Shown: positions 1 to 62,650 of the stretch, piece by piece
Position numbering within the stretch: the first letter of the stretch is position 1
How the letters are laid out: the number at the start of each line of letters is the position of its first letter
Assembly: GCA_017533605.1 (NCBI GenBank)
Contig: JAFWKF010000002.1
Coordinates: 1-62,650, forward strand
DNA: 62,650 bases
Direction of reading: 5' to 3'
DNA from: Candidatus Saccharimonadota bacterium
Lineage (GTDB): Bacteria > Patescibacteriota > Saccharimonadia > Saccharimonadales > Saccharimonadaceae
Program-made: the position numbers and the translations under genes
Notes under the pieces: generated by a model
Told to the model about the DNA's origin: nothing
Seen by the model: only the letters and a program-made list of their open reading frames with translations
Database searches by the model: none

Positions 1-129
1 CCGCCCGTCAAACCATGAGAGTCACCAACACCCGAAGTCCGTCTCGGCGGCCTAAGGTGGGGGAGATGATTGGGGTTAAGTCGTAACAAGGCATCCGTAC
101 GAGAACGTGTGGATGGATTACCTCCTTTC
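1..129 (+). rRNA. rrs: 16S ribosomal RNA, 3' end (partial)
   Basis: This is the last ~130 nt of 16S rRNA; the gene begins outside the window. Universal 3' segments are visible: the AAGTCGTAACAAGG block at 79-92, helix 45 at about 92-117, and the anti-Shine-Dalgarno core CCTCC at 121-125. Two differences from E. coli are visible: the helix 45 tetraloop reads AGAA rather than GGAA, and the tail reads GGATTACCTCC rather than GGATCACCTCC. The adenines that KsgA dimethylates are kept. The exact 3' end is uncertain by a few bases. A terminator, not a tRNA or 23S gene, follows. Confidence 0.97.
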
Positions 130-290
130 TTGAGAAGGAAACGATGCTTATGAATCCCGCGAGGGACACATAATGCTAGGTCGGTTACGGTTATGATTAA
201 GAGCTTAAATCATAACAGCTCTGGTTTAACCAGACGTAACGTTAAGCTTTACGCTGAAAGATGAAAATTGCACAACTAAGTTGTTAAAAA
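130..290 (+). other. 16S 3' trailer with hairpin
   Basis: This stretch between the mature 16S end and the terminator has no convincing ORF. It contains an imperfect palindrome at 190-215 (GTTATGATT pairing with AATCATAAC) and short inverted repeats around TTAAGCTT. It would be the trailer of pre-16S. The processing stem it may form with the 16S leader cannot be checked because the leader is outside the window. Confidence 0.6.
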
Positions 291-321
291 GGTCCACTCC
301 GTAAGGAGTGGATTTTTGTTT
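291..321 (+). terminator. Rho-independent terminator after 16S
   Basis: TCCACTCC and GGAGTGGA (293-300 and 305-312) form an 8-bp stem with a 4-nt loop, followed by TTTTTGTTT. It ends the rRNA transcript before any 23S gene. Confidence 0.9.
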
Positions 322-337
322 AGTTGCCCTTATGCTA

Positions 338-346
338 TGCTATAAT
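338..346 (+). promoter_or_regulatory. Extended -10 promoter for the gene at 425
   Basis: TGCTATAAT is an extended -10 element (TGnTATAAT). No good -35 hexamer is visible. It leaves a leader of roughly 75 nt before the start codon at 425. Confidence 0.6.
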
Positions 347-424
347 ATGATTAAGCTTAGTGAGGGGATAAGATTAGACCTGTTTAAAGCGACTGGTAGT
401 TCTTTAAGAATGGAGGTGTTATAA

Positions 425-775
425 ATGGAGACTGAAGGAAATCTTTACAATATCGTAGATGGGCCTGATAGAGATGCACTGTTTGATGCATGTAAATATG
501 CGTATGATTATTGCTCTTTTATCTCGGTGGAATTCAAAGTGGCAATAGGTTTGCCGCCACGACTGGGCGGGTCTTATGAGGCGATGAAAATTAAGGATAT
601 TCGGATTTCTAGGGTAGGCCATGAAAATGGCAGCGATGTAGGTTTAAACCTTGAAGGTACTTGCAAAGCTGATTTAAATCCACATAGCCCGGTTGCGCCG
701 GAGTGGCGTAATTATAAGTTTAAAGCATATTACAATGCTAAACGTAAGACAGGGTTTATCTCATTTTTCGAGTAA
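425..775 (+). CDS. Hypothetical protein, 116 aa
   Basis: I do not recognise this family. The start ATG at 425 is preceded by GGAGG at 412-416 (8 nt spacing), a good ribosome binding site. The product is a small soluble protein with mixed charge and no signal peptide, membrane segment or repeat. It stands alone between the rRNA terminator and its own terminator at 799-823, with its own extended -10 promoter, so it is a single-gene unit. The strong RBS and flanking signals argue that it is real; the function is unknown. Confidence 0.75.
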   Translation: METEGNLYNIVDGPDRDALFDACKYAYDYCSFISVEFKVAIGLPPRLGGSYEAMKIKDIRISRVGHENGSDVGLNLEGTCKADLNPHSPVAPEWRNYKFKAYYNAKRKTGFISFFE

Positions 776-798
776 GCCTATAGCTTACCTCCTCCTTA

Positions 799-823
799 AC
801 CCAGGCCTAAAGCCTGGGTTTTT
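799..823 (+). terminator. Terminator of the gene at 425
   Basis: CCCAGGC and GCCTGGG form a 7-bp stem with a 5-nt loop, followed by TTTTT. Confidence 0.9.
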
Positions 824-828
824 AGATG

Positions 829-858
829 AAAAAATCCCCCTAGGAGGTTAGGGGGATT
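829..858 (-). terminator. Terminator of the minus-strand gene at 880
   Basis: AATCCCCCTA and TAGGGGGATT (833-842 and 849-858) form a 10-bp stem. On the minus strand the stem is followed by TTTTTT (829-834), so it stops the leftward transcript. It lies back to back with the plus-strand terminator. Confidence 0.88.
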
Positions 859-879
859 AGAGGGGTGGTGATACCAAAG

Positions 880-1551
880 CTAAAAGAGGCTTTGGTCTTG
901 TTTTGCTTTTCTATCGCATTCCGAAAGAATGTCGATTAGTTTCATAGTCTTCATCGCTATTGCGTAGCTTCTCTTATCTCCGTCGTAGAACGCAAGGAGA
1001 TCCTCGTAAAACTCTCTGCGATGATTGACTGGTGTACCATCTGGGGTTTTTTCGATACACCAAGTGGTGAGAGGAAACTGATAGCCGTAAATAATGGCCA
1101 CAATTTCTCTGGCGAGAATATCATCGAGTTTCTGGCGAAGCCAAAAGCCTGTAACGAATGCAGACAGAGCCGCAGCACCGATATCGTCGTTGGTACCGTA
1201 ATTATACTTTTTGCCGATACCCGACAAGACAGCAAATTTGATAGCCAGTTCTTGGCCAATATCTGCATTGATGAGGTTTTCTGCGACCATATCTACGTGG
1301 TCTAGTAAATCTTCGTTGTATCTCTTGAGTTCTGGTGCTATTCTTTTGCCATATAAACTGATAAAAAGCGGTTCGTTGCGATTACCTAAGAATTTGTAGA
1401 TAGTTTCGGTATTTGCGGGTGGTACTTCGCAAATACTTCGAAAATACTTAAGTTGCTTTTCAGGCATGCCGGCCTTTAATAAAAGGTCGAAATTGCCTTG
1501 CCAGACCTGGAATAACGATAGGTTACTGAAATAAACTGACAGACTTTCCAT
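880..1551 (-). CDS. Hypothetical protein, 223 aa
   Basis: No family is recognised. It appears to be a soluble, mainly helical protein with no signal peptide or membrane segment. A central stretch (about residues 95-135) rich in Gly and Ala looks like a buried helical core. The start is supported by AAGGAGGG about 5 nt upstream (plus 1557-1564), and a CATAAT box lies further upstream (plus 1593-1598). It is monocistronic, with its own terminator at 829-858. The function is unknown. Confidence 0.72.
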   Translation of the reverse strand: MESLSVYFSNLSLFQVWQGNFDLLLKAGMPEKQLKYFRSICEVPPANTETIYKFLGNRNEPLFISLYGKRIAPELKRYNEDLLDHVDMVAENLINADIGQELAIKFAVLSGIGKKYNYGTNDDIGAAALSAFVTGFWLRQKLDDILAREIVAIIYGYQFPLTTWCIEKTPDGTPVNHRREFYEDLLAFYDGDKRSYAIAMKTMKLIDILSECDRKAKQDQSLF

Positions 1552-1632
1552 TTTTACCCTCCTTAATGTACTTTAGAAAACTAACTGGCTTTATTATGCC
1601 ATACCTTGGGTAAAATATCCAGCATAAGGGGT

Positions 1633-1974
1633 TTAACGCTTGTCGCCTTCGCCGTGAATTTGATTGCGCTTGTAGCGGCTTTCTAATTTGGCGATGTTTG
1701 CGGTGGCGACATCAGAGAGGGAAATATTTAGATAGCGAGAAATAGAAGCGATATACCAGAGAGTATCGCCGAGTTCCTTAGTGATTAAATCTTTGTCTTC
1801 GCTTGAGATGATGCCGTCTTTGTCACGGAGGATTTTTTTGATTTTGTCGGCAGTTTCGCCGGCTTCGCCGACTAGGCCGAGAACTTTTTCAATAAAGCCG
1901 ACGGCTTTTAAATCTGTAGTGGCTTCTGATAAATCGTATTTGGCAGCCTTTTTTTGATAGTCGTTAAAATTCAT
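1633..1974 (-). CDS. MazG-like nucleotide pyrophosphohydrolase
   Basis: This is a 113-aa protein of the all-alpha NTP pyrophosphatase (MazG-like) superfamily. These enzymes hydrolyse NTPs or dNTPs to monophosphate and pyrophosphate and act as housecleaning enzymes. The metal-binding helices are visible: GEAGE (about residues 36-40) and KELGDTLWY (about 66-74), which form the EEXX...EXXD metal site. The length fits the single-domain form. AGGAGG lies just upstream. Its -10 box shares an 18-bp palindrome (1995-2012) with the divergent SpoU gene. Substrate preference cannot be read from sequence. Confidence 0.85.
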   Translation of the reverse strand: MNFNDYQKKAAKYDLSEATTDLKAVGFIEKVLGLVGEAGETADKIKKILRDKDGIISSEDKDLITKELGDTLWYIASISRYLNISLSDVATANIAKLESRYKRNQIHGEGDKR

Positions 1975-1994
1975 TGTACCTCCTGATTAAAATA

Positions 1995-2012
1995 ATTATA
2001 TCATGATATAAT
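1995..2012. promoter_or_regulatory. Palindrome made of two divergent -10 boxes
   Basis: ATTATATCATGATATAAT is a perfect 18-bp palindrome. Its right half is TATAAT for the SpoU gene (2007-2012, ATG 6 nt later). Its left half is TATAAT on the minus strand (2000-1995) for the MazG gene, which has a normal leader and AGGAGG. Two polymerases could hardly bind at once. Confidence 0.75.
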
Positions 2013-2018
2013 ACAGAT

Positions 2019-2540
2019 ATGGAAGACACGCGGAACCTGATTGACGAGTATAAGGGCATGGCAAACGAAGAGGTTTTTCGTGAGCTCTCTAAGAAGCGGA
2101 GTCCTTTAGAGATTGCGATAGAGAACGTGGAACATGATTTTAATATTGGGTCAATTGTGAGGACCGCAAATTCTTTTAACGTGGCGAAAGTGCATATTAT
2201 TGGGAAGAAAAAATACAATCGTAGAGGTGCGATGTGTACGGATAAATATCTTGAGATTGTGCATCATGACACGATAGAAGAGTTTTTGAAGACTCAGGCG
2301 GGTAGAGAGCTGGTGGCAATAGAGAATAATACCGAGCGAGCGAAGCCATTTGGCGAGAAGAAATTTGCTAAAAACACTACTTTGATATTTGGGTCTGAGA
2401 ATAATGGAATAACGGCTGAACTGTTAGAAAAGGCCGGAGATGTGAGATTTATAGAGAGTTTTGGATCTACTCGTTCAGTTAATGTGGGTGTAGCCGCAGG
2501 GATTGCTATGTATGGGTATATCAAGCAAATCGTTCTCTAA
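2019..2540 (+). CDS. SpoU/TrmH-family RNA 2'-O-methyltransferase
   Basis: This 173-aa SPOUT-class enzyme would transfer methyl from S-adenosylmethionine to a ribose 2'-OH of rRNA or tRNA. The three SpoU motifs are present: NIGSIVRTA at 42-50 (catalytic Arg48), the knot motif GSENNG at 125-130, and SVNVGVAAGI at 153-162, which completes the trefoil knot. There is no N-terminal RNA-binding extension, so it resembles the minimal TrmH/TrmL-like form. The start is leaderless: TATAAT at 2007-2012, then 6 nt, then ATG. Its 3' end overlaps the deacetylase gene, so the two are probably cotranscribed. The target nucleotide is unknown. Confidence 0.88.
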   Translation: MEDTRNLIDEYKGMANEEVFRELSKKRSPLEIAIENVEHDFNIGSIVRTANSFNVAKVHIIGKKKYNRRGAMCTDKYLEIVHHDTIEEFLKTQAGRELVAIENNTERAKPFGEKKFAKNTTLIFGSENNGITAELLEKAGDVRFIESFGSTRSVNVGVAAGIAMYGYIKQIVL

Positions 2541-3354
2541 GAAGCCGGTAAGGGAAGAGTCGGCACTAACGGCGACTTTAAGGCGGATTGATATCCGTTT
2601 TCCGTGGTTAAAGATTGTGGGGGTGGTGGTTTTGGGGCTAATTGTAATTATGGATCTTTTTGGGTTAACGATTTCTAGGATAGGTGATCCTGGGGATAAG
2701 ATTAGTATTGCGCCGATGGCTAGGCATGTAAAGATTACAGAGAGGGTGCTTGAGGGGAAGAAACTGGTGGCGCTGACTTTTGACGATGGGCCTTCGGCGG
2801 AGACTACACCGGTTTTGCTTAATACTTTGCGTGAGAGAGATGTGCCAGCGACATTTTTTATGTTGGGAAGTAGGGCGAGGAATAATCCTGATATCGTGAA
2901 AAAAGTAAAGGAAGAGGGGCACGAGGTGGCGAGCCACACGATGTACCATCAGAATTTAATTAGAATTCCAGCTTCGGCGGCGGCAGCGGACATAGACGAG
3001 GCGAAGGGAATATTAAAGAGTATTTTGGGGCAGGATGTGAGTTTGACACGGACGCCATATGGGAATGTAAATGATACGGTAAGGGGGTTTGTGGGGACGC
3101 CGATTATTCTGTGGTCTGTAGATACGCTGGACTGGAAGATTAAAAATACTGATTCAATCGTAGGCATTACGATGAGCGAGGTGAGTGATGGAGCGATTAT
3201 TCTGATGCACGATATTCACCCGACTTCGGTAGAAGCTGTGCCGAGGCTGGTTGACACACTCAGAGATGCGGGGTATGAGTTTGTGACGGTGTCTGAGATG
3301 GCAGAGATGCATGGAATTAAACTCGCGAACGGTGTTTCTTATTATAGTTTGTAG
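2512..3354 (+). CDS. Membrane-anchored polysaccharide deacetylase (NodB domain)
   Basis: This would N-deacetylate cell-wall glycan (peptidoglycan GlcNAc/MurNAc or another surface polymer) outside the cell. From the ATG at 2512 there is a short basic cytoplasmic tail, one membrane segment (about 32-54) and a NodB domain. Catalytic motifs are visible: TFDDGPS (89-95) with the metal-binding Asp pair, SHTMYH (141-146) with two metal His, RTPYGN (180-185), WSVDTLDW (201-208) and LMHDIH (231-236). I chose ATG 2512 because CAGGG lies 10 nt upstream; the in-frame TTG at 2503 is worse placed. It overlaps the SpoU gene by 29 nt. Such deacetylation commonly gives lysozyme resistance; that role here is inference. 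Confidence 0.9.
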   Translation: MGISSKSFSKKPVREESALTATLRRIDIRFPWLKIVGVVVLGLIVIMDLFGLTISRIGDPGDKISIAPMARHVKITERVLEGKKLVALTFDDGPSAETTPVLLNTLRERDVPATFFMLGSRARNNPDIVKKVKEEGHEVASHTMYHQNLIRIPASAAAADIDEAKGILKSILGQDVSLTRTPYGNVNDTVRGFVGTPIILWSVDTLDWKIKNTDSIVGITMSEVSDGAIILMHDIHPTSVEAVPRLVDTLRDAGYEFVTVSEMAEMHGIKLANGVSYYSL

Positions 3355-3399
3355 TCGTAGTTTTGACTTTTTAACACTTTTTTGATATGATTTCCTTAT

Positions 3400-3476
3400 G
3401 GGGTAATAGCTCAGCTGATTAGAGCGCTGCCTTTGCAAGGCAGAGGTCCTGGGTTTGAGTCCCAGTTACTCCACCA
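3400..3476 (+). tRNA. tRNA-Ala (UGC)
   Basis: A full cloverleaf. The acceptor arm GGGGTAA pairs with TTACTCC, the anticodon loop CTTTGCAAG carries TGC, the T loop is TTTGAGT, and the 3' CCA is encoded. It is followed after 12 nt by tRNA-Ile, presumably in one transcript. Confidence 0.96.
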
Positions 3477-3488
3477 AATTAATAACTT

Positions 3489-3565
3489 GGGGTTATAGCT
3501 CAGTTGGTTAGAGCGCGTCACTGATAATGACGAGGTCTGTGGTTCAAGTCCACATAACCCCACCA
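3489..3565 (+). tRNA. tRNA-Ile (GAU)
   Basis: A full cloverleaf. The acceptor arm GGGGTTA pairs with TAACCCC, the anticodon is GAT in CTGATAATG, and CCA is encoded. Ala-UGC and Ile-GAU are the two tRNAs that in many bacteria sit in the 16S-23S spacer. Here they are neighbours but 3.3 kb from the 16S gene, with no 23S nearby. Confidence 0.96.
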
Positions 3566-3570
3566 TTTTT

Positions 3571-5175
3571 TTATGCTGAAAGATTGAGGTATTTTTGTTC
3601 GCCGCGGGTGGCGAGGGCTAGATAGAGGAATAGGAAGATAATAATAAAGATGCCGTCCATGATGGCGAGGCCGGCGATTTGACCGGCGAAAAAGACCGAT
3701 GCAAAGAGGATGGAAATAGAGACTATCGTGCTGCCGAGACCTAGAAACGAAGAAATCATTACTCCTGGGCTTTGTTTAACTATTTCGGTGTCGCTTTCGG
3801 CGTTAAAATTGGCGTATTTTAGGTCTATAAGAATGCCGATGGTTTCTGTAACTAGAGGTATCGCAATTACTCCTATGAGTAAGAGTATAATCTCTAGAAA
3901 ACCGAAGCTGAAGCGGATGGCCATGATGATGCTGCCGAGGGCAGTGATAGGGGTGATTAGGAGCATGGAGGCGAGGATTTTGGTCATGATGACTTTGAGC
4001 CCACTGATTGGCATTGATTTTAACAGGTTAAAAGCTTTGCCTTCTAGGGAAATTGTAGTAGTAGTAATAAAGGTCATGAGGCTGGTGAAGGTAACTAGGG
4101 CGAAGGTCACGCTAGGGAGGAATGAGCGGATTTCGTCGGCTGTAAGAGGGAATTCTTCGTTAATTAGGGAGGCTACCAAATCGTCGTATTTAAAACATAG
4201 CGCTCCTATTGCTATTACGAAGATAACTAGACCGACAGCGGTGTTGGTGAGTAGAACTGGGGTACTGAAGTATTTGACCATCTCTTTTTTGACCATGGCG
4301 CGAGTTTGGCTGAGCCGAGTGAATTTGAAGTTGAGGTTGGTCTTTTCTTTGCGCTTGACCACGTTGATTTTAGTGACGATCTGGAAGTAAAAATGCCCGA
4401 TGATAAAGACGGTAACCGCTATCACCGCGAGATTGATGAGGATGAATTTGATGAGTTCTAGCCAGTTAAAATCGGTAGCTAATCTGACGTAGGCGCCGGC
4501 TGGGTAGTAAAGTTCGGCGGTTTTGTTACCGATAGCTTCCATAGTGTTGCCGTCAAAATCAGATACGGCGTTTACAGCGACTATTATAATCATGATTAAA
4601 ATCAGAGAAGTGAGGGAAATAATGACTTGAAGGGCGGATTTTTGTCTGAATCTGGCTGAGATACCAGAGGAAATCATGCCGATAATACAAGAGATGGCGA
4701 TAGGGATGGCAGGGAGAAGCAGGAGCATAATTAACGAGACTAGGATGAAAGAGGGGTGAAATTCGGCGTTTAAAGCGTAAGCTAAGATAGCTGGTACCAG
4801 GAAGATTAGGTTGTAGAGCATCTCAAAGACATAGAACTTTAGAATTCTGATAAAGACGATGGTGGATTTTTTGATGGGCATAGCGAGAAGTAAATCGTTG
4901 TCGCGACAATTAAAGAGGAGATCACCGGATTTATAAACGCCTTCCATGATTGTAAGAACAGTGGTGAATAAGACATAAAGGGCTAAAATCGCGTACTGAG
5001 TGCCGTTTTCTTTAAGGAGCATGGTGGTGGAGTAGGCGCTCATAAAGATAGTGAGGCTGATTAGGAGTGCTAAACCGATCGGTACGAGTCTTGATTGGTT
5101 TTTTCGGGATTTATAAGGGATTATGCGCATCCCCTCTGACATTGTGGCTTTAATTAAAGAGAATAATTTACTCAT
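3571..5175 (-). CDS. ABC-2-type exporter, permease subunit
   Basis: This 534-aa protein has about twelve hydrophobic segments over its whole length, for example near residues 30-50, 62-80, 115-140, 150-175 and 185-205, with a symmetrical set in the C-terminal half. That is the size and layout of large ABC-2-like permeases paired with a separate ATPase. The start overlaps the stop of the ATPase gene upstream by 4 nt (ATGA), so the two are translationally coupled. The transported substrate cannot be told from sequence. The gene is not preceded by a substrate-binding protein, which favours export. Confidence 0.85.
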   Translation of the reverse strand: MSKLFSLIKATMSEGMRIIPYKSRKNQSRLVPIGLALLISLTIFMSAYSTTMLLKENGTQYAILALYVLFTTVLTIMEGVYKSGDLLFNCRDNDLLLAMPIKKSTIVFIRILKFYVFEMLYNLIFLVPAILAYALNAEFHPSFILVSLIMLLLLPAIPIAISCIIGMISSGISARFRQKSALQVIISLTSLILIMIIIVAVNAVSDFDGNTMEAIGNKTAELYYPAGAYVRLATDFNWLELIKFILINLAVIAVTVFIIGHFYFQIVTKINVVKRKEKTNLNFKFTRLSQTRAMVKKEMVKYFSTPVLLTNTAVGLVIFVIAIGALCFKYDDLVASLINEEFPLTADEIRSFLPSVTFALVTFTSLMTFITTTTISLEGKAFNLLKSMPISGLKVIMTKILASMLLITPITALGSIIMAIRFSFGFLEIILLLIGVIAIPLVTETIGILIDLKYANFNAESDTEIVKQSPGVMISSFLGLGSTIVSISILFASVFFAGQIAGLAIMDGIFIIIFLFLYLALATRGEQKYLNLSA

Positions 5176-5876
5176 TTTTCTAGCTCTAGGAAGACCTTTT
5201 CTAAGGATTTATCGCCACGGATTTTTTTCATGTTACCGACTTTAACGATTTCGCCTTGTTTGACGATGGCTACTCTCGTGCAGAGTTTTTCGGCCATATC
5301 TAGGATGTGGGTAGAGAAGAAGATGGTGCCGCTGTTTTTGACGATTTCGTGCATAACTTCTTTCATGTCGTAGATTGCTTTGGGGTCTAGGCCGACAAAG
5401 GGTTCGTCCATGACGAGGATTTTAGGTTCGTGGGCGAGGGCAGAGATAAGGGCGATCTTTTGCTTCATGCCGTGGGAGAAGGATTTGATGACGCTTGAGA
5501 GCTCGTTTTCCATGCTGAACATTTTGGCGTATTTGGCGATATTTTTTTCCCTGATATCAGAGGGGGTGTCGTACATGTCGCAGACGAAATTGATGAAATT
5601 AATGGCTTTCATGTCTTCATATAACTCTGGATCATCGGGGATGTAGGCCATCTGTTTTTTGCAGGCGATGGGGTCTTCTTTGATGGATTTTTTGTTGATT
5701 TTGATTTCGCCTTCATCGTAATCTATGATGCCACAGATGGATTTAATTAGAGTGGTTTTGCCGGCGCCGTTATGGCCGATAAAGGCGAAGATTTCGCCGC
5801 TATTCACGGTAAAAGAAACATTATTTAGGGCTTTTTTGCTCCCATATGTCTTGGTGACATTTTTAATCTCTATCAT
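5172..5876 (-). CDS. ABC transporter ATP-binding subunit
   Basis: This 234-aa nucleotide-binding subunit drives the permease encoded next to it. Walker A GHNGAGKTT lies at 34-42, the signature is SFSHGMKQK (about 131-139), Walker B is ILVMDEP with the catalytic Glu, and the switch His is in STHIL. The short stand-alone form matches ABC-2 exporter ATPases. The start is leaderless: on the minus strand TATAAT (plus 5884-5889) lies 7 nt before the ATG. Confidence 0.93.
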   Translation of the reverse strand: MIEIKNVTKTYGSKKALNNVSFTVNSGEIFAFIGHNGAGKTTLIKSICGIIDYDEGEIKINKKSIKEDPIACKKQMAYIPDDPELYEDMKAINFINFVCDMYDTPSDIREKNIAKYAKMFSMENELSSVIKSFSHGMKQKIALISALAHEPKILVMDEPFVGLDPKAIYDMKEVMHEIVKNSGTIFFSTHILDMAEKLCTRVAIVKQGEIVKVGNMKKIRGDKSLEKVFLELEK

Positions 5877-5883
5877 ATATATA

Positions 5884-5889
5884 ATTATA
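5884..5889 (-). promoter_or_regulatory. Leaderless -10 box of the ABC exporter operon
   Basis: TATAAT on the minus strand, 7 nt before the ATG at 5876. No Shine-Dalgarno site can fit. Confidence 0.7.
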
Positions 5890-5901
5890 GCACTTAGTGG
5901 C

Positions 5902-5941
5902 GTAAAAAAAGAGGAACCGCTCTTATTTTGAGAACGGTTCC
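5902..5941 (-). terminator. Terminator of the small RNA
   Basis: On the minus strand GGAACCGTTC pairs with GAGCGGTTCC (one G-U), then C and a run of seven T. Confidence 0.88.
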
Positions 5942-5992
5942 AAGGTCATACATGTATTTTAAGTAGCCTCGCAGTTTAATCTACTTAAAACT
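5902..5992 (-). ncRNA. Orphan small RNA, ~90 nt
   Basis: On the minus strand a consensus promoter (TTGACA at plus 6022-6027, 17-nt spacer, TATAAT-like TAATAT at plus 5999-6004) is followed by a short region without an ORF and then a strong terminator. The predicted RNA starts near 5992. It has a perfect 10-bp hairpin (5981-5990 with 5957-5966, TTTTAAGTAG/CTACTTAAAA, loop of 14 nt containing CTGCGAGG). It ends with a 10-bp terminator stem (5932-5941 with 5913-5922, one G-U pair) and a T7 run. I do not recognise it as 6S, SRP, tmRNA or RNase P RNA. The purine-rich loop could be a pairing seed; that is inference. Confidence 0.7.
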
Positions 5993-5998
5993 ATCTCT

Positions 5999-6027
5999 AT
6001 ATTATCGCACGTGATGCATAATGTCAA
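5999..6027 (-). promoter_or_regulatory. Consensus promoter of the small RNA
   Basis: The -35 TTGACA is exact and the -10 is TAATAT, with a 17-nt spacer. It is one of the best sigma-70-type promoters in the window and drives no CDS. Confidence 0.85.
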
Positions 6028-6116
6028 GTACTTTTTTCCACAAATTGTTCAAAACTTTTGGATTTTTTGTTCGGGATTTATAAAAAAATTAAAACATATT
6101 TTTTAGAATTAGCGTA

Positions 6117-6145
6117 TTGACAAAAGTTAAGCGCTATGCTATAAT
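6117..6145 (+). promoter_or_regulatory. Consensus promoter of the KGG-protein gene
   Basis: TTGACA at 6117-6122, a 17-nt spacer and TATAAT at 6140-6145, all consensus. Transcription would start near 6152, giving a ~60-nt leader with TAGGAG before the ATG at 6212. Confidence 0.9.
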
Positions 6146-6211
6146 AAGCACATACACTCTGAAAGGGTGGTGTTTAATTTTAATTTGGTGGGCAGAATAG
6201 GAGTTCTAGAA

Positions 6212-6412
6212 ATGGCTGGAACTAAAGCTGGCGGCATGAAAGCTGCTGCTACTAACAAGGCTAAATACGGTAAAGAATTCTATGCCCGTATCGGTAAAAA
6301 GGGTGGCCAAAATGGTCACACTGGTGGGTTTGCCGCTAACCCAGCACTTGCTCGTATCGCAGGCGCTAAGGGCGGTCGTATTTCACGCCGTGGCCCTGCC
6401 AAGAAAGCTTAA
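6212..6412 (+). CDS. KGG-motif small basic protein
   Basis: This is a 66-aa Gly/Ala/Lys-rich basic protein with KGGQNGHTGGF and AKGGRISRRG, the motif type of the 'stress-induced KGG' family known from bacterial stress proteins. Two copies of a RI(G/A)xKGG module are visible. I place the start at 6212 because AGGAG lies 7 nt upstream; an in-frame upstream ATG at 6167 lacks a site. The consensus promoter suggests high expression. A nucleic-acid-binding or stress role is possible but unproven. The 3' end overlaps the convergent gene at 6409 by 4 nt. Confidence 0.82.
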   Translation: MAGTKAGGMKAAATNKAKYGKEFYARIGKKGGQNGHTGGFAANPALARIAGAKGGRISRRGPAKKA

Positions 6413-6843
6413 GTAAAGTTTTCGCATCTCGGACAATGATAAACACCGTCTGAGTCCTGAAATCGCGTTAGTCCACAAGAAGGGCAACGCGATTTTTGGT
6501 GGAGCCAATCTCTGTAGGTATCCAGTTGATCTTGGATGAAATCTTCGTCTACCTCTATATTGTAGTTTTTGGCAAGTTCTTTTGCCTTATCCCAAGCTTG
6601 ATTTTCCATTTTTAGGCGCTCTACGTCGGTTTTAAAGCCTTTATGCTTTAAAAGGGCATGAGAGAGCTCATGAAGAGCTAGGAGCTCGTAAAATGGCTCC
6701 TCTGGGCCGAGAGTAATGGTTTTTGGGAAACGAAAGGCAAATTTAGTGCCAGTACGAAAGGTGAACTCCTTAAAATCACTTTGCAGCTTTGATGCAAAAC
6801 TATCGGGGGGTAAGGGGTTATTGGCGTTCTTTTTGCTTGGCAT
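6409..6843 (-). CDS. HExxH zinc-peptidase-like protein with C-terminal zinc ribbon
   Basis: A 144-aa protein. The N-terminal part carries LALHELSHALLKH (HELSH at 58-62), the zinc-binding helix of metallopeptidases of the ImmA/IrrE or SprT type. The C-terminus is a zinc ribbon with C120, C123, C137 and C140. This pairing resembles SprT-like proteins with a Zn ribbon. No signal peptide is present, so it should be cytoplasmic. The start overlaps the ROK gene by 26 nt, so both are in one operon. The substrate is unknown, and a non-catalytic zinc protein is the alternative. Confidence 0.7.
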   Translation of the reverse strand: MPSKKNANNPLPPDSFASKLQSDFKEFTFRTGTKFAFRFPKTITLGPEEPFYELLALHELSHALLKHKGFKTDVERLKMENQAWDKAKELAKNYNIEVDEDFIQDQLDTYRDWLHQKSRCPSCGLTRFQDSDGVYHCPRCENFT

Positions 6844-7591
6844 AGATGAGACAACCGTATATTACTGATTCGTTGGGGCGTCGAGGGCGACGGATTTTTA
6901 CGTTTAAGTCGCTAGGAAGGTATTTGGAGTAGAGTTTGAAGATTTTGCCTATAGGGCCACCGAGGATGATGGTGTCTGGGGCGTAGGTCTTAACTATATC
7001 CGGTAAACCTAGATAGATGCGGTTAGCTACATCTTGGAGAGCTGGTTTTTTACGGAGATCGGTGGCGCGGTCTATGTGATAGGCGCTCTCTATGGCGTTA
7101 GCTGAGGCGATATCTTCCCATTCTTTTGCGATACCGTTATAGGTGTAGATTTGGTGACCTGGTTCAAAGCCGTTTGACTCTGGGAGGATGCGATTGCTTT
7201 CGGCGATACCGCCGCCAATGCCAGTTGAAAAAGTGAGGAAAACTGTGCGGCCTGGTAGACGGAAGGACTCGTAGAGTGCCGCTAAATTTGCATCGTTCTC
7301 AAAATAAATTGGACAACTGAACAATGAGTTTATAGGTGTGAATATATCAATATTAGGCCAGTTGCGATTGCCGAATTTTACTGAATAATTTTTTTGTACA
7401 AGTCCTGGTATGGCGACGATGACGGATTTGACTTTGAATTTTTGGAAGCTCGTGAGATTATCAGTAAGTTCGCTGAGGAAGATTCTAGCGTTTTTGGAGG
7501 TTTTGAATTTGCAGCGTTTTAAGATACGGCCGTGCCTTGAAAACAGGGCAATTAGGGTTTTGGTGCCTCCGATATCAATTGCTAGATACAT
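6818..7591 (-). CDS. ROK-family sugar kinase-like protein
   Basis: A 257-aa ROK (repressor, ORF, kinase) fold protein without the N-terminal HTH, hence a kinase type. The phosphate-binding DIGGTKT is at 6-12, ENDANLAAL is the sugar-binding/catalytic Asp region, and TFSTGIGGGI is the second phosphate loop. It is shorter than the usual ~300 aa, and the CXCGXXGCXE zinc signature of classical ROK kinases is not seen. Glucose or N-acetylmannosamine are family substrates; which one applies here is unknown. The start is leaderless: TATAAT on the minus strand at plus 7598-7603, 6 nt before the ATG. Confidence 0.82.
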   Translation of the reverse strand: MYLAIDIGGTKTLIALFSRHGRILKRCKFKTSKNARIFLSELTDNLTSFQKFKVKSVIVAIPGLVQKNYSVKFGNRNWPNIDIFTPINSLFSCPIYFENDANLAALYESFRLPGRTVFLTFSTGIGGGIAESNRILPESNGFEPGHQIYTYNGIAKEWEDIASANAIESAYHIDRATDLRKKPALQDVANRIYLGLPDIVKTYAPDTIILGGPIGKIFKLYSKYLPSDLNVKIRRPRRPNESVIYGCLIYAKQKERQ

Positions 7592-7594
7592 GTC

Positions 7595-7623
7595 TTGATT
7601 ATAGCATATATATTTGATATAAT
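7595..7623. promoter_or_regulatory. Overlapping divergent promoters of rpsA and the ROK operon
   Basis: On the plus strand TTGATT (7595-7600), a 17-nt spacer and TATAAT (7618-7623) serve rpsA. On the minus strand TATAAT (7603-7598) serves the leaderless ROK gene. The -35 box of one overlaps the -10 box of the other, so the two promoters should be mutually exclusive. Confidence 0.78.
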
Positions 7624-7636
7624 AAGTGAAGATTTG

Positions 7637-7679
7637 GGCTCATTCATAAAAGTCTAAGAGGGGCTTTTTTGAATGAGCC
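7637..7679 (+). promoter_or_regulatory. Structured leader of rpsA
   Basis: GGCTCATTCA (7637-7646) and TGAATGAGCC (7670-7679) are a perfect 10-bp inverted repeat in the ~72-nt leader. The enclosed loop can itself form a terminator-like hairpin (AAAAGTCT pairing with GGGCTTTT, then T-rich). The two folds share bases, so an attenuator or autoregulatory switch is possible. S1 autoregulates through its leader in E. coli; the parallel is inference. Confidence 0.6.
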
Positions 7680-7701
7680 TGAAGGAAGGAAAATATTAAT
7701 T

Positions 7702-8772
7702 ATGGCAACAGCCAAAAAAGTAACTATGGACGACCTCCTAGCTAAGAATGAGGACTCGTTCAAAAAAGTCGTGGCAGGAGATACTGTAAAAGGTACAGTG
7801 TTGTCTGTAAAAAAACACGAAATTTTAATTGATTTGGGGGCGCAGGGTGTTGGTTTAGTACCACGCAGGGAAGCTTCTTTTGCTCGCAATCTTAATGTGG
7901 GCGATGAAGTGACTGTTTCAGTGATTGAAACAGAGATGAACGATGGGTATGTTTTGCTATCGCTCAGAAAGGCCGTAAAAGAGAAGGGTTGGGATGAAAT
8001 CCAAGCTAAACTTGATAGTGGCGAAGTAGTAGAAGTAACGCCATTTGATGCTAACAGGGGCGGTCTCTTAGTAGAATACGAAGGAATTCGTGGTTTTATG
8101 CCGGTTTCACAGCTTTCGGCAGAGCATTATCCAAGAGTAGGTTCAGCTGATAAGGACGAAATTTTACAGAGATTAAACTCTCTAGTGGGTAAGTCTATTA
8201 AGGCTAGAATCCTAGATGCTAATAAGAAAGAAAACAAACTAATCTTTTCTGAAAAAGAGGCAATTAAAGACGGTCTCGCAGAGAGATTTGCCGAAATGAA
8301 GGTCGGTGACACGATTAAAGGCGTGGTGACTGGCGTGGTTGATTTCGGCGTGTTTGTGAATGTGGACGGCATTGAGGGGTTGATTCATATTTCAGAGATT
8401 TCTTGGGAAAGAGTAAGTAATCCATCTGATTACGTAAAAGTTGGCGATACGATTGACGCTAAGATTATTGCAATTGATAAGGAAAGATTATCGCTTTCGA
8501 TGAAACAATTAGTGGAAGATCCTTGGATTTCTGAGGTAGAGGGTTTGAAAAAAGGCTCTAAAGTAGAGGGCACGATCACTAGAATTACTCCGTTTGGCGC
8601 ATTCGTGCAGATTTCACCAGCTGTGGAAGCTTTAGTACACGTATCTGAGCTTGGCGAAGGTTCTGATGTAGACCCAGAGAAAATCTTTACTTTGAATGAA
8701 CGCAAAACCTTTAAAGTTCTAGACGTTGACAAAGAGGGGCGTAAGATTTCTTTGTCTATTGCTAAGAAATAA
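7702..8772 (+). CDS. rpsA: 30S ribosomal protein S1 (four S1 domains)
   Basis: This RNA-binding ribosomal protein has four OB-fold S1 domains in 356 aa, at about 25-95, 108-190, 205-272 and 288-355. The last two carry the canonical VTGVVDFGVFV and ITRITPFGAFVQI strands. E. coli S1 has six domains; shorter four-domain forms are common in Gram-positives. The start at 7702 is preceded by AAGGAAGGA; the upstream in-frame ATG at 7669 lies inside the leader hairpin. S1 helps leadered mRNAs bind the 30S subunit, which is of interest because many genes here look leaderless. Confidence 0.93.
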   Translation: MATAKKVTMDDLLAKNEDSFKKVVAGDTVKGTVLSVKKHEILIDLGAQGVGLVPRREASFARNLNVGDEVTVSVIETEMNDGYVLLSLRKAVKEKGWDEIQAKLDSGEVVEVTPFDANRGGLLVEYEGIRGFMPVSQLSAEHYPRVGSADKDEILQRLNSLVGKSIKARILDANKKENKLIFSEKEAIKDGLAERFAEMKVGDTIKGVVTGVVDFGVFVNVDGIEGLIHISEISWERVSNPSDYVKVGDTIDAKIIAIDKERLSLSMKQLVEDPWISEVEGLKKGSKVEGTITRITPFGAFVQISPAVEALVHVSELGEGSDVDPEKIFTLNERKTFKVLDVDKEGRKISLSIAKK

Positions 8773-8782
8773 ATACTTCAAA

Positions 8783-8809
8783 GAAGCTTCTGTATTTAGG
8801 AGCTTTTTT
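8783..8809 (+). terminator. Terminator of rpsA
   Basis: AAGCTTC (8784-8790) pairs with GGAGCTT (8799-8805), followed by T-rich sequence. Confidence 0.7.
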
Positions 8810-8821
8810 GATAGAAAAATA

Positions 8822-8850
8822 TTGACTTTAGTTAGAATAAGCATTATCAT
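8822..8850 (+). promoter_or_regulatory. Promoter of the acidic coiled-coil gene
   Basis: TTGACT, 17-nt spacer, TATCAT (8845-8850). A leader of ~40 nt follows, with AGAAGGAGC before the ATG at 8898. Confidence 0.75.
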
Positions 8851-8897
8851 AAAATATGAAATATTAGGGTATAAATTGAATACAGAAGGAGCTTGAA

Positions 8898-10550
8898 ATG
8901 AATGAGCGAGAAGAGGATAAAAAATCCCGCGAAGAGGCGATGTGGAAGAGATGGGAAAGACTAGGTGGTGTTCGGTTTGATAAGAAAGATGTAAAGCCCA
9001 ATGAAAGCGAATCTAGTAAGCCTGAAACTGAAGAGAAACTTACAAAAAGTGATAATACTGAAAAAGAAGAGAAAAGTAAGGATGGCATTCATATTTATGA
9101 GGGACTTGGGATGAAGAGTAAAGAAGAGCAATTTGAAGAAATAACTGGTGAAAAATGGCCTGGAGAAAAATATTTTGCTGAAAGTGATGGGTATGAAGAT
9201 TATGACACTGATGATGGCGGTTATATTACTTGGACCATTCACGAGAGAAAGGTTGAAGAAACTGCTCCTGAAGTGGTACCCGAAACTAGTAGCGAATTTG
9301 GACAGAGCGGTGGTAGTCTTTCGGCGTCTGATATTGAAAAACAAATTAAATTTGAGCTTGATAGAATAAATATGTTTGCCGCTGAGCATAACTATGACCC
9401 GTTGGAACATAAGGACAAAAAAGATTTGGCAGCTGACAAAATAGACCGTCCAGAAGGAGCACGGCCGGATGATTTTAGCGAGTTGAGTGATCGAACTATT
9501 ATGGATATTTATTCTAGCCCAAATGCTACTCCACGGGATGCCCAGAATGCTGCGGCGGAAATTGCAAGACGACAGAGGGTTGGGACTTTTGATTTAGACA
9601 ATGGTCCTCAGAATATTAAAAGTGATTTGCTTAGAAATGGCTACGGCGTGCAAAATGGAGAAGTTTTGTACCCTACATCAGAATATAAAGATTGGTTGAA
9701 AAACAAGGACAAAGAGCGTCCTAAGGGCATTGTGAGGGAATCCATAAATGACAGGTTGGATAAATCAGAGGCTCAAGAGACGGAGACGGAAGAATCTAAT
9801 GCTGAACCTGTAGCGACTGATGACGTTGGGATGGAAGGAGCCAGAAAAGCCGCTGCCATCGAAGAAGAAAAAACCGCTGCCATCAAAGAAGAAAAAGCCG
9901 CTGCCACCGAAGAAGAAAAAGCCGCTGCCAGCGGAGCAGAAGGAGCCGATGATATTCCAGCCGACCACGGTCAAGAAGCAGAAGGAGCTAGGTCGGGCGA
10001 ATCAGGTGACTTAAATACTCCAGAGGGGCGTGAAGAAAGAAAGGAAATAGTTTGGAAAAAACTAATTAGTGTGAAAGAGAAAATAATAGAAGAAATGAAT
10101 TGGAGGATAGGGGTTATCTCTGAACTTTTGGATAGGAATAGGATATTGAAGAAAGAGGGGCTAGTTTCCGATGAGGCAATCATTAAAAAGATTGATGAAG
10201 CATCATTGGAGTTGAGGAAAGAAATGGTTGATTTAGAAAATGAAGTAGCTAGGCGTAAAGATGAGATAGAAAAGCTGAGAATAGAAAATGAGCCTTTAGG
10301 AAATGTGGACGATTATAATAAAAAAGAATATAAATATAATGAATCATTTGGGAGTGAAGGCGCAGAGCTAATAACTAGCGAGGCAGAGCTTGACGATGGG
10401 ATGTCTAAGAGAATTGAGACTTTTTGGAATGGTCTCGATGAGAAAAAAAGAGATGAAATGCTTGGAACAATAAAAAATTTTGACTCGGCAAGGTCTAGCC
10501 ACGGCAAAGCTCTCAGACAGTGGTTAAGAGATAATGAACTCATGAGCTAA
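8898..10550 (+). CDS. Acidic low-complexity/coiled-coil protein, 550 aa
   Basis: No family is recognised. The protein is very rich in Glu, Lys and Ala and lacks a signal peptide or membrane segment, so it should be cytoplasmic. Residues ~1-140 are charged and disordered-looking. About 318-345 is an 8-residue repeat of type EEEKAAAx, encoded by a 24-nt tandem repeat at 9849-9932. About 375-475 is a predicted coiled coil. The C-terminal ~60 residues are a short helical domain. The strong promoter and RBS support expression. A scaffold or cytoskeleton-like role is possible but only a guess. Confidence 0.8.
   Translation: MNEREEDKKSREEAMWKRWERLGGVRFDKKDVKPNESESSKPETEEKLTKSDNTEKEEKSKDGIHIYEGLGMKSKEEQFEEITGEKWPGEKYFAESDGYEDYDTDDGGYITWTIHERKVEETAPEVVPETSSEFGQSGGSLSASDIEKQIKFELDRINMFAAEHNYDPLEHKDKKDLAADKIDRPEGARPDDFSELSDRTIMDIYSSPNATPRDAQNAAAEIARRQRVGTFDLDNGPQNIKSDLLRNGYGVQNGEVLYPTSEYKDWLKNKDKERPKGIVRESINDRLDKSEAQETETEESNAEPVATDDVGMEGARKAAAIEEEKTAAIKEEKAAATEEEKAAASGAEGADDIPADHGQEAEGARSGESGDLNTPEGREERKEIVWKKLISVKEKIIEEMNWRIGVISELLDRNRILKKEGLVSDEAIIKKIDEASLELRKEMVDLENEVARRKDEIEKLRIENEPLGNVDDYNKKEYKYNESFGSEGAELITSEAELDDGMSKRIETFWNGLDEKKRDEMLGTIKNFDSARSSHGKALRQWLRDNELMS
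9849..9932 (+). repeat. 24-nt tandem repeat within a CDS
   Basis: Three near-identical 24-nt units (9849-9872, 9873-9896, 9897-9920; GCCGCTGCC followed by GAAGAAGAAAAA-type blocks) and a partial fourth encode AAAxEEEK repeats. Being a multiple of three, copy-number change would alter length without a frameshift. Confidence 0.9.
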
Positions 10551-10606
10551 GGAGTTTAGTTATTATAAGTTAAGACTAAATTATTTTATTTTATTCTTGC
10601 TTATGA

Positions 10607-10612
10607 TATAAT
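10607..10612 (+). promoter_or_regulatory. -10 box of the acyl-CoA ligase gene
   Basis: TATAAT, 17 nt before the TTG start, with AAAAGGAG in between. This gene is leadered and uses a Shine-Dalgarno site, in contrast to the leaderless group. Confidence 0.65.
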
Positions 10613-10629
10613 TAGTAAAAGGAGTTATT

Positions 10630-12348
10630 TTGAGTAAGAAAAAAGAAAACGAGGAGCAGCCTTGGCTCAAGTATTATGATGAGGAAGGAGTTTCTGCTCA
10701 TATTGATTATCCAGATATGTCTATGGTAGACATGATTATCCAGTCGGCTGAAAAATGGCCAGATAATACAGCGTATGTTTATTACGGACACAAGGTAACC
10801 TATAAGAATTTTTTGAAAAAGATTGAGAAGGTAGCACGTGCGCTTAAAAACTATGGCGTAAAAGAGGGCGATCGGGTTACAATTTGTATGCCGAATACGC
10901 CAGAGGGTATTACTATGGTTTACGCTGTAAATATGGTGGGGGCAGTGTGTAATATGGTGCATCCGCTCTCGTCTGAGAAAGAGCTTGAGTATTATATCAA
11001 GGTAGCAGAGTCAAAGTATGTATTGGTGTTTGACGCGGTATTTGATAAAATTTATCGCTTGCGTGATACGGCGCAACTAGAGCGAATTATTGTGGTGCGT
11101 CCATCTGATGGGCTAGGCTTTTTGAAACAGAGAATGTACAAGCTTTTGCATGTAAAAAAGGTACGTTTGCCAGCAAATGATAGCCGAGTGGTACTCTGGG
11201 AAGATTTTATTGCCAATTCGTATTTTTATCAGGGGAATTATCACGAAGAACGAGGCGGTGATGATCTCGCTGTAATTATGTACTCTGGTGGTACTACTGG
11301 GGCGCCGAAGGCAGTGATGCTCTCTAATCTTAATATCAATGCTGAATCTCTCTGTGATGCAGCGATGATTCGTCAGGTAGTACCTGGGGCGAGCGTTTTA
11401 TCAATTTTGCCGATTTTCCATTGTTTTGGACTAGGGGTTTGCATTCATACGCCTCTCTGTAAGGGAATGAGCTGTATTTTGATTCCGGTTTTCTCACACA
11501 AGCAATTTGCCGATATTATTCGGAAGAACAACCCCAACATTATTGCAGGGGTACCTACTCTGTTTGAGGCTTTAATCAATACAAAGCTCAAGAGTAACGA
11601 TTTGGAATCTGTAACCGCGGTGATTTGTGGCGGTGATGCCTTAAATCAGACCCTACGTGATAAGGTGAATGACTTCCTAGCTAGCCATGGGTCTAACGCA
11701 AAGATACGAGTTGGTTATGGTCTAACTGAGGGGTCTGGGGCAGTTTGTTTGTCGCCAGAGAATGCCTTTAATGACAATATTATTGGGGCGCCACTGCCTG
11801 ATATGGACTTTAAGATTGTGAAAAATGACACATTTAATGAGCTGCCAGTAGGGGAAGAGGGTGAGATTTGTATCTCTGGGCCGCTAGTGATGATGGGTTA
11901 CCTCGGTGATGATGCAGAAACCGCACAGGCGATTCGTTTGCATGACGATGGTAAATTGTGGTTGCACACAGGTGATATTGGTTATTTAGGTGAAGATGGG
12001 CTGATTTACTTCGCGCAGCGCCTAAAGAGAATTATTATTTCCTCTGGTTATAATATTTACCCAACGCATCTAGAATCTATTATCAATTCTCATGAGGCGG
12101 TTCTTACTTCTACGGTGATAGGTGTTGATCATCATTATAAGGGGCAGGTGCCAAAGGCCTTTGTGGTTTTGAAGCCTGGATATAAGCCTGGGAAACGGAT
12201 AGAACGTGAAATCCGTGAGCTGCTTGAGAGAAATGTACCAATTTATGCTTTGCCGGCGGCTTATGAATTCCGTGATAAACTGCCTACCACTAAGATAGGA
12301 AAAGTCGCTTTCCGCGAATTAGAGAAAGAGGAAAAGAGTAAAAAATAG
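10630..12348 (+). CDS. AMP-dependent acyl-CoA synthetase/ligase
   Basis: A 572-aa member of the ANL (acyl-adenylate-forming) superfamily, most like long-chain fatty-acid-CoA ligases. It activates a carboxylic acid with ATP to the adenylate and then the CoA thioester. The P-loop YSGGTTGAPK lies near residue 220, GYGLTEGSG near 362, the adenylate-binding LHTGDIGY near 440, and the C-terminal hinge FAQRLKRIIISSGYNIYP near 460. It starts at TTG 10630 with AAGGAG 6 nt upstream. No other fatty-acid gene is in the window. In a reduced Saccharibacterium this suggests use of host-derived fatty acids; that is inference. Confidence 0.92.
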   Translation: MSKKKENEEQPWLKYYDEEGVSAHIDYPDMSMVDMIIQSAEKWPDNTAYVYYGHKVTYKNFLKKIEKVARALKNYGVKEGDRVTICMPNTPEGITMVYAVNMVGAVCNMVHPLSSEKELEYYIKVAESKYVLVFDAVFDKIYRLRDTAQLERIIVVRPSDGLGFLKQRMYKLLHVKKVRLPANDSRVVLWEDFIANSYFYQGNYHEERGGDDLAVIMYSGGTTGAPKAVMLSNLNINAESLCDAAMIRQVVPGASVLSILPIFHCFGLGVCIHTPLCKGMSCILIPVFSHKQFADIIRKNNPNIIAGVPTLFEALINTKLKSNDLESVTAVICGGDALNQTLRDKVNDFLASHGSNAKIRVGYGLTEGSGAVCLSPENAFNDNIIGAPLPDMDFKIVKNDTFNELPVGEEGEICISGPLVMMGYLGDDAETAQAIRLHDDGKLWLHTGDIGYLGEDGLIYFAQRLKRIIISSGYNIYPTHLESIINSHEAVLTSTVIGVDHHYKGQVPKAFVVLKPGYKPGKRIEREIRELLERNVPIYALPAAYEFRDKLPTTKIGKVAFRELEKEEKSKK

Positions 12349-12432
12349 AGACGGGTCCTGACCTCGCATTTTCCCCCATTTCGCCTGAGGGCTCAATGGG
12401 GGTCCCCCAAGCTCGGCCACCCGTCTCTATTT
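12343..12432. repeat. GC-rich nested palindrome E1 between convergent genes
   Basis: AAATAGAGACGGGT (12343-12356) pairs perfectly with ACCCGTCTCTATTT (12419-12432). Inside it CCCCCATT pairs with AATGGGGG. The TAG stop codons of both convergent genes (12346-12348 and, on the minus strand, 12429-12427) lie symmetrically in the two arms. It shares ACGGGTCCTG at the left and GGTCCCC...CACCCGT at the right with the topA palindrome at 46870. There is no T run, so it is not a typical terminator. Confidence 0.9.
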
Positions 12433-13356
12433 GTAGTAGTTTAGTCTTACTCTGAGTCGTAGTTTGAGGGGTTTTTGACGGAGAAAGCGGTTTTGGCGCC
12501 AGTTAGGGAAGTATTGTTTGAGCATTTTACGAGAGCGAGCAAAACCGGGGCGACCCTCTTTAAACTTACCGAAATCTTTAGCGGAATCAATTAATAAGTT
12601 CCAGATAAAAAACCATTCTAGTTCGTCATGATACTCTTTTTCAGCCTTGGCGTCTTTAAATTTTTGATAGAGGCCGGTGAGAGCTGGGAAAATATCGTAG
12701 ATATGGGGATTAAAATCTGCTTTATGAAGTACTGATTCAGGGGTGTTATTGTAGTAATACAGAGGTTCGTCTATGCTGGCGAATTTGTCAGTATAGAGAA
12801 TAAGAGAGGACATTAGTTCCATATCTTCGTGGATAATGCCTTCTTTGAAGGAAAAATTGTGCTTTTGCCACCATTTTTTACGGATTAAGACTTGCCAAGG
12901 ACCCATGCCGTAACGGACAAATCGGCTTTTATAATCTGGTTGACTGGGGTTGATGGCGGAAAGATAGGAGGTCTCACCTTGGTCGTTTACTCTATTAGCG
13001 CCCATCATAACAAGGTCTGCATCGGTGTTTTTGGCGGTGTTTAGTAGTCTAGAAATGGCGGTTCTAGCGATATGATCGTCGGCATCGGTAAACCAGAGGT
13101 ATTCACCCTTAGCTTTAGAGGCGCCGAAGTTGCGCGCGGCTGCCGCTCCTTTTGTAGTACACTCTAAAACAGATATAGTTTTGGGGTGTTTTTTGGCGTA
13201 TTCTTTTAAAACTGATAGGGAATGGTCGGTGGAGTTGTTGTCTATTACTAGAATCTCTCCTGGGATATCTCTGAGGGAGTCTAGAACTGAGTCTAGGCAT
13301 TTTTTTAGATACTTTTCGGCATTAAAAACGGGGATGATGACAGAGATTTTTGGCAT
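12427..13356 (-). CDS. Family 2 glycosyltransferase
   Basis: A 309-aa GT-A fold glycosyltransferase. The N-terminal ISVIIPVFNAEKYL is the nucleotide-sugar-binding strand, IDNNSTD follows near residue 40, and the DxD metal site is in WFTDADD (about 89-95). GAAAARNFG is the typical GT2 connecting segment. There are no membrane helices, so it should act at the cytoplasmic face. It probably adds a sugar to a surface polysaccharide or lipid-linked glycan. Its start abuts the HerA-like gene stop (1-nt overlap), so the two form an operon. Donor and acceptor are unknown. Confidence 0.9.
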   Translation of the reverse strand: MPKISVIIPVFNAEKYLKKCLDSVLDSLRDIPGEILVIDNNSTDHSLSVLKEYAKKHPKTISVLECTTKGAAAARNFGASKAKGEYLWFTDADDHIARTAISRLLNTAKNTDADLVMMGANRVNDQGETSYLSAINPSQPDYKSRFVRYGMGPWQVLIRKKWWQKHNFSFKEGIIHEDMELMSSLILYTDKFASIDEPLYYYNNTPESVLHKADFNPHIYDIFPALTGLYQKFKDAKAEKEYHDELEWFFIWNLLIDSAKDFGKFKEGRPGFARSRKMLKQYFPNWRQNRFLRQKPLKLRLRVRLNYYK

Positions 13357-14972
13357 TATTTAAAGATATCCTTTAAGATTTTATTGGTGATTTTGCGGCC
13401 AATAGCACTGCCAGCAGAGCCAAAAATGTTGCCAATGAGGCGATCGGCGTTAGACTTGGTAGTTTTTTTGGCCTTAGAGGCCTCTCTTTCGGCCTGTGCG
13501 CGTCTTTTCTCCTCATCCTTGATCCTTTGCGCTTCTGCTTTTTCAGCGGCCTTCTGGGCGGCAATACGTTCTTTCTCGGCTAATTTAGCCTGTTCGTCGG
13601 CGGCTTTCTCGGCGGCTTTCTCGGCAGCAATACGTTGTTTTTCGGCAGCTTCTTCTTCTAATCTGGCTTGTTCTTCGGCTGCCTTAGTATCAGCTTTTTG
13701 CTGGATAACCTCTGCGGCGGACTCTGGGTCAATAGTCTCATCGTATTTACCACAGAGAGGGCTGGCATTGATGACTTTGTTACGGGTAATACCATCTATA
13801 GCGCCCATTTTGCTCTGGGGTGGGAGAATAGTGGCTCTTTCTACTATCTCTGGGGCGCCCTTTTCATCTTGGAAGGAAATCAAGGCTTCGCCAGTGCCGA
13901 GCTCTAAGATAGCTTTCTCTGTATCAAACTTTGGATTAGTTCGGAAGGCCTGAGCGGCGGCATGAACGGCTTTTTGCTCTGATGGAGTGTAGGCGCGCAG
14001 GGAATGCTGGACGCGGTTGCCCATTTGGGCCAAGACTTCATCTGGGATATCAGTAGGGCTTTGAGAGATGAAATAGAGGCCGATACCGCGTGAACGGATG
14101 AGTTTGACTATCTGAACGATTCTTTTGAGTCGGTAAGTAGGCATGCCGTTAAAGAGAAGGTGGGCTTCGTCAAAGAAGAAGACGAGTTTAGGTTTATCTA
14201 GATCGCCTACCTCTGGGGAGGTAGAGAAGAGAGTGGTGAGGAGCCAGAGTAGGAAGGCGGCATACATATCTGGGCTTTCAAAGAGAGTAACAGCATGGAG
14301 GATGTTGATAACGCCTCTGCCATCTTCGGTGGCAAAGAAGTCATTTACATCTAGGGCCGGTTGGCCAAAGAAGTGGTCTGCACCTTGGTTTTCTAGAGTG
14401 AGGAGCGAACGCTGGATAACCCCGATACTTTGGGTGGTGATGTTGCCGTATTTAGTGGAGTATTTGTCCTTGTTTTCGGCGACATATTGGAGGACTGCAC
14501 GGAGATCTTTGAGGTCAATTAGGGAGAGATTTTCGTCTTTAGCAATAGCAAAAGCAATAGCAAGGTTACCTTCTTGGGCTTCGGAAAGGCCAAGCATGAT
14601 GGAAAGCACCTCTGGGCCAACGGAATCTACAGTGGCACGTACGGGGTGGCCTTCGGTGCCGAATAAATCCCAGAATCTAACAGGGAAGGATTTGGCTTCA
14701 AAATCTTTAATTGCTAGCTTGTTTAAGCGTTTTTGGATGGCCTCTGTGATTTCGCCATCGCACGCTGTGCCGGCGAGGTCGCCTTTGACATCGGCGAGAA
14801 AGACTGGCACTCCGGCGTCAGAGAAGCTTTCGGCCATCACTTTGAGAGTGATGGTTTTACCAGAGCCGGATGCTCCGGTGATTAATCCGTGGCGGTTTGC
14901 CATTTGTGGCAGGATTGAGAGCTCTTTTTTATCCTCTGTTTTGCCAATTAAAAGCTTGTTATTCGCTAGCAT
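13356..14972 (-). CDS. HerA-like ATPase (DUF853/YjgR family)
   Basis: A 538-aa FtsK/HerA superfamily ATPase of the DUF853 type. Walker A GASGSGKT is near 33-40, Walker B is LVFFFDEAH, and [24 protein letters not shown] is the sensor region typical of the family. A long Ala/Glu/Lys-rich coiled coil (~430-510) precedes a short basic C-terminus. The start is ATG 14972, with AAGGAG 5 nt upstream; the in-frame GTG at 14978 overlaps that site. YjgR-type proteins are poorly characterised; DNA or membrane pumping is inferred from fold only. Confidence 0.88.
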
Positions 14973-15002
14973 AAACACTCCTTTTTTAATATTTTAGCAT
15001 GT

Positions 15003-15008
15003 TATAAT
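15003..15008 (+). promoter_or_regulatory. Leaderless -10 box of the DUF1653 gene
   Basis: TATAAT, 6 nt, ATG at 15015. No upstream Shine-Dalgarno site is possible if transcription starts 6-7 nt after the box. Confidence 0.72.
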
Positions 15009-15014
15009 CAAAAT

Positions 15015-15254
15015 ATGTCAAAACGAGAGGTTTTAATTCACGGTGTTTATAAGCATTTTAAGGGGAATTATTATATCGTGGAGGATATTGCTTATCATTC
15101 CGAAACTGAGGAGAAAATGGTGGTGTATCGGGCGCTGTATGGAGATAATAAACTTTGGTGCAGGCCTTACGAGATGTTTTTAGAAGAAGTTGATCATAAA
15201 AAATACCCTGATGTGAAGCAGAAATATAGATTTGAACTTTGTGATATTAGATAA
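15015..15254 (+). CDS. DUF1653 protein
   Basis: A 79-aa protein matching DUF1653: short beta-rich proteins with a GxYxHFKGNxYxV start and a central [22 protein letters not shown] block, both visible (residues 10-23 and 36-57). The function is unknown in the literature I know; the domain sometimes accompanies NUDIX enzymes. Here it is the first gene of a three-gene run with a NUDIX hydrolase 12 nt downstream. It has a leaderless start. Confidence 0.88.
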
Positions 15255-15266
15255 AAGGAGGGAAAA

Positions 15267-15866
15267 ATGAAATTGTTTCCAGATGAAGTAAGTAAAAAAG
15301 AGCAAGAGGCATTAGGGGTTGATCTAGGTACGATTAGCGATAGAGATTTATGGTTTGAAACAGAGAAGAGACCGATAAAATACAGGTATGCTGTGCGTGG
15401 TTTGGTGTTTGATAAAAAAGGGCGAATCGGGGTAGCTAGGTCGGTTAAATACGATTATTATCAGGTTCCTGGTGGGGGAATGGAGCCGGGCGAAACGATT
15501 GAGACGGCCCTGAGGCGTGAGATTAGAGAAGAAATTGGTTATGAGATTAGCCATATTAAGCCGATTGGTTATTTTTGCGAAATAAAAGAGGGGAAACTAA
15601 ATAGCAGGCCGGCAACGAGGTGCGTTTCTTATGTTTTTAGTGCGATGGCAGAAACAGAGGTAGGAACGAATTACACCGCAGAAGAAAACGCCGAAGATCT
15701 GGTGCCGACTTGGGAAGAGGTGGATTTTATTATCGCCAGAAAAAAGAAGGATTTGGTTAGATTGGCGGAGACTGAGCCAGAGAATTATGGCGGGGCATTT
15801 GTGACCTTGAGGGATTTAAAGATATTAGAGTATTACAAGGAGAAATATTTGGATGCAAAAGGTTGA
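15267..15866 (+). CDS. NUDIX hydrolase
   Basis: A 199-aa pyrophosphohydrolase of nucleoside diphosphate derivatives. The Nudix box GGGMEPGETIETALRREIREEIGY, at about 70-93, has all the Gx5Ex7REUxEExGU residues. The N-terminal ~40 residues and the C-terminal ~60 are extensions outside the core fold. AAGGAGG lies upstream. Substrates can be damaged nucleotides, ADP-ribose or NADH; nothing in the sequence decides. It overlaps the HAD-like gene by 14 nt, so translation is coupled. Confidence 0.92.
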   Translation: MKLFPDEVSKKEQEALGVDLGTISDRDLWFETEKRPIKYRYAVRGLVFDKKGRIGVARSVKYDYYQVPGGGMEPGETIETALRREIREEIGYEISHIKPIGYFCEIKEGKLNSRPATRCVSYVFSAMAETEVGTNYTAEENAEDLVPTWEEVDFIIARKKKDLVRLAETEPENYGGAFVTLRDLKILEYYKEKYLDAKG

Positions 15867-16278
15867 TAAGATTTATTTTGATATAGATGGGGTTTTAAGA
15901 GGTACGATGTCACCAAAAGAGGATGTTGTGGCTTTACTTAGGTATTGTTTAGATAATTATGGGGATTCTTTGTATTGGTTAACCACACATTGCAAGCATG
16001 GTATTAACCATGCTCCAGAGGCTTTACGCGGAGAATTGCCAGATGAGCTCGTGGATGAATTAAAGGTTAGAGTTCATCCAACAGATTGGGAAAATTTAAA
16101 AACAGAGGGGATTGATTTAGATTCGGATTTTGTTTGGTTTGATGATACTATGTTTGAAAGCGAAAAGCAGGTACTAAGCGCGAACTATGTTCTAGATGGG
16201 TTTTTCCAGATGAATCCTCGTGACCCCGAGATGGCAAAAAAGGCACTTTTGTTTTTGAAACAGTTTAATCAAGATTAA
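15853..16278 (+). CDS. HAD-like hydrolase, small
   Basis: A 141-aa protein with the HAD nucleophile motif YFDIDGVL (about 8-15), WLTTH (motif II Thr) near 43-47, and WFDDT near 95-99 as the acidic motif. Cap domains are absent, as in small phosphatases. The Asp/Thr/Asp set is intact, so a phosphatase activity is plausible. It is the last gene of the DUF1653-NUDIX-HAD run and its 3' end overlaps the convergent ABC permease gene by 14 nt. The substrate is unknown. Confidence 0.72.
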   Translation: MQKVDKIYFDIDGVLRGTMSPKEDVVALLRYCLDNYGDSLYWLTTHCKHGINHAPEALRGELPDELVDELKVRVHPTDWENLKTEGIDLDSDFVWFDDTMFESEKQVLSANYVLDGFFQMNPRDPEMAKKALLFLKQFNQD

Positions 16279-17059
16279 TCTTTTTAAACCATTTGACTGA
16301 CAAAGCGTAGTTGATGGCTATTAAGATAAGGTAGAGAACTACGGACATGGTGTAGACTGGTTTTAAAACGCTGATATCTGGAATGAGCGTTTCGCTAGAG
16401 AGAAGTGGTTCGCCGATTTCCGGATTGATTGCGGCTAGGATTAGGACGCTCAATAAGATGATGAGTTGGGTGATTATGTAGCAGATAAAACCAAACAATA
16501 CCGACCATTTGATGCGGTTGGTGAGTTTTTTGTGTCCCAAAATGATGCCGGTATATCCAGAGAGAAGCATAACAAATACTTCTAGAAAAACTACGAAGAT
16601 GACTAGAATTATTAACTCTATTACTGAACTGTCCAGAACGGTTGCCATAGGAGAGAGGAGGTTTTTTAGGCCTTCGTAGCTCTCTGGCGTGAGCCAGGCG
16701 ATAGCCATGGCAGCAACAATTACTATGGTGCTAGCGATGAGAGTAATTAGTCCCATGAGAAATTTTGAGTTGTAGAGGCTTTTGCGGGGTACCGGCAGGG
16801 TATGCATGAGATATCCTTCGTCGCCGTATAGATTTCCTTTGAAATATACCCAGGCTCGCATCAGATTGTTAATTAGAACATTTGCGATCATGGCGATGGT
16901 GGCACCGTTAAAAATGTAGGCTAGGACTTGTAAAAATAGAGAATCACTGACTGCAAAGAGGATTCTAGTGATGATAGCAAACAAAATGGCGAGAGTATAA
17001 AAGATGGCTAAGAACTTAAAATTTGATTTTAAGTCGTACTTTAGTAGTTTACTCAGCAT
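16265..17059 (-). CDS. ABC-2 permease of a GntR-regulated exporter
   Basis: A 264-aa membrane protein with about six hydrophobic segments (for example 15-38, 45-65, 103-125, 147-172, 185-207 and 235-255). It is translated from a start overlapping the ATPase gene by 11 nt. Together with that ATPase and the GntR regulator it has the layout of the ytr-type exporters in Firmicutes, which respond to envelope stress. The substrate is not determined by the sequence. Confidence 0.85.
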   Translation of the reverse strand: MLSKLLKYDLKSNFKFLAIFYTLAILFAIITRILFAVSDSLFLQVLAYIFNGATIAMIANVLINNLMRAWVYFKGNLYGDEGYLMHTLPVPRKSLYNSKFLMGLITLIASTIVIVAAMAIAWLTPESYEGLKNLLSPMATVLDSSVIELIILVIFVVFLEVFVMLLSGYTGIILGHKKLTNRIKWSVLFGFICYIITQLIILLSVLILAAINPEIGEPLLSSETLIPDISVLKPVYTMSVVLYLILIAINYALSVKWFKKINLD

Positions 17060-17750
17060 TTTTTAGCTCCTTTCTGAAGATGGCATCAATTGAGGTTTTG
17101 TATTTGGCGCGCAAGGTATCTGCCTCCTCTTTAATAACGATTTGTCCGTGGTCAATGATGATTACTTCGTCTAAGATACGTTCAATATCTGAGACGAGGT
17201 GCGTAGAGATGATAAGGCTGGCTTTTTCGTTGAAATTAGTGAGGATGGTGTCTAGAATGTAGTCGCGGGTGGCTGGGTCAACACCGCCGAGGGGTTCATC
17301 TAGGATGTAGAGCCTGGCGCGGCGGGACATTACAAGCACGAGCTGGACTTTTTCTTGCATGCCTTTACTTAGAGCAGAGATTTTCTGGTCTTCGTCTAAG
17401 TCTAAATCGTGTAAAAGTCGGCGAGCTTTTTTAATATCAAAGTCATTATAAAAATCTTGGAAGAAGGACAAGGTTTTTTTGACGGTCATGTTGCGATTAA
17501 AATATGTGCGTTCTGGCAAATATGAAATCATGCTTTTAGTGTGTGGGCCGGGCTGTTTGCCGTCAATTAAAATTTCGCCGGACGTGGGCGTGAGTAAATC
17601 ATTTATGAGTTTAATGAATGTGGTTTTGCCGGAACCGTTGCGCCCGAGCAGGCCGATAATTTTGCCGGCCGGGATTTCTACATTAATGTCTCTTAATACC
17701 TGTTTTTTACCGTAGTTTTTGCATAGATTATTGCATTTTAGAAGAACCAT
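17049..17750 (-). CDS. ABC transporter ATP-binding subunit (GntR-linked)
   Basis: A 233-aa ATPase. Walker A GRNGSGKTT lies near 36-44, the signature is ALSKGMQEK, Walker B LYILDEP, and the switch His is in ISTHLV. The start overlaps the GntR gene by 13 nt and its 3' end overlaps the permease gene, so the three genes form a tight operon. It powers the ABC-2 permease encoded downstream. Confidence 0.92.
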   Translation of the reverse strand: MVLLKCNNLCKNYGKKQVLRDINVEIPAGKIIGLLGRNGSGKTTFIKLINDLLTPTSGEILIDGKQPGPHTKSMISYLPERTYFNRNMTVKKTLSFFQDFYNDFDIKKARRLLHDLDLDEDQKISALSKGMQEKVQLVLVMSRRARLYILDEPLGGVDPATRDYILDTILTNFNEKASLIISTHLVSDIERILDEVIIIDHGQIVIKEEADTLRAKYKTSIDAIFRKELKNAE

Positions 17751-18175
17751 TTTTTGCGCTCCCTTTTTTGCTGATCGGGCAAAATATTAAAATTTTTGTT
17801 CAATTTTTCTTCATGGTGTGGCTTATAATCTGCAGGCCAAAGGATTTTTGGAATGGTAACTTCAGCACCAATATCGCGCATTTTTTGCTCGTAAGTTTTG
17901 GTAAGCTCCGCTGCGTATTGGTCGCGTTTTTGCATGATAAGCTCAGTGTCACCGGTGACAAACTTACCACTGGTGCTTCTAGAGAGAATTAAGCCATCTC
18001 TTTCTAGTTCGGCGAGAGCTTTTTGTGCGGTATTGGGGTTGGCCCACTCCGCAAGGGCAATCTCGCGCACCGTAGGGAGTTGCATCCCTGGTTCTAGTTT
18101 ACCACTGAAGATCTGCGTAGCGATTTTCTCCGCGATTTGCAGATAAACAGGGGTGTTGTTGTCGTTATTGCTCAT
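17738..18175 (-). CDS. GntR-family regulator (YtrA type)
   Basis: A 145-aa regulator. The N-terminal winged helix (about 10-75) shows the GntR signature PVYLQIAEKI...LEPGMQLPTVREIA and ELERDGLILS. The C-terminus is a short helical tail of ~70 residues rather than a ligand-binding FadR/HutC domain, which is the YtrA arrangement. It most likely represses its own exporter operon; the operator was not located. A purine-rich site GAGGAAAT precedes the ATG. Confidence 0.9.
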   Translation of the reverse strand: MSNNDNNTPVYLQIAEKIATQIFSGKLEPGMQLPTVREIALAEWANPNTAQKALAELERDGLILSRSTSGKFVTGDTELIMQKRDQYAAELTKTYEQKMRDIGAEVTIPKILWPADYKPHHEEKLNKNFNILPDQQKRERKKWFF

Positions 18176-18250
18176 ATTTCCTCTTATTGTGCTATTTAAC
18201 TAATACAATAATACAACGCCTAAAATAAGATGTCAATACTAAAAGTATGC

Positions 18251-18256
18251 TACAAT
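18251..18256 (+). promoter_or_regulatory. Extended -10 box TGCTACAAT, leaderless gene
   Basis: TACAAT preceded by TGC; the ATG at 18263 lies 6 nt downstream. Confidence 0.65.
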
Positions 18257-18262
18257 ATGTAT

Positions 18263-18751
18263 ATGCTTTGGAAGATATTGGTAGTATTGATTATTTCTAT
18301 GATTCCTTTGGTGGAGCTTCGTGGAGCGATACCTGTTGCGGTAGGGATGGATCTAGGTTTGCCGGAATGGTTGGTGTTAATTGTGGCAATTATTGGTAAC
18401 TTAATCCCGATTCCATTTATTTATTTCTTTGCGCGTAAGTTTTTAGAATGGGGGGCTAAGAAAAATTGGAAACCGTTGAAGAAATTTTGTAATTTTTGTT
18501 TAAAGAAGGGTGAGAAGGCGGGCGAGAAGCTACTAGCAAAGACAGGGAACTGGGGTACTTATTTCGCACTGTTTTTATTTGTGGCAATTCCGATCCCTGG
18601 CACGGGGGCATGGACTGGGACGCTGGCGGCTAGTATTTTAAATCTTAATTTTAAAAAGACAGTAATCGCAATTATGGCTGGCGTACTTGTAGCGGGGCTG
18701 ATAATGTTGGCCATTTCGCTTGGCTTTTTTAAAGTTCTTTTTGGTGGATAA
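18263..18751 (+). CDS. Small multidrug export-like membrane protein (COG2426 type)
   Basis: This ~162-aa integral membrane protein resembles the Sm_multidrug_ex family. Features are a first helix ending IPLVELRGAIPVAVG (about 12-26), helices near 30-52, 80-105 and 130-158, and a conserved IPIPGTGAWTGTLAA loop. Such proteins belong to the DedA-like/VTT neighbourhood and are poorly characterised; the drug-export name is historical. I choose ATG 18263 because the -10 box TACAAT lies 6 nt before it. Upstream in-frame ATGs would start inside the promoter. Confidence 0.82.
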   Translation: MLWKILVVLIISMIPLVELRGAIPVAVGMDLGLPEWLVLIVAIIGNLIPIPFIYFFARKFLEWGAKKNWKPLKKFCNFCLKKGEKAGEKLLAKTGNWGTYFALFLFVAIPIPGTGAWTGTLAASILNLNFKKTVIAIMAGVLVAGLIMLAISLGFFKVLFGG

Positions 18752-18775
18752 AATTGTTTTTTAAAAAAAGCTTGT

Positions 18776-18781
18776 GTTATA
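18776..18781 (+). promoter_or_regulatory. -10 box of the surface-protein gene
   Basis: TATAAT, followed by a short leader carrying AGGAGG (18797-18802) before the GTG at 18808. Confidence 0.65.
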
Positions 18782-18807
18782 ATGGTTTTATATTCATAGG
18801 AGGTACA

Positions 18808-19899
18808 GTGAAAAACAAGTTAAAAAGGTTGCAACTCGCAATTCGCAACTTAAATAGAAGAGGGGTTTTGTTTGGTGCAGTTTTTGCATTGACATTGCAA
18901 GGTCTCACGGCCTTTATCCCTCAAACTGGCACTTATGCCGAACCAGCCGATGATTTAAAAATTATTTTGGAAGCTGACGCACGCATCACACCACCAGTTG
19001 CTGGTGAAACGCCAGACATGAATATTGGCTCTGGCGATGGTGAAAAATACAGCGTATCTCTTGAATATTGGTACTTGTTTCAAGGTGACAATTCTCAATT
19101 AACGGCAGATTCGGTCTTCGAAGAACACGAAGACTACGCCTTGCGTTTTATTTTCCATGCTAACGAAGGTTATGCCTTTAGAGAGGACACGGCATTTACT
19201 CTCAATGGCCAGCCTACGGAACAACAGGGCGAGAGCATTGCTGAACGAGAATTTATCTTCCGAGGCGACCAAGAAGATGAGGATCGAGCCGTTGATGTTA
19301 CCTTCGATTTTAATGGCGGTACGCTCGGTGGCGAACCTACCGCAACTTTCCGAACAAGCTGTTTCGGTTTGGAAATTTCTGACGAGAGTATGGTTACTGA
19401 GCCCGGCGTTGAAGTTCCTGACGGCAAAGCATTAAACTATGTCACTATCAATGATGAGTTTTTCAATTTAGGTGATGGATATTTCCTTTGCGAAGATGTC
19501 ACCATTAAATATTTCTGGCGTGAAGATACCGGCGTCCTCTTCACCGTTGAGTTTGACCCCAACGGTGGTACCGTAGTTGACTATGACATCCCACTGGCAG
19601 CACCGGAGGGCCAAACTTTCATGATTCACGCTCCTGATGAAACTCAGATTCTACCGCCCGAAGGTCAAGAATTTGATGCTTTCGAAATTAATGGTGTCAG
19701 ATACGAAGACGGCGTAATTTTCACCGTCAAAGAAGACTCTTACTTTAAGTTGTTATGGAAAAAAGTTGGAGGCGCCGGTGCACCAAACACTGGTGACTAT
19801 GCTAGTGAAGGTGGTTCGGCAGTGATTATGTCTAGTGTGATGATGTTTGTGGTGATGTCTGGCCTAATGGTTTGGTTGTTTGAGAAGAGAAATAGATAA
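18808..19899 (+). CDS. Sortable surface protein with PNTG motif
   Basis: Secreted, ~363 aa. The start is GTG 18808, 5 nt after AGGAGG; the longer frame runs into the promoter. The signal peptide (about 1-45) has a basic n-region and a hydrophobic core LFGAVFALTLQGL, ending near TYAEP. The body is acidic and beta-rich, with InlB-B/Listeria-Bacteroides-repeat-like VTFDFNGGTLGG and VEFDPNGGTV. The C-terminus is a sorting signal: APNTGDY, a hydrophobic stretch (VIMSSVMMFVVMSGLMVWLF) and the basic tail EKRNR. The PNTG replaces LPXTG. It is a likely substrate of the sortase at 61087; adhesion to a host cell is inference. Confidence 0.85.
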   Translation: MKNKLKRLQLAIRNLNRRGVLFGAVFALTLQGLTAFIPQTGTYAEPADDLKIILEADARITPPVAGETPDMNIGSGDGEKYSVSLEYWYLFQGDNSQLTADSVFEEHEDYALRFIFHANEGYAFREDTAFTLNGQPTEQQGESIAEREFIFRGDQEDEDRAVDVTFDFNGGTLGGEPTATFRTSCFGLEISDESMVTEPGVEVPDGKALNYVTINDEFFNLGDGYFLCEDVTIKYFWREDTGVLFTVEFDPNGGTVVDYDIPLAAPEGQTFMIHAPDETQILPPEGQEFDAFEINGVRYEDGVIFTVKEDSYFKLLWKKVGGAGAPNTGDYASEGGSAVIMSSVMMFVVMSGLMVWLFEKRNR

Positions 19900-19905
19900 G
19901 CAACT

Positions 19906-20523
19906 TTATGATTTTGTTATAGCTAAATATTTCTTTTTGAACTTATCAAAGCTGCTTGCTACTTCGCTGACTTCTTTGCAGGCTTTGACAAAATCTGGGT
20001 CACCAAAATATGTTTTCTTAAGAGCATAGCCGTTTTTGCCGTGTTTTTCTAAAACATGTTGTCGTGCTTCTTCGATGCTTTCGTCGAGATTGTTTTTTAA
20101 GCTCCAGTAACTATGGGCTTCAACGGCACGTTTGATGATACTATCAGCTGAGGTGCTGCGGTCAGCAGTGCTTACAATTTTGCCATAGACCGAGCGTGGT
20201 TCGCGCTTGGAGCTAGCTCGGTGATCTTCAACTGCTTCGGCGATGGTTTCGATTTCTTCGTCGGAAAAGAATTTTTTAAGATTATCATCGATTCGTACGA
20301 AGGCGGCTGAGATTTTTTCATGAGTGTCGTCGTCTATTAGGCGTCCAATATCGTGATAGGCAGCTGCAGCATAACAGATATTTTTATTTACTCCTGGTAC
20401 TTGTTCAGCGAATTTTAGGCTGCGCTTTATTACGTACTTAATGTGATCTAAACCATGTCCTGAACCATCGGCATATTTTGGTAGGATATTAGTTTCTACA
20501 TATTTTATAAGCTCTTCGTTCAT
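19906..20523 (-). CDS. HD-domain phosphohydrolase
   Basis: A 205-aa HD-superfamily protein. The metal ligands are visible: HGLDHIKYV (about 23-31, first His), AAYHDIG (HD pair, about 55-61) and EDHRASS (about 99-105). This arrangement occurs in uncharacterised YedJ/YfbR-like phosphohydrolases acting on nucleotides. It stands alone, convergent with the surface-protein gene (6 nt between stops). The substrate is unknown. Confidence 0.85.
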   Translation of the reverse strand: MNEELIKYVETNILPKYADGSGHGLDHIKYVIKRSLKFAEQVPGVNKNICYAAAAYHDIGRLIDDDTHEKISAAFVRIDDNLKKFFSDEEIETIAEAVEDHRASSKREPRSVYGKIVSTADRSTSADSIIKRAVEAHSYWSLKNNLDESIEEARQHVLEKHGKNGYALKKTYFGDPDFVKACKEVSEVASSFDKFKKKYLAITKS

Positions 20524-20585
20524 AGTTTTTTCTCTTTAACTTACTTTAAACTCTATCATTTTTACTATTTTTTTGCAAAAAAAAT

Positions 20586-20660
20586 TGGCTCCCGGGACTG
20601 GACTCGAACCAGCAACCTCGAAGTTAACAGCTTCTTGCTCCACCATTGAGCTACCCGGGA
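20586..20660 (-). tRNA. tRNA-Asn (GUU)
   Basis: On the minus strand TCCCGGG pairs with CCCGGGA, the anticodon loop CTGTTAA carries GTT, the T loop is TTCGAGT, and CCA is encoded at the 3' end. Confidence 0.95.
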
Positions 20661-20745
20661 CTGTGCTCCCATTATAGCATATTTTTAGATTTTGTGATAA
20701 AATTATTAGAAGTTGTTATTTTTATGCTACAGAAAGGAGAGTGTT

Positions 20746-22512
20746 ATGGAAGAGAAGACAATTCAGATTGCTGGTTCTATTACTGTCGATGAGCTCGCTC
20801 AGGCGCTTGGACTTTCTGTGACTGATTTAATTGGTACTCTTTTTAAGAATGGTATTGTAGCTACGATTAATCAGCGTCTTGATTTTGAGACGGCTTCAAT
20901 TATTATTGATGAGCTAGGTGTTGAAAACGTTAAATTAGAACGTAAGAATACCTCAACTAGGACTTCTGATTTACGCCGTGAGTTGTCAGATAAGGCGGTT
21001 TCGCGACCACCGGTAGTAGCGGTAATGGGACATGTAGACCATGGTAAGACTACACTTCTTGATACTTTACTAAATAAGAAAACCGTTGATGATGAGGCTG
21101 GTGGTATTACTCAGCATATTTCGGCTTATCAGTTAGAGCATAATGGACGCCTGATTACATTTCTTGATACTCCTGGGCATGAGGCTTTTGCAGCGATTCG
21201 TCAGCACGGGGCGATGCTCACGGATATCGTGGTGATTGTGGTGGCGGCGGATGATGGCGTGAAGCCACAGACGATTGAGGCGATTAATTTTGCTAAGACT
21301 GCAAATGCAAAGATTATTGTGGCTATTAACAAGATTGATCGTGAAGGAGCAGATATTCCACGTACGATGGCGGACCTTGCTAATAATGGCTTACAGCCAG
21401 AGGAATGGGGTGGCGACATTGTGATGGTGCCAGTTTCAGCAAAGATGAACCAGAACCTAGATAAGCTTCTAGATATGATTCTTTTGACGGCAGACATTGA
21501 GGAATTAAAAGCAGACGTAGATATTCCAGCTGAGGGGTTGGTGATTGAGTCGCATATGGAGGTAGGTAAGGGCTCAGTGGTGAATTTACTAGTAACTGGT
21601 GGGGAATTAAAGACAGGTGAATATATTGTAGCTGGTAGCACGTATGGTAAAGTACGCACGATGCTGGATTTTAAGGGTAAGCCTAAGGGTAAGGCTACGC
21701 CGTCTACTCCGGTAACGATTACTGGTTTTAAGGATTTGCCAAACTTTGGCGATCGTTTTGAAGAAGTGAAAGATGAGAAAACCGCGCGTAAAATGGCACT
21801 TTTAAACGCTCAGGCGATTGCGAATGAGACTGCTAGTGCGAATGTGACTGGTTCGGATCTTCTTAGAATGATGAATGTGGCAGATAATTCTAAAGTGTTT
21901 AACGTGATTATTAAAGGGGATGTGCTAGGTTCGGTAACGAGCGTAGTGGATTCTTTAAAACTCATAGATACACATGGTGAGATTACTCTAAATATCGTTT
22001 CTACCGGTGTGGGTGACATTAACGAGAACGATGTGTATATGGCAGCAGATGAAAACACGATTATTTATGGTTTTAATGTTTCGGTACCGGTAAATATTTC
22101 TAAGATGGCAGCTCGTGATGGAGTGAAAATCCGTACCTATAAAGTGATTTATGAGCTTTTAGATGATGCGAAGACTGAAATGGAGAATTTACTGGACGCT
22201 GAGATTATAGAAGAAGATAAGGGTGAGCTGAAAGTGCTAGGAGTATTTCGTACTGAGAAGACGTCAATTATCGCTGGTGGGGAAGTGCTGACTGGGGATG
22301 TGAAACCGACTTATCTTGCTCGCGTGATTCATGATAAAAAATACTTAGGTGAAGCCGAGGTGACTAGCGTACAGAAAGAGAAGATGGACGTAAAAGAATT
22401 GACGGCTGGCGAAACTGGTGGTTTAGCTCTTAAGACTACTTCTAAGATTGAACTTACGGTGGGCGATCGCCTTAAATTCTTTACTAGGGAAACTAAAAAG
22501 CGTAAACTCTAA
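20746..22512 (+). CDS. infB: Translation initiation factor IF-2
   Basis: The GTPase places initiator fMet-tRNA on the 30S subunit and promotes 50S joining. The N-terminal IF2N-like domain lies at about 1-60. The GTPase domain has GHVDHGKTT (near 97), DTPGHEAF and NKID. Domains II, III and the C-terminal fMet-tRNA-binding barrel follow. At 588 aa it lacks the long charged N-terminus of E. coli IF2, a short form as in other reduced genomes. The start ATG 20746 has AAGGAG 6 nt upstream. Confidence 0.96.
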   Translation: MEEKTIQIAGSITVDELAQALGLSVTDLIGTLFKNGIVATINQRLDFETASIIIDELGVENVKLERKNTSTRTSDLRRELSDKAVSRPPVVAVMGHVDHGKTTLLDTLLNKKTVDDEAGGITQHISAYQLEHNGRLITFLDTPGHEAFAAIRQHGAMLTDIVVIVVAADDGVKPQTIEAINFAKTANAKIIVAINKIDREGADIPRTMADLANNGLQPEEWGGDIVMVPVSAKMNQNLDKLLDMILLTADIEELKADVDIPAEGLVIESHMEVGKGSVVNLLVTGGELKTGEYIVAGSTYGKVRTMLDFKGKPKGKATPSTPVTITGFKDLPNFGDRFEEVKDEKTARKMALLNAQAIANETASANVTGSDLLRMMNVADNSKVFNVIIKGDVLGSVTSVVDSLKLIDTHGEITLNIVSTGVGDINENDVYMAADENTIIYGFNVSVPVNISKMAARDGVKIRTYKVIYELLDDAKTEMENLLDAEIIEEDKGELKVLGVFRTEKTSIIAGGEVLTGDVKPTYLARVIHDKKYLGEAEVTSVQKEKMDVKELTAGETGGLALKTTSKIELTVGDRLKFFTRETKKRKL

Positions 22513-22552
22513 TTCGTTTTGTGTTATTATATAAGTAATAAGGAGGTAAAAA

Positions 22553-22840
22553 ATGGAATTTGATGAGAAGTTTTTGCAAGAGATGGGGCTTTCAGCGATG
22601 CCGGAGGACCAGAAGCGGCAGTTTTTGGATTATGTACAAGAGGAATTAGAGATCCGCATTGGTGAGCGAATTAGCCGTGGTTTAACAGAGACACAGCTAA
22701 ACGAATTTGATATGATTACGGATCCGGCAGAGGCAGCTAAGTGGCTGGAGAAGAACCGTCCAGATTATCGTGAAATTGTGAATCGTACAATTAATGAGAT
22801 GAAAGAAGAAATTCGCGCTAACAGAGCGAAGCTTATTTAG
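22553..22840 (+). CDS. Small conserved-looking hypothetical protein, 95 aa
   Basis: A helical, acidic protein: LSAMPEDQKRQFLDYVQEELEIRIGERIS at 13-41, then a second helical half. It resembles short proteins often annotated DUF5663 in Patescibacteria, but I am not certain. AAGGAGG sits 6 nt before the ATG. It follows infB by 40 nt on the same strand and may be read with it. It overlaps the convergent fmt gene by 8 nt. The function is unknown. Confidence 0.75.
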   Translation: MEFDEKFLQEMGLSAMPEDQKRQFLDYVQEELEIRIGERISRGLTETQLNEFDMITDPAEAAKWLEKNRPDYREIVNRTINEMKEEIRANRAKLI

Positions 22841-23609
22841 CGTAGCCGTTTTTGAAGGCTTTAGCAGTCATAGGTTTTTTGCCTTCGGGTTGAAGCTCGT
22901 CAATCGCGAGTATTTGGCCGTCAGCGCAAGGTAATTCTAAAACCGCTGTTTCACCTTCTTCGAGCATATGCGCTTTTAAAATGATGCAAATATGGCCAAA
23001 AAAGGCATATTTTGGTTTGGGATAGTTTTGGTAGGCGATGATTTTGCGTAGAGTTTGCTTTGCGGAGTCTGTTTCGGGGGTCAAAAGCGACATGGTTTTA
23101 TTAAATTTGCCGCAGAAAGTAGCTTTTTTGTGGTCTTGTGGAGTTGGAGTTGGCAGATTAGTGAGATTATCATTAATCCATTTTGCCCCTGTTTCCGCTA
23201 GTGTTTTGTAAATCTCATTTTTACAAAGTGGGAGGTTGGAAAGAGTAGTTTGCCAGTAAATAGGGCCCGCATCCATCGTTTCGGCGAGTTTCATAACAGA
23301 TACGGAGAAGTCGTTGTCGCCGGCTAGAATGGCCGATTCAATAGGGGAAGAACCTCTGTAGGCAGGAAGCAAGGAAGGGTGGATGTTTAAAATCCCCTCT
23401 GGTTCAAAGAGGTTTAGAATGGGTTTTGGAATAATGACTCCAAAAGAAGCCAAGACGCCATGGAGATTGGGGTCGCTAGTCTTTAATTCGCGGACTTTAT
23501 CTAAATCTGCCTTGGTACGGGCGTGAAAAACGATTTCGCAGTGTTCTTTTAGCACGGCGAGGGCTGAGTCTGCCAGGAGTCCGTTACCAAAGAATATTAT
23601 TTTTTCCAT
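22833..23609 (-). CDS. fmt: Methionyl-tRNA formyltransferase
   Basis: This formylates initiator Met-tRNA using 10-formyl-tetrahydrofolate. The N-terminal Rossmann-like formyltransferase domain carries the catalytic stretch NIHPSLLPAYRGSSPIESAI near 93-112 (Asn and His of the active site) and TMDAGPI near 132. At 258 aa it is shorter than the usual ~310, the C-terminal tRNA-binding domain being reduced. The start ATG 23609 has AGAGG upstream, in the tail of def. The def-fmt pairing is the classical arrangement for N-terminal formyl cycling. Confidence 0.9.
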   Translation of the reverse strand: MEKIIFFGNGLLADSALAVLKEHCEIVFHARTKADLDKVRELKTSDPNLHGVLASFGVIIPKPILNLFEPEGILNIHPSLLPAYRGSSPIESAILAGDNDFSVSVMKLAETMDAGPIYWQTTLSNLPLCKNEIYKTLAETGAKWINDNLTNLPTPTPQDHKKATFCGKFNKTMSLLTPETDSAKQTLRKIIAYQNYPKPKYAFFGHICIILKAHMLEEGETAVLELPCADGQILAIDELQPEGKKPMTAKAFKNGYAK

Positions 23610-23616
23610 TTTACCT

Positions 23617-24189
23617 CTAATCATCAGGGAATAAAGTCTTATTATGTGCGATATGCTTATCGTAGTCTAGGGGTTCTAGGTCGCCCTTGTCGTTCATCTC
23701 GTAGAAGGCATCTTTTTTATCCTTGATGTGATCTATAAAGAGAATGCCGTCTAAGTGATCAATTTCATGGAGAAGAGTTCTGGCGAGTTCATCGGTGGCT
23801 TTAATACGGACCTCTGTGCCGTCTTCTAATTTAGCTTTAACCCGGACTTTGGTAGCACGGGGAACCATGCCATAGATTGCCGGTACCGATAGACAGCCTT
23901 CGTAATCTGTTTTAATTTTGCCTTCTGCACGGATAATCTCGGGATTAATTAGAGCGGTAAAAGTGGCTTTGCCTTTATCTTCCATATCATCGCGTACGAT
24001 GATGATGCGCTTATTTACGCCTATTTGGGGCGCGGCCATAGCTGCCGAAAGTTCGTAAGGGTGTTCTTTTTCCCAATCAAGGGAAAGCTGGCGCATGTTG
24101 TTAATAGTCTTCAAAATATCATCGTCAATGACGCGGACTTTTTCGCTTTTCTCCCTTAGACGTGGATCTGGCGTAGTAATGATTTTCAT
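23617..24189 (-). CDS. def: Peptide deformylase
   Basis: A metal-dependent enzyme removing the formyl group from nascent proteins. All three motifs are present in 190 aa: SAAMAAPQIG (about 48-57, the GΦGΦAAxQ variant), EGCLS (about 98-102, Cys metal ligand) and LLHEIDHLDG (about 143-152, HExxH). The start is leaderless: TATAAT on the minus strand (plus 24196-24201) is 6 nt before the ATG. It includes the TAA stop of the upstream gene. Confidence 0.95.
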   Translation of the reverse strand: MKIITTPDPRLREKSEKVRVIDDDILKTINNMRQLSLDWEKEHPYELSAAMAAPQIGVNKRIIIVRDDMEDKGKATFTALINPEIIRAEGKIKTDYEGCLSVPAIYGMVPRATKVRVKAKLEDGTEVRIKATDELARTLLHEIDHLDGILFIDHIKDKKDAFYEMNDKGDLEPLDYDKHIAHNKTLFPDD

Positions 24190-24195
24190 GGGCTA

Positions 24196-24201
24196 ATTAT
24201 A
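24196..24201 (-). promoter_or_regulatory. TATAAT of def containing the stop codon of the upstream gene
   Basis: On the minus strand TATAAT runs from 24201 to 24196. Its central TAA (24199-24197) is the stop codon of the Ntn-hydrolase gene, and the def ATG follows 6 nt later. Confidence 0.75.
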
Positions 24202-25144
24202 TCATAATCAGCTCTGTTGAATCAAGGTTATGGTCCTTCATAGCTACGCTTTTGATAGCGGGGTCTTCGTAGGTGCTGTAGTAGTAGGTTTTGGTAGCAG
24301 TTGAATAACCACCGGTGTAAATAGTCTTTTCGAAGGCGCCATCACTCATGGCGGCAGCACCGTCAATCATGGCTACGCCAGTAAGAGTATGGAACAGACG
24401 CGAAACGTTGCTAGCTTCATCAGATTGAGCTGGGTAGTGAGTATTGAGGTAGGCAACTCTGACAAAGCGTGATGGGGAATAGTAGTCGCCTGGAATACCG
24501 CGCATGAGAGAACCGGAACCGAAAGGTTTCATGGTAGCTTTTTGCCATTTAACCTCTTTTGGCATCTGGGGGAATAGATTCATGTAGTTGCGTAGGTTTT
24601 CTTGGTGCCAAGCGTAACCTGGTTGGTTGGTCAAGATGTCGACATCGTTTTTGAAGATTTCCATACCGCGCTCAGTGTATTCTACTACGATTGAGCGGTC
24701 TTTGTCACCGATGATCCAGTGAAGTTCAGATACAGGGTATTGGTCATTAATTGGCTTTGCCACGATTGCTACGTCTTTAAGGGCTTTTTCGGCTTCATCT
24801 ACAGTGGTAAAGTTTAGAGCAACCCAAAGAGGGAATTCATAGGCAGCGACGTTGGTTTTGCCATCTTTTGGCGCGTCTTCATATTTAGCATAGCCAGGGA
24901 AGTTAAGACCGGCAATAGCGAGGCCGTTTTCGTTGGCGCAATCAAAATAGAGTGGGGTGTTTTCGGCGATGATACCCATACCGATAAGAGCTGGGGATTT
25001 AGCGTTTTCACCTAGGAATGCGGTTTTGTATTTGTAGCCCCGTGGAGTGATAACAACTTTTTGCCCATAAGGGGTAGACCAGTCTAAATTACGACCAAAA
25101 TACATATTTCCTTGGTCATCACTAAACCTAGCGCCTGTGCACAT
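24197..25144 (-). CDS. Choloylglycine hydrolase/penicillin acylase-family Ntn hydrolase
   Basis: A 315-aa linear-amide C-N hydrolase. After Met1 the sequence begins CTGARF, so Cys2 would be the nucleophile exposed by Met removal, as in bile salt hydrolase and penicillin V acylase. Asp and Arg residues of the family are seen in YFGRNLDW (about 15-22), and a conserved Asn lies in LTNQPGYAW (about 170-178). AAGGAG lies upstream. There is no signal peptide, so it acts inside the cell. In an oral epibiont it might hydrolyse bile acids, acyl-amides or N-acyl signals; that is inference. Confidence 0.9.
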   Translation of the reverse strand: MCTGARFSDDQGNMYFGRNLDWSTPYGQKVVITPRGYKYKTAFLGENAKSPALIGMGIIAENTPLYFDCANENGLAIAGLNFPGYAKYEDAPKDGKTNVAAYEFPLWVALNFTTVDEAEKALKDVAIVAKPINDQYPVSELHWIIGDKDRSIVVEYTERGMEIFKNDVDILTNQPGYAWHQENLRNYMNLFPQMPKEVKWQKATMKPFGSGSLMRGIPGDYYSPSRFVRVAYLNTHYPAQSDEASNVSRLFHTLTGVAMIDGAAAMSDGAFEKTIYTGGYSTATKTYYYSTYEDPAIKSVAMKDHNLDSTELIMI

Positions 25145-25196
25145 ATTTATCTCCTTTTTTGTTAATTGTTATGTTTATTTTAGCACAAAATCATAA

Positions 25197-27119
25197 TTAT
25201 AGTAAGGAAGGTGGGTCCAGGGTAATTTTGAAGTTTGGGTCGAGGTTTTGGCAGGCCTCTAGGAGAGCTTTGCGGGATTTGGAGCGTAGGATAATTTGCC
25301 AAGTGTAGCCTTTATTAGTGCGCTCATGGAAGGAGGGCATTGGGGGTGAAACTAGAAGGTCTTTGTTTTTAATGAGGGTATTTACAGCGGCGCGGACTTT
25401 AGTAAGGACGGTTTTTTCAGTTTTAAGGGTGATTTCTAGTTTAGCAACGAAGGAAAATGGCGGGAAGCTGGCCTTTCTGCGTTTTTCTAATAGATAGTTT
25501 GCGGCGGCAAAATAATCGCCTTTCATAGCATATTCTAAGAGAGGGTTTTCGCGGGAGTTGAAGGTTTGGATGATGACTTCGGCTTTATCTAGATGGCCAC
25601 GGCCTACTCGCCCGATTACTTGGGTGAGGAGCTCAAAAGTGCGTTCTTCGGCAGAGAAGTCTGGTAGATTTATCCCAGCATCGGCTTGGACTACACCTAC
25701 GGTGGCAAGTTTGGGTAGATCTAGCCCTTTGGCGATAGTTTGGGTACCAATAAGGATATCGGTTTTGCCACTTTTTACTTCGTCATAGAGAGCATCAAGA
25801 CTTTCGCCTTTTTTGTTGTCTCTGTCAAAACGGCGGACTACGGCTTTAGGAAAGAGGCGGTTGAGTTCGTTTTCTAGGAGTTTGGTACCGAAGCCTTTGT
25901 GGATGATACCTGGGGCAGAGCATTTGGGGCAGTTAGTGGGGACTTTTTCGTGGTGATTACAGGTGTGACAGACCAGTTCGTATCTGTCAGCATGGAGGGT
26001 TAAGGGGAGATAACAGTTAGGACAGAGCATTTCTTCACCACAACGCTCGCAAATTGTAAGAGGGGAAGAGCCACGGCGGTTATGAAAGATGAGGGTTTGG
26101 TAGCCTTTAGCTAGGTTGTCAGAGATAGAATCTAGGAGTTTATCTGAGAAATAGCGGTTTTTGTTGCCACCTACACCAAGGAGCCAGATTTCTGGTTTAG
26201 CGGCAGGGAGAGCTTTTTTGGTGAGCTGAACTAGGGAAAAATGTTGGCTAGCAAGATAATAATCTTCTACTTTAGGGGTGGCAGAGCCGAGGATTAAGGG
26301 GATATTTAGGGTTTTAGCTAGAAAACTAGCAACTCGGATAGCGGAATAATGAGGAGAATTATCTTGATAATAGGAGGATTCGTGCTCTTCGTCTATTACA
26401 ATTAGCCCGAGGTTATTTAAGGGGGCGAAGAGGGCAGAACGGGGGCCGATAACGATTTTAGGTGAGTTCGAGTTTAAGAGATAGTCAAAAATTAGATGAC
26501 GTTCGGCCTCAGTTTGTTTAGAGTGAATTAAGACAACATTCTGGCCAAAAACTTCTTGAAAAACCCGAACAAGTTGGCTAGTTAGGGCGATTTCTGGTAC
26601 TAAAAGTATGGTTGATTTTTGCTGTTTAAAGGCATCTAAAGCCATTTTGAGGTAGATATTGGTTTTCCCGCTTCCGGTGACGCCAAACAGTAGTTTCGTA
26701 GCTCCTGGAGCCTTCTGGAGGGCTTTAAGCGCATTTTTTTGGGCAGTATTAAGTGGAATTTCTGGAAATTTAGTAGGCTGTTCGGTTTCTGTTGATTTCC
26801 CGAACATTTGTTCGGTTTTTCGGCGCTTTCTCTCAACGCCTATAGGGAGGATAAGAGATGCTGCTGCCCCTGATGCTGCTAAATAATAGGTATGTAAAAA
26901 GTCGATGGTTTTAACTAAGTGAGTTGGTAGTGGTTTTGCATACAAAACTTGCAAAATTTTTTTGCAAGGAAAATTTGGTTGAGCAACTTTTTTAATTATT
27001 ACAGCTGGTGTTTTGCGTTTGCCAAGTGGCACTAAGACGATCTGCCCAGGCAAAAGGGGATCATCTGAGCCGTAGATGAGTTTCTCCACCTTGCCGGTGG
27101 GCGCGACCTCGTAAAACAT
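25197..27119 (-). CDS. priA: Primosomal protein N' (replication restart helicase)
   Basis: A 640-aa superfamily 2 helicase that reloads the replisome at stalled forks. The N-terminal 3'-DNA-binding domain is at ~1-100. The helicase core has Walker A GVTGSGKT (near 149) and DEEH. A zinc-binding insert with CERCGEEMLCPNC and CHTCNHHEKVPTNCPKC lies near 365-405. Motifs V-VI include GTQTIAKGLD and QVIGRVGR. The C-terminal domain is complete. The start is ATG 27119, with TATAAT (plus 27126-27131) 6 nt before it, so leaderless. Confidence 0.95.
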   Translation of the reverse strand: MFYEVAPTGKVEKLIYGSDDPLLPGQIVLVPLGKRKTPAVIIKKVAQPNFPCKKILQVLYAKPLPTHLVKTIDFLHTYYLAASGAAASLILPIGVERKRRKTEQMFGKSTETEQPTKFPEIPLNTAQKNALKALQKAPGATKLLFGVTGSGKTNIYLKMALDAFKQQKSTILLVPEIALTSQLVRVFQEVFGQNVVLIHSKQTEAERHLIFDYLLNSNSPKIVIGPRSALFAPLNNLGLIVIDEEHESSYYQDNSPHYSAIRVASFLAKTLNIPLILGSATPKVEDYYLASQHFSLVQLTKKALPAAKPEIWLLGVGGNKNRYFSDKLLDSISDNLAKGYQTLIFHNRRGSSPLTICERCGEEMLCPNCYLPLTLHADRYELVCHTCNHHEKVPTNCPKCSAPGIIHKGFGTKLLENELNRLFPKAVVRRFDRDNKKGESLDALYDEVKSGKTDILIGTQTIAKGLDLPKLATVGVVQADAGINLPDFSAEERTFELLTQVIGRVGRGHLDKAEVIIQTFNSRENPLLEYAMKGDYFAAANYLLEKRRKASFPPFSFVAKLEITLKTEKTVLTKVRAAVNTLIKNKDLLVSPPMPSFHERTNKGYTWQIILRSKSRKALLEACQNLDPNFKITLDPPSLL

Positions 27120-27125
27120 ATCTCT

Positions 27126-27131
27126 ATTATA
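27126..27131 (-). promoter_or_regulatory. Leaderless -10 box of priA
   Basis: TATAAT on the minus strand, 6 nt before the ATG. Confidence 0.72.
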
Positions 27132-27138
27132 CACCAAT

Positions 27139-27165
27139 TAAAAAGCACCCAATTTGGTTGGGTGC
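27139..27165 (-). terminator. Terminator of the gene at 27176
   Basis: GCACCCAA and TTGGGTGC form a stem (plus 27145-27165). On the minus strand it is followed by a T5 stretch. It insulates the upstream gene from the priA promoter. Confidence 0.85.
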
Positions 27166-27175
27166 GGTGATGCAA

Positions 27176-27490
27176 TTAGTTGACGGAGCTTTCTATGATG
27201 TATTTGAGATTTTTGGCGAAATTCTGGAGATTTTCAAGTTCGCCGAACTCAAATGTGAAGTTTGCAAAGCTTTGGCGACTAGCCACTTTTTTAAGTTTTC
27301 CGCCGCATGATTCGGCGTATTCGATCAGGGCGGTAGCTCTCTCGAAGTTTTTACGCCAGAGAGCGTTGATTTCTTTTTCTTGCCTACTCGCAAAGAGTTT
27401 TTTGGTTGCCTTAACTGTTTCGCAGGGGATCGGTTCGTGCATTGGTATTTCTACCGAAATACCATATGAATTAATTATCAGACCTGACAT
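27176..27490 (-). CDS. Hypothetical protein, 104 aa
   Basis: No family is recognised. It is a soluble protein with a beta-like N-terminus (to ~20) and helical remainder, with Lys-rich stretches near 27-45. AAAGGAGGG lies about 6 nt before the ATG, and a terminator follows, so it is a convincing single gene. It has no signal peptide or membrane segment. Confidence 0.72.
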   Translation of the reverse strand: MSGLIINSYGISVEIPMHEPIPCETVKATKKLFASRQEKEINALWRKNFERATALIEYAESCGGKLKKVASRQSFANFTFEFGELENLQNFAKNLKYIIESSVN

Positions 27491-27574
27491 TTTAGCCCTC
27501 CTTTAAGGTACTCATAAATAATGCATCTTTGTCATTATATCATTTATAATAGAGAAAAGCAACTAATTTATCTC

Positions 27575-27602
27575 TTGACTTTTTGGTAATAATCCTTATA
27601 CT
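27575..27602 (+). promoter_or_regulatory. Promoter of the FISUMP surface-protein gene
   Basis: TTGACT (27575-27580), 16-nt spacer, TATACT (27597-27602). It gives a leader of ~35 nt before the ATG at 27643; AAAGG serves as a weak ribosome binding site. Confidence 0.75.
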
Positions 27603-27642
27603 TATATATAGATAAGTCATACATAAAACAAAAAGGTCAAAA

Positions 27643-29946
27643 ATGGCACAAGTTACAATAGACGTGAAGAAGGAAGCTCCGGTGATACCGGATGATCCTG
27701 TTATTCCAGATGATCCAGTGGTACCAAACCCACCTGAAGGTGACACAAATAATGAACAAGGTGAAATACAGGTGCCAAATACTGGGTTTGGTCTTTTTGC
27801 TAATAAGCAAACTAGCGCATACATCTTGCCAATCATTTCTTTAATTATCGCAGTGATTGTAGTTTCGGTGGTTTTATCACGTAAGTTAAAAGCTAAATCT
27901 AACCATGGTATGAAGCTTAGCTTTAAAAGAAAGAAAACATTTGGGGTCTTGGTGGGGGTGTTGTTAGTTTTGGCGGTTTCGTCAGTTTCGGTTTTGAAGG
28001 GGATAAATAGAGGTGAAGTAAAGGCGGCCGATAATAATAACGATGGTCTGTCTGTAACGATGGAAGATGTGAATTTCGAAGTGACTTTGTCTGATGAAAA
28101 AGTGTATTTGTCGGAAGCTAGCGCAATTACAGTAGAGGGGGGAACAAGATTTGGCTACAATTTAAGTATTTATACAGAAGACAATGCTTTAAGGAGTGAA
28201 ACCGACGAGATTGTGAGCGTGGAAGGAAATAGTGAGCAGCAGGTGGCTTTATCGGATAATACTTGGGGGATTGCTTTAACTGAGCCAGATAATAACGAAT
28301 CTGAAGTATGGCAGGGAATCCCAGACGAGGAACATGCTTTAACAATAAAATCTACTGGTTATGAAGTCACTGAAACTGGTGATACGACTACTATATATTA
28401 TGGCGCATTTCTCACTCCGGAAGCAACAGAAGGGTTTTATGAGAGTTCGGTGATTCAATGCATGATTGTGGCAAATATAGTAGAGCCAGAAGTGACGGCG
28501 TATTTTAATGGGAATGGACTTAATTTTGAGGACGGCGAGAATACCAATACAGTGATATATGGTTTTATTCCGCAAAGAGAGACAGTGGCACTGGAAGGGA
28601 TTTATTCTGAACCAGAAAACTGGCTAGGAAAGTGGTATTTGAATCTTGAGGAGGATACGATTTGGTTTGAAAACGAGGCTGAAATTGAAGCATATTTATT
28701 AGAGAATGCTACGAATTTGTCTGGAAAAAGCTTAACTTTTTATGCATATAATTCATATGAGATTGTCTTTGATCCTAACGGTGGTACGGGTGAAATGAAT
28801 AATCAGATAGGATATACTTATGAGGGGCTGGACCTAAGCGCGAATGAGTTCACGAGGGATAGTTTTGATTTTAGTCGATGGAACACAAAAGCAGATGGGA
28901 CGGGTACAAATTACTTGAATGAAGCAGAGGTGATGAACCTCGCGAACGGTGGTGGATCAATTAGGCTTTATGCAATATGGGTTGAGTGTGGACCGAACAG
29001 AATATGCTATGACGGTAATGGAATTGACAATCTTGGTTTGAATAAACAGTCTGTAAGTTCTAATTCTAGCGTCACGCTTTTGACGCCAAACTTAGAAAGG
29101 GCTGGATATGGTTTTGCGGGTTGGAGTACAAGTGAATTTGGGCTGAGCGACAGTGAAGCCAGGATTTATGGACCGAGCGAAACGATTTCTACTGGTAATT
29201 TATCTATGGAGGGGATTAAACTCTATGCTGTTTGGGTTACTTCGGCAGGTTATTTGCAAAATTGGGGTTGCCCCGATGACGATGTATTTCCTGTGGGTAG
29301 CGTAACAGCACTAACTGATATACGGGATGATAATGTATACACGGTAGCGAAATTGGCGGATGGTAGTTGCTGGATGGTAGAAAATCTAAGGTTGGGTGGG
29401 GCGACCGAATTAACGCTAACCGAAAATGAAACAGAAAGTGCTGGTAGTTTGCCAGTTTCGGTATCTAGTTGGACCGCAAATAGTAGCCCGGTGACCGTTA
29501 AAAAGATGAATTCATCTAATCTTGGTAGCAGTAATGCATGGACATCTAGCAATAATAGCATTATCTTTAGATACGGTAATTATTATTCTTGGTCTGCCGC
29601 TATTAATTCGAATACAGCAGTAAATTCTGGCACTGTGAATACATCGATTTGTCCGGCTGGGTGGACGTTGCCATCGCCTGGCGGGACTAAGAGAAGCTAT
29701 AGAAAACTAAATGACGCGATAGATGGTAAATGGACTACTTTCCCGAATAACTTTGTCTATTCTGGTAGTTACATGCGGGGAGCTACTGCTAAGGGTGAAA
29801 ATGGCTATTATTGGACTACTTCAGTGTATGGAGCCGAGAGCGCTTATATGTTGGGAATTGGCAGTAGCACTAATTATTATAATGTGAATAAGAATACAGG
29901 CGGTGCAATAAGGTGTGTGCACTTGCCGATTGAGAAATCGTTGTAA
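27643..29946 (+). CDS. Large surface protein: PNTG anchor segment fused before a FISUMP-domain protein
   Basis: 767 aa with an odd order. Residues 1-43 are Pro/Asp-rich like wall-spanning regions, and 44-86 are a sorting-type signal (VPNTG, hydrophobic stretch, basic tail). Normally these lie at a C-terminus. A second basic and hydrophobic signal (about 94-118) then begins a typical secreted protein. The body has a GAF/GAK-type beta domain (to ~280) and InlB-B-like repeats with FDPNGGTGE and LYAIWV (about 375-450, 455-530). The C-terminus is a FISUMP-like domain (about 560-765, ADGSCWMVENLRLGG, CPAGWTLPS, YYWTTSVYG). The second Met (27910) lacks an RBS. A fusion of two surface genes by deletion is the simplest reading; host adhesion is inferred. 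Confidence 0.83.
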   Translation: MAQVTIDVKKEAPVIPDDPVIPDDPVVPNPPEGDTNNEQGEIQVPNTGFGLFANKQTSAYILPIISLIIAVIVVSVVLSRKLKAKSNHGMKLSFKRKKTFGVLVGVLLVLAVSSVSVLKGINRGEVKAADNNNDGLSVTMEDVNFEVTLSDEKVYLSEASAITVEGGTRFGYNLSIYTEDNALRSETDEIVSVEGNSEQQVALSDNTWGIALTEPDNNESEVWQGIPDEEHALTIKSTGYEVTETGDTTTIYYGAFLTPEATEGFYESSVIQCMIVANIVEPEVTAYFNGNGLNFEDGENTNTVIYGFIPQRETVALEGIYSEPENWLGKWYLNLEEDTIWFENEAEIEAYLLENATNLSGKSLTFYAYNSYEIVFDPNGGTGEMNNQIGYTYEGLDLSANEFTRDSFDFSRWNTKADGTGTNYLNEAEVMNLANGGGSIRLYAIWVECGPNRICYDGNGIDNLGLNKQSVSSNSSVTLLTPNLERAGYGFAGWSTSEFGLSDSEARIYGPSETISTGNLSMEGIKLYAVWVTSAGYLQNWGCPDDDVFPVGSVTALTDIRDDNVYTVAKLADGSCWMVENLRLGGATELTLTENETESAGSLPVSVSSWTANSSPVTVKKMNSSNLGSSNAWTSSNNSIIFRYGNYYSWSAAINSNTAVNSGTVNTSICPAGWTLPSPGGTKRSYRKLNDAIDGKWTTFPNNFVYSGSYMRGATAKGENGYYWTTSVYGAESAYMLGIGSSTNYYNVNKNTGGAIRCVHLPIEKSL

Positions 29947-29992
29947 TTTTTACAAATACTATGCTATAATAAGGTGAGTTAAGAGAGGAAAT

Positions 29993-30283
29993 ATGTTAGA
30001 TATATTTGTAACTTCTAGAGTGCGCCGTAAGATACTAGTGGTTTTTGCTAAGTATCCAGATTTTAAAACACATGTGAGAGGTTTAGCGAAGCTAATTAAG
30101 GAAGACCCTGGGAATATACAAAGAGAATTAAACCGCATGGCTGAAGGGAATTTCTTGGTCGTGACTAAAAAAGGTAAGACTAAAATATATCAAACTAATA
30201 AACAATTCCCAATTTTGAAGGAACTACAGAGCATTGTAATTAAAAGTCAGAAGGGCAATAAGCCCAATAAGACCATCGGATAA
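29993..30283 (+). CDS. Winged-helix DNA-binding protein
   Basis: A 96-aa protein with an ArsR-like winged helix: FVTSRVRRKILVVFAKYP (about 5-22), recognition helix DPGNIQRELNRMAEGNFL (about 38-55), wing VVTKKGKTKIYQTN. Such small regulators often sit beside nucleotidyltransferases. It lies 23 nt before recJ and may be cotranscribed. The target is unknown. GAGAGGAAAT provides the ribosome binding site. Confidence 0.8.
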   Translation: MLDIFVTSRVRRKILVVFAKYPDFKTHVRGLAKLIKEDPGNIQRELNRMAEGNFLVVTKKGKTKIYQTNKQFPILKELQSIVIKSQKGNKPNKTIG

Positions 30284-30306
30284 TGAGGGTTTAACAGGGG
30301 TATAAA

Positions 30307-31926
30307 TTGAGTAAAATATTTGAACAGCTAGTGGAGAAGCGTGGGCTTTCCACTGGGTTTTTAAGTCCGCATTATGAGGATTTAAAAGACCCCTTTTTTC
30401 TACTTGATATGAAAAAAGCTGTGGCAAGAATTAAAAAAGCTGTCGAAAATGGCGAGCAAATACTGATTTATGGCGATTATGACGTGGATGGCGTGACGGC
30501 AAGTATAGTAATGGAAAAAGCTTTACGAATGGCTGGTGTAACAGAGGAAAATATAGAAATAATGTTGCCAGATCGTTTTGCGGATGGCTATGGTATGAGT
30601 CCAAAATTAATTGTTCGTGCAAAGCAATGGGGGGCTGGGTTAGTGATAACAGTAGATTGTGGTTCAAATAATCATGAAATTATAGATGAATTAAATAGTT
30701 TGGGGATTGATTGTATCGTGACTGATCATCACGAGATTAGTAAAAATTTACCAGAGGCCTTTGCAGTAGTTAACCCAAAACGTAAAGACTTTGAGGACGA
30801 GGATTTAAAAAATCTCGCTGGTGTGGGGGTGGCTTTTAAGTTAACTCAGGCTTTAGTAAAAGAGGGATTGATTGAGCCTGGACGAGAAAAATGGTTACTT
30901 GATTTAGTTTTAATTGGTACGGTTTGCGATAATATGCTTTTGATTGGCGAAAATCACACACTTGGATTTTATGGATTGAAAGTTTTAGTAAAAACTCGTT
31001 TAGTGGGGTTAAGGGAATTAATGAAGAGGGCGGGAGTAAAACACTTAAATTCGGAGTCAATAGGGTTTCAGATTGGGCCGAGATTGAACGCGGCGGGACG
31101 GTTAAAAACTGCAGAGCTATCTTTAAATTTGTTACGTTGTGATAGTGTACCAGAGGCTGCTACAATTACTGAGGAACTAGAGGATTTGAATAAAAAAAGA
31201 AAGATTGAACAAAACTCTGCTACGAATGAAATAAAAAAACGCGGGGTTTTACCTGGGCCAGTAATAATCGAAACTGGTAAATGGCATGAAGGAATATTGG
31301 GAATTGTGGCAGGGCGATTGATGGAAGAATATGAGAAACCGACATTTGTTTTAACCGAGATGGATAATGGCATTCTGAAAGGATCGGGGCGGAGCTTCGG
31401 TGATTTTAGTTTGGATAAGGCTTTAAAATACGCTGGGGACATAATTGTTTCTGGTGGTGGTCATGCGGCGGCAGCTGGTGTAAAAATAAAGCAAGAAGAT
31501 CTTTGGACTTTTAGAGAGAAAATTAATGAGTATTATGAAAGTTTGAATCTAAAAAACCAGACGGATTATTTAAAGAGTCAGCCGGATTTAGAGGTAGAAA
31601 ATATTGGGGAGTTGAATTTGGAATTGATGGGGGAGTTAAAGCGACTTGAGCCTTTTGGGCAAGGAAATGAGGAGCCAATTTTTCTCTTGAAAGGTGTTAA
31701 AATACATGAGATTAGAAAGATGGGTAGTGAAAACCAGCATCTTCGTATTGACGTAATGGGTAAGGATGGCAAGATAATGAAATTGGTGGCGTTTTTTGCT
31801 CCTAAAGAATGGATGAGTTTTGATCCTGAATATGACAGAATAGAGCCAGTCATCAAGTTAGTAGAAAACGAGTTTAATGGAGTAAGATCGGTTGAGGGTC
31901 GTATTTTAGATATAAATATGGTATAA
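30307..31926 (+). CDS. recJ: Single-stranded-DNA-specific exonuclease RecJ
   Basis: A 5'-3' ssDNA exonuclease of the DHH superfamily, for recombination and mismatch or base-excision repair. Motif I DYDVDGVTA lies near 59-67, the DHH motif is VTDHHE near 140, GRLNAAGR follows near 260, and the DHHA1 domain has GSGRSFGDFSL and SGGGHAAAAG near 385. The length (539 aa) fits RecJ without large extensions. The start is TTG 30307 with AGGGG ~9 nt upstream. The TAA stop sits within the next gene's TATAAT. Confidence 0.93.
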   Translation: MSKIFEQLVEKRGLSTGFLSPHYEDLKDPFFLLDMKKAVARIKKAVENGEQILIYGDYDVDGVTASIVMEKALRMAGVTEENIEIMLPDRFADGYGMSPKLIVRAKQWGAGLVITVDCGSNNHEIIDELNSLGIDCIVTDHHEISKNLPEAFAVVNPKRKDFEDEDLKNLAGVGVAFKLTQALVKEGLIEPGREKWLLDLVLIGTVCDNMLLIGENHTLGFYGLKVLVKTRLVGLRELMKRAGVKHLNSESIGFQIGPRLNAAGRLKTAELSLNLLRCDSVPEAATITEELEDLNKKRKIEQNSATNEIKKRGVLPGPVIIETGKWHEGILGIVAGRLMEEYEKPTFVLTEMDNGILKGSGRSFGDFSLDKALKYAGDIIVSGGGHAAAAGVKIKQEDLWTFREKINEYYESLNLKNQTDYLKSQPDLEVENIGELNLELMGELKRLEPFGQGNEEPIFLLKGVKIHEIRKMGSENQHLRIDVMGKDGKIMKLVAFFAPKEWMSFDPEYDRIEPVIKLVENEFNGVRSVEGRILDINMV

Positions 31927-31927
31927 T
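31922..31927 (+). promoter_or_regulatory. TATAAT of the CYTH gene containing the recJ stop
   Basis: TATAAT; the TAA at 31924-31926 is the stop of recJ. The ATG of the next gene follows after 7 nt. Confidence 0.72.
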
Positions 31928-31934
31928 TAATCTT

Positions 31935-32468
31935 ATGAAGAAAGTTATTTTGAAGTGTAAATTATCTTCCAGAGAGAAGTTCGAAGACAAGCTTAGCGAG
32001 ATTGATTTAGATTTTGGTGCCGTCCATTGGCAGCATGACAGGGTGTATCTACCACGTGGATATAAAAGAGGCTTGAATTACCCACGTTTAGTAATGCGTA
32101 CAGAGATGCAAGCGGTAGATAAACCAGCAAAATATAGCTTGCTTCTTCGCCGTCATATTGAGGACTCTGGTGTAGATATTGTGGAAGAAACTAGTATAAA
32201 AGATTACGAAAAGATGGTGAATATAATTTTGCAGCTTGGTTTTAAGCCAGAGGCAGAGGTTTCACGTAGACGTCAAAGCCTAAATATGGGTGACGGTACT
32301 TATATTTATTTAGATAAAATTGAAAATCTGCCGGGTTATTACGCTAAGATTGAATCTGAACTTAGTCCTAATGATTCCGTAGTAGAAGCGAAATTAGATT
32401 TAGAAAAGACCTTTAAAACATTAGGTGAGTCAAATTTTGTTGATTTACCTTATAGCGAGATGAAATAA
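31935..32468 (+). CDS. CYTH-domain protein (class IV adenylate cyclase/thiamine triphosphatase-like)
   Basis: A 177-aa triphosphate-tunnel fold candidate. It has a basic first strand (LKCKLSSRE, where EXEXK would be), Arg-rich strand LLLRRHIED, the helix-strand unit IILQLGFKPEAEVSRRRQSL, and YIYLDKIENLPGYYAKIE (about 120-138), the usual LDxxxxLGxxxEIE segment. Substrates of the family are triphosphates (ATP, thiamine triphosphate, tripolyphosphate). The first acidic pair of EXEXK is not obvious, so catalysis is uncertain. Leaderless start. Confidence 0.68.
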   Translation: MKKVILKCKLSSREKFEDKLSEIDLDFGAVHWQHDRVYLPRGYKRGLNYPRLVMRTEMQAVDKPAKYSLLLRRHIEDSGVDIVEETSIKDYEKMVNIILQLGFKPEAEVSRRRQSLNMGDGTYIYLDKIENLPGYYAKIESELSPNDSVVEAKLDLEKTFKTLGESNFVDLPYSEMK

Positions 32469-33443
32469 TTAGCCTCTAGGTGGTTCGCCGTCTGGTTCGC
32501 CGAGGAGTTTTTTGGACTTAATTTCGTAGCGGCGACCATTAACTGGTGAGATGTAGTAGTCTTCATTTAATAAATTGACGAATGTAGTTAAATCTTTGTC
32601 GTCCATGATGATAATGGAGCCATCATCATCAGTCATGAGATCTAGTTGCATTTCGTCGGCGTAATCTATAAGTTTATCCTGTGGCATTTCTTTAGTAATA
32701 TCCATGGCTTGGACTTTTTTGAGAGCTGGTTTTTTATCGGCAAGAAGGGAATCTAGAGTAAGACCTTCGGCAAAGGAGAGCTTGTATTTTTCGGTGAGTT
32801 CTTTAGCTTTGGCCTCGGCGATAACTTGGGATTTGTAATCGTACTGGAAGAGATTTTCAAATTTAGCTTGGTTAAAGACAATGATGTTGCCATCAACAAT
32901 AGCTACTTGATTATCGTCTGGCATTTTAAGGGCTACTTCGGCGCTGAAGGGCTCAAAGCTTTCGCCATTAATTTCCCAAGACGAAGCACCTTTGAGAGCA
33001 GAGGAGGCAGGTAAGAGTTTTGCGATATAAAAAGCTTTGGTACCAGCATCACCGCCTGGGTAGGTGAATTTGGCGATAATACCTTTGACTTTCTTAAAAT
33101 CATATTCGTTTTCTGAGAAATAGTCGATGTCTTTATACTCATTTTCAATCAGGTGGATGAGGGTTTCGGCTCGGCCGACTTTAGAAAGGGAAGTGCGGTA
33201 GATAACTTTATCTTCGCCGTCAGATTTCTCGTATTCACGGCATTCTAGGCCCTTGTCGGCCTCCGCGATAATATATTTGACTGCTTCTTGCATAAACATT
33301 GATTTAACTGCGCCTGTGAGCTTGTCAGAATACTTAATCTTAAAAGGGGTGTAGTTTTTGTTAAAAAGGAAAAGTTCGGCGCTGACATTGTTTTTGACTT
33401 CATCAACCTCGTTTGCCCATAGGAATACATCAAATTCTTTCAT
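32469..33443 (-). CDS. DUF4868 (KwaB-like) protein
   Basis: A 324-aa soluble protein that I place in DUF4868 from the pattern of FNKNYTPFKIKY near 26-37, AVKYIIAEADKGLECREYE near 52-70, KKVKGIIAKF near 116, and DYADEMQLDLMTDDDGSIIIMDDKDL near 262-287. This DUF includes KwaB of the Kiwa anti-phage system. KwaA, the small membrane partner, is not seen beside it, so this would be a solo homologue. The start is ATG 33443 with GGAGG 6 nt upstream; the upstream in-frame ATG overlaps that site. The family call is from memory of motifs and not certain. Confidence 0.55.
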   Translation of the reverse strand: MKEFDVFLWANEVDEVKNNVSAELFLFNKNYTPFKIKYSDKLTGAVKSMFMQEAVKYIIAEADKGLECREYEKSDGEDKVIYRTSLSKVGRAETLIHLIENEYKDIDYFSENEYDFKKVKGIIAKFTYPGGDAGTKAFYIAKLLPASSALKGASSWEINGESFEPFSAEVALKMPDDNQVAIVDGNIIVFNQAKFENLFQYDYKSQVIAEAKAKELTEKYKLSFAEGLTLDSLLADKKPALKKVQAMDITKEMPQDKLIDYADEMQLDLMTDDDGSIIIMDDKDLTTFVNLLNEDYYISPVNGRRYEIKSKKLLGEPDGEPPRG

Positions 33444-33455
33444 TAATACCTCCAT

Positions 33456-33609
33456 TATTTTCTCTATTATATCATACTTCTTAAATTGTACTGTTCGGTT
33501 TTTATGACATATATTTTTATGGAATGCAATATGTTTTGTTCGGGAAAATAACAGGGAAGTTTTCCACAGCTAGTGAAAAACTATCCTTTAAAAAACTTGA
33601 AAAAAACAC
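33456..33609. other. AT-rich spacer before the structured region
   Basis: No ORF or clear structure. It contains TTTTCCACAG near 33560, a one-mismatch DnaA-box-like 9-mer, and GTTCGG words that recur in other non-coding stretches. I see no cluster of DnaA boxes, so I do not call an origin. Confidence 0.4.
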
Positions 33610-33638
33610 TTGCATTTTTGGAAAAAATATACTACACT
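33610..33638 (+). promoter_or_regulatory. Promoter of the pre-rsmH structured RNA
   Basis: TTGCAT (33610-33615), 17-nt spacer, TACACT (33633-33638). It would start transcription near 33645, ~50 nt before the long helix. Confidence 0.6.
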
Positions 33639-33644
33639 CAAATC

Positions 33645-33949
33645 AGCGATAAATCATACAAAAACGCTAAACAAAAAGTCGTACATTAAAATCAGTTTGA
33701 GATCGGCCAACTAGGAGTTTCGGCGCGCATTAAAAGATAGCGAGATGCGTCAAAAAAATCGTGCGTTCCTTCTCTAAACACACCTCCCAATAAAACTCTA
33801 TATGGTCTAAAACCAACACACAATAAGTCTCTCAACGGCTGCGATATGAGATTAGCTTCGCGCTGGTAAATCGTGGTGGATTATATTGTGTTAAACAAAA
33901 ACCGAAGCAAAAACAAAACCGCTGAAGTTTCTAGTTGGCTGGTCTCAAG
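33645..33949 (+). ncRNA. Candidate structured RNA upstream of rsmH (30-position closing helix)
   Basis: The segment 33696-33725 pairs along its whole length with 33920-33949: 23 Watson-Crick and 7 G-U pairs, no mismatch or bulge. All seven departures from perfect complementarity are G-U compatible, which points to pairing at RNA level rather than a DNA inverted repeat. The enclosed 194 nt hold smaller helices, for example ACACAATA (33818-33825) with TATTGTGT (33884-33891), and GCGCAT with ATGCGT near 33724-33750. No ORF of note is inside. The right arm also carries the -35 box of rsmH. I could not match it to tmRNA, RNase P, SRP or 6S RNA. It could be a stand-alone RNA or a cis-acting leader of the division cluster. 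Confidence 0.6.
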
Positions 33950-33963
33950 CGAGAGTGTATAAT
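33935..33963 (+). promoter_or_regulatory. Promoter of rsmH (leaderless)
   Basis: TTGGCT (33935-33940), 17-nt spacer, TATAAT (33958-33963), then 6 nt and the ATG at 33970. Confidence 0.78.
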
Positions 33964-33969
33964 AGTAAT

Positions 33970-34845
33970 ATGGAGAAACTACATATTCCAGTGTTATTAT
34001 CGGAAGTTCTAGCAACTTTGGAACCGCATCCCGGTGACAAGTATTTAGATTTGACCGCCGGCTACGGAGGACATGCTAGCAAGATTTTGGATGTGACACA
34101 GAACTATAAGGATTCTTGCCTCGTGGATCGTGATGAATTTGCGATTTCTTATTTGAAAACCAAATTTCCATCCGAAACCGAGATAAAGCACGAAAATTTT
34201 TATAGCGCTATGTTGCAACTGATTGAGTGTGGAAAAACTTACGATATCGTTTTAGCTGATTTTGGAGTTTCTTCACCGCAGCTAGATAGGGAAGAAAGAG
34301 GGTTTTCGTTTAGATACGATGCACCACTTGATATGCGTATGGATCGGCGACAAGAATTAACAGCAGATACAGTAGTTAATAAGTACAGTGAACGCGATTT
34401 GGCAGATATTTTTATAAAATATGGCGAAGAGAGCCCAGGCAGGGCAGTAATGTTAGCCAGAATAATAGCACATCACCGTCCGATCAAAAGTACTATGGAA
34501 TTAGCAGAATTAATAAGAGCAAGATGGCACGGATACTCAAAAACCCATCCGGCAACGAAGATTTTTCAGGCGATTCGGGTCGAAGTTAATGATGAGCTAG
34601 GAGAAATCGGAAATGCCCTACCGCTACTTCCAAAACTATTAAATAAAGGTGGAAGAGTCGGTATTATTACTTTCCATAGTCTAGAAGATAGGTTGGTAAA
34701 GGATTATTTTAAAGAGATGGCAAGCCATGGGGAAGAGTCGGAACTTACAATTGTTACGAAGAAGCCTATCGTTGCAGATACACATGAATTAGTTATCAAC
34801 CCGCGAGCTAGGAGCGCCAAACTGCGAGTAGCTTTAAGGAATTGA
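33970..34845 (+). CDS. rsmH: 16S rRNA (cytosine-1402 N4)-methyltransferase RsmH
   Basis: An S-adenosylmethionine-dependent enzyme (291 aa) that methylates N4 of C1402 in the 16S P-site region. The SAM site is DLTAGYGGHA (about 22-31), DFGVSSPQLD lies near 95-104, GFSFRYDAPLDMRMD near 108-122, and the C-terminal TFHSLEDRLVKDYF near 232-245. rsmH classically opens the division/cell-wall cluster, as here, but mraZ is missing. Start ATG 33970; leaderless. Confidence 0.95.
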   Translation: MEKLHIPVLLSEVLATLEPHPGDKYLDLTAGYGGHASKILDVTQNYKDSCLVDRDEFAISYLKTKFPSETEIKHENFYSAMLQLIECGKTYDIVLADFGVSSPQLDREERGFSFRYDAPLDMRMDRRQELTADTVVNKYSERDLADIFIKYGEESPGRAVMLARIIAHHRPIKSTMELAELIRARWHGYSKTHPATKIFQAIRVEVNDELGEIGNALPLLPKLLNKGGRVGIITFHSLEDRLVKDYFKEMASHGEESELTIVTKKPIVADTHELVINPRARSAKLRVALRN

Positions 34846-34874
34846 TAAAAATAAAAACATAAAAAGGAGGCAAA

Positions 34875-34940
34875 ATGCCAAAACAAATTATAGTTGCGAA
34901 TAAATCTCGCAAACAAACCGTAAAGGTTCATTTCCGCTAA
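34875..34940 (+). CDS. 21-residue basic micro-ORF between rsmH and ftsL
   Basis: ATG 34875 to TAA 34940 encodes 21 residues, beginning MPKQIIVANK and ending KVHFR, with eight basic positions (K, R, H). It has one of the strongest ribosome binding sites in the window (AAAAAGGAGG, 5 nt before ATG). It is followed at once by a long hairpin (34942-34994). It may be a real micro-protein or a leader peptide whose translation affects folding of the RNA downstream. No family is known to me. Confidence 0.55.
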   Translation: MPKQIIVANKSRKQTVKVHFR

Positions 34941-34941
34941 A

Positions 34942-34994
34942 GTCTCCCTCACCTTGAGTGGGTGAGTGGGGAATACCCACTCAAGGTCCGAGAC
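34942..34994 (+). repeat. Long hairpin E5 after the micro-ORF
   Basis: GTCTC (34942-34946) pairs with GAGAC (34990-34994) and ACCTTGAGTGGGT (34951-34963) pairs perfectly with ACCCACTCAAGGT (34975-34987). No T run follows, so it is not a simple terminator. It shares a GGTCC near the right arm with palindromes E1, E2 and E4. Confidence 0.85.
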
Positions 34995-35182
34995 AAGAGC
35001 GACATGGGCCGAGATCGGTCCGCCAATTTAGAGTTTCACAGAGAGTGTGAAGTGTATGACCTTCCCGGGATAACCCTTGCAGTTTACTTATAGCTCTGGC
35101 TGTAAGGGCCCCGGACTAGGACAGGACATATTAACTGTGAGAAAAACAAATATAAAAATAAAAAATCCAGCGAGGAAAAAAA
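34995..35182 (+). ncRNA. Structured intergenic RNA segment inside the division cluster
   Basis: There is no ORF with a ribosome binding site. Successive helices are visible: GGGCCG/CGGTCC near 35006-35021, TTTCACA/TGTGAA near 35034-35051, and CCCTTGCAG/CTGTAAGGG near 35074-35108, enclosed by CCGGG/CCCGG. The stretch is more GC-rich than the surrounding DNA. Together with E5 it forms a ~190-nt structured region between the micro-ORF and ftsL, probably part of the dcw transcript. No known RNA family was recognised. Confidence 0.5.
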
Positions 35183-35533
35183 ATGATTAACCAAACTACC
35201 TATGTCACGAGGCGCGAGACATTTCAGAATAGTTTTGCACGTAATCGCAATACTGTTCGCCACACTAAGAGAAGTTTAGGTTCAATTTCTCAAATTGTGA
35301 TTGTGAGCATGCTGACACTAGTTTTTGGGTTGATTTATGTGGCAGAGGGAAGTAAAGCTACAAGTTTTGATTACGAGCTATCAAGTGTGGAGTCGGAAAT
35401 TACTGAAATGACTGCTAAAAAAGAAGATCTAGCAGTGGAAAGAGCTCGTTTGTCTTCAATCGCCGCAGCTAGAAATAGCACTGTGGCTGCTGCAATGGAG
35501 ACGGCGGCAGTGAGCGGTTATGCCACGGAATAA
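35183..35533 (+). CDS. ftsL: FtsL-like division protein
   Basis: A 116-aa bitopic protein: basic cytoplasmic N-terminus (1-33), one membrane segment (about 36-54, IVIVSMLTLVFGLIYVA), then a coiled coil (about 60-100) with heptads. Size, topology and place between rsmH and the PBP gene fit FtsL/DivIC, which links FtsQ/FtsB with FtsW-FtsI. Sequence similarity of FtsL is always weak, so the call leans on context. Its end overlaps the PBP gene by 14 nt. Confidence 0.75.
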   Translation: MINQTTYVTRRETFQNSFARNRNTVRHTKRSLGSISQIVIVSMLTLVFGLIYVAEGSKATSFDYELSSVESEITEMTAKKEDLAVERARLSSIAAARNSTVAAAMETAAVSGYATE

Positions 35534-37277
35534 TTCCAGTATTAGACAGCGTTTTAAGATTTTAAGAAATATAGTTTTTGTTTTAATAGGCGTAATTTTG
35601 GTGCGTCTATTTTTTATTCAAATTATTGAACATAATGCTTGGGTGGCAAAGGCTGATGAGCAACACACTTTGCTTGAAACTATTACGCCAAAACGTGGCG
35701 AGATATATATGATGGACGATGGGGAACCGGTAGTAGTGGTATTAAACCAGACTATGTATCAAGTAGTGATTGATCCTACGGTGACTAAAAAAGAGGATAT
35801 TGAGAAGGTTGTAAATGAGTACGTAAAGGAATATACAGTTGCGGACTTAAATGAAGTATATAATACGGAAGGTTTGCGTTATGCGATTATAGCAAAAAAT
35901 GTACCAAGGGAGACGGCAGAAAAAATAGCGGAATCTGGTATTCCAGCGATTTGGCTGAAGAAAACTAACCAAAGAGTATATCCAGAAGGAGAACTAGCTT
36001 CAGGGCTTCTAGGGTTTGTAAATAATGAAGGCGTGGGGCAATATGGTGTGGAAGGATCTTTAAATAAGGTGCTTGCTGGTAAAGAAGGTTTGATTAAAAC
36101 AACGGCAGATATTAATAAGGTGGCGCTTTCAATTGGTAATGATAATATTAAAATTCCGGCTGAAGACGGTGAGAATTTGGTTTTGTCGGTAGATCGTGGT
36201 TTAGAGAAAGGCGTAGAGGAAATTGCAGCGGAAACAGTGGCTTCTAGCACGGCTACTAATGCGGCAGTATTAATAATGGATCCAAGTACTGGCGAAGTAA
36301 TTACAATGGCAAACGTGCCGACTTATTCACCAGGGAATTATACGGAAGTCACGGATGCTTCAGTATTTGTTAATCAGGTGACTGATGTGCCATATGAGCC
36401 GGCGTCGATTTGCAAGAATTTTGCTTTTTCGGCGGCAATAAATGAGGGGTTGATGACGAGTGAAACAACTTATTTTAACCAGGGTTATGAAATAGTAGAT
36501 GACTGGAAAATTCAGAATGCTGAGCAAAGAGCATCGCTTTATGGCACTATTACAATGAAAGACGCTTTGTACTGGTCGCTAAACACTGGGTCTATTTATG
36601 CCTTGAAACTGCTAGGTGGCGATACGACCACGATTAACCAAACAGGTAGAGAAAAGCTGTATGATTATTATCATAATAAATTCCGTTTGGGGCAAATTAC
36701 AGGAATAGAATTAGTGGAGGCAGAAGGTTATATTGAGGATCCAAATGAAGGTTGGGGCCGTAATTCAACTTATGCAAACATGACTTTTGGACAGAATTTA
36801 GGCATCACGATGATACAGACCGCTACGGCGTTTTCGGCAGTGGTAAATGGTGGGACATATCATACGCCGAGCGTGGTAAGGGGAGTGATGGAAAACGGTG
36901 AGTTTAAAGCTAAGTCGTTCGTGGAAGATGTAAATGATAAAATTTTATCAGATGAGACTTCAGCCATGATGCGCGACATGCTAGTAAATAACCGTGGTTA
37001 TAAGGTGCGCGGTGGAATTGACCGGCCAGGGTATGCAATTGGCGGTAAGTCTGGTACGGCGCAGGTGGTGGTGAATGGAGCTTATGACGACACTTTTGCG
37101 CAATTGGTGGGCTCTTATATTGGCTTTGTTGGACCCACAAATGAGTTGCCAAAATACGTAATAATGGTTAAAATGTGGGGAGAGGGCCAAAGCATTGATA
37201 GTGGGCAGGCAATGACTTTGTTTGATTCACTTTCAAATTACCTCATTGATTATTTAAAGATAAAACCAGGGGCATAA
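35520..37277 (+). CDS. ftsI: Penicillin-binding protein 2 / FtsI-type transpeptidase
   Basis: A 585-aa class B PBP that cross-links septal peptidoglycan outside the cell. The N-terminal membrane anchor lies at about 13-30, then a dimerisation domain. The transpeptidase domain has the SxxK nucleophile motif SICK (EPASICKNF, near 299), SLN (near 349; SxN) and KSGT (GGKSGTAQ, near 509). The middle residue Cys of SxxK is unusual but permitted. Together with FtsW it forms the septal synthase. The start codon overlaps ftsL. Confidence 0.93.
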   Translation: MPRNNSSIRQRFKILRNIVFVLIGVILVRLFFIQIIEHNAWVAKADEQHTLLETITPKRGEIYMMDDGEPVVVVLNQTMYQVVIDPTVTKKEDIEKVVNEYVKEYTVADLNEVYNTEGLRYAIIAKNVPRETAEKIAESGIPAIWLKKTNQRVYPEGELASGLLGFVNNEGVGQYGVEGSLNKVLAGKEGLIKTTADINKVALSIGNDNIKIPAEDGENLVLSVDRGLEKGVEEIAAETVASSTATNAAVLIMDPSTGEVITMANVPTYSPGNYTEVTDASVFVNQVTDVPYEPASICKNFAFSAAINEGLMTSETTYFNQGYEIVDDWKIQNAEQRASLYGTITMKDALYWSLNTGSIYALKLLGGDTTTINQTGREKLYDYYHNKFRLGQITGIELVEAEGYIEDPNEGWGRNSTYANMTFGQNLGITMIQTATAFSAVVNGGTYHTPSVVRGVMENGEFKAKSFVEDVNDKILSDETSAMMRDMLVNNRGYKVRGGIDRPGYAIGGKSGTAQVVVNGAYDDTFAQLVGSYIGFVGPTNELPKYVIMVKMWGEGQSIDSGQAMTLFDSLSNYLIDYLKIKPGA

Positions 37278-37278
37278 T

Positions 37279-38301
37279 ATGACAATAAATGACGAAGTAT
37301 TCTATGGACTTTTGCTAGCAGTAGCAGGGTTTCTGTTTTCAATGATTTTGACACCGTTTTATACGCATTTCGCATATAAATATAAGTTTTGGAAAAAGCA
37401 GAAGCAAACTACAGTAGATGGTAAAGCTTTACCAGTAATGACGAAACTACATGCACATAAATTTAAACATGTTTTCCCGACGATGGCTGGGCTAATCGGT
37501 GTAGTTTCGGTCACGGTTGTGACTTGGGCGTTTAATCTTGATCGTGGGCAAACTTGGTTGCCACTAGTTGGGTTTTTAGGTGGGGCACTGGTTGGTGTAA
37601 TTGACGATGTAATTAATATATTTGGTTCTGGTAGGGGAGCAGCGGGGTTACGCGGCCCGGTGAAGTTTTTCTTGATTACTGTGGTGGGCGTGATACTGGG
37701 TTGGTTTTTCGCGGTGAAACTAGGTTGGACTACAATTCTGGTCCCATTCGTGGGAGATTTTGAAGTTGGGGCATTTTGGACGATTGTTATATTTGCTTTT
37801 GCAGTAGTAGCGACATCAAATGCTGTGAATATTACTGATGGGCTAGATGGTTTATCTGGTGGTCTTGCGATGATGGCGTATGCTGCGTTTGGCGTAATTG
37901 CTCTGTTTCAAGGTAACGTAATGCTGTTTGGCTTCTGTTTAACTGTGGTAGGTTGGCTACTTTCTTACATTTGGTTTAATGTACCGCCAGCACGTTTTAT
38001 GATGGGGGATACAGGCTCGTTCGCGCTAGGAGCGGGGCTTGGAGTAGTGTCTATGATGACAAATGCATTCCTACTCTTGCCGATTATTGGTTTGCCATTT
38101 GTTGTAGAAACGGCTTCTAGTTTGATTCAGCTTACTTCAAAGAAGTTTTTCCATAGAAAAGTATTTATTTCTGCGCCTTTGCATCATCATTTAGAAGCAA
38201 AGGGTTGGGGGGAAGCAAAGATTGTGATGCGATTTTGGATTATTGCTGGAGTTTGCGCGATACTGGGTATCTTTATTGCAGCAACAGGGGGAGCGATTTG
38301 A
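37279..38301 (+). CDS. mraY: Phospho-N-acetylmuramoyl-pentapeptide transferase
   Basis: An integral membrane enzyme (340 aa, about ten helices) that transfers phospho-MurNAc-pentapeptide to undecaprenyl phosphate, giving lipid I. Visible family motifs are GVIDDVINI (near 109-117), NAVNITDGLDGLSGG (near 175-189), MMGDTGSFALGA (near 240-251) and APLHHHLEAKGW (near 299-310, the HHH motif). It begins 1 nt after the PBP stop. Its TGA stop overlaps the ftsW TTG start. Confidence 0.95.
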   Translation: MTINDEVFYGLLLAVAGFLFSMILTPFYTHFAYKYKFWKKQKQTTVDGKALPVMTKLHAHKFKHVFPTMAGLIGVVSVTVVTWAFNLDRGQTWLPLVGFLGGALVGVIDDVINIFGSGRGAAGLRGPVKFFLITVVGVILGWFFAVKLGWTTILVPFVGDFEVGAFWTIVIFAFAVVATSNAVNITDGLDGLSGGLAMMAYAAFGVIALFQGNVMLFGFCLTVVGWLLSYIWFNVPPARFMMGDTGSFALGAGLGVVSMMTNAFLLLPIIGLPFVVETASSLIQLTSKKFFHRKVFISAPLHHHLEAKGWGEAKIVMRFWIIAGVCAILGIFIAATGGAI

Positions 38302-39527
38302 AAAATCGAAAGCATAAATCTGATTTAGCGATACTATTTGCTACGTTAGGTTTGATGGCAATAGGTCTAATTGTAATTTATGCGATTGGGCCGATGCGGG
38401 CGAACGTACTAAACTCAACTTATGGGACGGATTATGATGCAAACTATTTCTTTATCGGGCAACTGCGTTCGGTGGGGCTGTCTTTGATAGCGTTTTTTGC
38501 AGCGTTTAAGTGGATACCATATAAATACATTAAGAAATGGGCTAAGCCAATTATGATTGCTGCGTTGGCTTTGTCTGGGCTATTGTGGATTTTGGCTCTG
38601 GCGGGCTCTAGTTTAGCTAGATGTGAGCTAGGGGAATGTAGGTGGTTTAATTTTGGGATAGTTAGCTTTCAGCCGGCGGAGTTTTTGAAACTGGCATTAG
38701 TAATCTATCTTGCAGATTTTTTGGCACGCAAAAAAGAAGAGGGAAGCATAGGCAAAATGAAAGAGTTCTGGTTGCCGCTTTTAGTAGTGTGTGGGTTGTC
38801 GCTGTTTTTAGTGGTAATTGCGCAGGGTGATCTTGGTACAGGTGTGGCACTAATTGCGATAATTTTTGGAATGCTTTTGATGTCTGGGTTGCCGATGCGA
38901 CAGTATTTGATAATGGTGGCATTGGTGCTAGTAGTGGCAGTGGGGGCTGTAGCGACTTCTTCTCATAGAATGGAACGAGTAAATGCGTGGTTGGCGACTT
39001 TGTCTGGGAGTGAGAGTTCAGACTCAACTTATCACGTAGAAAATGCAATGCTAGCAATTGGTGTAGGTGGGTTTTTTGGAGTAGGAATTGGCAATTCAGT
39101 GCAAGCTACTGGGTATTTGCCAGAATCTATTAATGACTCGGTGTTTGCAATAATGGGAGAAACTTTTGGTTTTGTGGGTTTGTTTTTAATTATTGCAGTA
39201 TTTGCGGCGCTACTCTTTAGGATGCTAAAAGTAGCTGAGCACACAGAAGAGAACGAAGATCGGTTGCTGATAATTGGGGTGTTTTCATGGACTTTGGCGC
39301 AGGTGGTGGTGAATATTATGGCGATGACGAGTTTGGTACCGGTAACGGGGATTACTTTGCCTTTGCTATCTTATGGTGGTACTAGTATGGTCTTTATTGC
39401 TTTTGCTATTGGCCTAGTTTTACAACTTTCGTGTTATACTAGTAGGGAGGTAATAACAAATGAAGATACTAGTAGTGGGCGGGGGCTCAGGAGGTCACGT
39501 TACTCCAGCAGTCGCAGTCGTTCGTGA
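38298..39527 (+). CDS. ftsW: Lipid II polymerase / division protein FtsW
   Basis: A SEDS-family glycosyltransferase of about 409 aa with ~ten membrane helices, which polymerises lipid II at the septum with the PBP. Typical residues are FQPAEFLKLALV (near 126-137), the essential Asp in IAQGDLGTG, ESINDSVFAIMGETFGFVG (near 276-294) and PLLSYGGTSM (near 356-365). The start is TTG 38298, which overlaps the TGA stop of mraY (TTGA). The Arg/Ser-rich tail overlaps murG by 68 nt, an unusually long overlap. Confidence 0.93.
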   Translation: MKNRKHKSDLAILFATLGLMAIGLIVIYAIGPMRANVLNSTYGTDYDANYFFIGQLRSVGLSLIAFFAAFKWIPYKYIKKWAKPIMIAALALSGLLWILALAGSSLARCELGECRWFNFGIVSFQPAEFLKLALVIYLADFLARKKEEGSIGKMKEFWLPLLVVCGLSLFLVVIAQGDLGTGVALIAIIFGMLLMSGLPMRQYLIMVALVLVVAVGAVATSSHRMERVNAWLATLSGSESSDSTYHVENAMLAIGVGGFFGVGIGNSVQATGYLPESINDSVFAIMGETFGFVGLFLIIAVFAALLFRMLKVAEHTEENEDRLLIIGVFSWTLAQVVVNIMAMTSLVPVTGITLPLLSYGGTSMVFIAFAIGLVLQLSCYTSREVITNEDTSSGRGLRRSRYSSSRSRS

Positions 39528-40698
39528 GATTTTAAATGAAAAACCTCGTACTGAGGTAGAATTCTGGACTGATTTTAAATATTATAAAAATGTTACTAAG
39601 CTGACAACTGAGATTGGTTTTGCTTGGGGAGATGATCGTAAAAAAACTAATAAAACGCCATATATTCGGGTGAGGCGTTTGCCAGCAGGGAAGTTTCATC
39701 GTTATGCTAACTGGCATTTTAAGGATTATTTTACACATTTTGATGTAACGCTAAAAGAGTTGATTTTTGGGAATATTTGCGGATTTTTTGGGTTTTTGGC
39801 GGGAATTGTGACAAGCTTTTGTAGGATGGTAGTGAAGAAAAATCGTCCTAATGCGATTTTCCTAAAAGGCGGCTATGTGTGCCTGCCGATTGGGCTAATG
39901 GCGAGGTTATTTAAGATACCTTATGTGATTCATGAGTCTGATGTGGTGGCTGGTCTCGCAAATCGGTTGCTGATGAAGGGGGCAAGAAAAGTGGCGTTTG
40001 GGATGCCGCTAACTGACGAAATGAAAGAGAAACATCCAAATTATGTATGGACTGGGATTCCGGTAGGGCCGGAGTTTAAAGCGGTAAGCCAAGTTAAACA
40101 ATTATCGCTTAAAAAGGCTTTCTCTTTTAACGAAGAGAAGCCACTGGTGGTGATTACTGGTGGTTCGCAGGGGTCAGAGAACCTAAATGAAGCAACTAGA
40201 GCGATTTTGCCGGAGCTTTTAAAATTTGCATCGGTAGGTTTAGTTGCGGGACGCAAGCATTATGAAGATATGATTGATTTAAAAAAATACGAAAACTGGG
40301 ACAAGGCGAGTCTAGAATCTAATTTTAGGATGTGGGAATTTAATACCACGATGAATGAGCTGATGGGGGCGGCAGATGTAGTGGTATCGCGAGCTGGTGC
40401 GACTACGATTGCGGAACTAGCGGCTTTAAAAAAGGCGGTAATTTTAGTGCCATTTGCGCGCCTACCGGGCGCACACCAGCAGAAGAACGCCGAGAGGCTA
40501 AAAGAATCTGATGCGGCGCTTGTAGTTGATGATATGGAGATGGTAGAAAATCCTACAGTTTTGCTAGAAGAAATCCGGCATTTAGTTAAATCACCAAGAC
40601 TGAGAGCAGATATGGCTGACCGTTTGTGTGAAGAGGCTAGGGCAGATGCGGCTAAGCGTCTGGCTAATATAATTTTGGAAGAAGCTATAAATGGATGA
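39460..40698 (+). CDS. murG: UDP-GlcNAc:lipid I N-acetylglucosaminyltransferase MurG
   Basis: A GT28 enzyme (412 aa) making lipid II at the cytoplasmic membrane face. The N-terminal GGGSGGHVTPA (7-17) is the diphosphate-binding loop, HESDVVAGLANRLL lies near 151-164, GGSQGSENLNE near 229, and the C-terminal donor site has SRAGATTIAEL and PFARLPGAHQQKNAERL. It is ~50 residues longer than typical (~360), from an insertion near 35-110 with aromatic and basic residues, perhaps a membrane contact. GGGAGG precedes the ATG within ftsW. Confidence 0.92.
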   Translation: MKILVVGGGSGGHVTPAVAVVREILNEKPRTEVEFWTDFKYYKNVTKLTTEIGFAWGDDRKKTNKTPYIRVRRLPAGKFHRYANWHFKDYFTHFDVTLKELIFGNICGFFGFLAGIVTSFCRMVVKKNRPNAIFLKGGYVCLPIGLMARLFKIPYVIHESDVVAGLANRLLMKGARKVAFGMPLTDEMKEKHPNYVWTGIPVGPEFKAVSQVKQLSLKKAFSFNEEKPLVVITGGSQGSENLNEATRAILPELLKFASVGLVAGRKHYEDMIDLKKYENWDKASLESNFRMWEFNTTMNELMGAADVVVSRAGATTIAELAALKKAVILVPFARLPGAHQQKNAERLKESDAALVVDDMEMVENPTVLLEEIRHLVKSPRLRADMADRLCEEARADAAKRLANIILEEAING

Positions 40699-41296
40699 AA
40701 AAGCTTCGCCAAAATTAGTTAATCGGCGTGAGCATCGCAAGTCGTCTTTTAAAATGGGACGGACGATTGGCGAGAAAAGGGAAAAGTTAGAAACTGCAAA
40801 CGAGCGGGCGGCAGCGCGCAAGAAAGACAAGAAGAAAAAGGCGGTTCGGATTCTTTTGACTGTGGTGGGATTTTTGATTTTGATTGGGCTTCTCATAGTG
40901 TTGGCGGTGGCGCTAATTGGTGAGAGTAAGCCTTCTGATGAGGGTGGTGAAGAACAGAATGTGACGGTGATTTATGAGCCAAGTATTGAAGTAATTGACG
41001 AGGATAATCCTTCCGGACAAATAACGAGTAGGATGAGCTCGTACATTGGACAGGCGGAGGAGGATTTTAAGGATTTGGGTTATAAGCCAGCAAAGGCAGT
41101 GATACCGTCTGGTGCGGTGCGAGAGGTGGATTTTTATCTAGAAGAACGGCCTGGGTTTATTAAGATGATAATTGACCGTGGTAGCGCAGTGTCGGTAGAA
41201 GATGCAGATAGGATGATACGTTATCTGGAGAGTATAGGGGTAGGGCAGTATGAATATATAGATGTAAGAATAGAGGGGAAGGCCTACTGGAAATAG
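40691..41296 (+). CDS. FtsQ/DivIB-like division protein (tentative)
   Basis: A 201-aa bitopic protein: long basic cytoplasmic region (1-55), one membrane helix (about 57-78), and an acidic extracellular part of ~120 residues with the alpha-beta pattern AVREVDFYLEERPGFIKMIIDRGSAVSVEDADRMIRYLE. Position at the end of the division cluster after murG, overlapping it by 8 nt, is where ftsQ usually lies. A POTRA domain is not clearly seen and the protein is shorter than usual, so the name rests on context. Confidence 0.55.
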   Translation: MDEKASPKLVNRREHRKSSFKMGRTIGEKREKLETANERAAARKKDKKKKAVRILLTVVGFLILIGLLIVLAVALIGESKPSDEGGEEQNVTVIYEPSIEVIDEDNPSGQITSRMSSYIGQAEEDFKDLGYKPAKAVIPSGAVREVDFYLEERPGFIKMIIDRGSAVSVEDADRMIRYLESIGVGQYEYIDVRIEGKAYWK

Positions 41297-41521
41297 GGGT
41301 GTAACAGGGGTAAAAATGGTGCTTCTCTTCTATAGTTCGGTTTTTGTTCGGTAAAAAATGAGTTGTTTTTTGCGAATGGGGAAGGAAAATATGGAAAATA
41401 ACAGGGGAAATAGGTAAAAAGGGAAATAAAATGGGGAAATGTCAAATGTGGAAAACTTTGGACAAAAATCTAAAAATTGGGGCTTGGCTTAAGGGGTGGA
41501 GGCTAATTACAGGTGGTTTAA
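41297..41521. other. Non-coding stretch after the division cluster
   Basis: No ORF of note. It has G-rich words (AACAGGGG, GGGGAAATA) and two close GTTCGGT copies around 41334-41355. I see no terminator directly after the FtsQ-like gene. Confidence 0.4.
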
Positions 41522-41628
41522 GTGAAGTCTAAAACTATCTTTTTCGAACACGCTGGGACGCGTCCCAAGGGGCGTTCAAGGGCGCTCGTCCCAGCTTACG
41601 GTCCTCAAAAAATAGTTTTAGACTTCAC
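41522..41628. repeat. Nested palindrome E4
   Basis: GTGAAGTCTAAAACTAT (41522-41538) pairs perfectly with 41612-41628, extended by TTTTT/AAAAA after one bulged base (22 bp in all). Inside, GCTGGGACG (41552-41560) pairs with CGTCCCAGC (41587-41595). The core is strongly GC-rich in an AT-rich region. It has the same nested two-stem architecture as E1, E2 and E3. Confidence 0.88.
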
Positions 41629-41956
41629 GGGATTGCCGGATCCGTACTCGCCCTGTGAAAATATTATTTTATTAGGTCCGTTCAAAGCGAAATAAATTAG
41701 TATTTAGAAACATAAAAACACACATGCAATTTGCATTTTTAGGTGCAATTCCCGCCCGGCTGGGAATATTGCCCCATATTAGACGATTAAGTTACCGTCT
41801 AATAAGCATAAGCTTAATGTCTTGAAATCTATATTGTGCGACATTATAACTATGTTTGGAGAATGATTTAGGTTTCGGCAGCTGGTTTTTAAATCCGCTA
41901 GATCTTCCCACTTTTTATTTTATTTTTTTATTTAATTCTCTACCAGTTTTATAATT
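41629..41956. other. Structured non-coding stretch
   Basis: No convincing gene. Small hairpins are visible: TTCCC/GGGAA near 41748-41766, and TTAGACG/CGTCTAA near 41780-41803. The AT-rich end near 41915-41940 may end the VirD4-like gene's transcript. The hairpins in a row suggest another structured RNA, of unknown strand. Confidence 0.4.
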
Positions 41957-44809
41957 CTAATGTTTGATGGCCAAAAATCCATCTACTGAATTATCGGTTT
42001 CTGCATAGTGGTCGGATCTTTTAACTGGGGTGGATAAGGGGACGGATTCGTGTGTTGGCTTGATTTTTACAGGGGTTTTCTCCTGGTATTCTACCTCTGG
42101 CTTAACAGAGGGAACTACAGGGGTAGCTTTGCCCTTCTTTTTAGAACCTCGGTTTCCCTTTTTAGAGGATTTTTTGAATTCAACTTTCCCTGTTTGCTCG
42201 GCGGCAAGTCTAGCTAGATCCTTTAATCCGAGTCTTTCTTTACCTTCGGCTTGGTTGGGGCTGAGGTTTTGTTGGCGAATTTCGGCCTGCGGTGAAGAAT
42301 ATTTTAAGTTCGGTTTTTGTTCGGTCTTTGCAGGATTAATCACCAGTTTAGGTTCTTGGCGGCCGGAATTAGCTAATTCCCTCTTATACTTCTCTGATTG
42401 TTCGATAGTTTCGCGTATTTCGTTTTCAACTTCTAGACGAGGGCGAGCAAAATACTCGCGAGAATGGGCAACGATAGCGTCAAAGTTGTCTTTAGGGGTT
42501 TCAGGAATTGACAGAGTAGTAGCAGAGAAAGCTGGTACTTTCTCGCCGTTAATAATCATAGAGATGACAAAGTGGCGATTATTGAGCTGGATGATGTCAG
42601 ATTCATCAAAGGTGGGCTCAAATTGCTTGATAAGCATCGGGGCGTCTTCTGGGGATACACGGAAGGAGATAGTAGTACCAACGTTGCCAAAGACGGCATC
42701 ACGGACGTTGTCAGTCATTTGGGCCACATATTGGTTAGCTACAGTCAAATTAAGGCCATATTTGCGGGCTTCTGAGAGGATAACCGCAAATGAGTCTGTA
42801 GCAAAGTTTTGGAACTCATCTACATAAAGATAGAATGGGCGACGATCTTTAACGTCCGGGATATCAGAACGACTCATGGCGGCAAGCTGAACTTTGGTAA
42901 CTATAAATGCACCTAGAATCGCAGCGTTGTCTTCGCCGATGAGGCCTTTAGACAAGTTAACTACTAAGATTTTACCTTCGTCCATGATTTTACGAATATC
43001 AAAGGAAGATTTGGCTTGTCCGATAATATTGCGGATAATTGGGTTAGCGGTAAAAGCGCCGACTTTATTTAAGACTGGAGCGATTGATTCATTAACTTGT
43101 TTTTCGTTCCATTGGCCGAATTCGTGTTTCCAGAATTGTAATACGGTAACGTCTTTGCAATAGTCTAGGGTTTCTTTACGGAAATCTTTATCCGTGAGTA
43201 ATCTAGAAATATCAAGTAGGGTAGTTTCTGGGCGGTCTAGGAGGGCTAAGAGAGTATAACGGAGGATATGTTCAAGACGAGGACCCCAAGAGTCGCCAAA
43301 CATACGTTTTAGCACGCCGATAACTTCAGAACAGACGTTGGGTTTCTTAGCTGGGTCGGAGACTTCCAGTGGGTTAAATGCTACAGGGAAGGCAGTATCG
43401 GCAGGATTGAAATAAACTACATCATTAATCCTAGATTCAGGGATGAATTTAAGGTTATTAATCGCAAAGTCACCGTGGGGATCAATTATACAATAACCTT
43501 GGTCATAGAAAATATCAGAGAGAGCTAGAAGTTCAAGCATACCGCTTTTCCCTGCCCCTGTTTGACCGATGATATAAACATGGCGTGAGCGATCGCGGCG
43601 AAGAAGCCCGAATTGTTCTTTAATTCCCCGGAAATTAGTGAGACCAAAGGCGGAGACGTTTTTATCTTCCTCTGTTTTACCGGTGAGAATTGGAAGTTTA
43701 GCAGGTGGTTCAGCAGTTTTAGAGGTAGCCCAGACGATGTTTGGGGTTTCTACAGAGGTATGAGGTAAATGATAAACTGAGGCTAATTCGGCAATATTAA
43801 GAATAAAACCGCGATTAGAAAATTGGCGCATTTTGTAGGCATCTAAATCTGCAGGGTTAAAACTGGCACCGATTTGTTTAAAACCATTTAAATTAGTGGA
43901 ATTATATTGCTTGAACGTACCAACTAAGGCTTGCATGTTGAGGCGAGCGTCAGTTTGGTTTTGGCCAAGATAGGCGAGTCTGATTTTGACTTCGTAACCA
44001 AGTTTGGTGGCTTTTTCTTCGGCTTTAGCAATCTGAGTTTTGGCGCGTTCAGAGAGTTCAACTTTTTCATCTGAATTAGTGCCGCCGGCAGGTGGTCTAA
44101 AGAGGGCGCCAAAGGCCTCCACTATCCAGGTCCAATCTATGCCAGTACCGGCGAGAATTGGTTTTTTACCAGATTTAACACGTTGAATCCATTTATCAGT
44201 GGTGCTTTTGTGCCAATCGTCGGCGATTGGGCGGGCTAGAATCTGAATCCAGAGTTCTTCGGTGTGGTCAGTGCTGAGTTTTGCAAGCGTACCAGTAATG
44301 CCGGCTAGAGGATCTACTTCGAAGTTATCGAAGGTTTTAATTGGCAGAGCTTCGTTTTCGATCAATCCTAATTCTGAAGAGTAGGCTACAGGGTAATTAG
44401 CGCGATTATCTACATAATCTTCGTTCATTTTGTAAATCTGGACGGTAGGATATTGAGAATATATTTGTCCCTCAACAAAACTTTGTAAAATTTTAGGAGT
44501 CCAGACATAAAAGCGGATTTGGCCGGCGGTAGAAACAATTTCAAAGGATAAATGCTCTTGTACACCTCCAGAGTTTTTGAGTTCTTTTTTATCACGTAAA
44601 ATGCCGTGGAGCGAAGCGAATAATTGTTCAGCAGCTAGCTCTTTTTTGTCGTTTTCGCGTGGAATTTCTAGCATCAAAAGTACGGAATCAACGTTTAAAA
44701 CTTTGAGTTTGTTGAGTTTTTTGTAATTCCTGTAGGTTAAAAAAGCTAGGATTGCCACAATCGGAATCCAAACTATCGGCATTAAAATAAAATGTATGAC
44801 ATTTTCCAT
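41957..44809 (-). CDS. VirD4/TraG-like type IV ATPase (DUF87 class)
   Basis: A 950-aa membrane-anchored ATPase. An N-terminal membrane segment (about 5-25) is followed by a ~360-residue region and a RecA-like motor with Walker A IGQTGAGKS (near 417-425), Walker B FYLYVDEFQNFA and a sensor region LTVANQYVAQM. The last ~150 residues are basic and Pro-rich, likely disordered. Such ATPases in Patescibacteria are found with type IV secretion or pilus genes and could move DNA or protein. No VirB partners are in the window. Leaderless: TATAAT (plus 44816-44821) is 6 nt before the ATG. Confidence 0.85.
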   Translation of the reverse strand: MENVIHFILMPIVWIPIVAILAFLTYRNYKKLNKLKVLNVDSVLLMLEIPRENDKKELAAEQLFASLHGILRDKKELKNSGGVQEHLSFEIVSTAGQIRFYVWTPKILQSFVEGQIYSQYPTVQIYKMNEDYVDNRANYPVAYSSELGLIENEALPIKTFDNFEVDPLAGITGTLAKLSTDHTEELWIQILARPIADDWHKSTTDKWIQRVKSGKKPILAGTGIDWTWIVEAFGALFRPPAGGTNSDEKVELSERAKTQIAKAEEKATKLGYEVKIRLAYLGQNQTDARLNMQALVGTFKQYNSTNLNGFKQIGASFNPADLDAYKMRQFSNRGFILNIAELASVYHLPHTSVETPNIVWATSKTAEPPAKLPILTGKTEEDKNVSAFGLTNFRGIKEQFGLLRRDRSRHVYIIGQTGAGKSGMLELLALSDIFYDQGYCIIDPHGDFAINNLKFIPESRINDVVYFNPADTAFPVAFNPLEVSDPAKKPNVCSEVIGVLKRMFGDSWGPRLEHILRYTLLALLDRPETTLLDISRLLTDKDFRKETLDYCKDVTVLQFWKHEFGQWNEKQVNESIAPVLNKVGAFTANPIIRNIIGQAKSSFDIRKIMDEGKILVVNLSKGLIGEDNAAILGAFIVTKVQLAAMSRSDIPDVKDRRPFYLYVDEFQNFATDSFAVILSEARKYGLNLTVANQYVAQMTDNVRDAVFGNVGTTISFRVSPEDAPMLIKQFEPTFDESDIIQLNNRHFVISMIINGEKVPAFSATTLSIPETPKDNFDAIVAHSREYFARPRLEVENEIRETIEQSEKYKRELANSGRQEPKLVINPAKTEQKPNLKYSSPQAEIRQQNLSPNQAEGKERLGLKDLARLAAEQTGKVEFKKSSKKGNRGSKKKGKATPVVPSVKPEVEYQEKTPVKIKPTHESVPLSTPVKRSDHYAETDNSVDGFLAIKH

Positions 44810-44815
44810 AAGTAT

Positions 44816-44821
44816 ATTATA
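44816..44821 (-). promoter_or_regulatory. Leaderless -10 box of the VirD4-like gene
   Basis: TATAAT on the minus strand, 6 nt before the ATG at 44809. Confidence 0.7.
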
Positions 44822-44827
44822 TCATAT

Positions 44828-45856
44828 TTAAGCTAGTGTATAGGAGTTTTTGTCGATTTTCTTAAACAGTTTCTTATTCTGAAGGTTTAAGAGAATAGTA
44901 GTTTCCTTAACCTTACGGACCTTTAGGACTTGTTTGACAATTTCTTCGCGGGAAAGAGGTTCGGTGGATTTTTCAAGGATGGACTTAATGATGTCAGAGA
45001 TAGTTCCCTTTTTATAGCCCCAAGAGGAGAGCGCGTAAATACCGCGGCCGATTAGAATAAAGCGTTCGTCTTTAATTAATTCGTTGTGGATAGCCTGAAT
45101 AGTGACGTTTTTGCGTTTAAAGTTAGAATCTTTAATTTCTTTAGCAATTTCGGAGAAATGCATCGGTTCTTTTTTGGACTCTAAAATAACATAAATTTTG
45201 TCGCGAATATTTTTAGGATTAACAGAAGGCCATTTAGCAAGTCCCCAGACGCCGTTAAGAGTAGCTAGGAGTTTAGAAACTGATGTAGTAGCTTTAATGT
45301 GATCAGGGTGTTCGTAGTTAAGTTTTTCGTCCAATTCGTCTATAGTCATTGGTTTTTTGTTTGCCTTAATGACTTGGACAATTTCGTCGACACGGTCGCG
45401 GATTTCACGGCTAGTGCCGTAATCAGCGATGCCTATAGCGGCATAATATCTGTCGTTTTCTTCAACAATAGCAAGGCTTTTGGAGAAAGTAGCAATAAAA
45501 TAGAGACCGGCTTTTTCGGTAGCAGTAGTTTTATGTTCATAAATTTTATCAGCAAGATTGTCAAGTCTAGCTACGCGGCCCATTTCGGTAAGGTTGCGGA
45601 CGAGAAGTTTTTCGGCGGCAGCGAGTTCGGGAATTTGGCCGTCTTCAGCGGCGATTTGGAGATGGATTAAGATAGCTTTTTCTAGTTGACGGACTCTTTC
45701 TCTGGTGATTGAAAGCAACTCGCCGATCTGTTCGAGAGTTTCTTTTGGGCCGTCGAGCCCAAAACGACGGGAAATGATTTCTTTTTCACGGTCTTGCTCG
45801 ATGATTTTGAGACTGCCGGAGATTGCTTTTTTCAGAATTTCCGCATTTTTATCCAT
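44828..45856 (-). CDS. Sigma-region-4 and HARE-HTH domain protein
   Basis: A 342-aa DNA-binding or RNA-polymerase-associated protein. The N-terminus (about 20-75) is a sigma-70 region 4-like helix-turn-helix (IISRRFGLDG, TLEQIGELLSITRERVRQLEKAIL). The C-terminal half has HARE-HTH-type winged helices (about 185-260 and 285-340: MHFSEIAKEIKDSNFK, IHNELIKDERFILIGRGIYAL). HARE-HTH is the fold of the RNA polymerase delta subunit RpoE. No sigma region 2 is present, so it is not a full sigma factor. The start is ATG 45856; AAGGAAAG lies upstream. Confidence 0.82.
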   Translation of the reverse strand: MDKNAEILKKAISGSLKIIEQDREKEIISRRFGLDGPKETLEQIGELLSITRERVRQLEKAILIHLQIAAEDGQIPELAAAEKLLVRNLTEMGRVARLDNLADKIYEHKTTATEKAGLYFIATFSKSLAIVEENDRYYAAIGIADYGTSREIRDRVDEIVQVIKANKKPMTIDELDEKLNYEHPDHIKATTSVSKLLATLNGVWGLAKWPSVNPKNIRDKIYVILESKKEPMHFSEIAKEIKDSNFKRKNVTIQAIHNELIKDERFILIGRGIYALSSWGYKKGTISDIIKSILEKSTEPLSREEIVKQVLKVRKVKETTILLNLQNKKLFKKIDKNSYTLA

Positions 45857-45903
45857 CAAATTCTTTCCTTATTCCACCCCTGTTATTGTTATTAATTTAT
45901 ACT

Positions 45904-45932
45904 ATAATATCATAATTCTGTGTTAGTGTCAA
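45904..45932 (-). promoter_or_regulatory. Promoter of the sigma4/HARE gene
   Basis: On the minus strand TTGACA (plus 45927-45932), 17-nt spacer, TATTAT (plus 45904-45909). It leaves a leader of ~40 nt with AAGGAAAG. Confidence 0.82.
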
Positions 45933-46032
45933 CTATGAAATTATCGGTTTCTTATTATATTGTAGCACAATTTTTACATTTTTGGAAAAAAAGTATAAAA
46001 AAGTTTTAAATATAAGCAATATATAGTTTAAT

Positions 46033-48405
46033 TTAAGATTTTTTGGTGCGTTTTTTGCGAGGAGTCTTCTTGGTGGTTTTAGGCTTATTTTCTAGCATTT
46101 CTTTAGCTTGTTCTAGAGTTATTTTTTTCGGATCCTGATCTTTAGGGATTTTGACGTTATTACGGCGGCCGGGACCTTTAATATAGGGGCCGTAAGCGCC
46201 GTTAATAATCATAATTTCGTCCCAGTCGGCGATGATGGAATCAACTTTGGTTTGATAGAGCGGTAGGGCCTCTTCCAATGAAATAGTGTATGGGTCTTTA
46301 TCCTTTATTGGAATGTTGTATTTGCCAGCTTTTAGATACGGGCTAAAGGGACCGTTAGCAGCGATTATTTCGGTACCATCTTTAGCTTTACCTAAGACGC
46401 GTGGGAGTGCTGGGAGTTCTAGTTGTTTTAAGGCTTGCTCTAAAGTAACGGTTTTAGCGGATTTTCGTTTAGGCAAAGGCGCAAAGACAGGTTTTTTGCC
46501 GGATTCTTTTTCGTTATCGCCGAGCTGGATAAAGCCACCATTTTTGCCCACTTTGGCATAAATTGGTTTGCCATTTTCTGGATGGTGTCCGAGCAGGCGG
46601 GCGTTGTTGTATCTTTCTACGCCATTTGCAGTAAGGACAGTGTCGCGGAAGGGCTTATAGAAGTCTTTCAGCATCTTAACGCGCTCTAGTTTGGCTTCGG
46701 CAATTAGGTCCAAATCCTTTTCTATATGAGCAGTGAATTTATAATCTACGATGTTCTTGAAGTTGTCAGTCAAAAAGTCTGCGACGAGTTCGCCGATAGG
46801 TGTTGGAATAAGTTTATCTTTGTTGGCGCCGAAGGACTCTTTGATTATAGCTCTCTCAATAGGAATCTCAACGGGTCCTGCCGGCTCTTTTCCCTCCCCA
46901 AAATCTTTGCTTCGCAAAGCATTTTGAGGTCCCCTTCCAGAGCCGTCACCCGTTGGTGTTACCTTTAGTTCAATAATTTCACGTTCTTCGCCACTGGATT
47001 CGCCTTTTTCTACATAACCGCGGGATTGGATGGCGGTCATGATGGTGGCATAGGTAGATGGGCGGCCAATACCAAGCTCTTCAAGTTTCTTAACTAGTGA
47101 ACCTTCAGTGTAACGAGCCGGTGGTTTGGCAAAAGTTTGTTTGGCGACTAATTCTTGGTAGTTTAGTTGGTCGCCTTTTTTAACTTCAGGTAGTTCGGTG
47201 TCTTTTGATTTGCCATAGACCTTTAAGAAGCCGTCAAAAGTAACAATTTCGCCTTTAGCGATAAACGTGCCCGACTGGCTTGCCTTGATTTTAATCGTGG
47301 TTTTAGCGACTTTAGCATTGGCCATCTGGGTAGCTACGGTGCGAGCCCAGATAAGCTGGTAAAGGCGTTGCTCGTAGCTGTTTTTGCCGGCTTTGGGGTT
47401 ATTAATATCGGTAGGGCGAATGGCTTCGTGAGCTTCTTGAGCAGAGGCGTCTTTGGTTTTAAAATGACGAGTTTTAAGATAATTGGCGCCGTATTTGGTT
47501 TTTACGTAGTTAGAAATTGCACTAGTGGCCTGCGAAGAAAGATTGAGAGAGTCAGTGCGGTGATAAGTGATTAGACCAGCCTGGTACAGACCTTGAGCGG
47601 CGCTCATAGTAGTACGTGCGGCAAAACCTAGTTTAGAGTTAGCTTCAATTTGCAAAGAGGCTGTAGTGAATGGAGTGGGAGCGGATTTATCGCTCTCGGT
47701 TTTTTCTAGATCGGAGACAGTAAAATCTGATTTAGATAAGTTTTCAAGTAAAGTTTTGGCACTATCTTCATCTTTAGGGGAGTCGCCGTCGTAAGAAGCT
47801 GTGAAGGTTTGGTTTGCAGTATCTTTTGGAGTGAATTTACCAGTAATTTTAAAATCGTATTTAGAATTAAATTTTTCAATTTCCTTTTCGCGCTCTACGA
47901 TAAGACGGAGAGCTGGCGATTGGACGCGACCGGCAGAGACGGCGCCGGGGACTTTTTTGCGGACAATATCAGATAGGTCATAGCCCACTAACATATCTAG
48001 TGTCTGGCGGGCCTGCTGGCTTGATACCATGTCCATATCTACGGTGCGAGGATTTTTGATGGCATTCTCTATAGCTGGTTTAGTAATTTCATGAAAAGTG
48101 ATTCTGGCGGTATTTTTAGGTAGATCTAATACCTCTAAGAGATGCCAAGAAATTGATTCTCCTTCGCGGTCTTCATCGGTTGCGAGCCAGATTTTGTCGG
48201 CGTTTTTGGCTTCTTTTTTGAGTTCTTTAATGATGTTTTGGTGTTCTGGCTCAATTTCGTAAGTCACGTCAAAAGTTTCTTTGTTTACTTTGGTGTCTTT
48301 TCTAATATGACCAACTGAGGCCAGGACTTTAAAGTCACTACCTAGGTATTTTTCTATCGTGTGAGCCTTTGCGGGGCTTTCTACTATTACCAAATTTTTC
48401 GCCAT
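46033..48405 (-). CDS. topA: DNA topoisomerase I with an in-frame palindrome insert
   Basis: A type IA topoisomerase (about 790 aa) relaxing negative supercoils. The Toprim domain starts NLVIVESPAKAHTIEKYLG, with DEDREGESISWHL near 86-98. The active-site Tyr is in YHRTDSLNLS, and RPSTYATIMTAIQSRGYVEK near 445. The C-terminus has glycine-rich repeats (YAKVGKNGGFIQLG, IIAANGPFSPYLKAG, INGAYGPYIKGPG) and a Lys-rich tail. Between VTPTGDGSG and PVEIPIERA (about 484-512) an insert encoded by palindrome E2 (46870-46954) interrupts the normal core. The start ATG 48405 is leaderless (TATTAT 7 nt upstream). Confidence 0.94.
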   Translation of the reverse strand: MAKNLVIVESPAKAHTIEKYLGSDFKVLASVGHIRKDTKVNKETFDVTYEIEPEHQNIIKELKKEAKNADKIWLATDEDREGESISWHLLEVLDLPKNTARITFHEITKPAIENAIKNPRTVDMDMVSSQQARQTLDMLVGYDLSDIVRKKVPGAVSAGRVQSPALRLIVEREKEIEKFNSKYDFKITGKFTPKDTANQTFTASYDGDSPKDEDSAKTLLENLSKSDFTVSDLEKTESDKSAPTPFTTASLQIEANSKLGFAARTTMSAAQGLYQAGLITYHRTDSLNLSSQATSAISNYVKTKYGANYLKTRHFKTKDASAQEAHEAIRPTDINNPKAGKNSYEQRLYQLIWARTVATQMANAKVAKTTIKIKASQSGTFIAKGEIVTFDGFLKVYGKSKDTELPEVKKGDQLNYQELVAKQTFAKPPARYTEGSLVKKLEELGIGRPSTYATIMTAIQSRGYVEKGESSGEEREIIELKVTPTGDGSGRGPQNALRSKDFGEGKEPAGPVEIPIERAIIKESFGANKDKLIPTPIGELVADFLTDNFKNIVDYKFTAHIEKDLDLIAEAKLERVKMLKDFYKPFRDTVLTANGVERYNNARLLGHHPENGKPIYAKVGKNGGFIQLGDNEKESGKKPVFAPLPKRKSAKTVTLEQALKQLELPALPRVLGKAKDGTEIIAANGPFSPYLKAGKYNIPIKDKDPYTISLEEALPLYQTKVDSIIADWDEIMIINGAYGPYIKGPGRRNNVKIPKDQDPKKITLEQAKEMLENKPKTTKKTPRKKRTKKS
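46870..46954. repeat. Palindrome E2 inserted in frame in topA
   Basis: AACGGGT and CGGCTCT on the left pair with AGAGCCG and ACCCGTT on the right. The inner stem is CAAAAT/ATTTTG with CTTTGC/GCAAAG around TTC. It shares ACGGGTCCTG and GGTCCCC...CACCCGT with E1. It is translated without interruption as part of TopA. Confidence 0.85.
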
Positions 48406-48412
48406 ATAATCT

Positions 48413-48418
48413 ATAATA
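48413..48418 (-). promoter_or_regulatory. Leaderless -10 box of topA
   Basis: TATTAT on the minus strand, 7 nt before the ATG at 48405. Confidence 0.6.
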
Positions 48419-48454
48419 ACACACCATTGCAAGCATAAGCTTTAACTTTTTTGT

Positions 48455-48462
48455 GCTATTAT
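48455..48462 (+). promoter_or_regulatory. Leaderless -10 box of the gene at 48469
   Basis: An extended-type TGC is followed by TATTAT (48457-48462), then 6 nt and ATG. Confidence 0.6.
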
Positions 48463-48468
48463 AATGGT

Positions 48469-48849
48469 ATGGCTAGAAAAGGACTCTATAAAAAAAATAA
48501 TAAAGAATTGAAACTATGTATTGGTTTGATGCGAGCTTTTCGGGTAATAATGTACATTAATATTGGTATAATTGTCCTTTTGTTTTTGTTTCTTGGTTTA
48601 AGTTGGCTAAGAAATGCCAAACAATACAATAGTAGTGGCGCTGGGATGGTGATGGTATTTTTTTATATTGGGCCGATTATTGCATTAGGTGTTATTTCGT
48701 TACTATTGTTTTTAGTGCCTTTTATTATACGATTGAAAAAACGCGATTACGCCACTATTGAACTAGAATTTGAGAAATGTAAAAAGGCAATTGGGGTTGA
48801 GGTTTTAGTTTCGGTTGCGGCTATTATTATCGTTCTAATGCCATCTTGA
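48469..48849 (+). CDS. Small membrane protein, three helices
   Basis: A 126-aa protein with a basic N-terminus (MARKGLYKKNNKE) and hydrophobic segments at about 23-45, 58-82 and 105-124. No family is recognised. An in-frame extension upstream runs through the -10 box, so I choose ATG 48469, giving a leaderless message. It is divergent from topA with only 63 nt between starts. Confidence 0.7.
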   Translation: MARKGLYKKNNKELKLCIGLMRAFRVIMYINIGIIVLLFLFLGLSWLRNAKQYNSSGAGMVMVFFYIGPIIALGVISLLLFLVPFIIRLKKRDYATIELEFEKCKKAIGVEVLVSVAAIIIVLMPS

Positions 48850-48861
48850 TTTTAAGTATCA

Positions 48862-48897
48862 AAAAAGCCTCAGGTAAGGGTGGGCATCACCTGAGGC
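48862..48897 (-). terminator. Strong minus-strand terminator
   Basis: GCCTCAGGT and ACCTGAGGC form a 9-bp stem; on the minus strand it is followed by TTTTTT (plus 48862-48867). No minus-strand CDS precedes it, which implies a minus-strand non-coding transcript. Confidence 0.82.
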
Positions 48898-49130
48898 TAT
48901 TTTGGCCCTCTAACGCTTCTCTATATTATACCGGGGAGACCCCGGAGCGTAACCCACCTCACACAAATTGGGGCCCGCCGGTTAGAGGGATTGCTAAGCC
49001 TTCGAAAGTGACCTTTCAAAGTGGAGGTAATACTTATAAACTTTAAACCATGAAGAAATTTAAAGCCCGAAAGGGTTTCAAAAGCTCGCAATTTCTGCTA
49101 CACTAGGAGTAGTATAGCTGAAATTATAAC
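48862..49130 (-). ncRNA. Candidate structured RNA between 48849 and dprA
   Basis: This 350-nt gap holds GC-rich nested structure in AT-rich DNA. CCCTCTAAC (48906-48914) pairs with GTTAGAGGG (48981-48989); inside is the perfect hairpin CCGGGG-AGA-CCCCGG (48931-48945). Further right are hairpins GAAATT/AATTTC and AACCC/GGGTT near 49056-49094. The terminator at 48862 shows transcription on the minus strand. A promoter is not clear (TATACT or TATAAT near 49112-49128). No RNA family is recognised; the boundaries are approximate. Confidence 0.5.
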
Positions 49131-49148
49131 TTATTTAGGTGCGGTGTG

Positions 49149-49171
49149 GCACGTTTTTTCGTGCCAACTGC
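49149..49171. repeat. Hairpin upstream of dprA
   Basis: TGGCACG and CGTGCCA pair around TTTTTT. It lies ~30 nt before the dprA start and could act as an operator or an RNA hairpin. Confidence 0.6.
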
Positions 49172-49197
49172 TTTAATTATATCACAGGAGTAAAAAT

Positions 49198-50160
49198 ATG
49201 TCAACACTTTTTTCACACTTTTCTAAAAAAATCAACCATATTTCACCCCTAGAGCATAATTTTACAGAGGCGTTGGATACTATTGCGCTTAAGCCTAAAA
49301 TATTGTATTTTTATGGTAAATTGCCAGAAAATGTGGCAAAAACTGTGGCCGTTGTGGGATCTAGACATAATACTAGATATGGAGAGGAAGTAGCTTACAG
49401 GATAGGTTATGAATTGGCTCGGCATGGAGTAGTGGTGATTTCTGGGCTTGCTTATGGGATAGACTCCATTGCGCATCGTGGGTGTCTAGATGCGGGTGGG
49501 TGTACGGTGGCAGTGCTAGGTACACCGATAGATAAGATTTACCCGCGTAGTCATATTGGGCTTGCCAATGAGATTATTGAAAAAGGTGGTGCAATTATTA
49601 GCGAGTATGCTCCGCGCAGCTTTGATTACAGAGATGCACCTCTGGCGCCGGGTGAGTATTTAAGCGAGTCTGGAAAGCGTTTGCAGGACGCAAAAAGCTC
49701 ATTTTTACATCGTAATCGTTTGATTTCTGGGCTTTCTGATGCGGTAGTGGTGGTAGAAGCGGCTGAGCGATCTGGTTCCCTAAATACTGCCACGCATGCT
49801 TTAAATCAGGGTAAAGACGTGTTTTCTGTGCCTGGAAACATTAATAACCCATATTCACAGGGGTGCAATAAGCTAATTAGACAGGGGGCAATTCCCTTTA
49901 CGGAAGTGGACGATATTTTACAGGTGTTGTTCCCTGATGAATATCTTAAAAAACAGCGTAAAAAGCGACGAAAACAATTAATTGGTGATACGGATGTAGA
50001 AACCCTGATTTTGCAGGCGCTAGATGTGGGCATGCGTTCTGGTGAAGAGATAATGAAAAATGCGTGTTTGCCGCCAGAAGTATTTAATGAGGCAATAACG
50101 ATGCTAGAGATAAAAGGACGCGTGCGTTCTCTTGGAGCAAATAATTGGAGTTTAAATTAA
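49198..50160 (+). CDS. dprA: DNA-processing protein DprA
   Basis: DprA binds incoming single-stranded DNA and loads RecA during natural transformation. In 320 aa the Rossmann-like domain shows VAVVGSRHNTRYG (about 50-62), VVISGLAYGIDSIAHRGCLDAGG (near 80-102), VAVLGTPIDKIYP and RNRLISGLSDAVVVVEA. A C-terminal winged helix (about 260-320) is present. An insertion near 140-170 (PLAPGEYLSESGKRLQDAK) is longer than usual. CAGGAG precedes the ATG by 7 nt. Its presence fits the natural competence reported for Saccharibacteria. Confidence 0.93.
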   Translation: MSTLFSHFSKKINHISPLEHNFTEALDTIALKPKILYFYGKLPENVAKTVAVVGSRHNTRYGEEVAYRIGYELARHGVVVISGLAYGIDSIAHRGCLDAGGCTVAVLGTPIDKIYPRSHIGLANEIIEKGGAIISEYAPRSFDYRDAPLAPGEYLSESGKRLQDAKSSFLHRNRLISGLSDAVVVVEAAERSGSLNTATHALNQGKDVFSVPGNINNPYSQGCNKLIRQGAIPFTEVDDILQVLFPDEYLKKQRKKRRKQLIGDTDVETLILQALDVGMRSGEEIMKNACLPPEVFNEAITMLEIKGRVRSLGANNWSLN

Positions 50161-50166
50161 AAAAGC

Positions 50167-50195
50167 TTGCTAAAAACAAAAAACTTATGTATAAT
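50167..50195 (+). promoter_or_regulatory. Promoter of the secreted protein at 50203
   Basis: TTGCTA (50167-50172), 17-nt spacer, TATAAT (50190-50195), 7 nt, ATG. Leaderless. Confidence 0.75.
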
Positions 50196-50202
50196 AGATT
50201 TT

Positions 50203-50844
50203 ATGAAACTAGGTCATGCACGAAGCGGCAGTAAGCTTATGAGGTTATGGTTGGCGCTAGGTTTTATCGGCGTGGCTGGTTTTGGTTTTTCGGCTGCTAA
50301 AACTTTCGCTCTTACTTATCAGTCGCCGGTTAATGTGCAATTTACTTGGGGATCTACGCTCAATCTTTCTCTGTCTTCTGCCGATATAACAATAGCAAAT
50401 CTTGCTCCTGGTACTTATCAAGATTCTAATATTATTACGGTGAGCGTAAACACTAATGCCACTTTTGGTTATACTCTGTCTGCGGCGACTGGTAATGGCA
50501 CGACGTATACGAATACTAACCTTGTTAATGGTAGTAATACTTTTACTAGTCTAGCTACTACTGATAGTTATAGTTCTATGAGTTCAGCTGGTAACAATAA
50601 ATGGGGCTATTCTTATTCTACTAATTCTGGTAGTACTTGGTCTAATTATTCTGGTTTGCCATACTGCACTCCTTCTGGCGGTGAATGTACTCAGGGTACA
50701 GCTTTAATTACTACTTCTAATGCAGCAGATAGTAAATCCATTAAATTTAAGATTGGCGCAAAGGCTTCGGCGGCCCAGCCGGCAGGTACTTATAGAAATG
50801 TGGTTAATTTCTTCGTTACAGTCGCCCCAGATCCTAATGCATAG
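50203..50844 (+). CDS. Secreted beta-sandwich protein (GAKA family, copy 1)
   Basis: A 213-aa exported protein: signal peptide about 1-36 (LGFIGVAGFGFSAAKTFA), mature part rich in Ser, Thr, Asn and Tyr with few charges. The C-terminal half has WGYSYSTNSG and FKIGAKASAAQPAGTYRNVVNFFVTV, which recur in the protein at 56471 (WGYSLG, YFGAKANLNQGAGTYANVVIISVVT). There is no anchor. A WxL-like or pilin-like surface subunit is possible. Leaderless start; its end overlaps pth by 11 nt. Confidence 0.78.
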   Translation: MKLGHARSGSKLMRLWLALGFIGVAGFGFSAAKTFALTYQSPVNVQFTWGSTLNLSLSSADITIANLAPGTYQDSNIITVSVNTNATFGYTLSAATGNGTTYTNTNLVNGSNTFTSLATTDSYSSMSSAGNNKWGYSYSTNSGSTWSNYSGLPYCTPSGGECTQGTALITTSNAADSKSIKFKIGAKASAAQPAGTYRNVVNFFVTVAPDPNA

Positions 50845-51355
50845 TTGTTGTAATTTTGTCGCAGACTTCTCTTAATATTTCGGGGAGTTTATTTTTTTCT
50901 TCGGTAGTGAAGTGGGAGAGTACAAATTCGGTGTCGCCCATTTTAGAGTGGAGCTCATCGTTCCCTGTGCCAACCCTGATGCGAGGGTAATCTGAAGTGC
51001 CAAGTGCGGTATCAATAGATTTTAGTCCGTTGTTGCCACCGGCGCTACCAGAGGCACGGTAGCGGATAAGGCCAAAATTTAAATCAAAATTGTCACAAAT
51101 CACCAAAATATCAGAGGCGGGTATCTTATAAAAATGCATGTATTTTTGTACTACGGAGCCGGTTTCGTTATAGAACTCTTGGGGTTTAATAAACAAAATA
51201 CCATCTTTGCGGCCATATATAGCACCCAGGTGAGGTTTTGGGGCCCAACTAAGGTTATTTAGCTTAAAATAAAAGTCTAGTGCTAAAAAGCCAATATTAT
51301 GCCTTGTAAAATTATATCGGTCACCTGGATTTCCCAGTCCTACTATCAGTTTCAT
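50834..51355 (-). CDS. pth: Peptidyl-tRNA hydrolase
   Basis: This releases tRNA from prematurely dropped peptidyl-tRNAs. In 173 aa it shows IVGLGNPGDRYNFTRHNIGF (4-23, with the catalytic His20 and Asn10), KPQEFYNETG (near 56, conserved Asn), VICDNFDLNFG (near 83, catalytic Asp) and GSAGGNNGLKSI (near 100). It is slightly shorter than E. coli Pth (194). Leaderless: TATAAT (plus 51362-51367), 6 nt, ATG. Confidence 0.95.
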   Translation of the reverse strand: MKLIVGLGNPGDRYNFTRHNIGFLALDFYFKLNNLSWAPKPHLGAIYGRKDGILFIKPQEFYNETGSVVQKYMHFYKIPASDILVICDNFDLNFGLIRYRASGSAGGNNGLKSIDTALGTSDYPRIRVGTGNDELHSKMGDTEFVLSHFTTEEKNKLPEILREVCDKITTTMH

Positions 51356-51361
51356 GGCTTA

Positions 51362-51367
51362 ATTATA
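51362..51367 (-). promoter_or_regulatory. Leaderless -10 box of pth
   Basis: TATAAT on the minus strand, 6 nt before the ATG. Confidence 0.7.
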
Positions 51368-51373
51368 TCATAG

Positions 51374-51401
51374 AAAAGGCCCCCGCTGCTTTAGCGGGGG
51401 C
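51374..51401 (-). terminator. Terminator of the PhoH/PIN gene
   Basis: GCCCCCGC (51379-51386) pairs with GCGGGGGC (51394-51401); on the minus strand a C and TTTT follow. It separates the PhoH gene from the pth promoter. Confidence 0.85.
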
Positions 51402-51419
51402 GAATGGAGGTATACGCCG

Positions 51420-53012
51420 TTAGTGGGTGATAGCTTTGCTGTCTTTTTGACGCTTGGCAATCATCCGAACCAACGGATGGCGAATCACTTCTGCTTCGGT
51501 GAAGTTGACTTGAGCCACCATGGGACTATCTTTGAGCTGCTTTGAGGCATAAACCAAACCACTGCTAGACGAGTCAATGTAGGGAGCATGAATTTGTTCT
51601 ATGTCACCAGTGATAATGATTTTGCCCTCGGTGCCAAGCCGTTTAATCAGGGTATCCGCCTGGCTGACGCTCTGATCCTGAAACTCGTCATAAATGGCAA
51701 GCTCGTAGGAAAAGTCGCGGCCACGCGCGTTTTCAATGGGGATGTTGGAAAACCAATTATCCCAGATCATATCAACACGGTCTTTAAGACGGGCTTTAAT
51801 GGATCTCTTTTCTGCCGAATCTTCTTTAGCACATTTGGGCTTATCGTTAGGCCCAAACTTTTTAAGGCATTCCATCTCTTTATGGAATTTAGCTTCTTCG
51901 TTGATGAGATAATTCCTAAGAGAATTTTTGATTGGCTGTACTTCGGGGTCCATCTTTTCATCCAAGTCGCCCGGCAAGGCGCCAAGTTTGCTTTTGGAAT
52001 CACACGGTACGACTGTAACTCCAATGAAATCGCCATTTTTGCAGGCATGATAACCATAGACCGTAGCCATGTAAGTTTTACCCGAACCGGCGGGGCCGGT
52101 ACAGATAACGGCGGCGATGTCTGGGTTCATCAATGCTTCGGCGTAAATGGCCTGACCATCATTCTTGAGACGAATTGGAAACTCCTTAACGTGTTGCAAT
52201 TTTACAATCGTTCTTTCATGAGCGTCAAAACGCCCAATGTGACTAAAGAACGAATTGTACTTAAAGTCAAAATCACTTGGATAATCTAATTCGTCAGCCA
52301 GTTTCATTACAATGAATTCGTTGGCCACCAGTGGCGGCTGTTTAGGCATTGCGATTTCCCAATCTACAACAGAGATTTCGCCATAGTCATAGAAATCCCA
52401 GAAAAGGTCTCTAGGCACAATGACTTCACGCCGACCAGTGTAGGGCTCTGGATACTTGTAGCCATAACGCTGGGTCTTAATTCCTCGTTCTCTGGCACGA
52501 ATAGCCAACCCATTGTCATTAGTCAGCAAGGTGATGTCCTGGCAGACATAATCCGCTACCATGGTGGGTTTTGCTGTACCGTCTATGGGGATATCATTTA
52601 TGATAAAGCCCACAACTAGGGTAGCCAAAATGATTTGGCCATCCATGTCGGTATCTGACGGACGGAAAGGCAGACTTTTGCTAAAATCTTGATGCACCGG
52701 TAAAACCGAGATTAACTGATCGCCATTCAAGGTATGAATAGGAGCTTTCAGATTATAAACCTCGCCGATACTTTTGATGTCTTTTTCCACCAAGTGACGA
52801 ATGCGCCGCAGAGCTTCTCGGGCCGCTTTGCCGCGGTCTGACTTCTCACCTTTAAAATGCGATAATTCCCGGATTACTGCCGTGGGAATCACAATGTGGG
52901 CGTGACTTAAATCAACTGTCGGATTTTCAGGCTGGTAGCCATTGCCGTTAGGCACAATCTCGACATAATCCACTAAAATATTTGTGTCCACTACGTAAAT
53001 TGGTCGCTGCAA
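51420..53012 (-). CDS. PIN-PhoH fusion protein (PhoH2 type)
   Basis: 530 aa. The N-terminal PIN ribonuclease domain (about 1-165) begins YVVDTNILVDY with the first acidic residue, and DITLLTNDNGLAIRARERG carries later acidic positions. The C-terminal PhoH ATPase (about 275-525) has Walker A CTGPAGSGKTYMA near 304-316 and AIYDEFQDQ as Walker B. PhoH2-type proteins have been described as RNA helicase/ribonucleases and often lie in toxin-antitoxin settings; no antitoxin gene is adjacent. Start TTG 53012, preceded by GGAGGAGGG. Confidence 0.9.
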   Translation of the reverse strand: MQRPIYVVDTNILVDYVEIVPNGNGYQPENPTVDLSHAHIVIPTAVIRELSHFKGEKSDRGKAAREALRRIRHLVEKDIKSIGEVYNLKAPIHTLNGDQLISVLPVHQDFSKSLPFRPSDTDMDGQIILATLVVGFIINDIPIDGTAKPTMVADYVCQDITLLTNDNGLAIRARERGIKTQRYGYKYPEPYTGRREVIVPRDLFWDFYDYGEISVVDWEIAMPKQPPLVANEFIVMKLADELDYPSDFDFKYNSFFSHIGRFDAHERTIVKLQHVKEFPIRLKNDGQAIYAEALMNPDIAAVICTGPAGSGKTYMATVYGYHACKNGDFIGVTVVPCDSKSKLGALPGDLDEKMDPEVQPIKNSLRNYLINEEAKFHKEMECLKKFGPNDKPKCAKEDSAEKRSIKARLKDRVDMIWDNWFSNIPIENARGRDFSYELAIYDEFQDQSVSQADTLIKRLGTEGKIIITGDIEQIHAPYIDSSSSGLVYASKQLKDSPMVAQVNFTEAEVIRHPLVRMIAKRQKDSKAITH

Positions 53013-53084
53013 TAGAATCCCTCCTCCTTTTTAAAGTACAATTTTGCTCCCACGTGTTTTTATTGTAGCACGGTTTTTTGTAAA

Positions 53085-54449
53085 TTATTGTGAATTTTTG
53101 TCACTTATAAATGAAAACTTAATGGGTGTACCAACGAAGGGATATTTCTCGCGAATTTTGCGTTCTAAAAAGCGTTTATAAGACCAATGAAGTAGACCAA
53201 GATCATGGCCATGAACCACAAACCAAGGCGGGCAAGTGTCGGTTTGGACGATATATTTAGGTTTAGGACGAGTATTTTTAAGACCGGCAGGTGGGTGGCT
53301 GATTAGAGCCTCATTTAAGATTTTGTTGAGTTCAGAAGTCTTAATTTCTTGGTGTCTAGTTTGATTGATTTCTAGGGTTAGTTCAAAAAGCTTTGTGACG
53401 TTTTTGCCGGTTTCGGAGCTAGTAAGAAGCGCTGGAGCGTAAGGAATAAAATTAAAATCGTTTTCTAAATTGTCTAGAATTTGGTCAGTATCGCTTACGA
53501 GGTCAGTTTTAGTAATTACTACGATAATTCCCTTGCCTGCCTCGGTAATTTGGCCGGCGAGAGATTGGTCTAGTTTAGAATGAGGTTCGGTAGCATCTAT
53601 TAAGAGTGCGCAAATATCAGCTTCTTCTATGGCGGCTAAGCTTCTGATGGCACTGAATTTTTCGATACCAACTTCGCGTTTGCCGGGTTTTCTAAGACCA
53701 GCGGTGTCTAAGATTTCGATTTCTTGGCCTTTGTATTTAATATTAACTCGGTTTACGTCTCTTGTGGTTCCCTGTTTTGAGCTCACTAAAGCTTGCTGTT
53801 TTTTGCCCAGGGCGTTAAATAAGCTGGATTTACCGACGTTGGGGCGACCAATTAAGGCAAGTTTAAGGGAGAGCTTATTAGCTCTTTTTGGGTCGCGTCC
53901 GTCCGGCCCGTCGCCACGGGCGGACGGCGCTAACTCTCGCGCTGCCGCGCTCCGAAATCCCCTCAAAGAGCCAATTAAGCTCTCCTTTAATTTGCTAATT
54001 CCCAGTCCGGTGGTGGCGGAAATCTGGAAAGTTTCGCTAGGTTTGATTCCTAGTGATAAGAATTCATTTGTATCAAGCGCTTCTTTCAAATCAGTTTTAT
54101 TAAGCGCCAAAAACACCGGTTTTTTAGATTTGAGGGCTTTTTTGGCGATTTCTTTGTCGCGATGATCTGGATATTTGGTAGAATCTAGAGTAACTATAAT
54201 GAGATCTGCCGATTCAATGGCGTCTTCAATTTGTTCTTGAATAGAAGCTTCAAAGTCGTCAGAAGGATCTTTAAGGCCGGCGGTGTCAATTAAGATAAAA
54301 CTATCATCAATCGTAGCAATTACATTGTCGCGCGTAGTGCCCTCTTCGCGAGCGACGATGGCGATATTTTTATGAGCCATGCGATTTAAGAGGCTAGATT
54401 TGCCCGCATTAGTTTGTCCGATTAGTGCTACGATTGGTAATTTACTCAT
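53085..54449 (-). CDS. der: GTPase Der with a palindrome insert in the linker
   Basis: A double-GTPase needed for 50S assembly (about 454 aa). Domain 1 has GQTNAGKSS (near 11) and DTAGL; domain 2 has GRPNVGKSS (near 205) and DTAGLRKPGKR. The C-terminal KH-like domain is present. The linker (about 165-190, RGFRSAAARELAPSARGDG and on) is encoded by the GC-rich palindrome E3 (53868-53985). The start ATG 54449 is leaderless (TACAAT 6 nt upstream). Confidence 0.93.
   Translation of the reverse strand: MSKLPIVALIGQTNAGKSSLLNRMAHKNIAIVAREEGTTRDNVIATIDDSFILIDTAGLKDPSDDFEASIQEQIEDAIESADLIIVTLDSTKYPDHRDKEIAKKALKSKKPVFLALNKTDLKEALDTNEFLSLGIKPSETFQISATTGLGISKLKESLIGSLRGFRSAAARELAPSARGDGPDGRDPKRANKLSLKLALIGRPNVGKSSLFNALGKKQQALVSSKQGTTRDVNRVNIKYKGQEIEILDTAGLRKPGKREVGIEKFSAIRSLAAIEEADICALLIDATEPHSKLDQSLAGQITEAGKGIIVVITKTDLVSDTDQILDNLENDFNFIPYAPALLTSSETGKNVTKLFELTLEINQTRHQEIKTSELNKILNEALISHPPAGLKNTRPKPKYIVQTDTCPPWFVVHGHDLGLLHWSYKRFLERKIREKYPFVGTPIKFSFISDKNSQ
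53868..53985. repeat. Palindrome E3 inserted in frame in der
   Basis: The outer arms 53868-53892 and 53959-53985 are near-complementary (GGAGAGCTTA.TTAGCTCTTT with AAAGAGCCAA.TTAAGCTCTCC). The core has CCGTCCG/CGGACGG around GCCCGT/ACGGGC. It encodes the extended linker of Der, and the reading frame stays open. Confidence 0.88.
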
Positions 54450-54455
54450 AACCAC

Positions 54456-54461
54456 ATTGTA
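54456..54461 (-). promoter_or_regulatory. Leaderless -10 box of der
   Basis: TACAAT on the minus strand, 6 nt before the ATG. Confidence 0.65.
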
Positions 54462-54538
54462 ACAGATTTGACTTTTTTAGTCAAGTGTGATATAATATAA
54501 AGATAGCACTTTAAAATTTCCATAGAAGGAGGGGTAAT

Positions 54539-54931
54539 GTGGATAGAAAAAAAATTGAATACGAAAAGGCGAAGTTAAATTATGACGACCGGAAATATGC
54601 TTTTAATATGATCGTTGAGTTTAATAAACTTGACAATGATTATATGGAGTATATTGAAGGCGTGTCTATTATAATTGATCACATCGATGACGTGATTGAT
54701 TGCGTTTATGAGGCTGAGAGACAGAGGAAAACTAGCGATGAGTTGTATAATCTCGCAATATCCACTGTTAGATGTGCTTCTTCGCAGGTAGAAGAAGCAA
54801 TCGGAAACATCTTTGACTTCCTTTCCGGCAAGTCTGAAACTAAAGTTGAGTATTTGTGTTCAGAAATTGCAATTGTCTTGGTTGCTGTAGTGTGCACAAA
54901 TATATCGTTGAGATCGTTCCTTAGCAAATAA
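54539..54931 (+). CDS. Hypothetical helical protein, 130 aa
   Basis: No family is recognised. It is acidic and helical, with a hydrophobic C-terminal stretch (about 107-124, EIAIVLVAVVCTNISL) that may be a membrane segment. The start is GTG 54539 behind AGAAGGAGGGG. An ATG 2 nt earlier is out of frame. TATAAT (near 54492) gives a leader of ~40 nt. A terminator follows. Confidence 0.72.
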   Translation: MDRKKIEYEKAKLNYDDRKYAFNMIVEFNKLDNDYMEYIEGVSIIIDHIDDVIDCVYEAERQRKTSDELYNLAISTVRCASSQVEEAIGNIFDFLSGKSETKVEYLCSEIAIVLVAVVCTNISLRSFLSK

Positions 54932-54936
54932 AGAAT

Positions 54937-54962
54937 CCGAGCCTTATAAGGCTCGGTTTTTA
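54937..54962 (+). terminator. Terminator of the gene at 54539
   Basis: CCGAGCC (54937-54943) pairs with GGCTCGG (54950-54956), followed by TTTTTAT. Confidence 0.92.
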
Positions 54963-54964
54963 TA

Positions 54965-55010
54965 TGGTGACTCCGGCGGGAGTAACTTCGTTTCTCCCTT
55001 CTCGTCACCA
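54965..55010 (-). repeat. tRNA-Glu 3' fragment turned into a hairpin
   Basis: 54965-54983 is identical for 19 nt to 55043-55061, the acceptor and T-stem 3' part of the adjacent tRNA-Glu. The rest differs and instead forms GTCACCA (55004-55010), complementary to the TGGTGAC at the left. The whole can fold as a hairpin. No anticodon arm exists. It looks like a partial duplication of the tRNA end, as left by integration or slippage. Confidence 0.85.
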
Positions 55011-55034
55011 ATAAAAATAAGACGCAAGCGTCTT
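55010..55034 (-). terminator. Terminator of tRNA-Glu
   Basis: AAGACGC and GCGTCTT pair (55019-55034); on the minus strand ATTTTTATT follows. Confidence 0.8.
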
Positions 55035-55042
55035 CTTTTCAT

Positions 55043-55119
55043 TGGTGACTCCGGCGGGAGTCGAACCCGCGATTTTCTGGATGAGAACCAGACGTCCTAG
55101 ACCACTAGACGACGGAGCC
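55043..55119 (-). tRNA. tRNA-Glu (CUC)
   Basis: On the minus strand GGCTCCG pairs with CGGAGTC (one G-U). The anticodon loop TTCTCAT carries CTC. The T loop is TTCGACT and CCA is encoded. A partial copy of its 3' end lies 33 nt downstream. Confidence 0.94.
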
Positions 55120-55189
55120 AAATTGTCTATATACTAAGTGCGGACCCAAGGGGGGTTAGGTCCGCAAACATATTTTAACACAACAACGA

Positions 55190-56389
55190 TTAATATTCAA
55201 CACTACCGTAGGTTGGGACAGCGGTGACAAAGGTTTGGCCAGGGGCGAGGGAGATTTCTTGTCCGTTGGCATCTAGGAACTTAATTTGATCTTCGCGAGT
55301 GGCTTTTTGCCAAGTGCCGCGAATTGCGGTGCCATTTTGGAAAATATAGGCATCACCAGAACCGATAGTGGTAATATCTTCGTGATAATTATCGGAAGCG
55401 CGTCTTTCTTGGACGATCATGGCAATTACTACAGACGGATTAACGGCGGTTAAAGAGCAATTGTCTTCGGGGTTCTTTTCGCCCAAATCACCGTCCGGGC
55501 ATTCGTAGACATCATGGCTCATGGCGCTGGCGTAGCTACGAGCGTAGGTGTTGGTATCGGTGTTATAAATGTAAATTGGATTAAAATTAGCACTGCTTCC
55601 GAGACTGATTCTAATATTTGAAACTTCGGCGGTGAGTTCAGATGTGTTGCCGGTAGCGGGCGAAGTGATGTTTAATTTATGAGTTGCTTGTTTGTCAACG
55701 CGGGATTTGGTAGATTCTTCTGGAGTGAGACGAGTAAAGCCTTTGACGTCTGAAGTATTGTAGCCACGGTCGCTATTGTATTGTTTTAAGTAACTGGAAG
55801 TGGTAAATAGATTGTTCCAAAGGCGATTTTTATAGGTACCGCGGTACATATAGGTGTAGTTTTCGGTTAAGTCGCGGTAACGACCACTGCCAACAGCAGC
55901 CAAGGCGTCACCGGAGCCGCCAGCATGAACGATAGTACAATCAAATGGGGTGTCCCATTCTAGATAATAAATGCGGAGCGAACGAATTGGACCGATAATA
56001 GCAGAAGTTGGATTTTGATAGATCGCAGCAAAGCGTGTAATGCCGGCTTCGGCGATGGCTTCAAAAACGACTCCAGCCTGGGTTAAACCAGCTTGGGGGC
56101 GGGCGCCGTCGGTGCCATTGGGGGTTTGAATGCAAAAGGTTGGAGCGGTTTTGAGTGAGGCGTCAGCAAGTTCTTCGCCAGTGAGGGAGCTATAGACGAT
56201 TTCCTTATCAGAATCCTTTGATGGGATTTTTGGGAATGTTAGACTATTTATCTCGTCTGCCGGTCTTAAAGCACTGATAAGAATAAGAGCAATTCCGATT
56301 GCAAAACAGATAATACCAGGAATTAAAAAAGTTAGCCATTTTTTTGATTCTTTGAGTTTTGGCTGCTCATTTGTTATACTTTCTTCCAT
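55190..56389 (-). CDS. DUF3048 membrane-anchored protein (YerB-like)
   Basis: A ~399-aa extracellular protein with a short cytoplasmic tail, one membrane helix (about 20-40, LIPGIICFAIGIALILIS) and a DUF3048 domain: ARPQAGLTQAGVVFEAIAEAGITRFAAIYQ and IGPIRSLRIYYLEW, then IVHAGGSGDALA. YerB of Bacillus is the named relative; it lacks a firm function. The start is ATG 56389 with GGAG 7 nt upstream. It is monocistronic, divergent from the secreted protein at 56471. Confidence 0.87.
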   Translation of the reverse strand: MEESITNEQPKLKESKKWLTFLIPGIICFAIGIALILISALRPADEINSLTFPKIPSKDSDKEIVYSSLTGEELADASLKTAPTFCIQTPNGTDGARPQAGLTQAGVVFEAIAEAGITRFAAIYQNPTSAIIGPIRSLRIYYLEWDTPFDCTIVHAGGSGDALAAVGSGRYRDLTENYTYMYRGTYKNRLWNNLFTTSSYLKQYNSDRGYNTSDVKGFTRLTPEESTKSRVDKQATHKLNITSPATGNTSELTAEVSNIRISLGSSANFNPIYIYNTDTNTYARSYASAMSHDVYECPDGDLGEKNPEDNCSLTAVNPSVVIAMIVQERRASDNYHEDITTIGSGDAYIFQNGTAIRGTWQKATREDQIKFLDANGQEISLAPGQTFVTAVPTYGSVEY

Positions 56390-56458
56390 TTTTAGCTCCA
56401 CTCTTTAAAAAACATAACTATTTTTTATAATTTTAGCACAAAAATTATAAATATGTGT

Positions 56459-56464
56459 TACAAT
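56459..56464 (+). promoter_or_regulatory. Leaderless -10 box of the gene at 56471
   Basis: TACAAT, 6 nt, ATG. Confidence 0.65.
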
Positions 56465-56470
56465 AAAGTT

Positions 56471-57427
56471 ATGTTTAAAATCAAAACGAAGGTCATAGCG
56501 TGCATTGTTCTTGTGTTTGCGATGTTACTAGTAGATTTTAGGCAGGTTTTTGCTGCTAGTACAAATGTTAATTTTGAAGTAAATGTAGTAGATAATCTTT
56601 CCGTCACGATTACAACTCCAGATTCTTGGGCGAGTACTGATACTGTGACGAGCGATGGTGTCTTTTTGCGTAATGAGGTTGGACTTTCGGTGACTACAAA
56701 TGTACCAACTGGTTTTACTGCTTCAATGTATTCACGGGATAATACTAGATTAGTAAATACAGCTAAAAATACTCTTTACATACCAACTTTGAGTAGTAGC
56801 TCAACTAGAGGTAGTTTTCCGAGTAATTATTGGGGCTATTCGCTCGGTTCAGTACCTAGTGGTGTGACTGGTATTACTTATGGTGAAACTATGGCTGGGA
56901 ATAACTCAAGTTATTATCATCCGATGGTGGCAACAAGTAATGCCCCGATCACTTTGATTTATAAAAATACAAGTGGCACCGGTACCCAGGATATTTATTT
57001 TGGCGCAAAGGCTAATCTAAATCAGGGTGCTGGTACTTATGCTAATGTAGTGATTATTAGCGTGGTAACTGGTGCGATTAATAATAATACCAATCCGATT
57101 ACGCCCACTAATCCGGCTGTTGATGAGCTAGCTAATAATACACCAGCCTATAATGAAACTAATTATTATGGCGTAGGTAATAGTAACGCTTCTGGAACAA
57201 CAGTAACTACAAACAGGAGTGGTACAACTACTACTACGGATGTGGTTGCTGGTGATATTTACGGATTGAACCAGGCCGCGCAAGGTGTCACTAATATAGC
57301 TACTGGTTCGATGCTTGCTATGGGGCTTGGTACGGCAGCGTCGGTGGCGGCAGCTTCGGGTATGTTCTTCTTTATCGTAGCTGGTCGTGATGAAGGTGAC
57401 GATGATGACGAAGAAGATGTGATATAA
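56471..57427 (+). CDS. Secreted/anchored surface protein (GAKA family, copy 2)
   Basis: 318 aa: signal peptide about 1-29 (VIACIVLVFAMLLVDFRQVFA), a beta-rich domain to ~200 with WGYSLGSVPSG and YFGAKANLNQGAGTYANVVIISVVT shared with the protein at 50203, and a Thr/Asn-rich stalk (~205-275). The C-terminal hydrophobic segment (about 279-305) is followed by an acidic tail DEGDDDDEEDV instead of a basic one. There is no PNTG, so it is membrane-held rather than sorted. Leaderless. Its TAA stop lies in the TATAAT of gltX. Confidence 0.8.
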   Translation: MFKIKTKVIACIVLVFAMLLVDFRQVFAASTNVNFEVNVVDNLSVTITTPDSWASTDTVTSDGVFLRNEVGLSVTTNVPTGFTASMYSRDNTRLVNTAKNTLYIPTLSSSSTRGSFPSNYWGYSLGSVPSGVTGITYGETMAGNNSSYYHPMVATSNAPITLIYKNTSGTGTQDIYFGAKANLNQGAGTYANVVIISVVTGAINNNTNPITPTNPAVDELANNTPAYNETNYYGVGNSNASGTTVTTNRSGTTTTTDVVAGDIYGLNQAAQGVTNIATGSMLAMGLGTAASVAAASGMFFFIVAGRDEGDDDDEEDVI

Positions 57428-57428
57428 T
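57423..57428 (+). promoter_or_regulatory. TATAAT of gltX containing the stop codon of the upstream gene
   Basis: The TAA at 57425-57427 ends the upstream gene, and the gltX ATG follows 6 nt after the box. Confidence 0.75.
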
Positions 57429-57434
57429 AACGGT

Positions 57435-58874
57435 ATGGAAATAGTTACAAGGTTTGCGCCCAGTCCAACTGGTTATATTCATATTGGTAATGTGCGCTCA
57501 GCAATTTATCCTTATCTTTTAGCAAGACAAAATAATGGCAAAATGATTTTAAGGATTGAGGATACTGATAGAGCTCGTTATGTGGAAGGCGCGACTGAAC
57601 TGATTGAAGATACTTTAGAGTGGTTAGGGCTAAATTGGGATGAAGGTCCGATTGTTGGAGGCCCGAATGGCCCATATTTTCAGAGTGAAAGAAAAGAAAT
57701 ATATATTAAATGGGCGAAAAAATTAATTGAAAGTGGTCGAGCCTATGCTGATCCTACACCCCCTGAGAAAATAGAGGAATATCGCAAAGAATGTAATGAG
57801 AAAAAAATTCCGTTTTTGTACCGTAATTATCGCCCAGAAAACCCGCCTGAATGGGAGGAGGGCATGCCGTTAAGGTTTAAAGCTGAGCCAAAGTCTTATA
57901 CTTGGACCGATGAGGTGATGGGTGAAATGAGTACGGGGCCAGAAATGCTGGATGATATTATTTTGATAAAGAAAGATGGTTTTCCGACTTACAACTTTGC
58001 ACATATTGTAGACGATGCCGAGATGGGCGTAACACACGTAATGCGGGGCGTAGAGTATCTTTCTAGTACACCAAATTATTTGGCGCTTTATGAAGCGTTA
58101 GGGTTAGAGCGACCGAAGTTGGTTTCCCTGCCGCATATATTGGCGCCACAGGGTAATAAAAAACTCGGCAAGCGTGATGGCGCTAAATCTGTAACTGAAT
58201 ATCGTGATGATGGAGTGCTATCTGAAGCGATGCTAAATTATCTTGCGTGTCTAGGCTGGAATGATGGTACGGAACAAGAAATATACACTAAGGATGAATT
58301 AATTCAAAAGTTTTCATTGGGTCGCATCCAGAATTCTGGTGCAAGATACGACGAAACTAAACTGTTTTGGTACAACGGTCAATGGATCCGAAAAATCTTT
58401 GATGAAAATGGTGCGGATGCTTTGTATGCGCGGACTACAGATTTTTGGCCAGAAGTTGCCGATAATTACGACGATGAGTATAAAATGAGAGTACTCGCAA
58501 TTATTTACGATAGACTTAAGACTTTGTCAGATCTCAGAAGTATGACAGAATACTTCTTTACGGAACCGAGAATTGATCTTGATATGCTGATAAATAACAA
58601 GTTCTTAAAAAAGATGTCTGAATCGGAGATTGAGGGATTATTAAAGCAGGTCGTGAAAAAACTATCTGATGTTGATGACTTCACGGCTGATAATATTCAG
58701 AATGCTTTAAATGAACTATTGACAGAAACTAACAAAAAGCCGGCAGAACTGTTTAGCTTAATTAGAATCGCAGTAAGTTTTGCACCATTTAGCCCGGCTC
58801 TTAATTTGACACTAGAAGTTTTGGGCAAAAATATTACACTAGCTAGATTAAACGCTGTAGCTAGTGCAATATAA
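57435..58874 (+). CDS. gltX: Glutamyl-tRNA synthetase
   Basis: A class I aminoacyl-tRNA synthetase (479 aa) charging tRNA-Glu, and perhaps tRNA-Gln if GatCAB exists. The HIGH-type motif is YIHIGN (13-18) after FAPSPTG, and the KMSKS equivalent is KKLGKRDG (near 239-246). The anticodon-binding C-terminal helical domain is complete. It lies 2.3 kb from tRNA-Glu(CUC). Leaderless start. Confidence 0.95.
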   Translation: MEIVTRFAPSPTGYIHIGNVRSAIYPYLLARQNNGKMILRIEDTDRARYVEGATELIEDTLEWLGLNWDEGPIVGGPNGPYFQSERKEIYIKWAKKLIESGRAYADPTPPEKIEEYRKECNEKKIPFLYRNYRPENPPEWEEGMPLRFKAEPKSYTWTDEVMGEMSTGPEMLDDIILIKKDGFPTYNFAHIVDDAEMGVTHVMRGVEYLSSTPNYLALYEALGLERPKLVSLPHILAPQGNKKLGKRDGAKSVTEYRDDGVLSEAMLNYLACLGWNDGTEQEIYTKDELIQKFSLGRIQNSGARYDETKLFWYNGQWIRKIFDENGADALYARTTDFWPEVADNYDDEYKMRVLAIIYDRLKTLSDLRSMTEYFFTEPRIDLDMLINNKFLKKMSESEIEGLLKQVVKKLSDVDDFTADNIQNALNELLTETNKKPAELFSLIRIAVSFAPFSPALNLTLEVLGKNITLARLNAVASAI

Positions 58875-58875
58875 A

Positions 58876-59601
58876 TTATAATGAAACTGCAATTGAACGG
58901 ATTTGTTTGTTGGTCAGGATGCCGTTTTCTGCTTCGATCTTGTAGATAATTCCGCCATTAACCCAGGCTGCATTGCTGCCGCTAACATAGAGCGTGAGAC
59001 CTTGTTCCCTAACGATAGAATAGTTTTCTTTGTAAGTGGGCTTTACGAAATTAGTAAGAAGGGCGTTAGAATCCCAAGAGGATTTTTCTTCAGTAAGTGT
59101 GAAGGAAGTGTTTTCGGTGGAATTTTTAAATCTGATGGTAACCTTGCCGTTTTCTGAAGAAATATCAGAAGTAACGTAACCCCTAGGAACGTAGCTAGGA
59201 TATGACGCATTGATGCCAGTTTGCATAGCGGCAACTTTTAAGGAAATGTCTGGCATATTGATATTAATGAAATAAGCAATAGCAAAAACTGCAGCTGCGG
59301 CGCAGGACAAGGCGAGCATCACGCGACCAAAACCGAATTTGATTTTACCGGATTTTTTATCGGTGGTTTTTTCGGCCATGGTAGTAGTGTTGGAAGCTTC
59401 GGCGAGAGCCTTTTTAATGGCTTGTTCTTTGAGCTCTTTGGCGGTAACTTTAGAAACTTGTGGTTGCGAGGTTTGATTCTTGTTGACCTTAACCATAACG
59501 TCAGTGCTTCTTGCTGGGCGACTGACATATTTACGGTTTAATGTAGTGGAAGCTTGAACACGCCTTCTAGCGGTTGGGGCTGTATTATCTCTTGATTGCA
59601 T
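58876..59601 (-). CDS. Single-pass membrane protein, DUF4367-like
   Basis: 241 aa from ATG 59601, with GAGGT 5 nt upstream. A basic Thr-rich cytoplasmic region (1-95) precedes one membrane segment (about 100-118, LALSCAAAAVFAIAYFI). The extracellular domain (~125-241) has SYPSYVPRGYVTS and a Trp-containing repeat region resembling DUF4367 (anti-sigma-factor-tail-like) domains. It is convergent with gltX (1 nt between stops). The function is unknown; sensing at the envelope is a guess. Confidence 0.7.
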   Translation of the reverse strand: MQSRDNTAPTARRRVQASTTLNRKYVSRPARSTDVMVKVNKNQTSQPQVSKVTAKELKEQAIKKALAEASNTTTMAEKTTDKKSGKIKFGFGRVMLALSCAAAAVFAIAYFININMPDISLKVAAMQTGINASYPSYVPRGYVTSDISSENGKVTIRFKNSTENTSFTLTEEKSSWDSNALLTNFVKPTYKENYSIVREQGLTLYVSGSNAAWVNGGIIYKIEAENGILTNKQIRSIAVSL

Positions 59602-59678
59602 TATTACCTCGCTTATTCTTATATCCATCATACTATTGTTTAAATCAAAATGCAAGAGCTAATTAAAAGATTTCGTGA

Positions 59679-59684
59679 TATAAT
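59679..59684 (+). promoter_or_regulatory. Leaderless -10 box of the PEGA gene
   Basis: TATAAT, 8 nt, ATG at 59693. No Shine-Dalgarno site is visible. Confidence 0.62.
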
Positions 59685-59692
59685 TTAGATGT

Positions 59693-61090
59693 ATGGATAG
59701 AGAGAAAAAACGCCGTCGCCAAAGCTTTAAAGTAATTGTTTCGGAAATACTAATGACTTTAGCGGTGGTAGTTACAGTAATTGTTTTAGCTTTTATTGTA
59801 TCTGGATATTGGGTCAATTCGGATTTCGAAGTGGAACGTCAAGGACTTTTGCAAGTTTCTTCTGTGCCAACTGGCGCTGAAGTAGTGATTGACGATGAAT
59901 CTGCGTGGCTGCAGCGCACTAACACTTCCAAAGTTTTACCTAGTGGCACACATAAAGTTGAGCTTAAAAAAGAGGGTTATGATTCTTGGTCTAAAACGAT
60001 TGATATTTCTGAAGGTTTGCTGTATCGTCTTCATTACCCAAGGCTCTTTTTGCTAAAACGTGAAAAAGAAAAAATCTTAAGTGTGGGCGGTGCTACTTTT
60101 GCTAGTGTTTCACCAAATCGTAAAACATTGTTAGTAGCCAATAATACTACCGAATGGAAACTAATTGATCTTGATAGAGAAAGCATTGAAGCTAAAAAAA
60201 TAAATATAGCTGAGTATTTTTCTGGCGTAAGTATGGCAGAAGGAGCAACTGTAGGTTTATTTAATAGTGATATACTGGACGCGGATTGGGCGAAAGATGA
60301 TAATCATATATTGTTCAAAGTACGTAGCGGTGAAAATGTAGAATGGGTTTTAGTGGATGTTAGAAACTTAAAGAATACCATTAACCTTACTAAAGAATTT
60401 GGAGTGAATTTTTCTAAAGTAGAGATATTGGATAATTCGGCTAATAATTTGTTAATAGTACAGAATAGCAATTTGCAGAGAGTTGATTTATCTAGTAAGG
60501 CAATTTCAGCGGTGATAGTTGAAAACATTGTCAGCTTTGATCATTTTGAAAACGAGGTGATATATGTGGCCAAAAAGGATGAAGGGTTTGTAATGGGTAA
60601 AACCGAGATCGGTGATAACGAGCCTGAAATACTTGATCATTTAGCGAGCTCGGCGAGAGTTTTAATTAGCAAGTTTTATGACGATAAATATATTACATTA
60701 GTGCAAGGCCAAACTGTAACTTTATATCGTGAGGATGACTATATAAAGGTTCAAGAATACGAGCTTAGTTTCGTGCCGGAAAGTTTGAAGGTCGGACATA
60801 ACGGAGAGTTTATTATCATGGCAAGTGGTGGTAGTATCGCTACACTAGACATGGAAGCGATGAAAACCACCGAATGGTCGCTAGGTGACGCTAAATATGG
60901 TTGGGTAGACAATGATATGATTTATACGGTAAAAGAAGGCGAGCTTTCGGTTTATGATTTTGATGGGCTAAATCATCGGTCACTAGCTAAAAATGTTTCT
61001 GAGCATTTTCCTGCTACAATTACTTCAGATAAATGGTTGTATTATTTTAGTGATGACTATTTAGTACGTGAATGGTTAATTAAACGTTAA
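59693..61090 (+). CDS. PEGA-domain membrane protein with beta-propeller-like region
   Basis: A 465-aa extracellular protein anchored by one helix (about 18-42). A PEGA domain follows (about 53-110: GLLQVSSVPTGAEVVIDDE, PSGTHKVELKKEGYDSW). The remaining ~330 residues are repeated beta-strand units with WAKDDNHILF-like blades, as in a TolB/WD40-type propeller. PEGA domains are common on bacterial surfaces. It is leaderless and its stop overlaps the sortase gene by 4 nt. Confidence 0.82.
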   Translation: MDREKKRRRQSFKVIVSEILMTLAVVVTVIVLAFIVSGYWVNSDFEVERQGLLQVSSVPTGAEVVIDDESAWLQRTNTSKVLPSGTHKVELKKEGYDSWSKTIDISEGLLYRLHYPRLFLLKREKEKILSVGGATFASVSPNRKTLLVANNTTEWKLIDLDRESIEAKKINIAEYFSGVSMAEGATVGLFNSDILDADWAKDDNHILFKVRSGENVEWVLVDVRNLKNTINLTKEFGVNFSKVEILDNSANNLLIVQNSNLQRVDLSSKAISAVIVENIVSFDHFENEVIYVAKKDEGFVMGKTEIGDNEPEILDHLASSARVLISKFYDDKYITLVQGQTVTLYREDDYIKVQEYELSFVPESLKVGHNGEFIIMASGGSIATLDMEAMKTTEWSLGDAKYGWVDNDMIYTVKEGELSVYDFDGLNHRSLAKNVSEHFPATITSDKWLYYFSDDYLVREWLIKR

Positions 61091-62292
61091 TTTCCAGTAA
61101 GCCAGTTCCAAATTCCTTCAAAGAAGGAAGGTTCGTTGGCGGGGAGAAGTTCTTCTTGATTTTGGTCAACTGTAGGGAGGTTTTCGGATTCATCGGCCCC
61201 TTCGTAACTTGGTGAGATTTGTTCTGCGGTGACTAGCAAACGATAGCGTGAAGTACCAAGCGGCGTACAAGTTACAAGGGTAAGTAAAGGTTTGTCAGTG
61301 TCCACGACGAGTGAGGCTACATTAGTAGGTTCTACGACTTGTTTCTTGATAACACGATAGGTGTATCGGGTGGAGTTGTAATTGACATATATTAAGTCGC
61401 CGTCATTTAACCTCTCGAGACCAGAAAAGATGTATTTGTATGGGTTAGAGCTATAAACATCGCCAGCAGAGTGGCCAGTAATGACCAAGTTGCCAATTTC
61501 GCCTGGGTAGGCACTAGCGCCGGCGATGCGATAATGTGCTACGCCGTTGTTCATAGCAGACATAATTTCGGAGAGTTGAATGCCAAAGTGTACTGGAACG
61601 TCAATGTTGAGTTTGGGAATGATTAGGCGTGGTTCAGCAGAAACTGTTTGGGTGATAGTTGGATCAATGGCTTCAATCTCTGAAGCGGGGGCGTTGCCTG
61701 GTGAAACATAAGCCATGATAGGTGCAAAAATTAGACGGTTGTATTGTAAGAACAAGATTATTAGTACTACGGCGACACCAGCGATAATGGGGATTAAACG
61801 GCGATGACGGCGGGTTTTTTTGGCGCTATCAGTGGCTTTTTTGCGGATATGTCGGCGGAGATTTTGACGGATACTGTCGGAGTTTTGATCCGCGCTCCAT
61901 TCTTGGTTTACCTCTGTAGTGCCAAGTGATAAACCTGATTTTTTATTGAGTTTGGCACTGGATTTAGTAATGGAGTTTAAGATTTCTTCTTCTTCAGCTT
62001 TTTCGCGTGCGTCTTTTAAGCGTTCTTTTGCAATGTAATTTCTAGCGGCGTTGGAATAGTATTCACTGTAGTATTTTTGGTAATAATCTTGCCAGGCAGA
62101 GTGGTATTTTTTCCAGGATTCTGAATTGATTTTAGGTGTAACTGGTTCGTTTTTAAGAGCGCTGGCGCTTTTTTCGTGTGCGGCTTTTTGGGCAGACTTA
62201 GCATAAGCCGCCAGAACTTTCTTTCTGGCGATTGCTGAAGCCGCTTGGCGTTGTAAGTCACTAGAAGACTGCCCACCGGTTTTGGAATCCAT
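61087..62292 (-). CDS. Sortase with long coiled-coil cytoplasmic N-terminus
   Basis: A 401-aa transpeptidase that would join PNTG/LPXTG-type surface proteins to the cell wall or to each other. The cytoplasmic region (1-165) is basic and coiled-coil-like, and the membrane helix lies at about 167-187. The catalytic domain is ~210-365: VITGHSAG with the catalytic His (near 272), TLVTCTPLGTSRYRL with Cys (near 341) and Arg. The TCTPxGxxxxR pattern is that of class C/D-type enzymes. Substrates in this window would be the proteins at 18808 and perhaps 27643. The start is leaderless (TATAAT 6 nt upstream). Confidence 0.92.
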   Translation of the reverse strand: MDSKTGGQSSSDLQRQAASAIARKKVLAAYAKSAQKAAHEKSASALKNEPVTPKINSESWKKYHSAWQDYYQKYYSEYYSNAARNYIAKERLKDAREKAEEEEILNSITKSSAKLNKKSGLSLGTTEVNQEWSADQNSDSIRQNLRRHIRKKATDSAKKTRRHRRLIPIIAGVAVVLIILFLQYNRLIFAPIMAYVSPGNAPASEIEAIDPTITQTVSAEPRLIIPKLNIDVPVHFGIQLSEIMSAMNNGVAHYRIAGASAYPGEIGNLVITGHSAGDVYSSNPYKYIFSGLERLNDGDLIYVNYNSTRYTYRVIKKQVVEPTNVASLVVDTDKPLLTLVTCTPLGTSRYRLLVTAEQISPSYEGADESENLPTVDQNQEELLPANEPSFFEGIWNWLTGN

Positions 62293-62298
62293 AGGCTT

Positions 62299-62304
62299 AT
62301 TATA
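62299..62304 (-). promoter_or_regulatory. Leaderless -10 box of the sortase gene
   Basis: TATAAT on the minus strand, 6 nt before the ATG. Confidence 0.7.
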
Positions 62305-62650
62305 GCATACTGCACGAAATTATGATATAATTACTGATATGGGCGAGTGGCGGAACTGGTAGACGCGCTAGACTCAAAATCTGGTGATCGTAAGATCGTA
62401 AGGGTTCGATTCCCTTCCCGCCCACCATCATAGAACAAAATTCTGGATCTTCGCGCGAAAGCGCGTTTTTTATTGCCGAGCGAAGCTCGGAATAATGGCG
62501 AAAATGGGCTCGCGGTGCGGGGGTCGCGAGCCCATTTTCGCCTGCCCCTTGCCCGACTTCACAGCCTGCCAAGTGGATTTTCTTACCGCTTAAAATGAGG
62601 TTCGAGCCGAACATTTCTAGCGCGAGTTGCTTTTTCTGGTTTGGATTGCC
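62300..62650 (-). CDS. C-terminal end of a probable site-specific recombinase (partial)
   Basis: A minus-strand frame is open to the right window edge. Its first visible residues, KKQLALEMFGSNLILSGKKIHL, resemble the end of serine recombinases found in CPR genomes. The natural end is unclear: the frame then runs through palindrome E6, the tRNA-Leu terminator and antisense tRNA-Leu, and stops at 62300. The real protein part is probably only ~62540-62650, extended by non-protein sequence, or decayed. The adjacency of a recombinase to a tRNA gene suggests a mobile element beyond the window. Confidence 0.45.
   Translation of the reverse strand, partial: GNPNQKKQLALEMFGSNLILSGKKIHLAGCEVGQGAGENGLATPAPRAHFRHYSELRSAIKNALSREDPEFCSMMVGGKGIEPLRSYDHQILSLARLPVPPLAHISNYIIISCSML
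62326..62331 (+). promoter_or_regulatory. -10 box of tRNA-Leu
   Basis: TATAAT, 9 nt before the mature tRNA 5' end, so little or no 5' leader would be transcribed. Confidence 0.65.
62341..62427 (+). tRNA. tRNA-Leu (CAA)
   Basis: An 87-nt class II tRNA with a variable-arm stem (TGATCGTAAGATCG). The anticodon loop CTCAAAA carries CAA, the T loop is TTCGATT, and CCA is encoded. The acceptor GGGCGAG/CCCGCCC has one A-C mismatch at position 6. It is followed by a terminator and the end of a probable recombinase gene. Confidence 0.93.
62452..62471 (+). terminator. Terminator of tRNA-Leu
   Basis: CGCGC-GAAA-GCGCG hairpin followed by TTTTTT. Confidence 0.88.
62497..62542. repeat. Palindrome E6 near the window end
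   Basis: GGCGAAAATGGGCTCGCG and CGCGAGCCCATTTTCGCC are perfectly complementary over 18 bp around a 10-nt loop. It shares CCCATTT(T)CGCCTG with E1. A second small palindrome GCCGAG-CGAA-CTCGG-type lies at 62475-62490. It sits in the C-terminal frame of the gene entering from the right. Confidence 0.88.

Follow-up and report, generated by a model that had tools for sequence, protein, structure and literature searches.

Related RNAs and leader structures

Structured RNAs that are nearly universal and present in single copy are few in bacteria, namely RNase P RNA, tmRNA, SRP RNA and 6S RNA. The boxA element, a signal of rRNA operons, is bound by NusB together with S10, and the methyltransferase RsmH (also known as MraW) modifies C1402 of 16S rRNA. 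Upstream of mraW, a conserved RNA structure, the mraW RNA motif (RF01746), has been described in Actinomycetales (Weinberg et al. 2010, PMC2864571). The C. diphtheriae copy, about 110 nt long, precedes the mapped mraW start site (PMC5784534). E. coli requires the leader-trailer helix of the 16S rRNA precursor to form active 30S subunits, and mutations in boxA come at a 2- to 3-fold cost (PMC10250234). The untranslated leader of E. coli suhB carries a boxA outside of the rRNA operons, and the regulation of this gene works via Rho (PMC5725501).

The Saccharibacteria RNA described here was found in a stretch of 62,650 bases, hereafter the window. It resembles the mraW RNA motif in being a conserved RNA structure directly in front of rsmH, but with 212 to 307 nt, a boxA-like site, a long closing helix and a pseudoknot it differs from the copy in C. 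diphtheriae. Furthermore, neither RF01746 nor any other Rfam model gave a match (cmscan) in the window region at E<=10 or in 20 diverse loci at E<=1. As it does not match the RF01746 covariance model, by which the two were compared, we do not file it as a member of that family; the shared position may reflect analogy or very distant homology. With the E. coli 16S precursor (PMC10250234) it shares a boxA in front of a long-range helix enclosing a structured untranslated RNA. However, the RNA is non-ribosomal, comprises only about 260 nt, lies beside rsmH in organisms in which Rho was not found, and its binding of NusB is predicted from the boxA-like motif. For the suhB leader, the excerpt of PMC5725501 contains no comparable structure conserved throughout a class.

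Organization of the locus

The following features were assigned, all on the forward strand:

33610 to 33638, +, TTGCAT-17-TACACT (exact pattern), predicted as the RNA's own promoter
33645 to 33668, +, 5' leader hairpin P0 (AGCG 33645-33648, CGCT 33665-33668), beginning at the predicted transcription start
33681 to 33692, +, boxA-like site GTACATTAAAAT (position-weight scan)
33695 to 33725, +, 5' arm of the closing helix P1 (helix computation, covariation)
33726 to 33749, +, hairpin P2 (CGCAT 33726-33730, ATGCG 33745-33749)
33740 to 33762, +, pseudoknot between the P2 loop (GCGA 33740-33743) and the segment after P2 (UCGU 33759-33762)
33780 to 33800, +, part 1 of the invariant core, unpaired, ACACCUCCCAAUAAAACUCUA, with CACCUC at 33781-33786
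33818 to 33891, +, helix P4 (ACACAAUA 33818-33825, UAUUGUGU 33884-33891), enclosing P5 and P6 (MFE)
33824 to 33837, +, part 2 of the invariant core, UAAGUCUCUCAACG
33838 to 33877, +, helix P5 (33838-33845 with 33870-33877) and the variable apical hairpin P6
33892 to 33919, +, A-rich linker, unpaired, UAAACAAAAACCGAAGCAAAAACAAAAC
33920 to 33950, +, 3' arm of P1 (helix computation, covariation)
33958 to 33963, +, TATAAT, the -10 of a leaderless promoter belonging to rsmH itself; nearly every genome of the window's genus has it
33970 to 34845, +, rsmH (mraW), 16S rRNA C1402 N4-methyltransferase family (PF01795, E 1.4e-85)

The promoter of the RNA had already been proposed in an earlier note made from the window sequence and was recovered at the same place, with a predicted start near 33645; TTGCNT and TAYACT or TAAACT are kept across most of the genus. 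The note also had the right arm of the helix overlapping the rsmH promoter. This applies only to a weak -35-like TTGGCT (33935) inside the arm, the spacing of which is not kept among relatives, while the TATAAT lies beyond the arm. A TATAAT-like -10 about 6 to 12 nt before the rsmH ATG exists in most of the window's family and is absent from most other families. In those families, where the start codon may directly follow P1, no -10 lies between RNA and rsmH, so the two must be transcribed together. By eye, no clear terminator was seen between the RNA and rsmH.

The divergent gene on the other side of the RNA (32469-33446, -) gave a match to PF16162 (E 4.4e-8), the Pfam family of KwaB-like proteins from the Kiwa defence system. 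At many genes of the window a TATAAT-like -10 is placed only 6 to 10 nt before the ATG and a Shine-Dalgarno sequence is missing (44809-, 27119-, 57435+, 59693+, 62292-, 31935+, 2019+, 33970+), while others carry GGAG. This arrangement of promoter and start codon suggests that leaderless mRNAs are widespread in the window.

The gene rsmH follows the RNA on the same strand at every one of 110 loci, and 5 of 5 extra loci, other orders included, show the same. The gene mraZ is located directly upstream in 84 of the 110 and in all 5 extra loci, so that the usual order is mraZ - boxA - RNA - rsmH. This constancy speaks for control in cis: as a leader of rsmH and the division and cell-wall (dcw) operon, the RNA would through its fold control read-through into rsmH or its translation, possibly after binding of RsmH, S10-NusB or a ribosomal component. 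Such a role, to which we give a serious but less than even chance, is also consistent with the missing rsmH promoter in most families outside that of the window and has a positional precedent in the mraW RNA motif. On the other hand, the spacing between RNA and rsmH ranges from about 0 to 300 nt and no common expression platform exists. In the window's family, moreover, the RNA has been retained even though the leaderless promoter behind it would circumvent it.

Structure and covariation

The earlier note had described a helix of 30 positions closed by Watson-Crick and G-U pairs only. Recomputation gave the same result for 33696-33725 (TTTGAGATCGGCCAACTAGGAGTTTCGGCG) and 33920-33949 (CGCTGAAGTTTCTAGTTGGCTGGTCTCAAG), namely 23 Watson-Crick and 7 G-U pairs with zero mismatches; the uninterrupted run even comprises 31 pairs (33695-33725 with 33920-33950). 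No other helix of the window comes close to P1: the runner-up has 20 pairs, and when the window was simulated 12 times with a first-order Markov model, the longest helices had 17 to 21. Fold stability of the + strand was clearly higher than expected (z = -5.44, attained by 0 of 200 shuffles), compared to z = -2.05 for the - strand.

Selection on RNA pairing, also claimed in the note, was confirmed by the relatives. Among 94 diverse copies, aligned by fitting to a covariance model, which favours the structure somewhat, double-sided changes were found in 45 of 45 modelled pairs, and 93.1% of cells were paired, compared to 71.5% in shuffled alignments and at most 47.5% when partners were slid. 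The covariation score reached 0.433 (0.176 in shuffles), and none of five measures was attained by any of 500 shuffles. A MAFFT alignment within the genus, fitted to no structure, still exhibited compensatory changes in 19 of the 45 pairs. A lack of covariation in relatives had been set beforehand as a refuting outcome, but the covariation turned out to be overwhelming; the region is therefore an RNA structure under selection.

Double-sided changes in the 94 copies affect all pairs of P2 (5/5), P5 (8/8) and P6 (3/3). P4, which has no separate score, co-varies by eye among relatives (e.g. CUUUUUAAGA/UCUUAAAAGG in locus L019 and CUAUA/UAUAG in L018). P0 and the pseudoknot lie outside of the covariance model and were both tested by partner permutation. 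The strands of P0 switch jointly within the genus (AGCG/CGCT, GTGG/CCAC, GTAGAT/ATCTAC), and 0 of 300 permutations were as good. For the pseudoknot, 72 distinct complementary strand pairs were detected; at least 4 bp can form in 93% of the copies, whereas 60 permutations of the partners never gave more than 80%, and the mean score is 11.72 (best permutation 10.19). The P5 region of L079, as well as of L076 and L066, holds CACCACAACAACTCCAT, which is near-identical to the 5' coding end of the L079 rsmH gene.

These results also bear on the idea that the element is a DNA operator for MraZ and not an RNA at all. The frequent position of mraZ directly upstream (84/110 loci) and a TGGGA in the complement of the core would fit an operator. 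Compensatory changes and G-U pairs, however, are signatures of RNA, and MraZ is missing in 24 of 24 tested genomes of the window's genus, 23 of which keep the element. For this genus, in which MraZ was not found, the operator is refuted, and in general we consider it scarcely credible.

Distribution and novelty

By nucleotide search, 23 of 24 members of the window's genus contain the element. A covariance model built from 22 genus copies (R1) recovered it from 165 of 198 genomes in the order, and another one based on 33 diverse copies (R2) from 377 of 393 Saccharimonadia genomes, representing 143 of 150 genera, nearly always in single copy. E-values of these models are rough and the genomes are mostly metagenome-assembled. 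The RNA typically comprises about 250 to 300 bases. In other classes of Patescibacteria the R2 search yielded only short matches of at most 28 bits, which were treated as noise. Weak antisense matches of up to 45 bits were excluded, as they come from the near-palindromic P1. Among the matches listed for core fragments (at least 80 records from bacterial and archaeal genomes), every informative name is that of Saccharibacteria/TM7 or Patescibacteria, while others are named simply 'bacterium'.

Occurrence as one copy per genome, near-universality in the clade and an invariant unpaired core are features shared with RNase P RNA, tmRNA, 6S RNA and SRP RNA, whose models nevertheless do not match. 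RNase P RNA and tmRNA in particular are excluded, as RF00010 and RF00023 gave no match at the locus and both RNAs are encoded as separate genes elsewhere in the window genome. Within the open-access literature we found no published description. The RNA is thus a previously uncatalogued structured RNA of the Saccharibacteria as a whole, and its near-universal conservation suggests that it is important.

Apart from RNase P RNA and tmRNA, Rfam models detected a SAM riboswitch, tRNAs and partial rRNAs in the window genome, but neither SRP RNA nor 6S RNA in its assembly (window and contigs L292-L319). A motif scan of this genome revealed SecA, but no proteins with DTAGR or GDTFR as expected of Ffh and FtsY. 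Possibly this organism has no SRP system, or its genes are in the unassembled part of the genome. The 3' end of the 16S rRNA (window 109-128; L155, L156, L157) is GGATTACCTCC in the window and in two further genomes from its order, whereas G491, a genome of another order, has GGATCACCTCC. At window positions 1-3565 this 3' end lies at the contig edge, followed by open reading frames and, about 3.3 kb on, tRNA-Ala and tRNA-Ile. The window contains no 23S rRNA gene; the ends of 23S and 5S rRNA are found on another contig (L300), which suggests that the rRNA genes are unlinked or that the assembly is interrupted.

A boxA-like site, with no Rho found

In front of P1, the boxA-like sequence GYNCHTTAAMAA was present with at least 11 of 12 positions in 102 of 110 loci, compared to 23 of 550 shuffled sequences; four of its positions are invariant in all 102. 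It is a close variant of the gamma-proteobacterial consensus GYTCTTTAANA (PMC5725501). NusB is encoded in each of 16 sampled genomes of the class. The RNA-binding domain of Rho (PF07497), on the other hand, was found in 0 of these 16 Saccharibacteria genomes by a search that was positive in nine control genomes. Because Rho was not found, boxA cannot serve as a block against Rho here, unless a very divergent Rho exists.

The same result affects the explanation as a Rho-controlled attenuator, in which the C-rich and G-poor core would be the loading site of Rho and antitermination at boxA would set read-through into rsmH. The rut-like composition of the core and the boxA-like site would suit it, and the suhB leader, with boxA and Rho, offers a precedent (PMC5725501). 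With Rho not found, this attenuator is refuted, again barring a divergent Rho, and has very little probability left. As a positive control, the sequence upstream of 16S rRNA was scanned in three genomes with full 16S sequence; it revealed no clear boxA site, and the best scores were near noise.

The invariant core and its possible targets

The most conserved segment of the RNA is unpaired, a nearly invariant C/A-rich core of about 40 nt. CACCTC (CACCUC in the RNA) occurs in 94 of 94 diverse copies, ACACCTCCCAA/ACACCUCCCAA of part 1 in 91 and TAAGTCTCT/UAAGUCUCU of part 2 in 86. In many other genera the core reads ACACCUCCCAAAAAACUCCACCUCACACAUAAGUCUCUCA. The linker motif CAAAAACAAA is present in 68 of the 94 copies. 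A small open reading frame in the core was ruled out: copies differ by 3, 4 and 6 bases in the length of the A-run that separates the core motifs, and since such changes are not all multiples of three, the RNA is non-coding.

CACCUC resembles an anti-Shine-Dalgarno sequence, and the RNA might be a regulator pairing with ribosome-binding sites of mRNAs. Apart from the invariance of the motif, this could apply to the many non-first genes of the window with GGAG sites. Many other genes look leaderless, however, and the window genome shows no excess of GAGGTG (153 sites compared to 188 for the reversed control) or of GGGAGGTG (3 compared to 5 sites). We therefore regard pairing of this kind as unlikely. 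A guide-like pairing of the core with 16S or 23S rRNA revealed no consistent site of at least 9 nt in three genomes.

A special version of control in cis would be autoregulation by substrate mimicry, since the core ACACACCUCCC is similar to the target site of RsmH in 16S rRNA (ACACACCGCCC). The idea is attractive because RsmH is encoded by the neighbouring gene, and the best local 16S match of the core was the decoding site in 3 of 3 genomes, with 10 of 11 positions identical at ACACACC-CCC. This similarity is nevertheless weak and was noted post hoc: shuffled cores score as high in 28-50% of cases anywhere in 16S rRNA and in 3-5% at the decoding site.

Proposed function

We favour, with about even confidence, an rRNA-like boxA-RNA gene predicted to yield a stable, probably trans-acting RNA. 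The gene is built like a miniature rRNA transcript, with a boxA leader site followed by the long-range 'leader-trailer' helix P1. The 31 bp of P1 enclose a compact fold of P2, pseudoknot and P4/P5/P6, presenting the unpaired core with CACCUC and the A-rich linker. By analogy to 16S rRNA, NusB-S10 bound to boxA may ride with the RNA polymerase and help the distant arms of P1 to meet. P1 might then shield the RNA or be cut from the mraZ-rsmH transcript, and the freed RNA would act in trans via its core, probably on the machinery of translation or ribosome assembly.

It is conservation that suggests a function beyond that of an rsmH leader. Genomes of the window's genus have lost mraZ but retain the RNA with a conserved promoter of its own. 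The rsmH promoter downstream should have relaxed the conservation of a mere leader, which did not happen. Single copies in nearly all carrying genomes are also expected for a housekeeping RNA. Several points speak against this explanation. A purely trans-acting RNA might sometimes move, but this RNA is never found away from rsmH (115/115 loci). No clear terminator was seen by eye behind it, and it is part of the rsmH transcript wherever the rsmH promoter is missing. No consistent rRNA target was found, complementary sites are not enriched in the window genome, and the boxA analogy is not matched by a site that stands out upstream of 16S rRNA. Control of rsmH in cis thus is the main and close rival to an independent RNA.

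Within the whole class, the RNA is about as widespread as the housekeeping RNAs, and its gene sits between genes for ribosome modification and cell division. With a boxA-like signal outside of rRNA and Rho not found, the role of the boxA complex as a chaperone, as opposed to its anti-Rho role, becomes directly testable. Cultured Saccharibacteria exist, so that expression and function of the RNA are open to test. More tentatively, it may be a class-defining and probably essential non-coding RNA of Saccharibacteria, made with NusB/S10 in cells lacking Rho and working with RsmH or the ribosome. If true, it would be a new kind of housekeeping RNA, produced in a cell-division operon.
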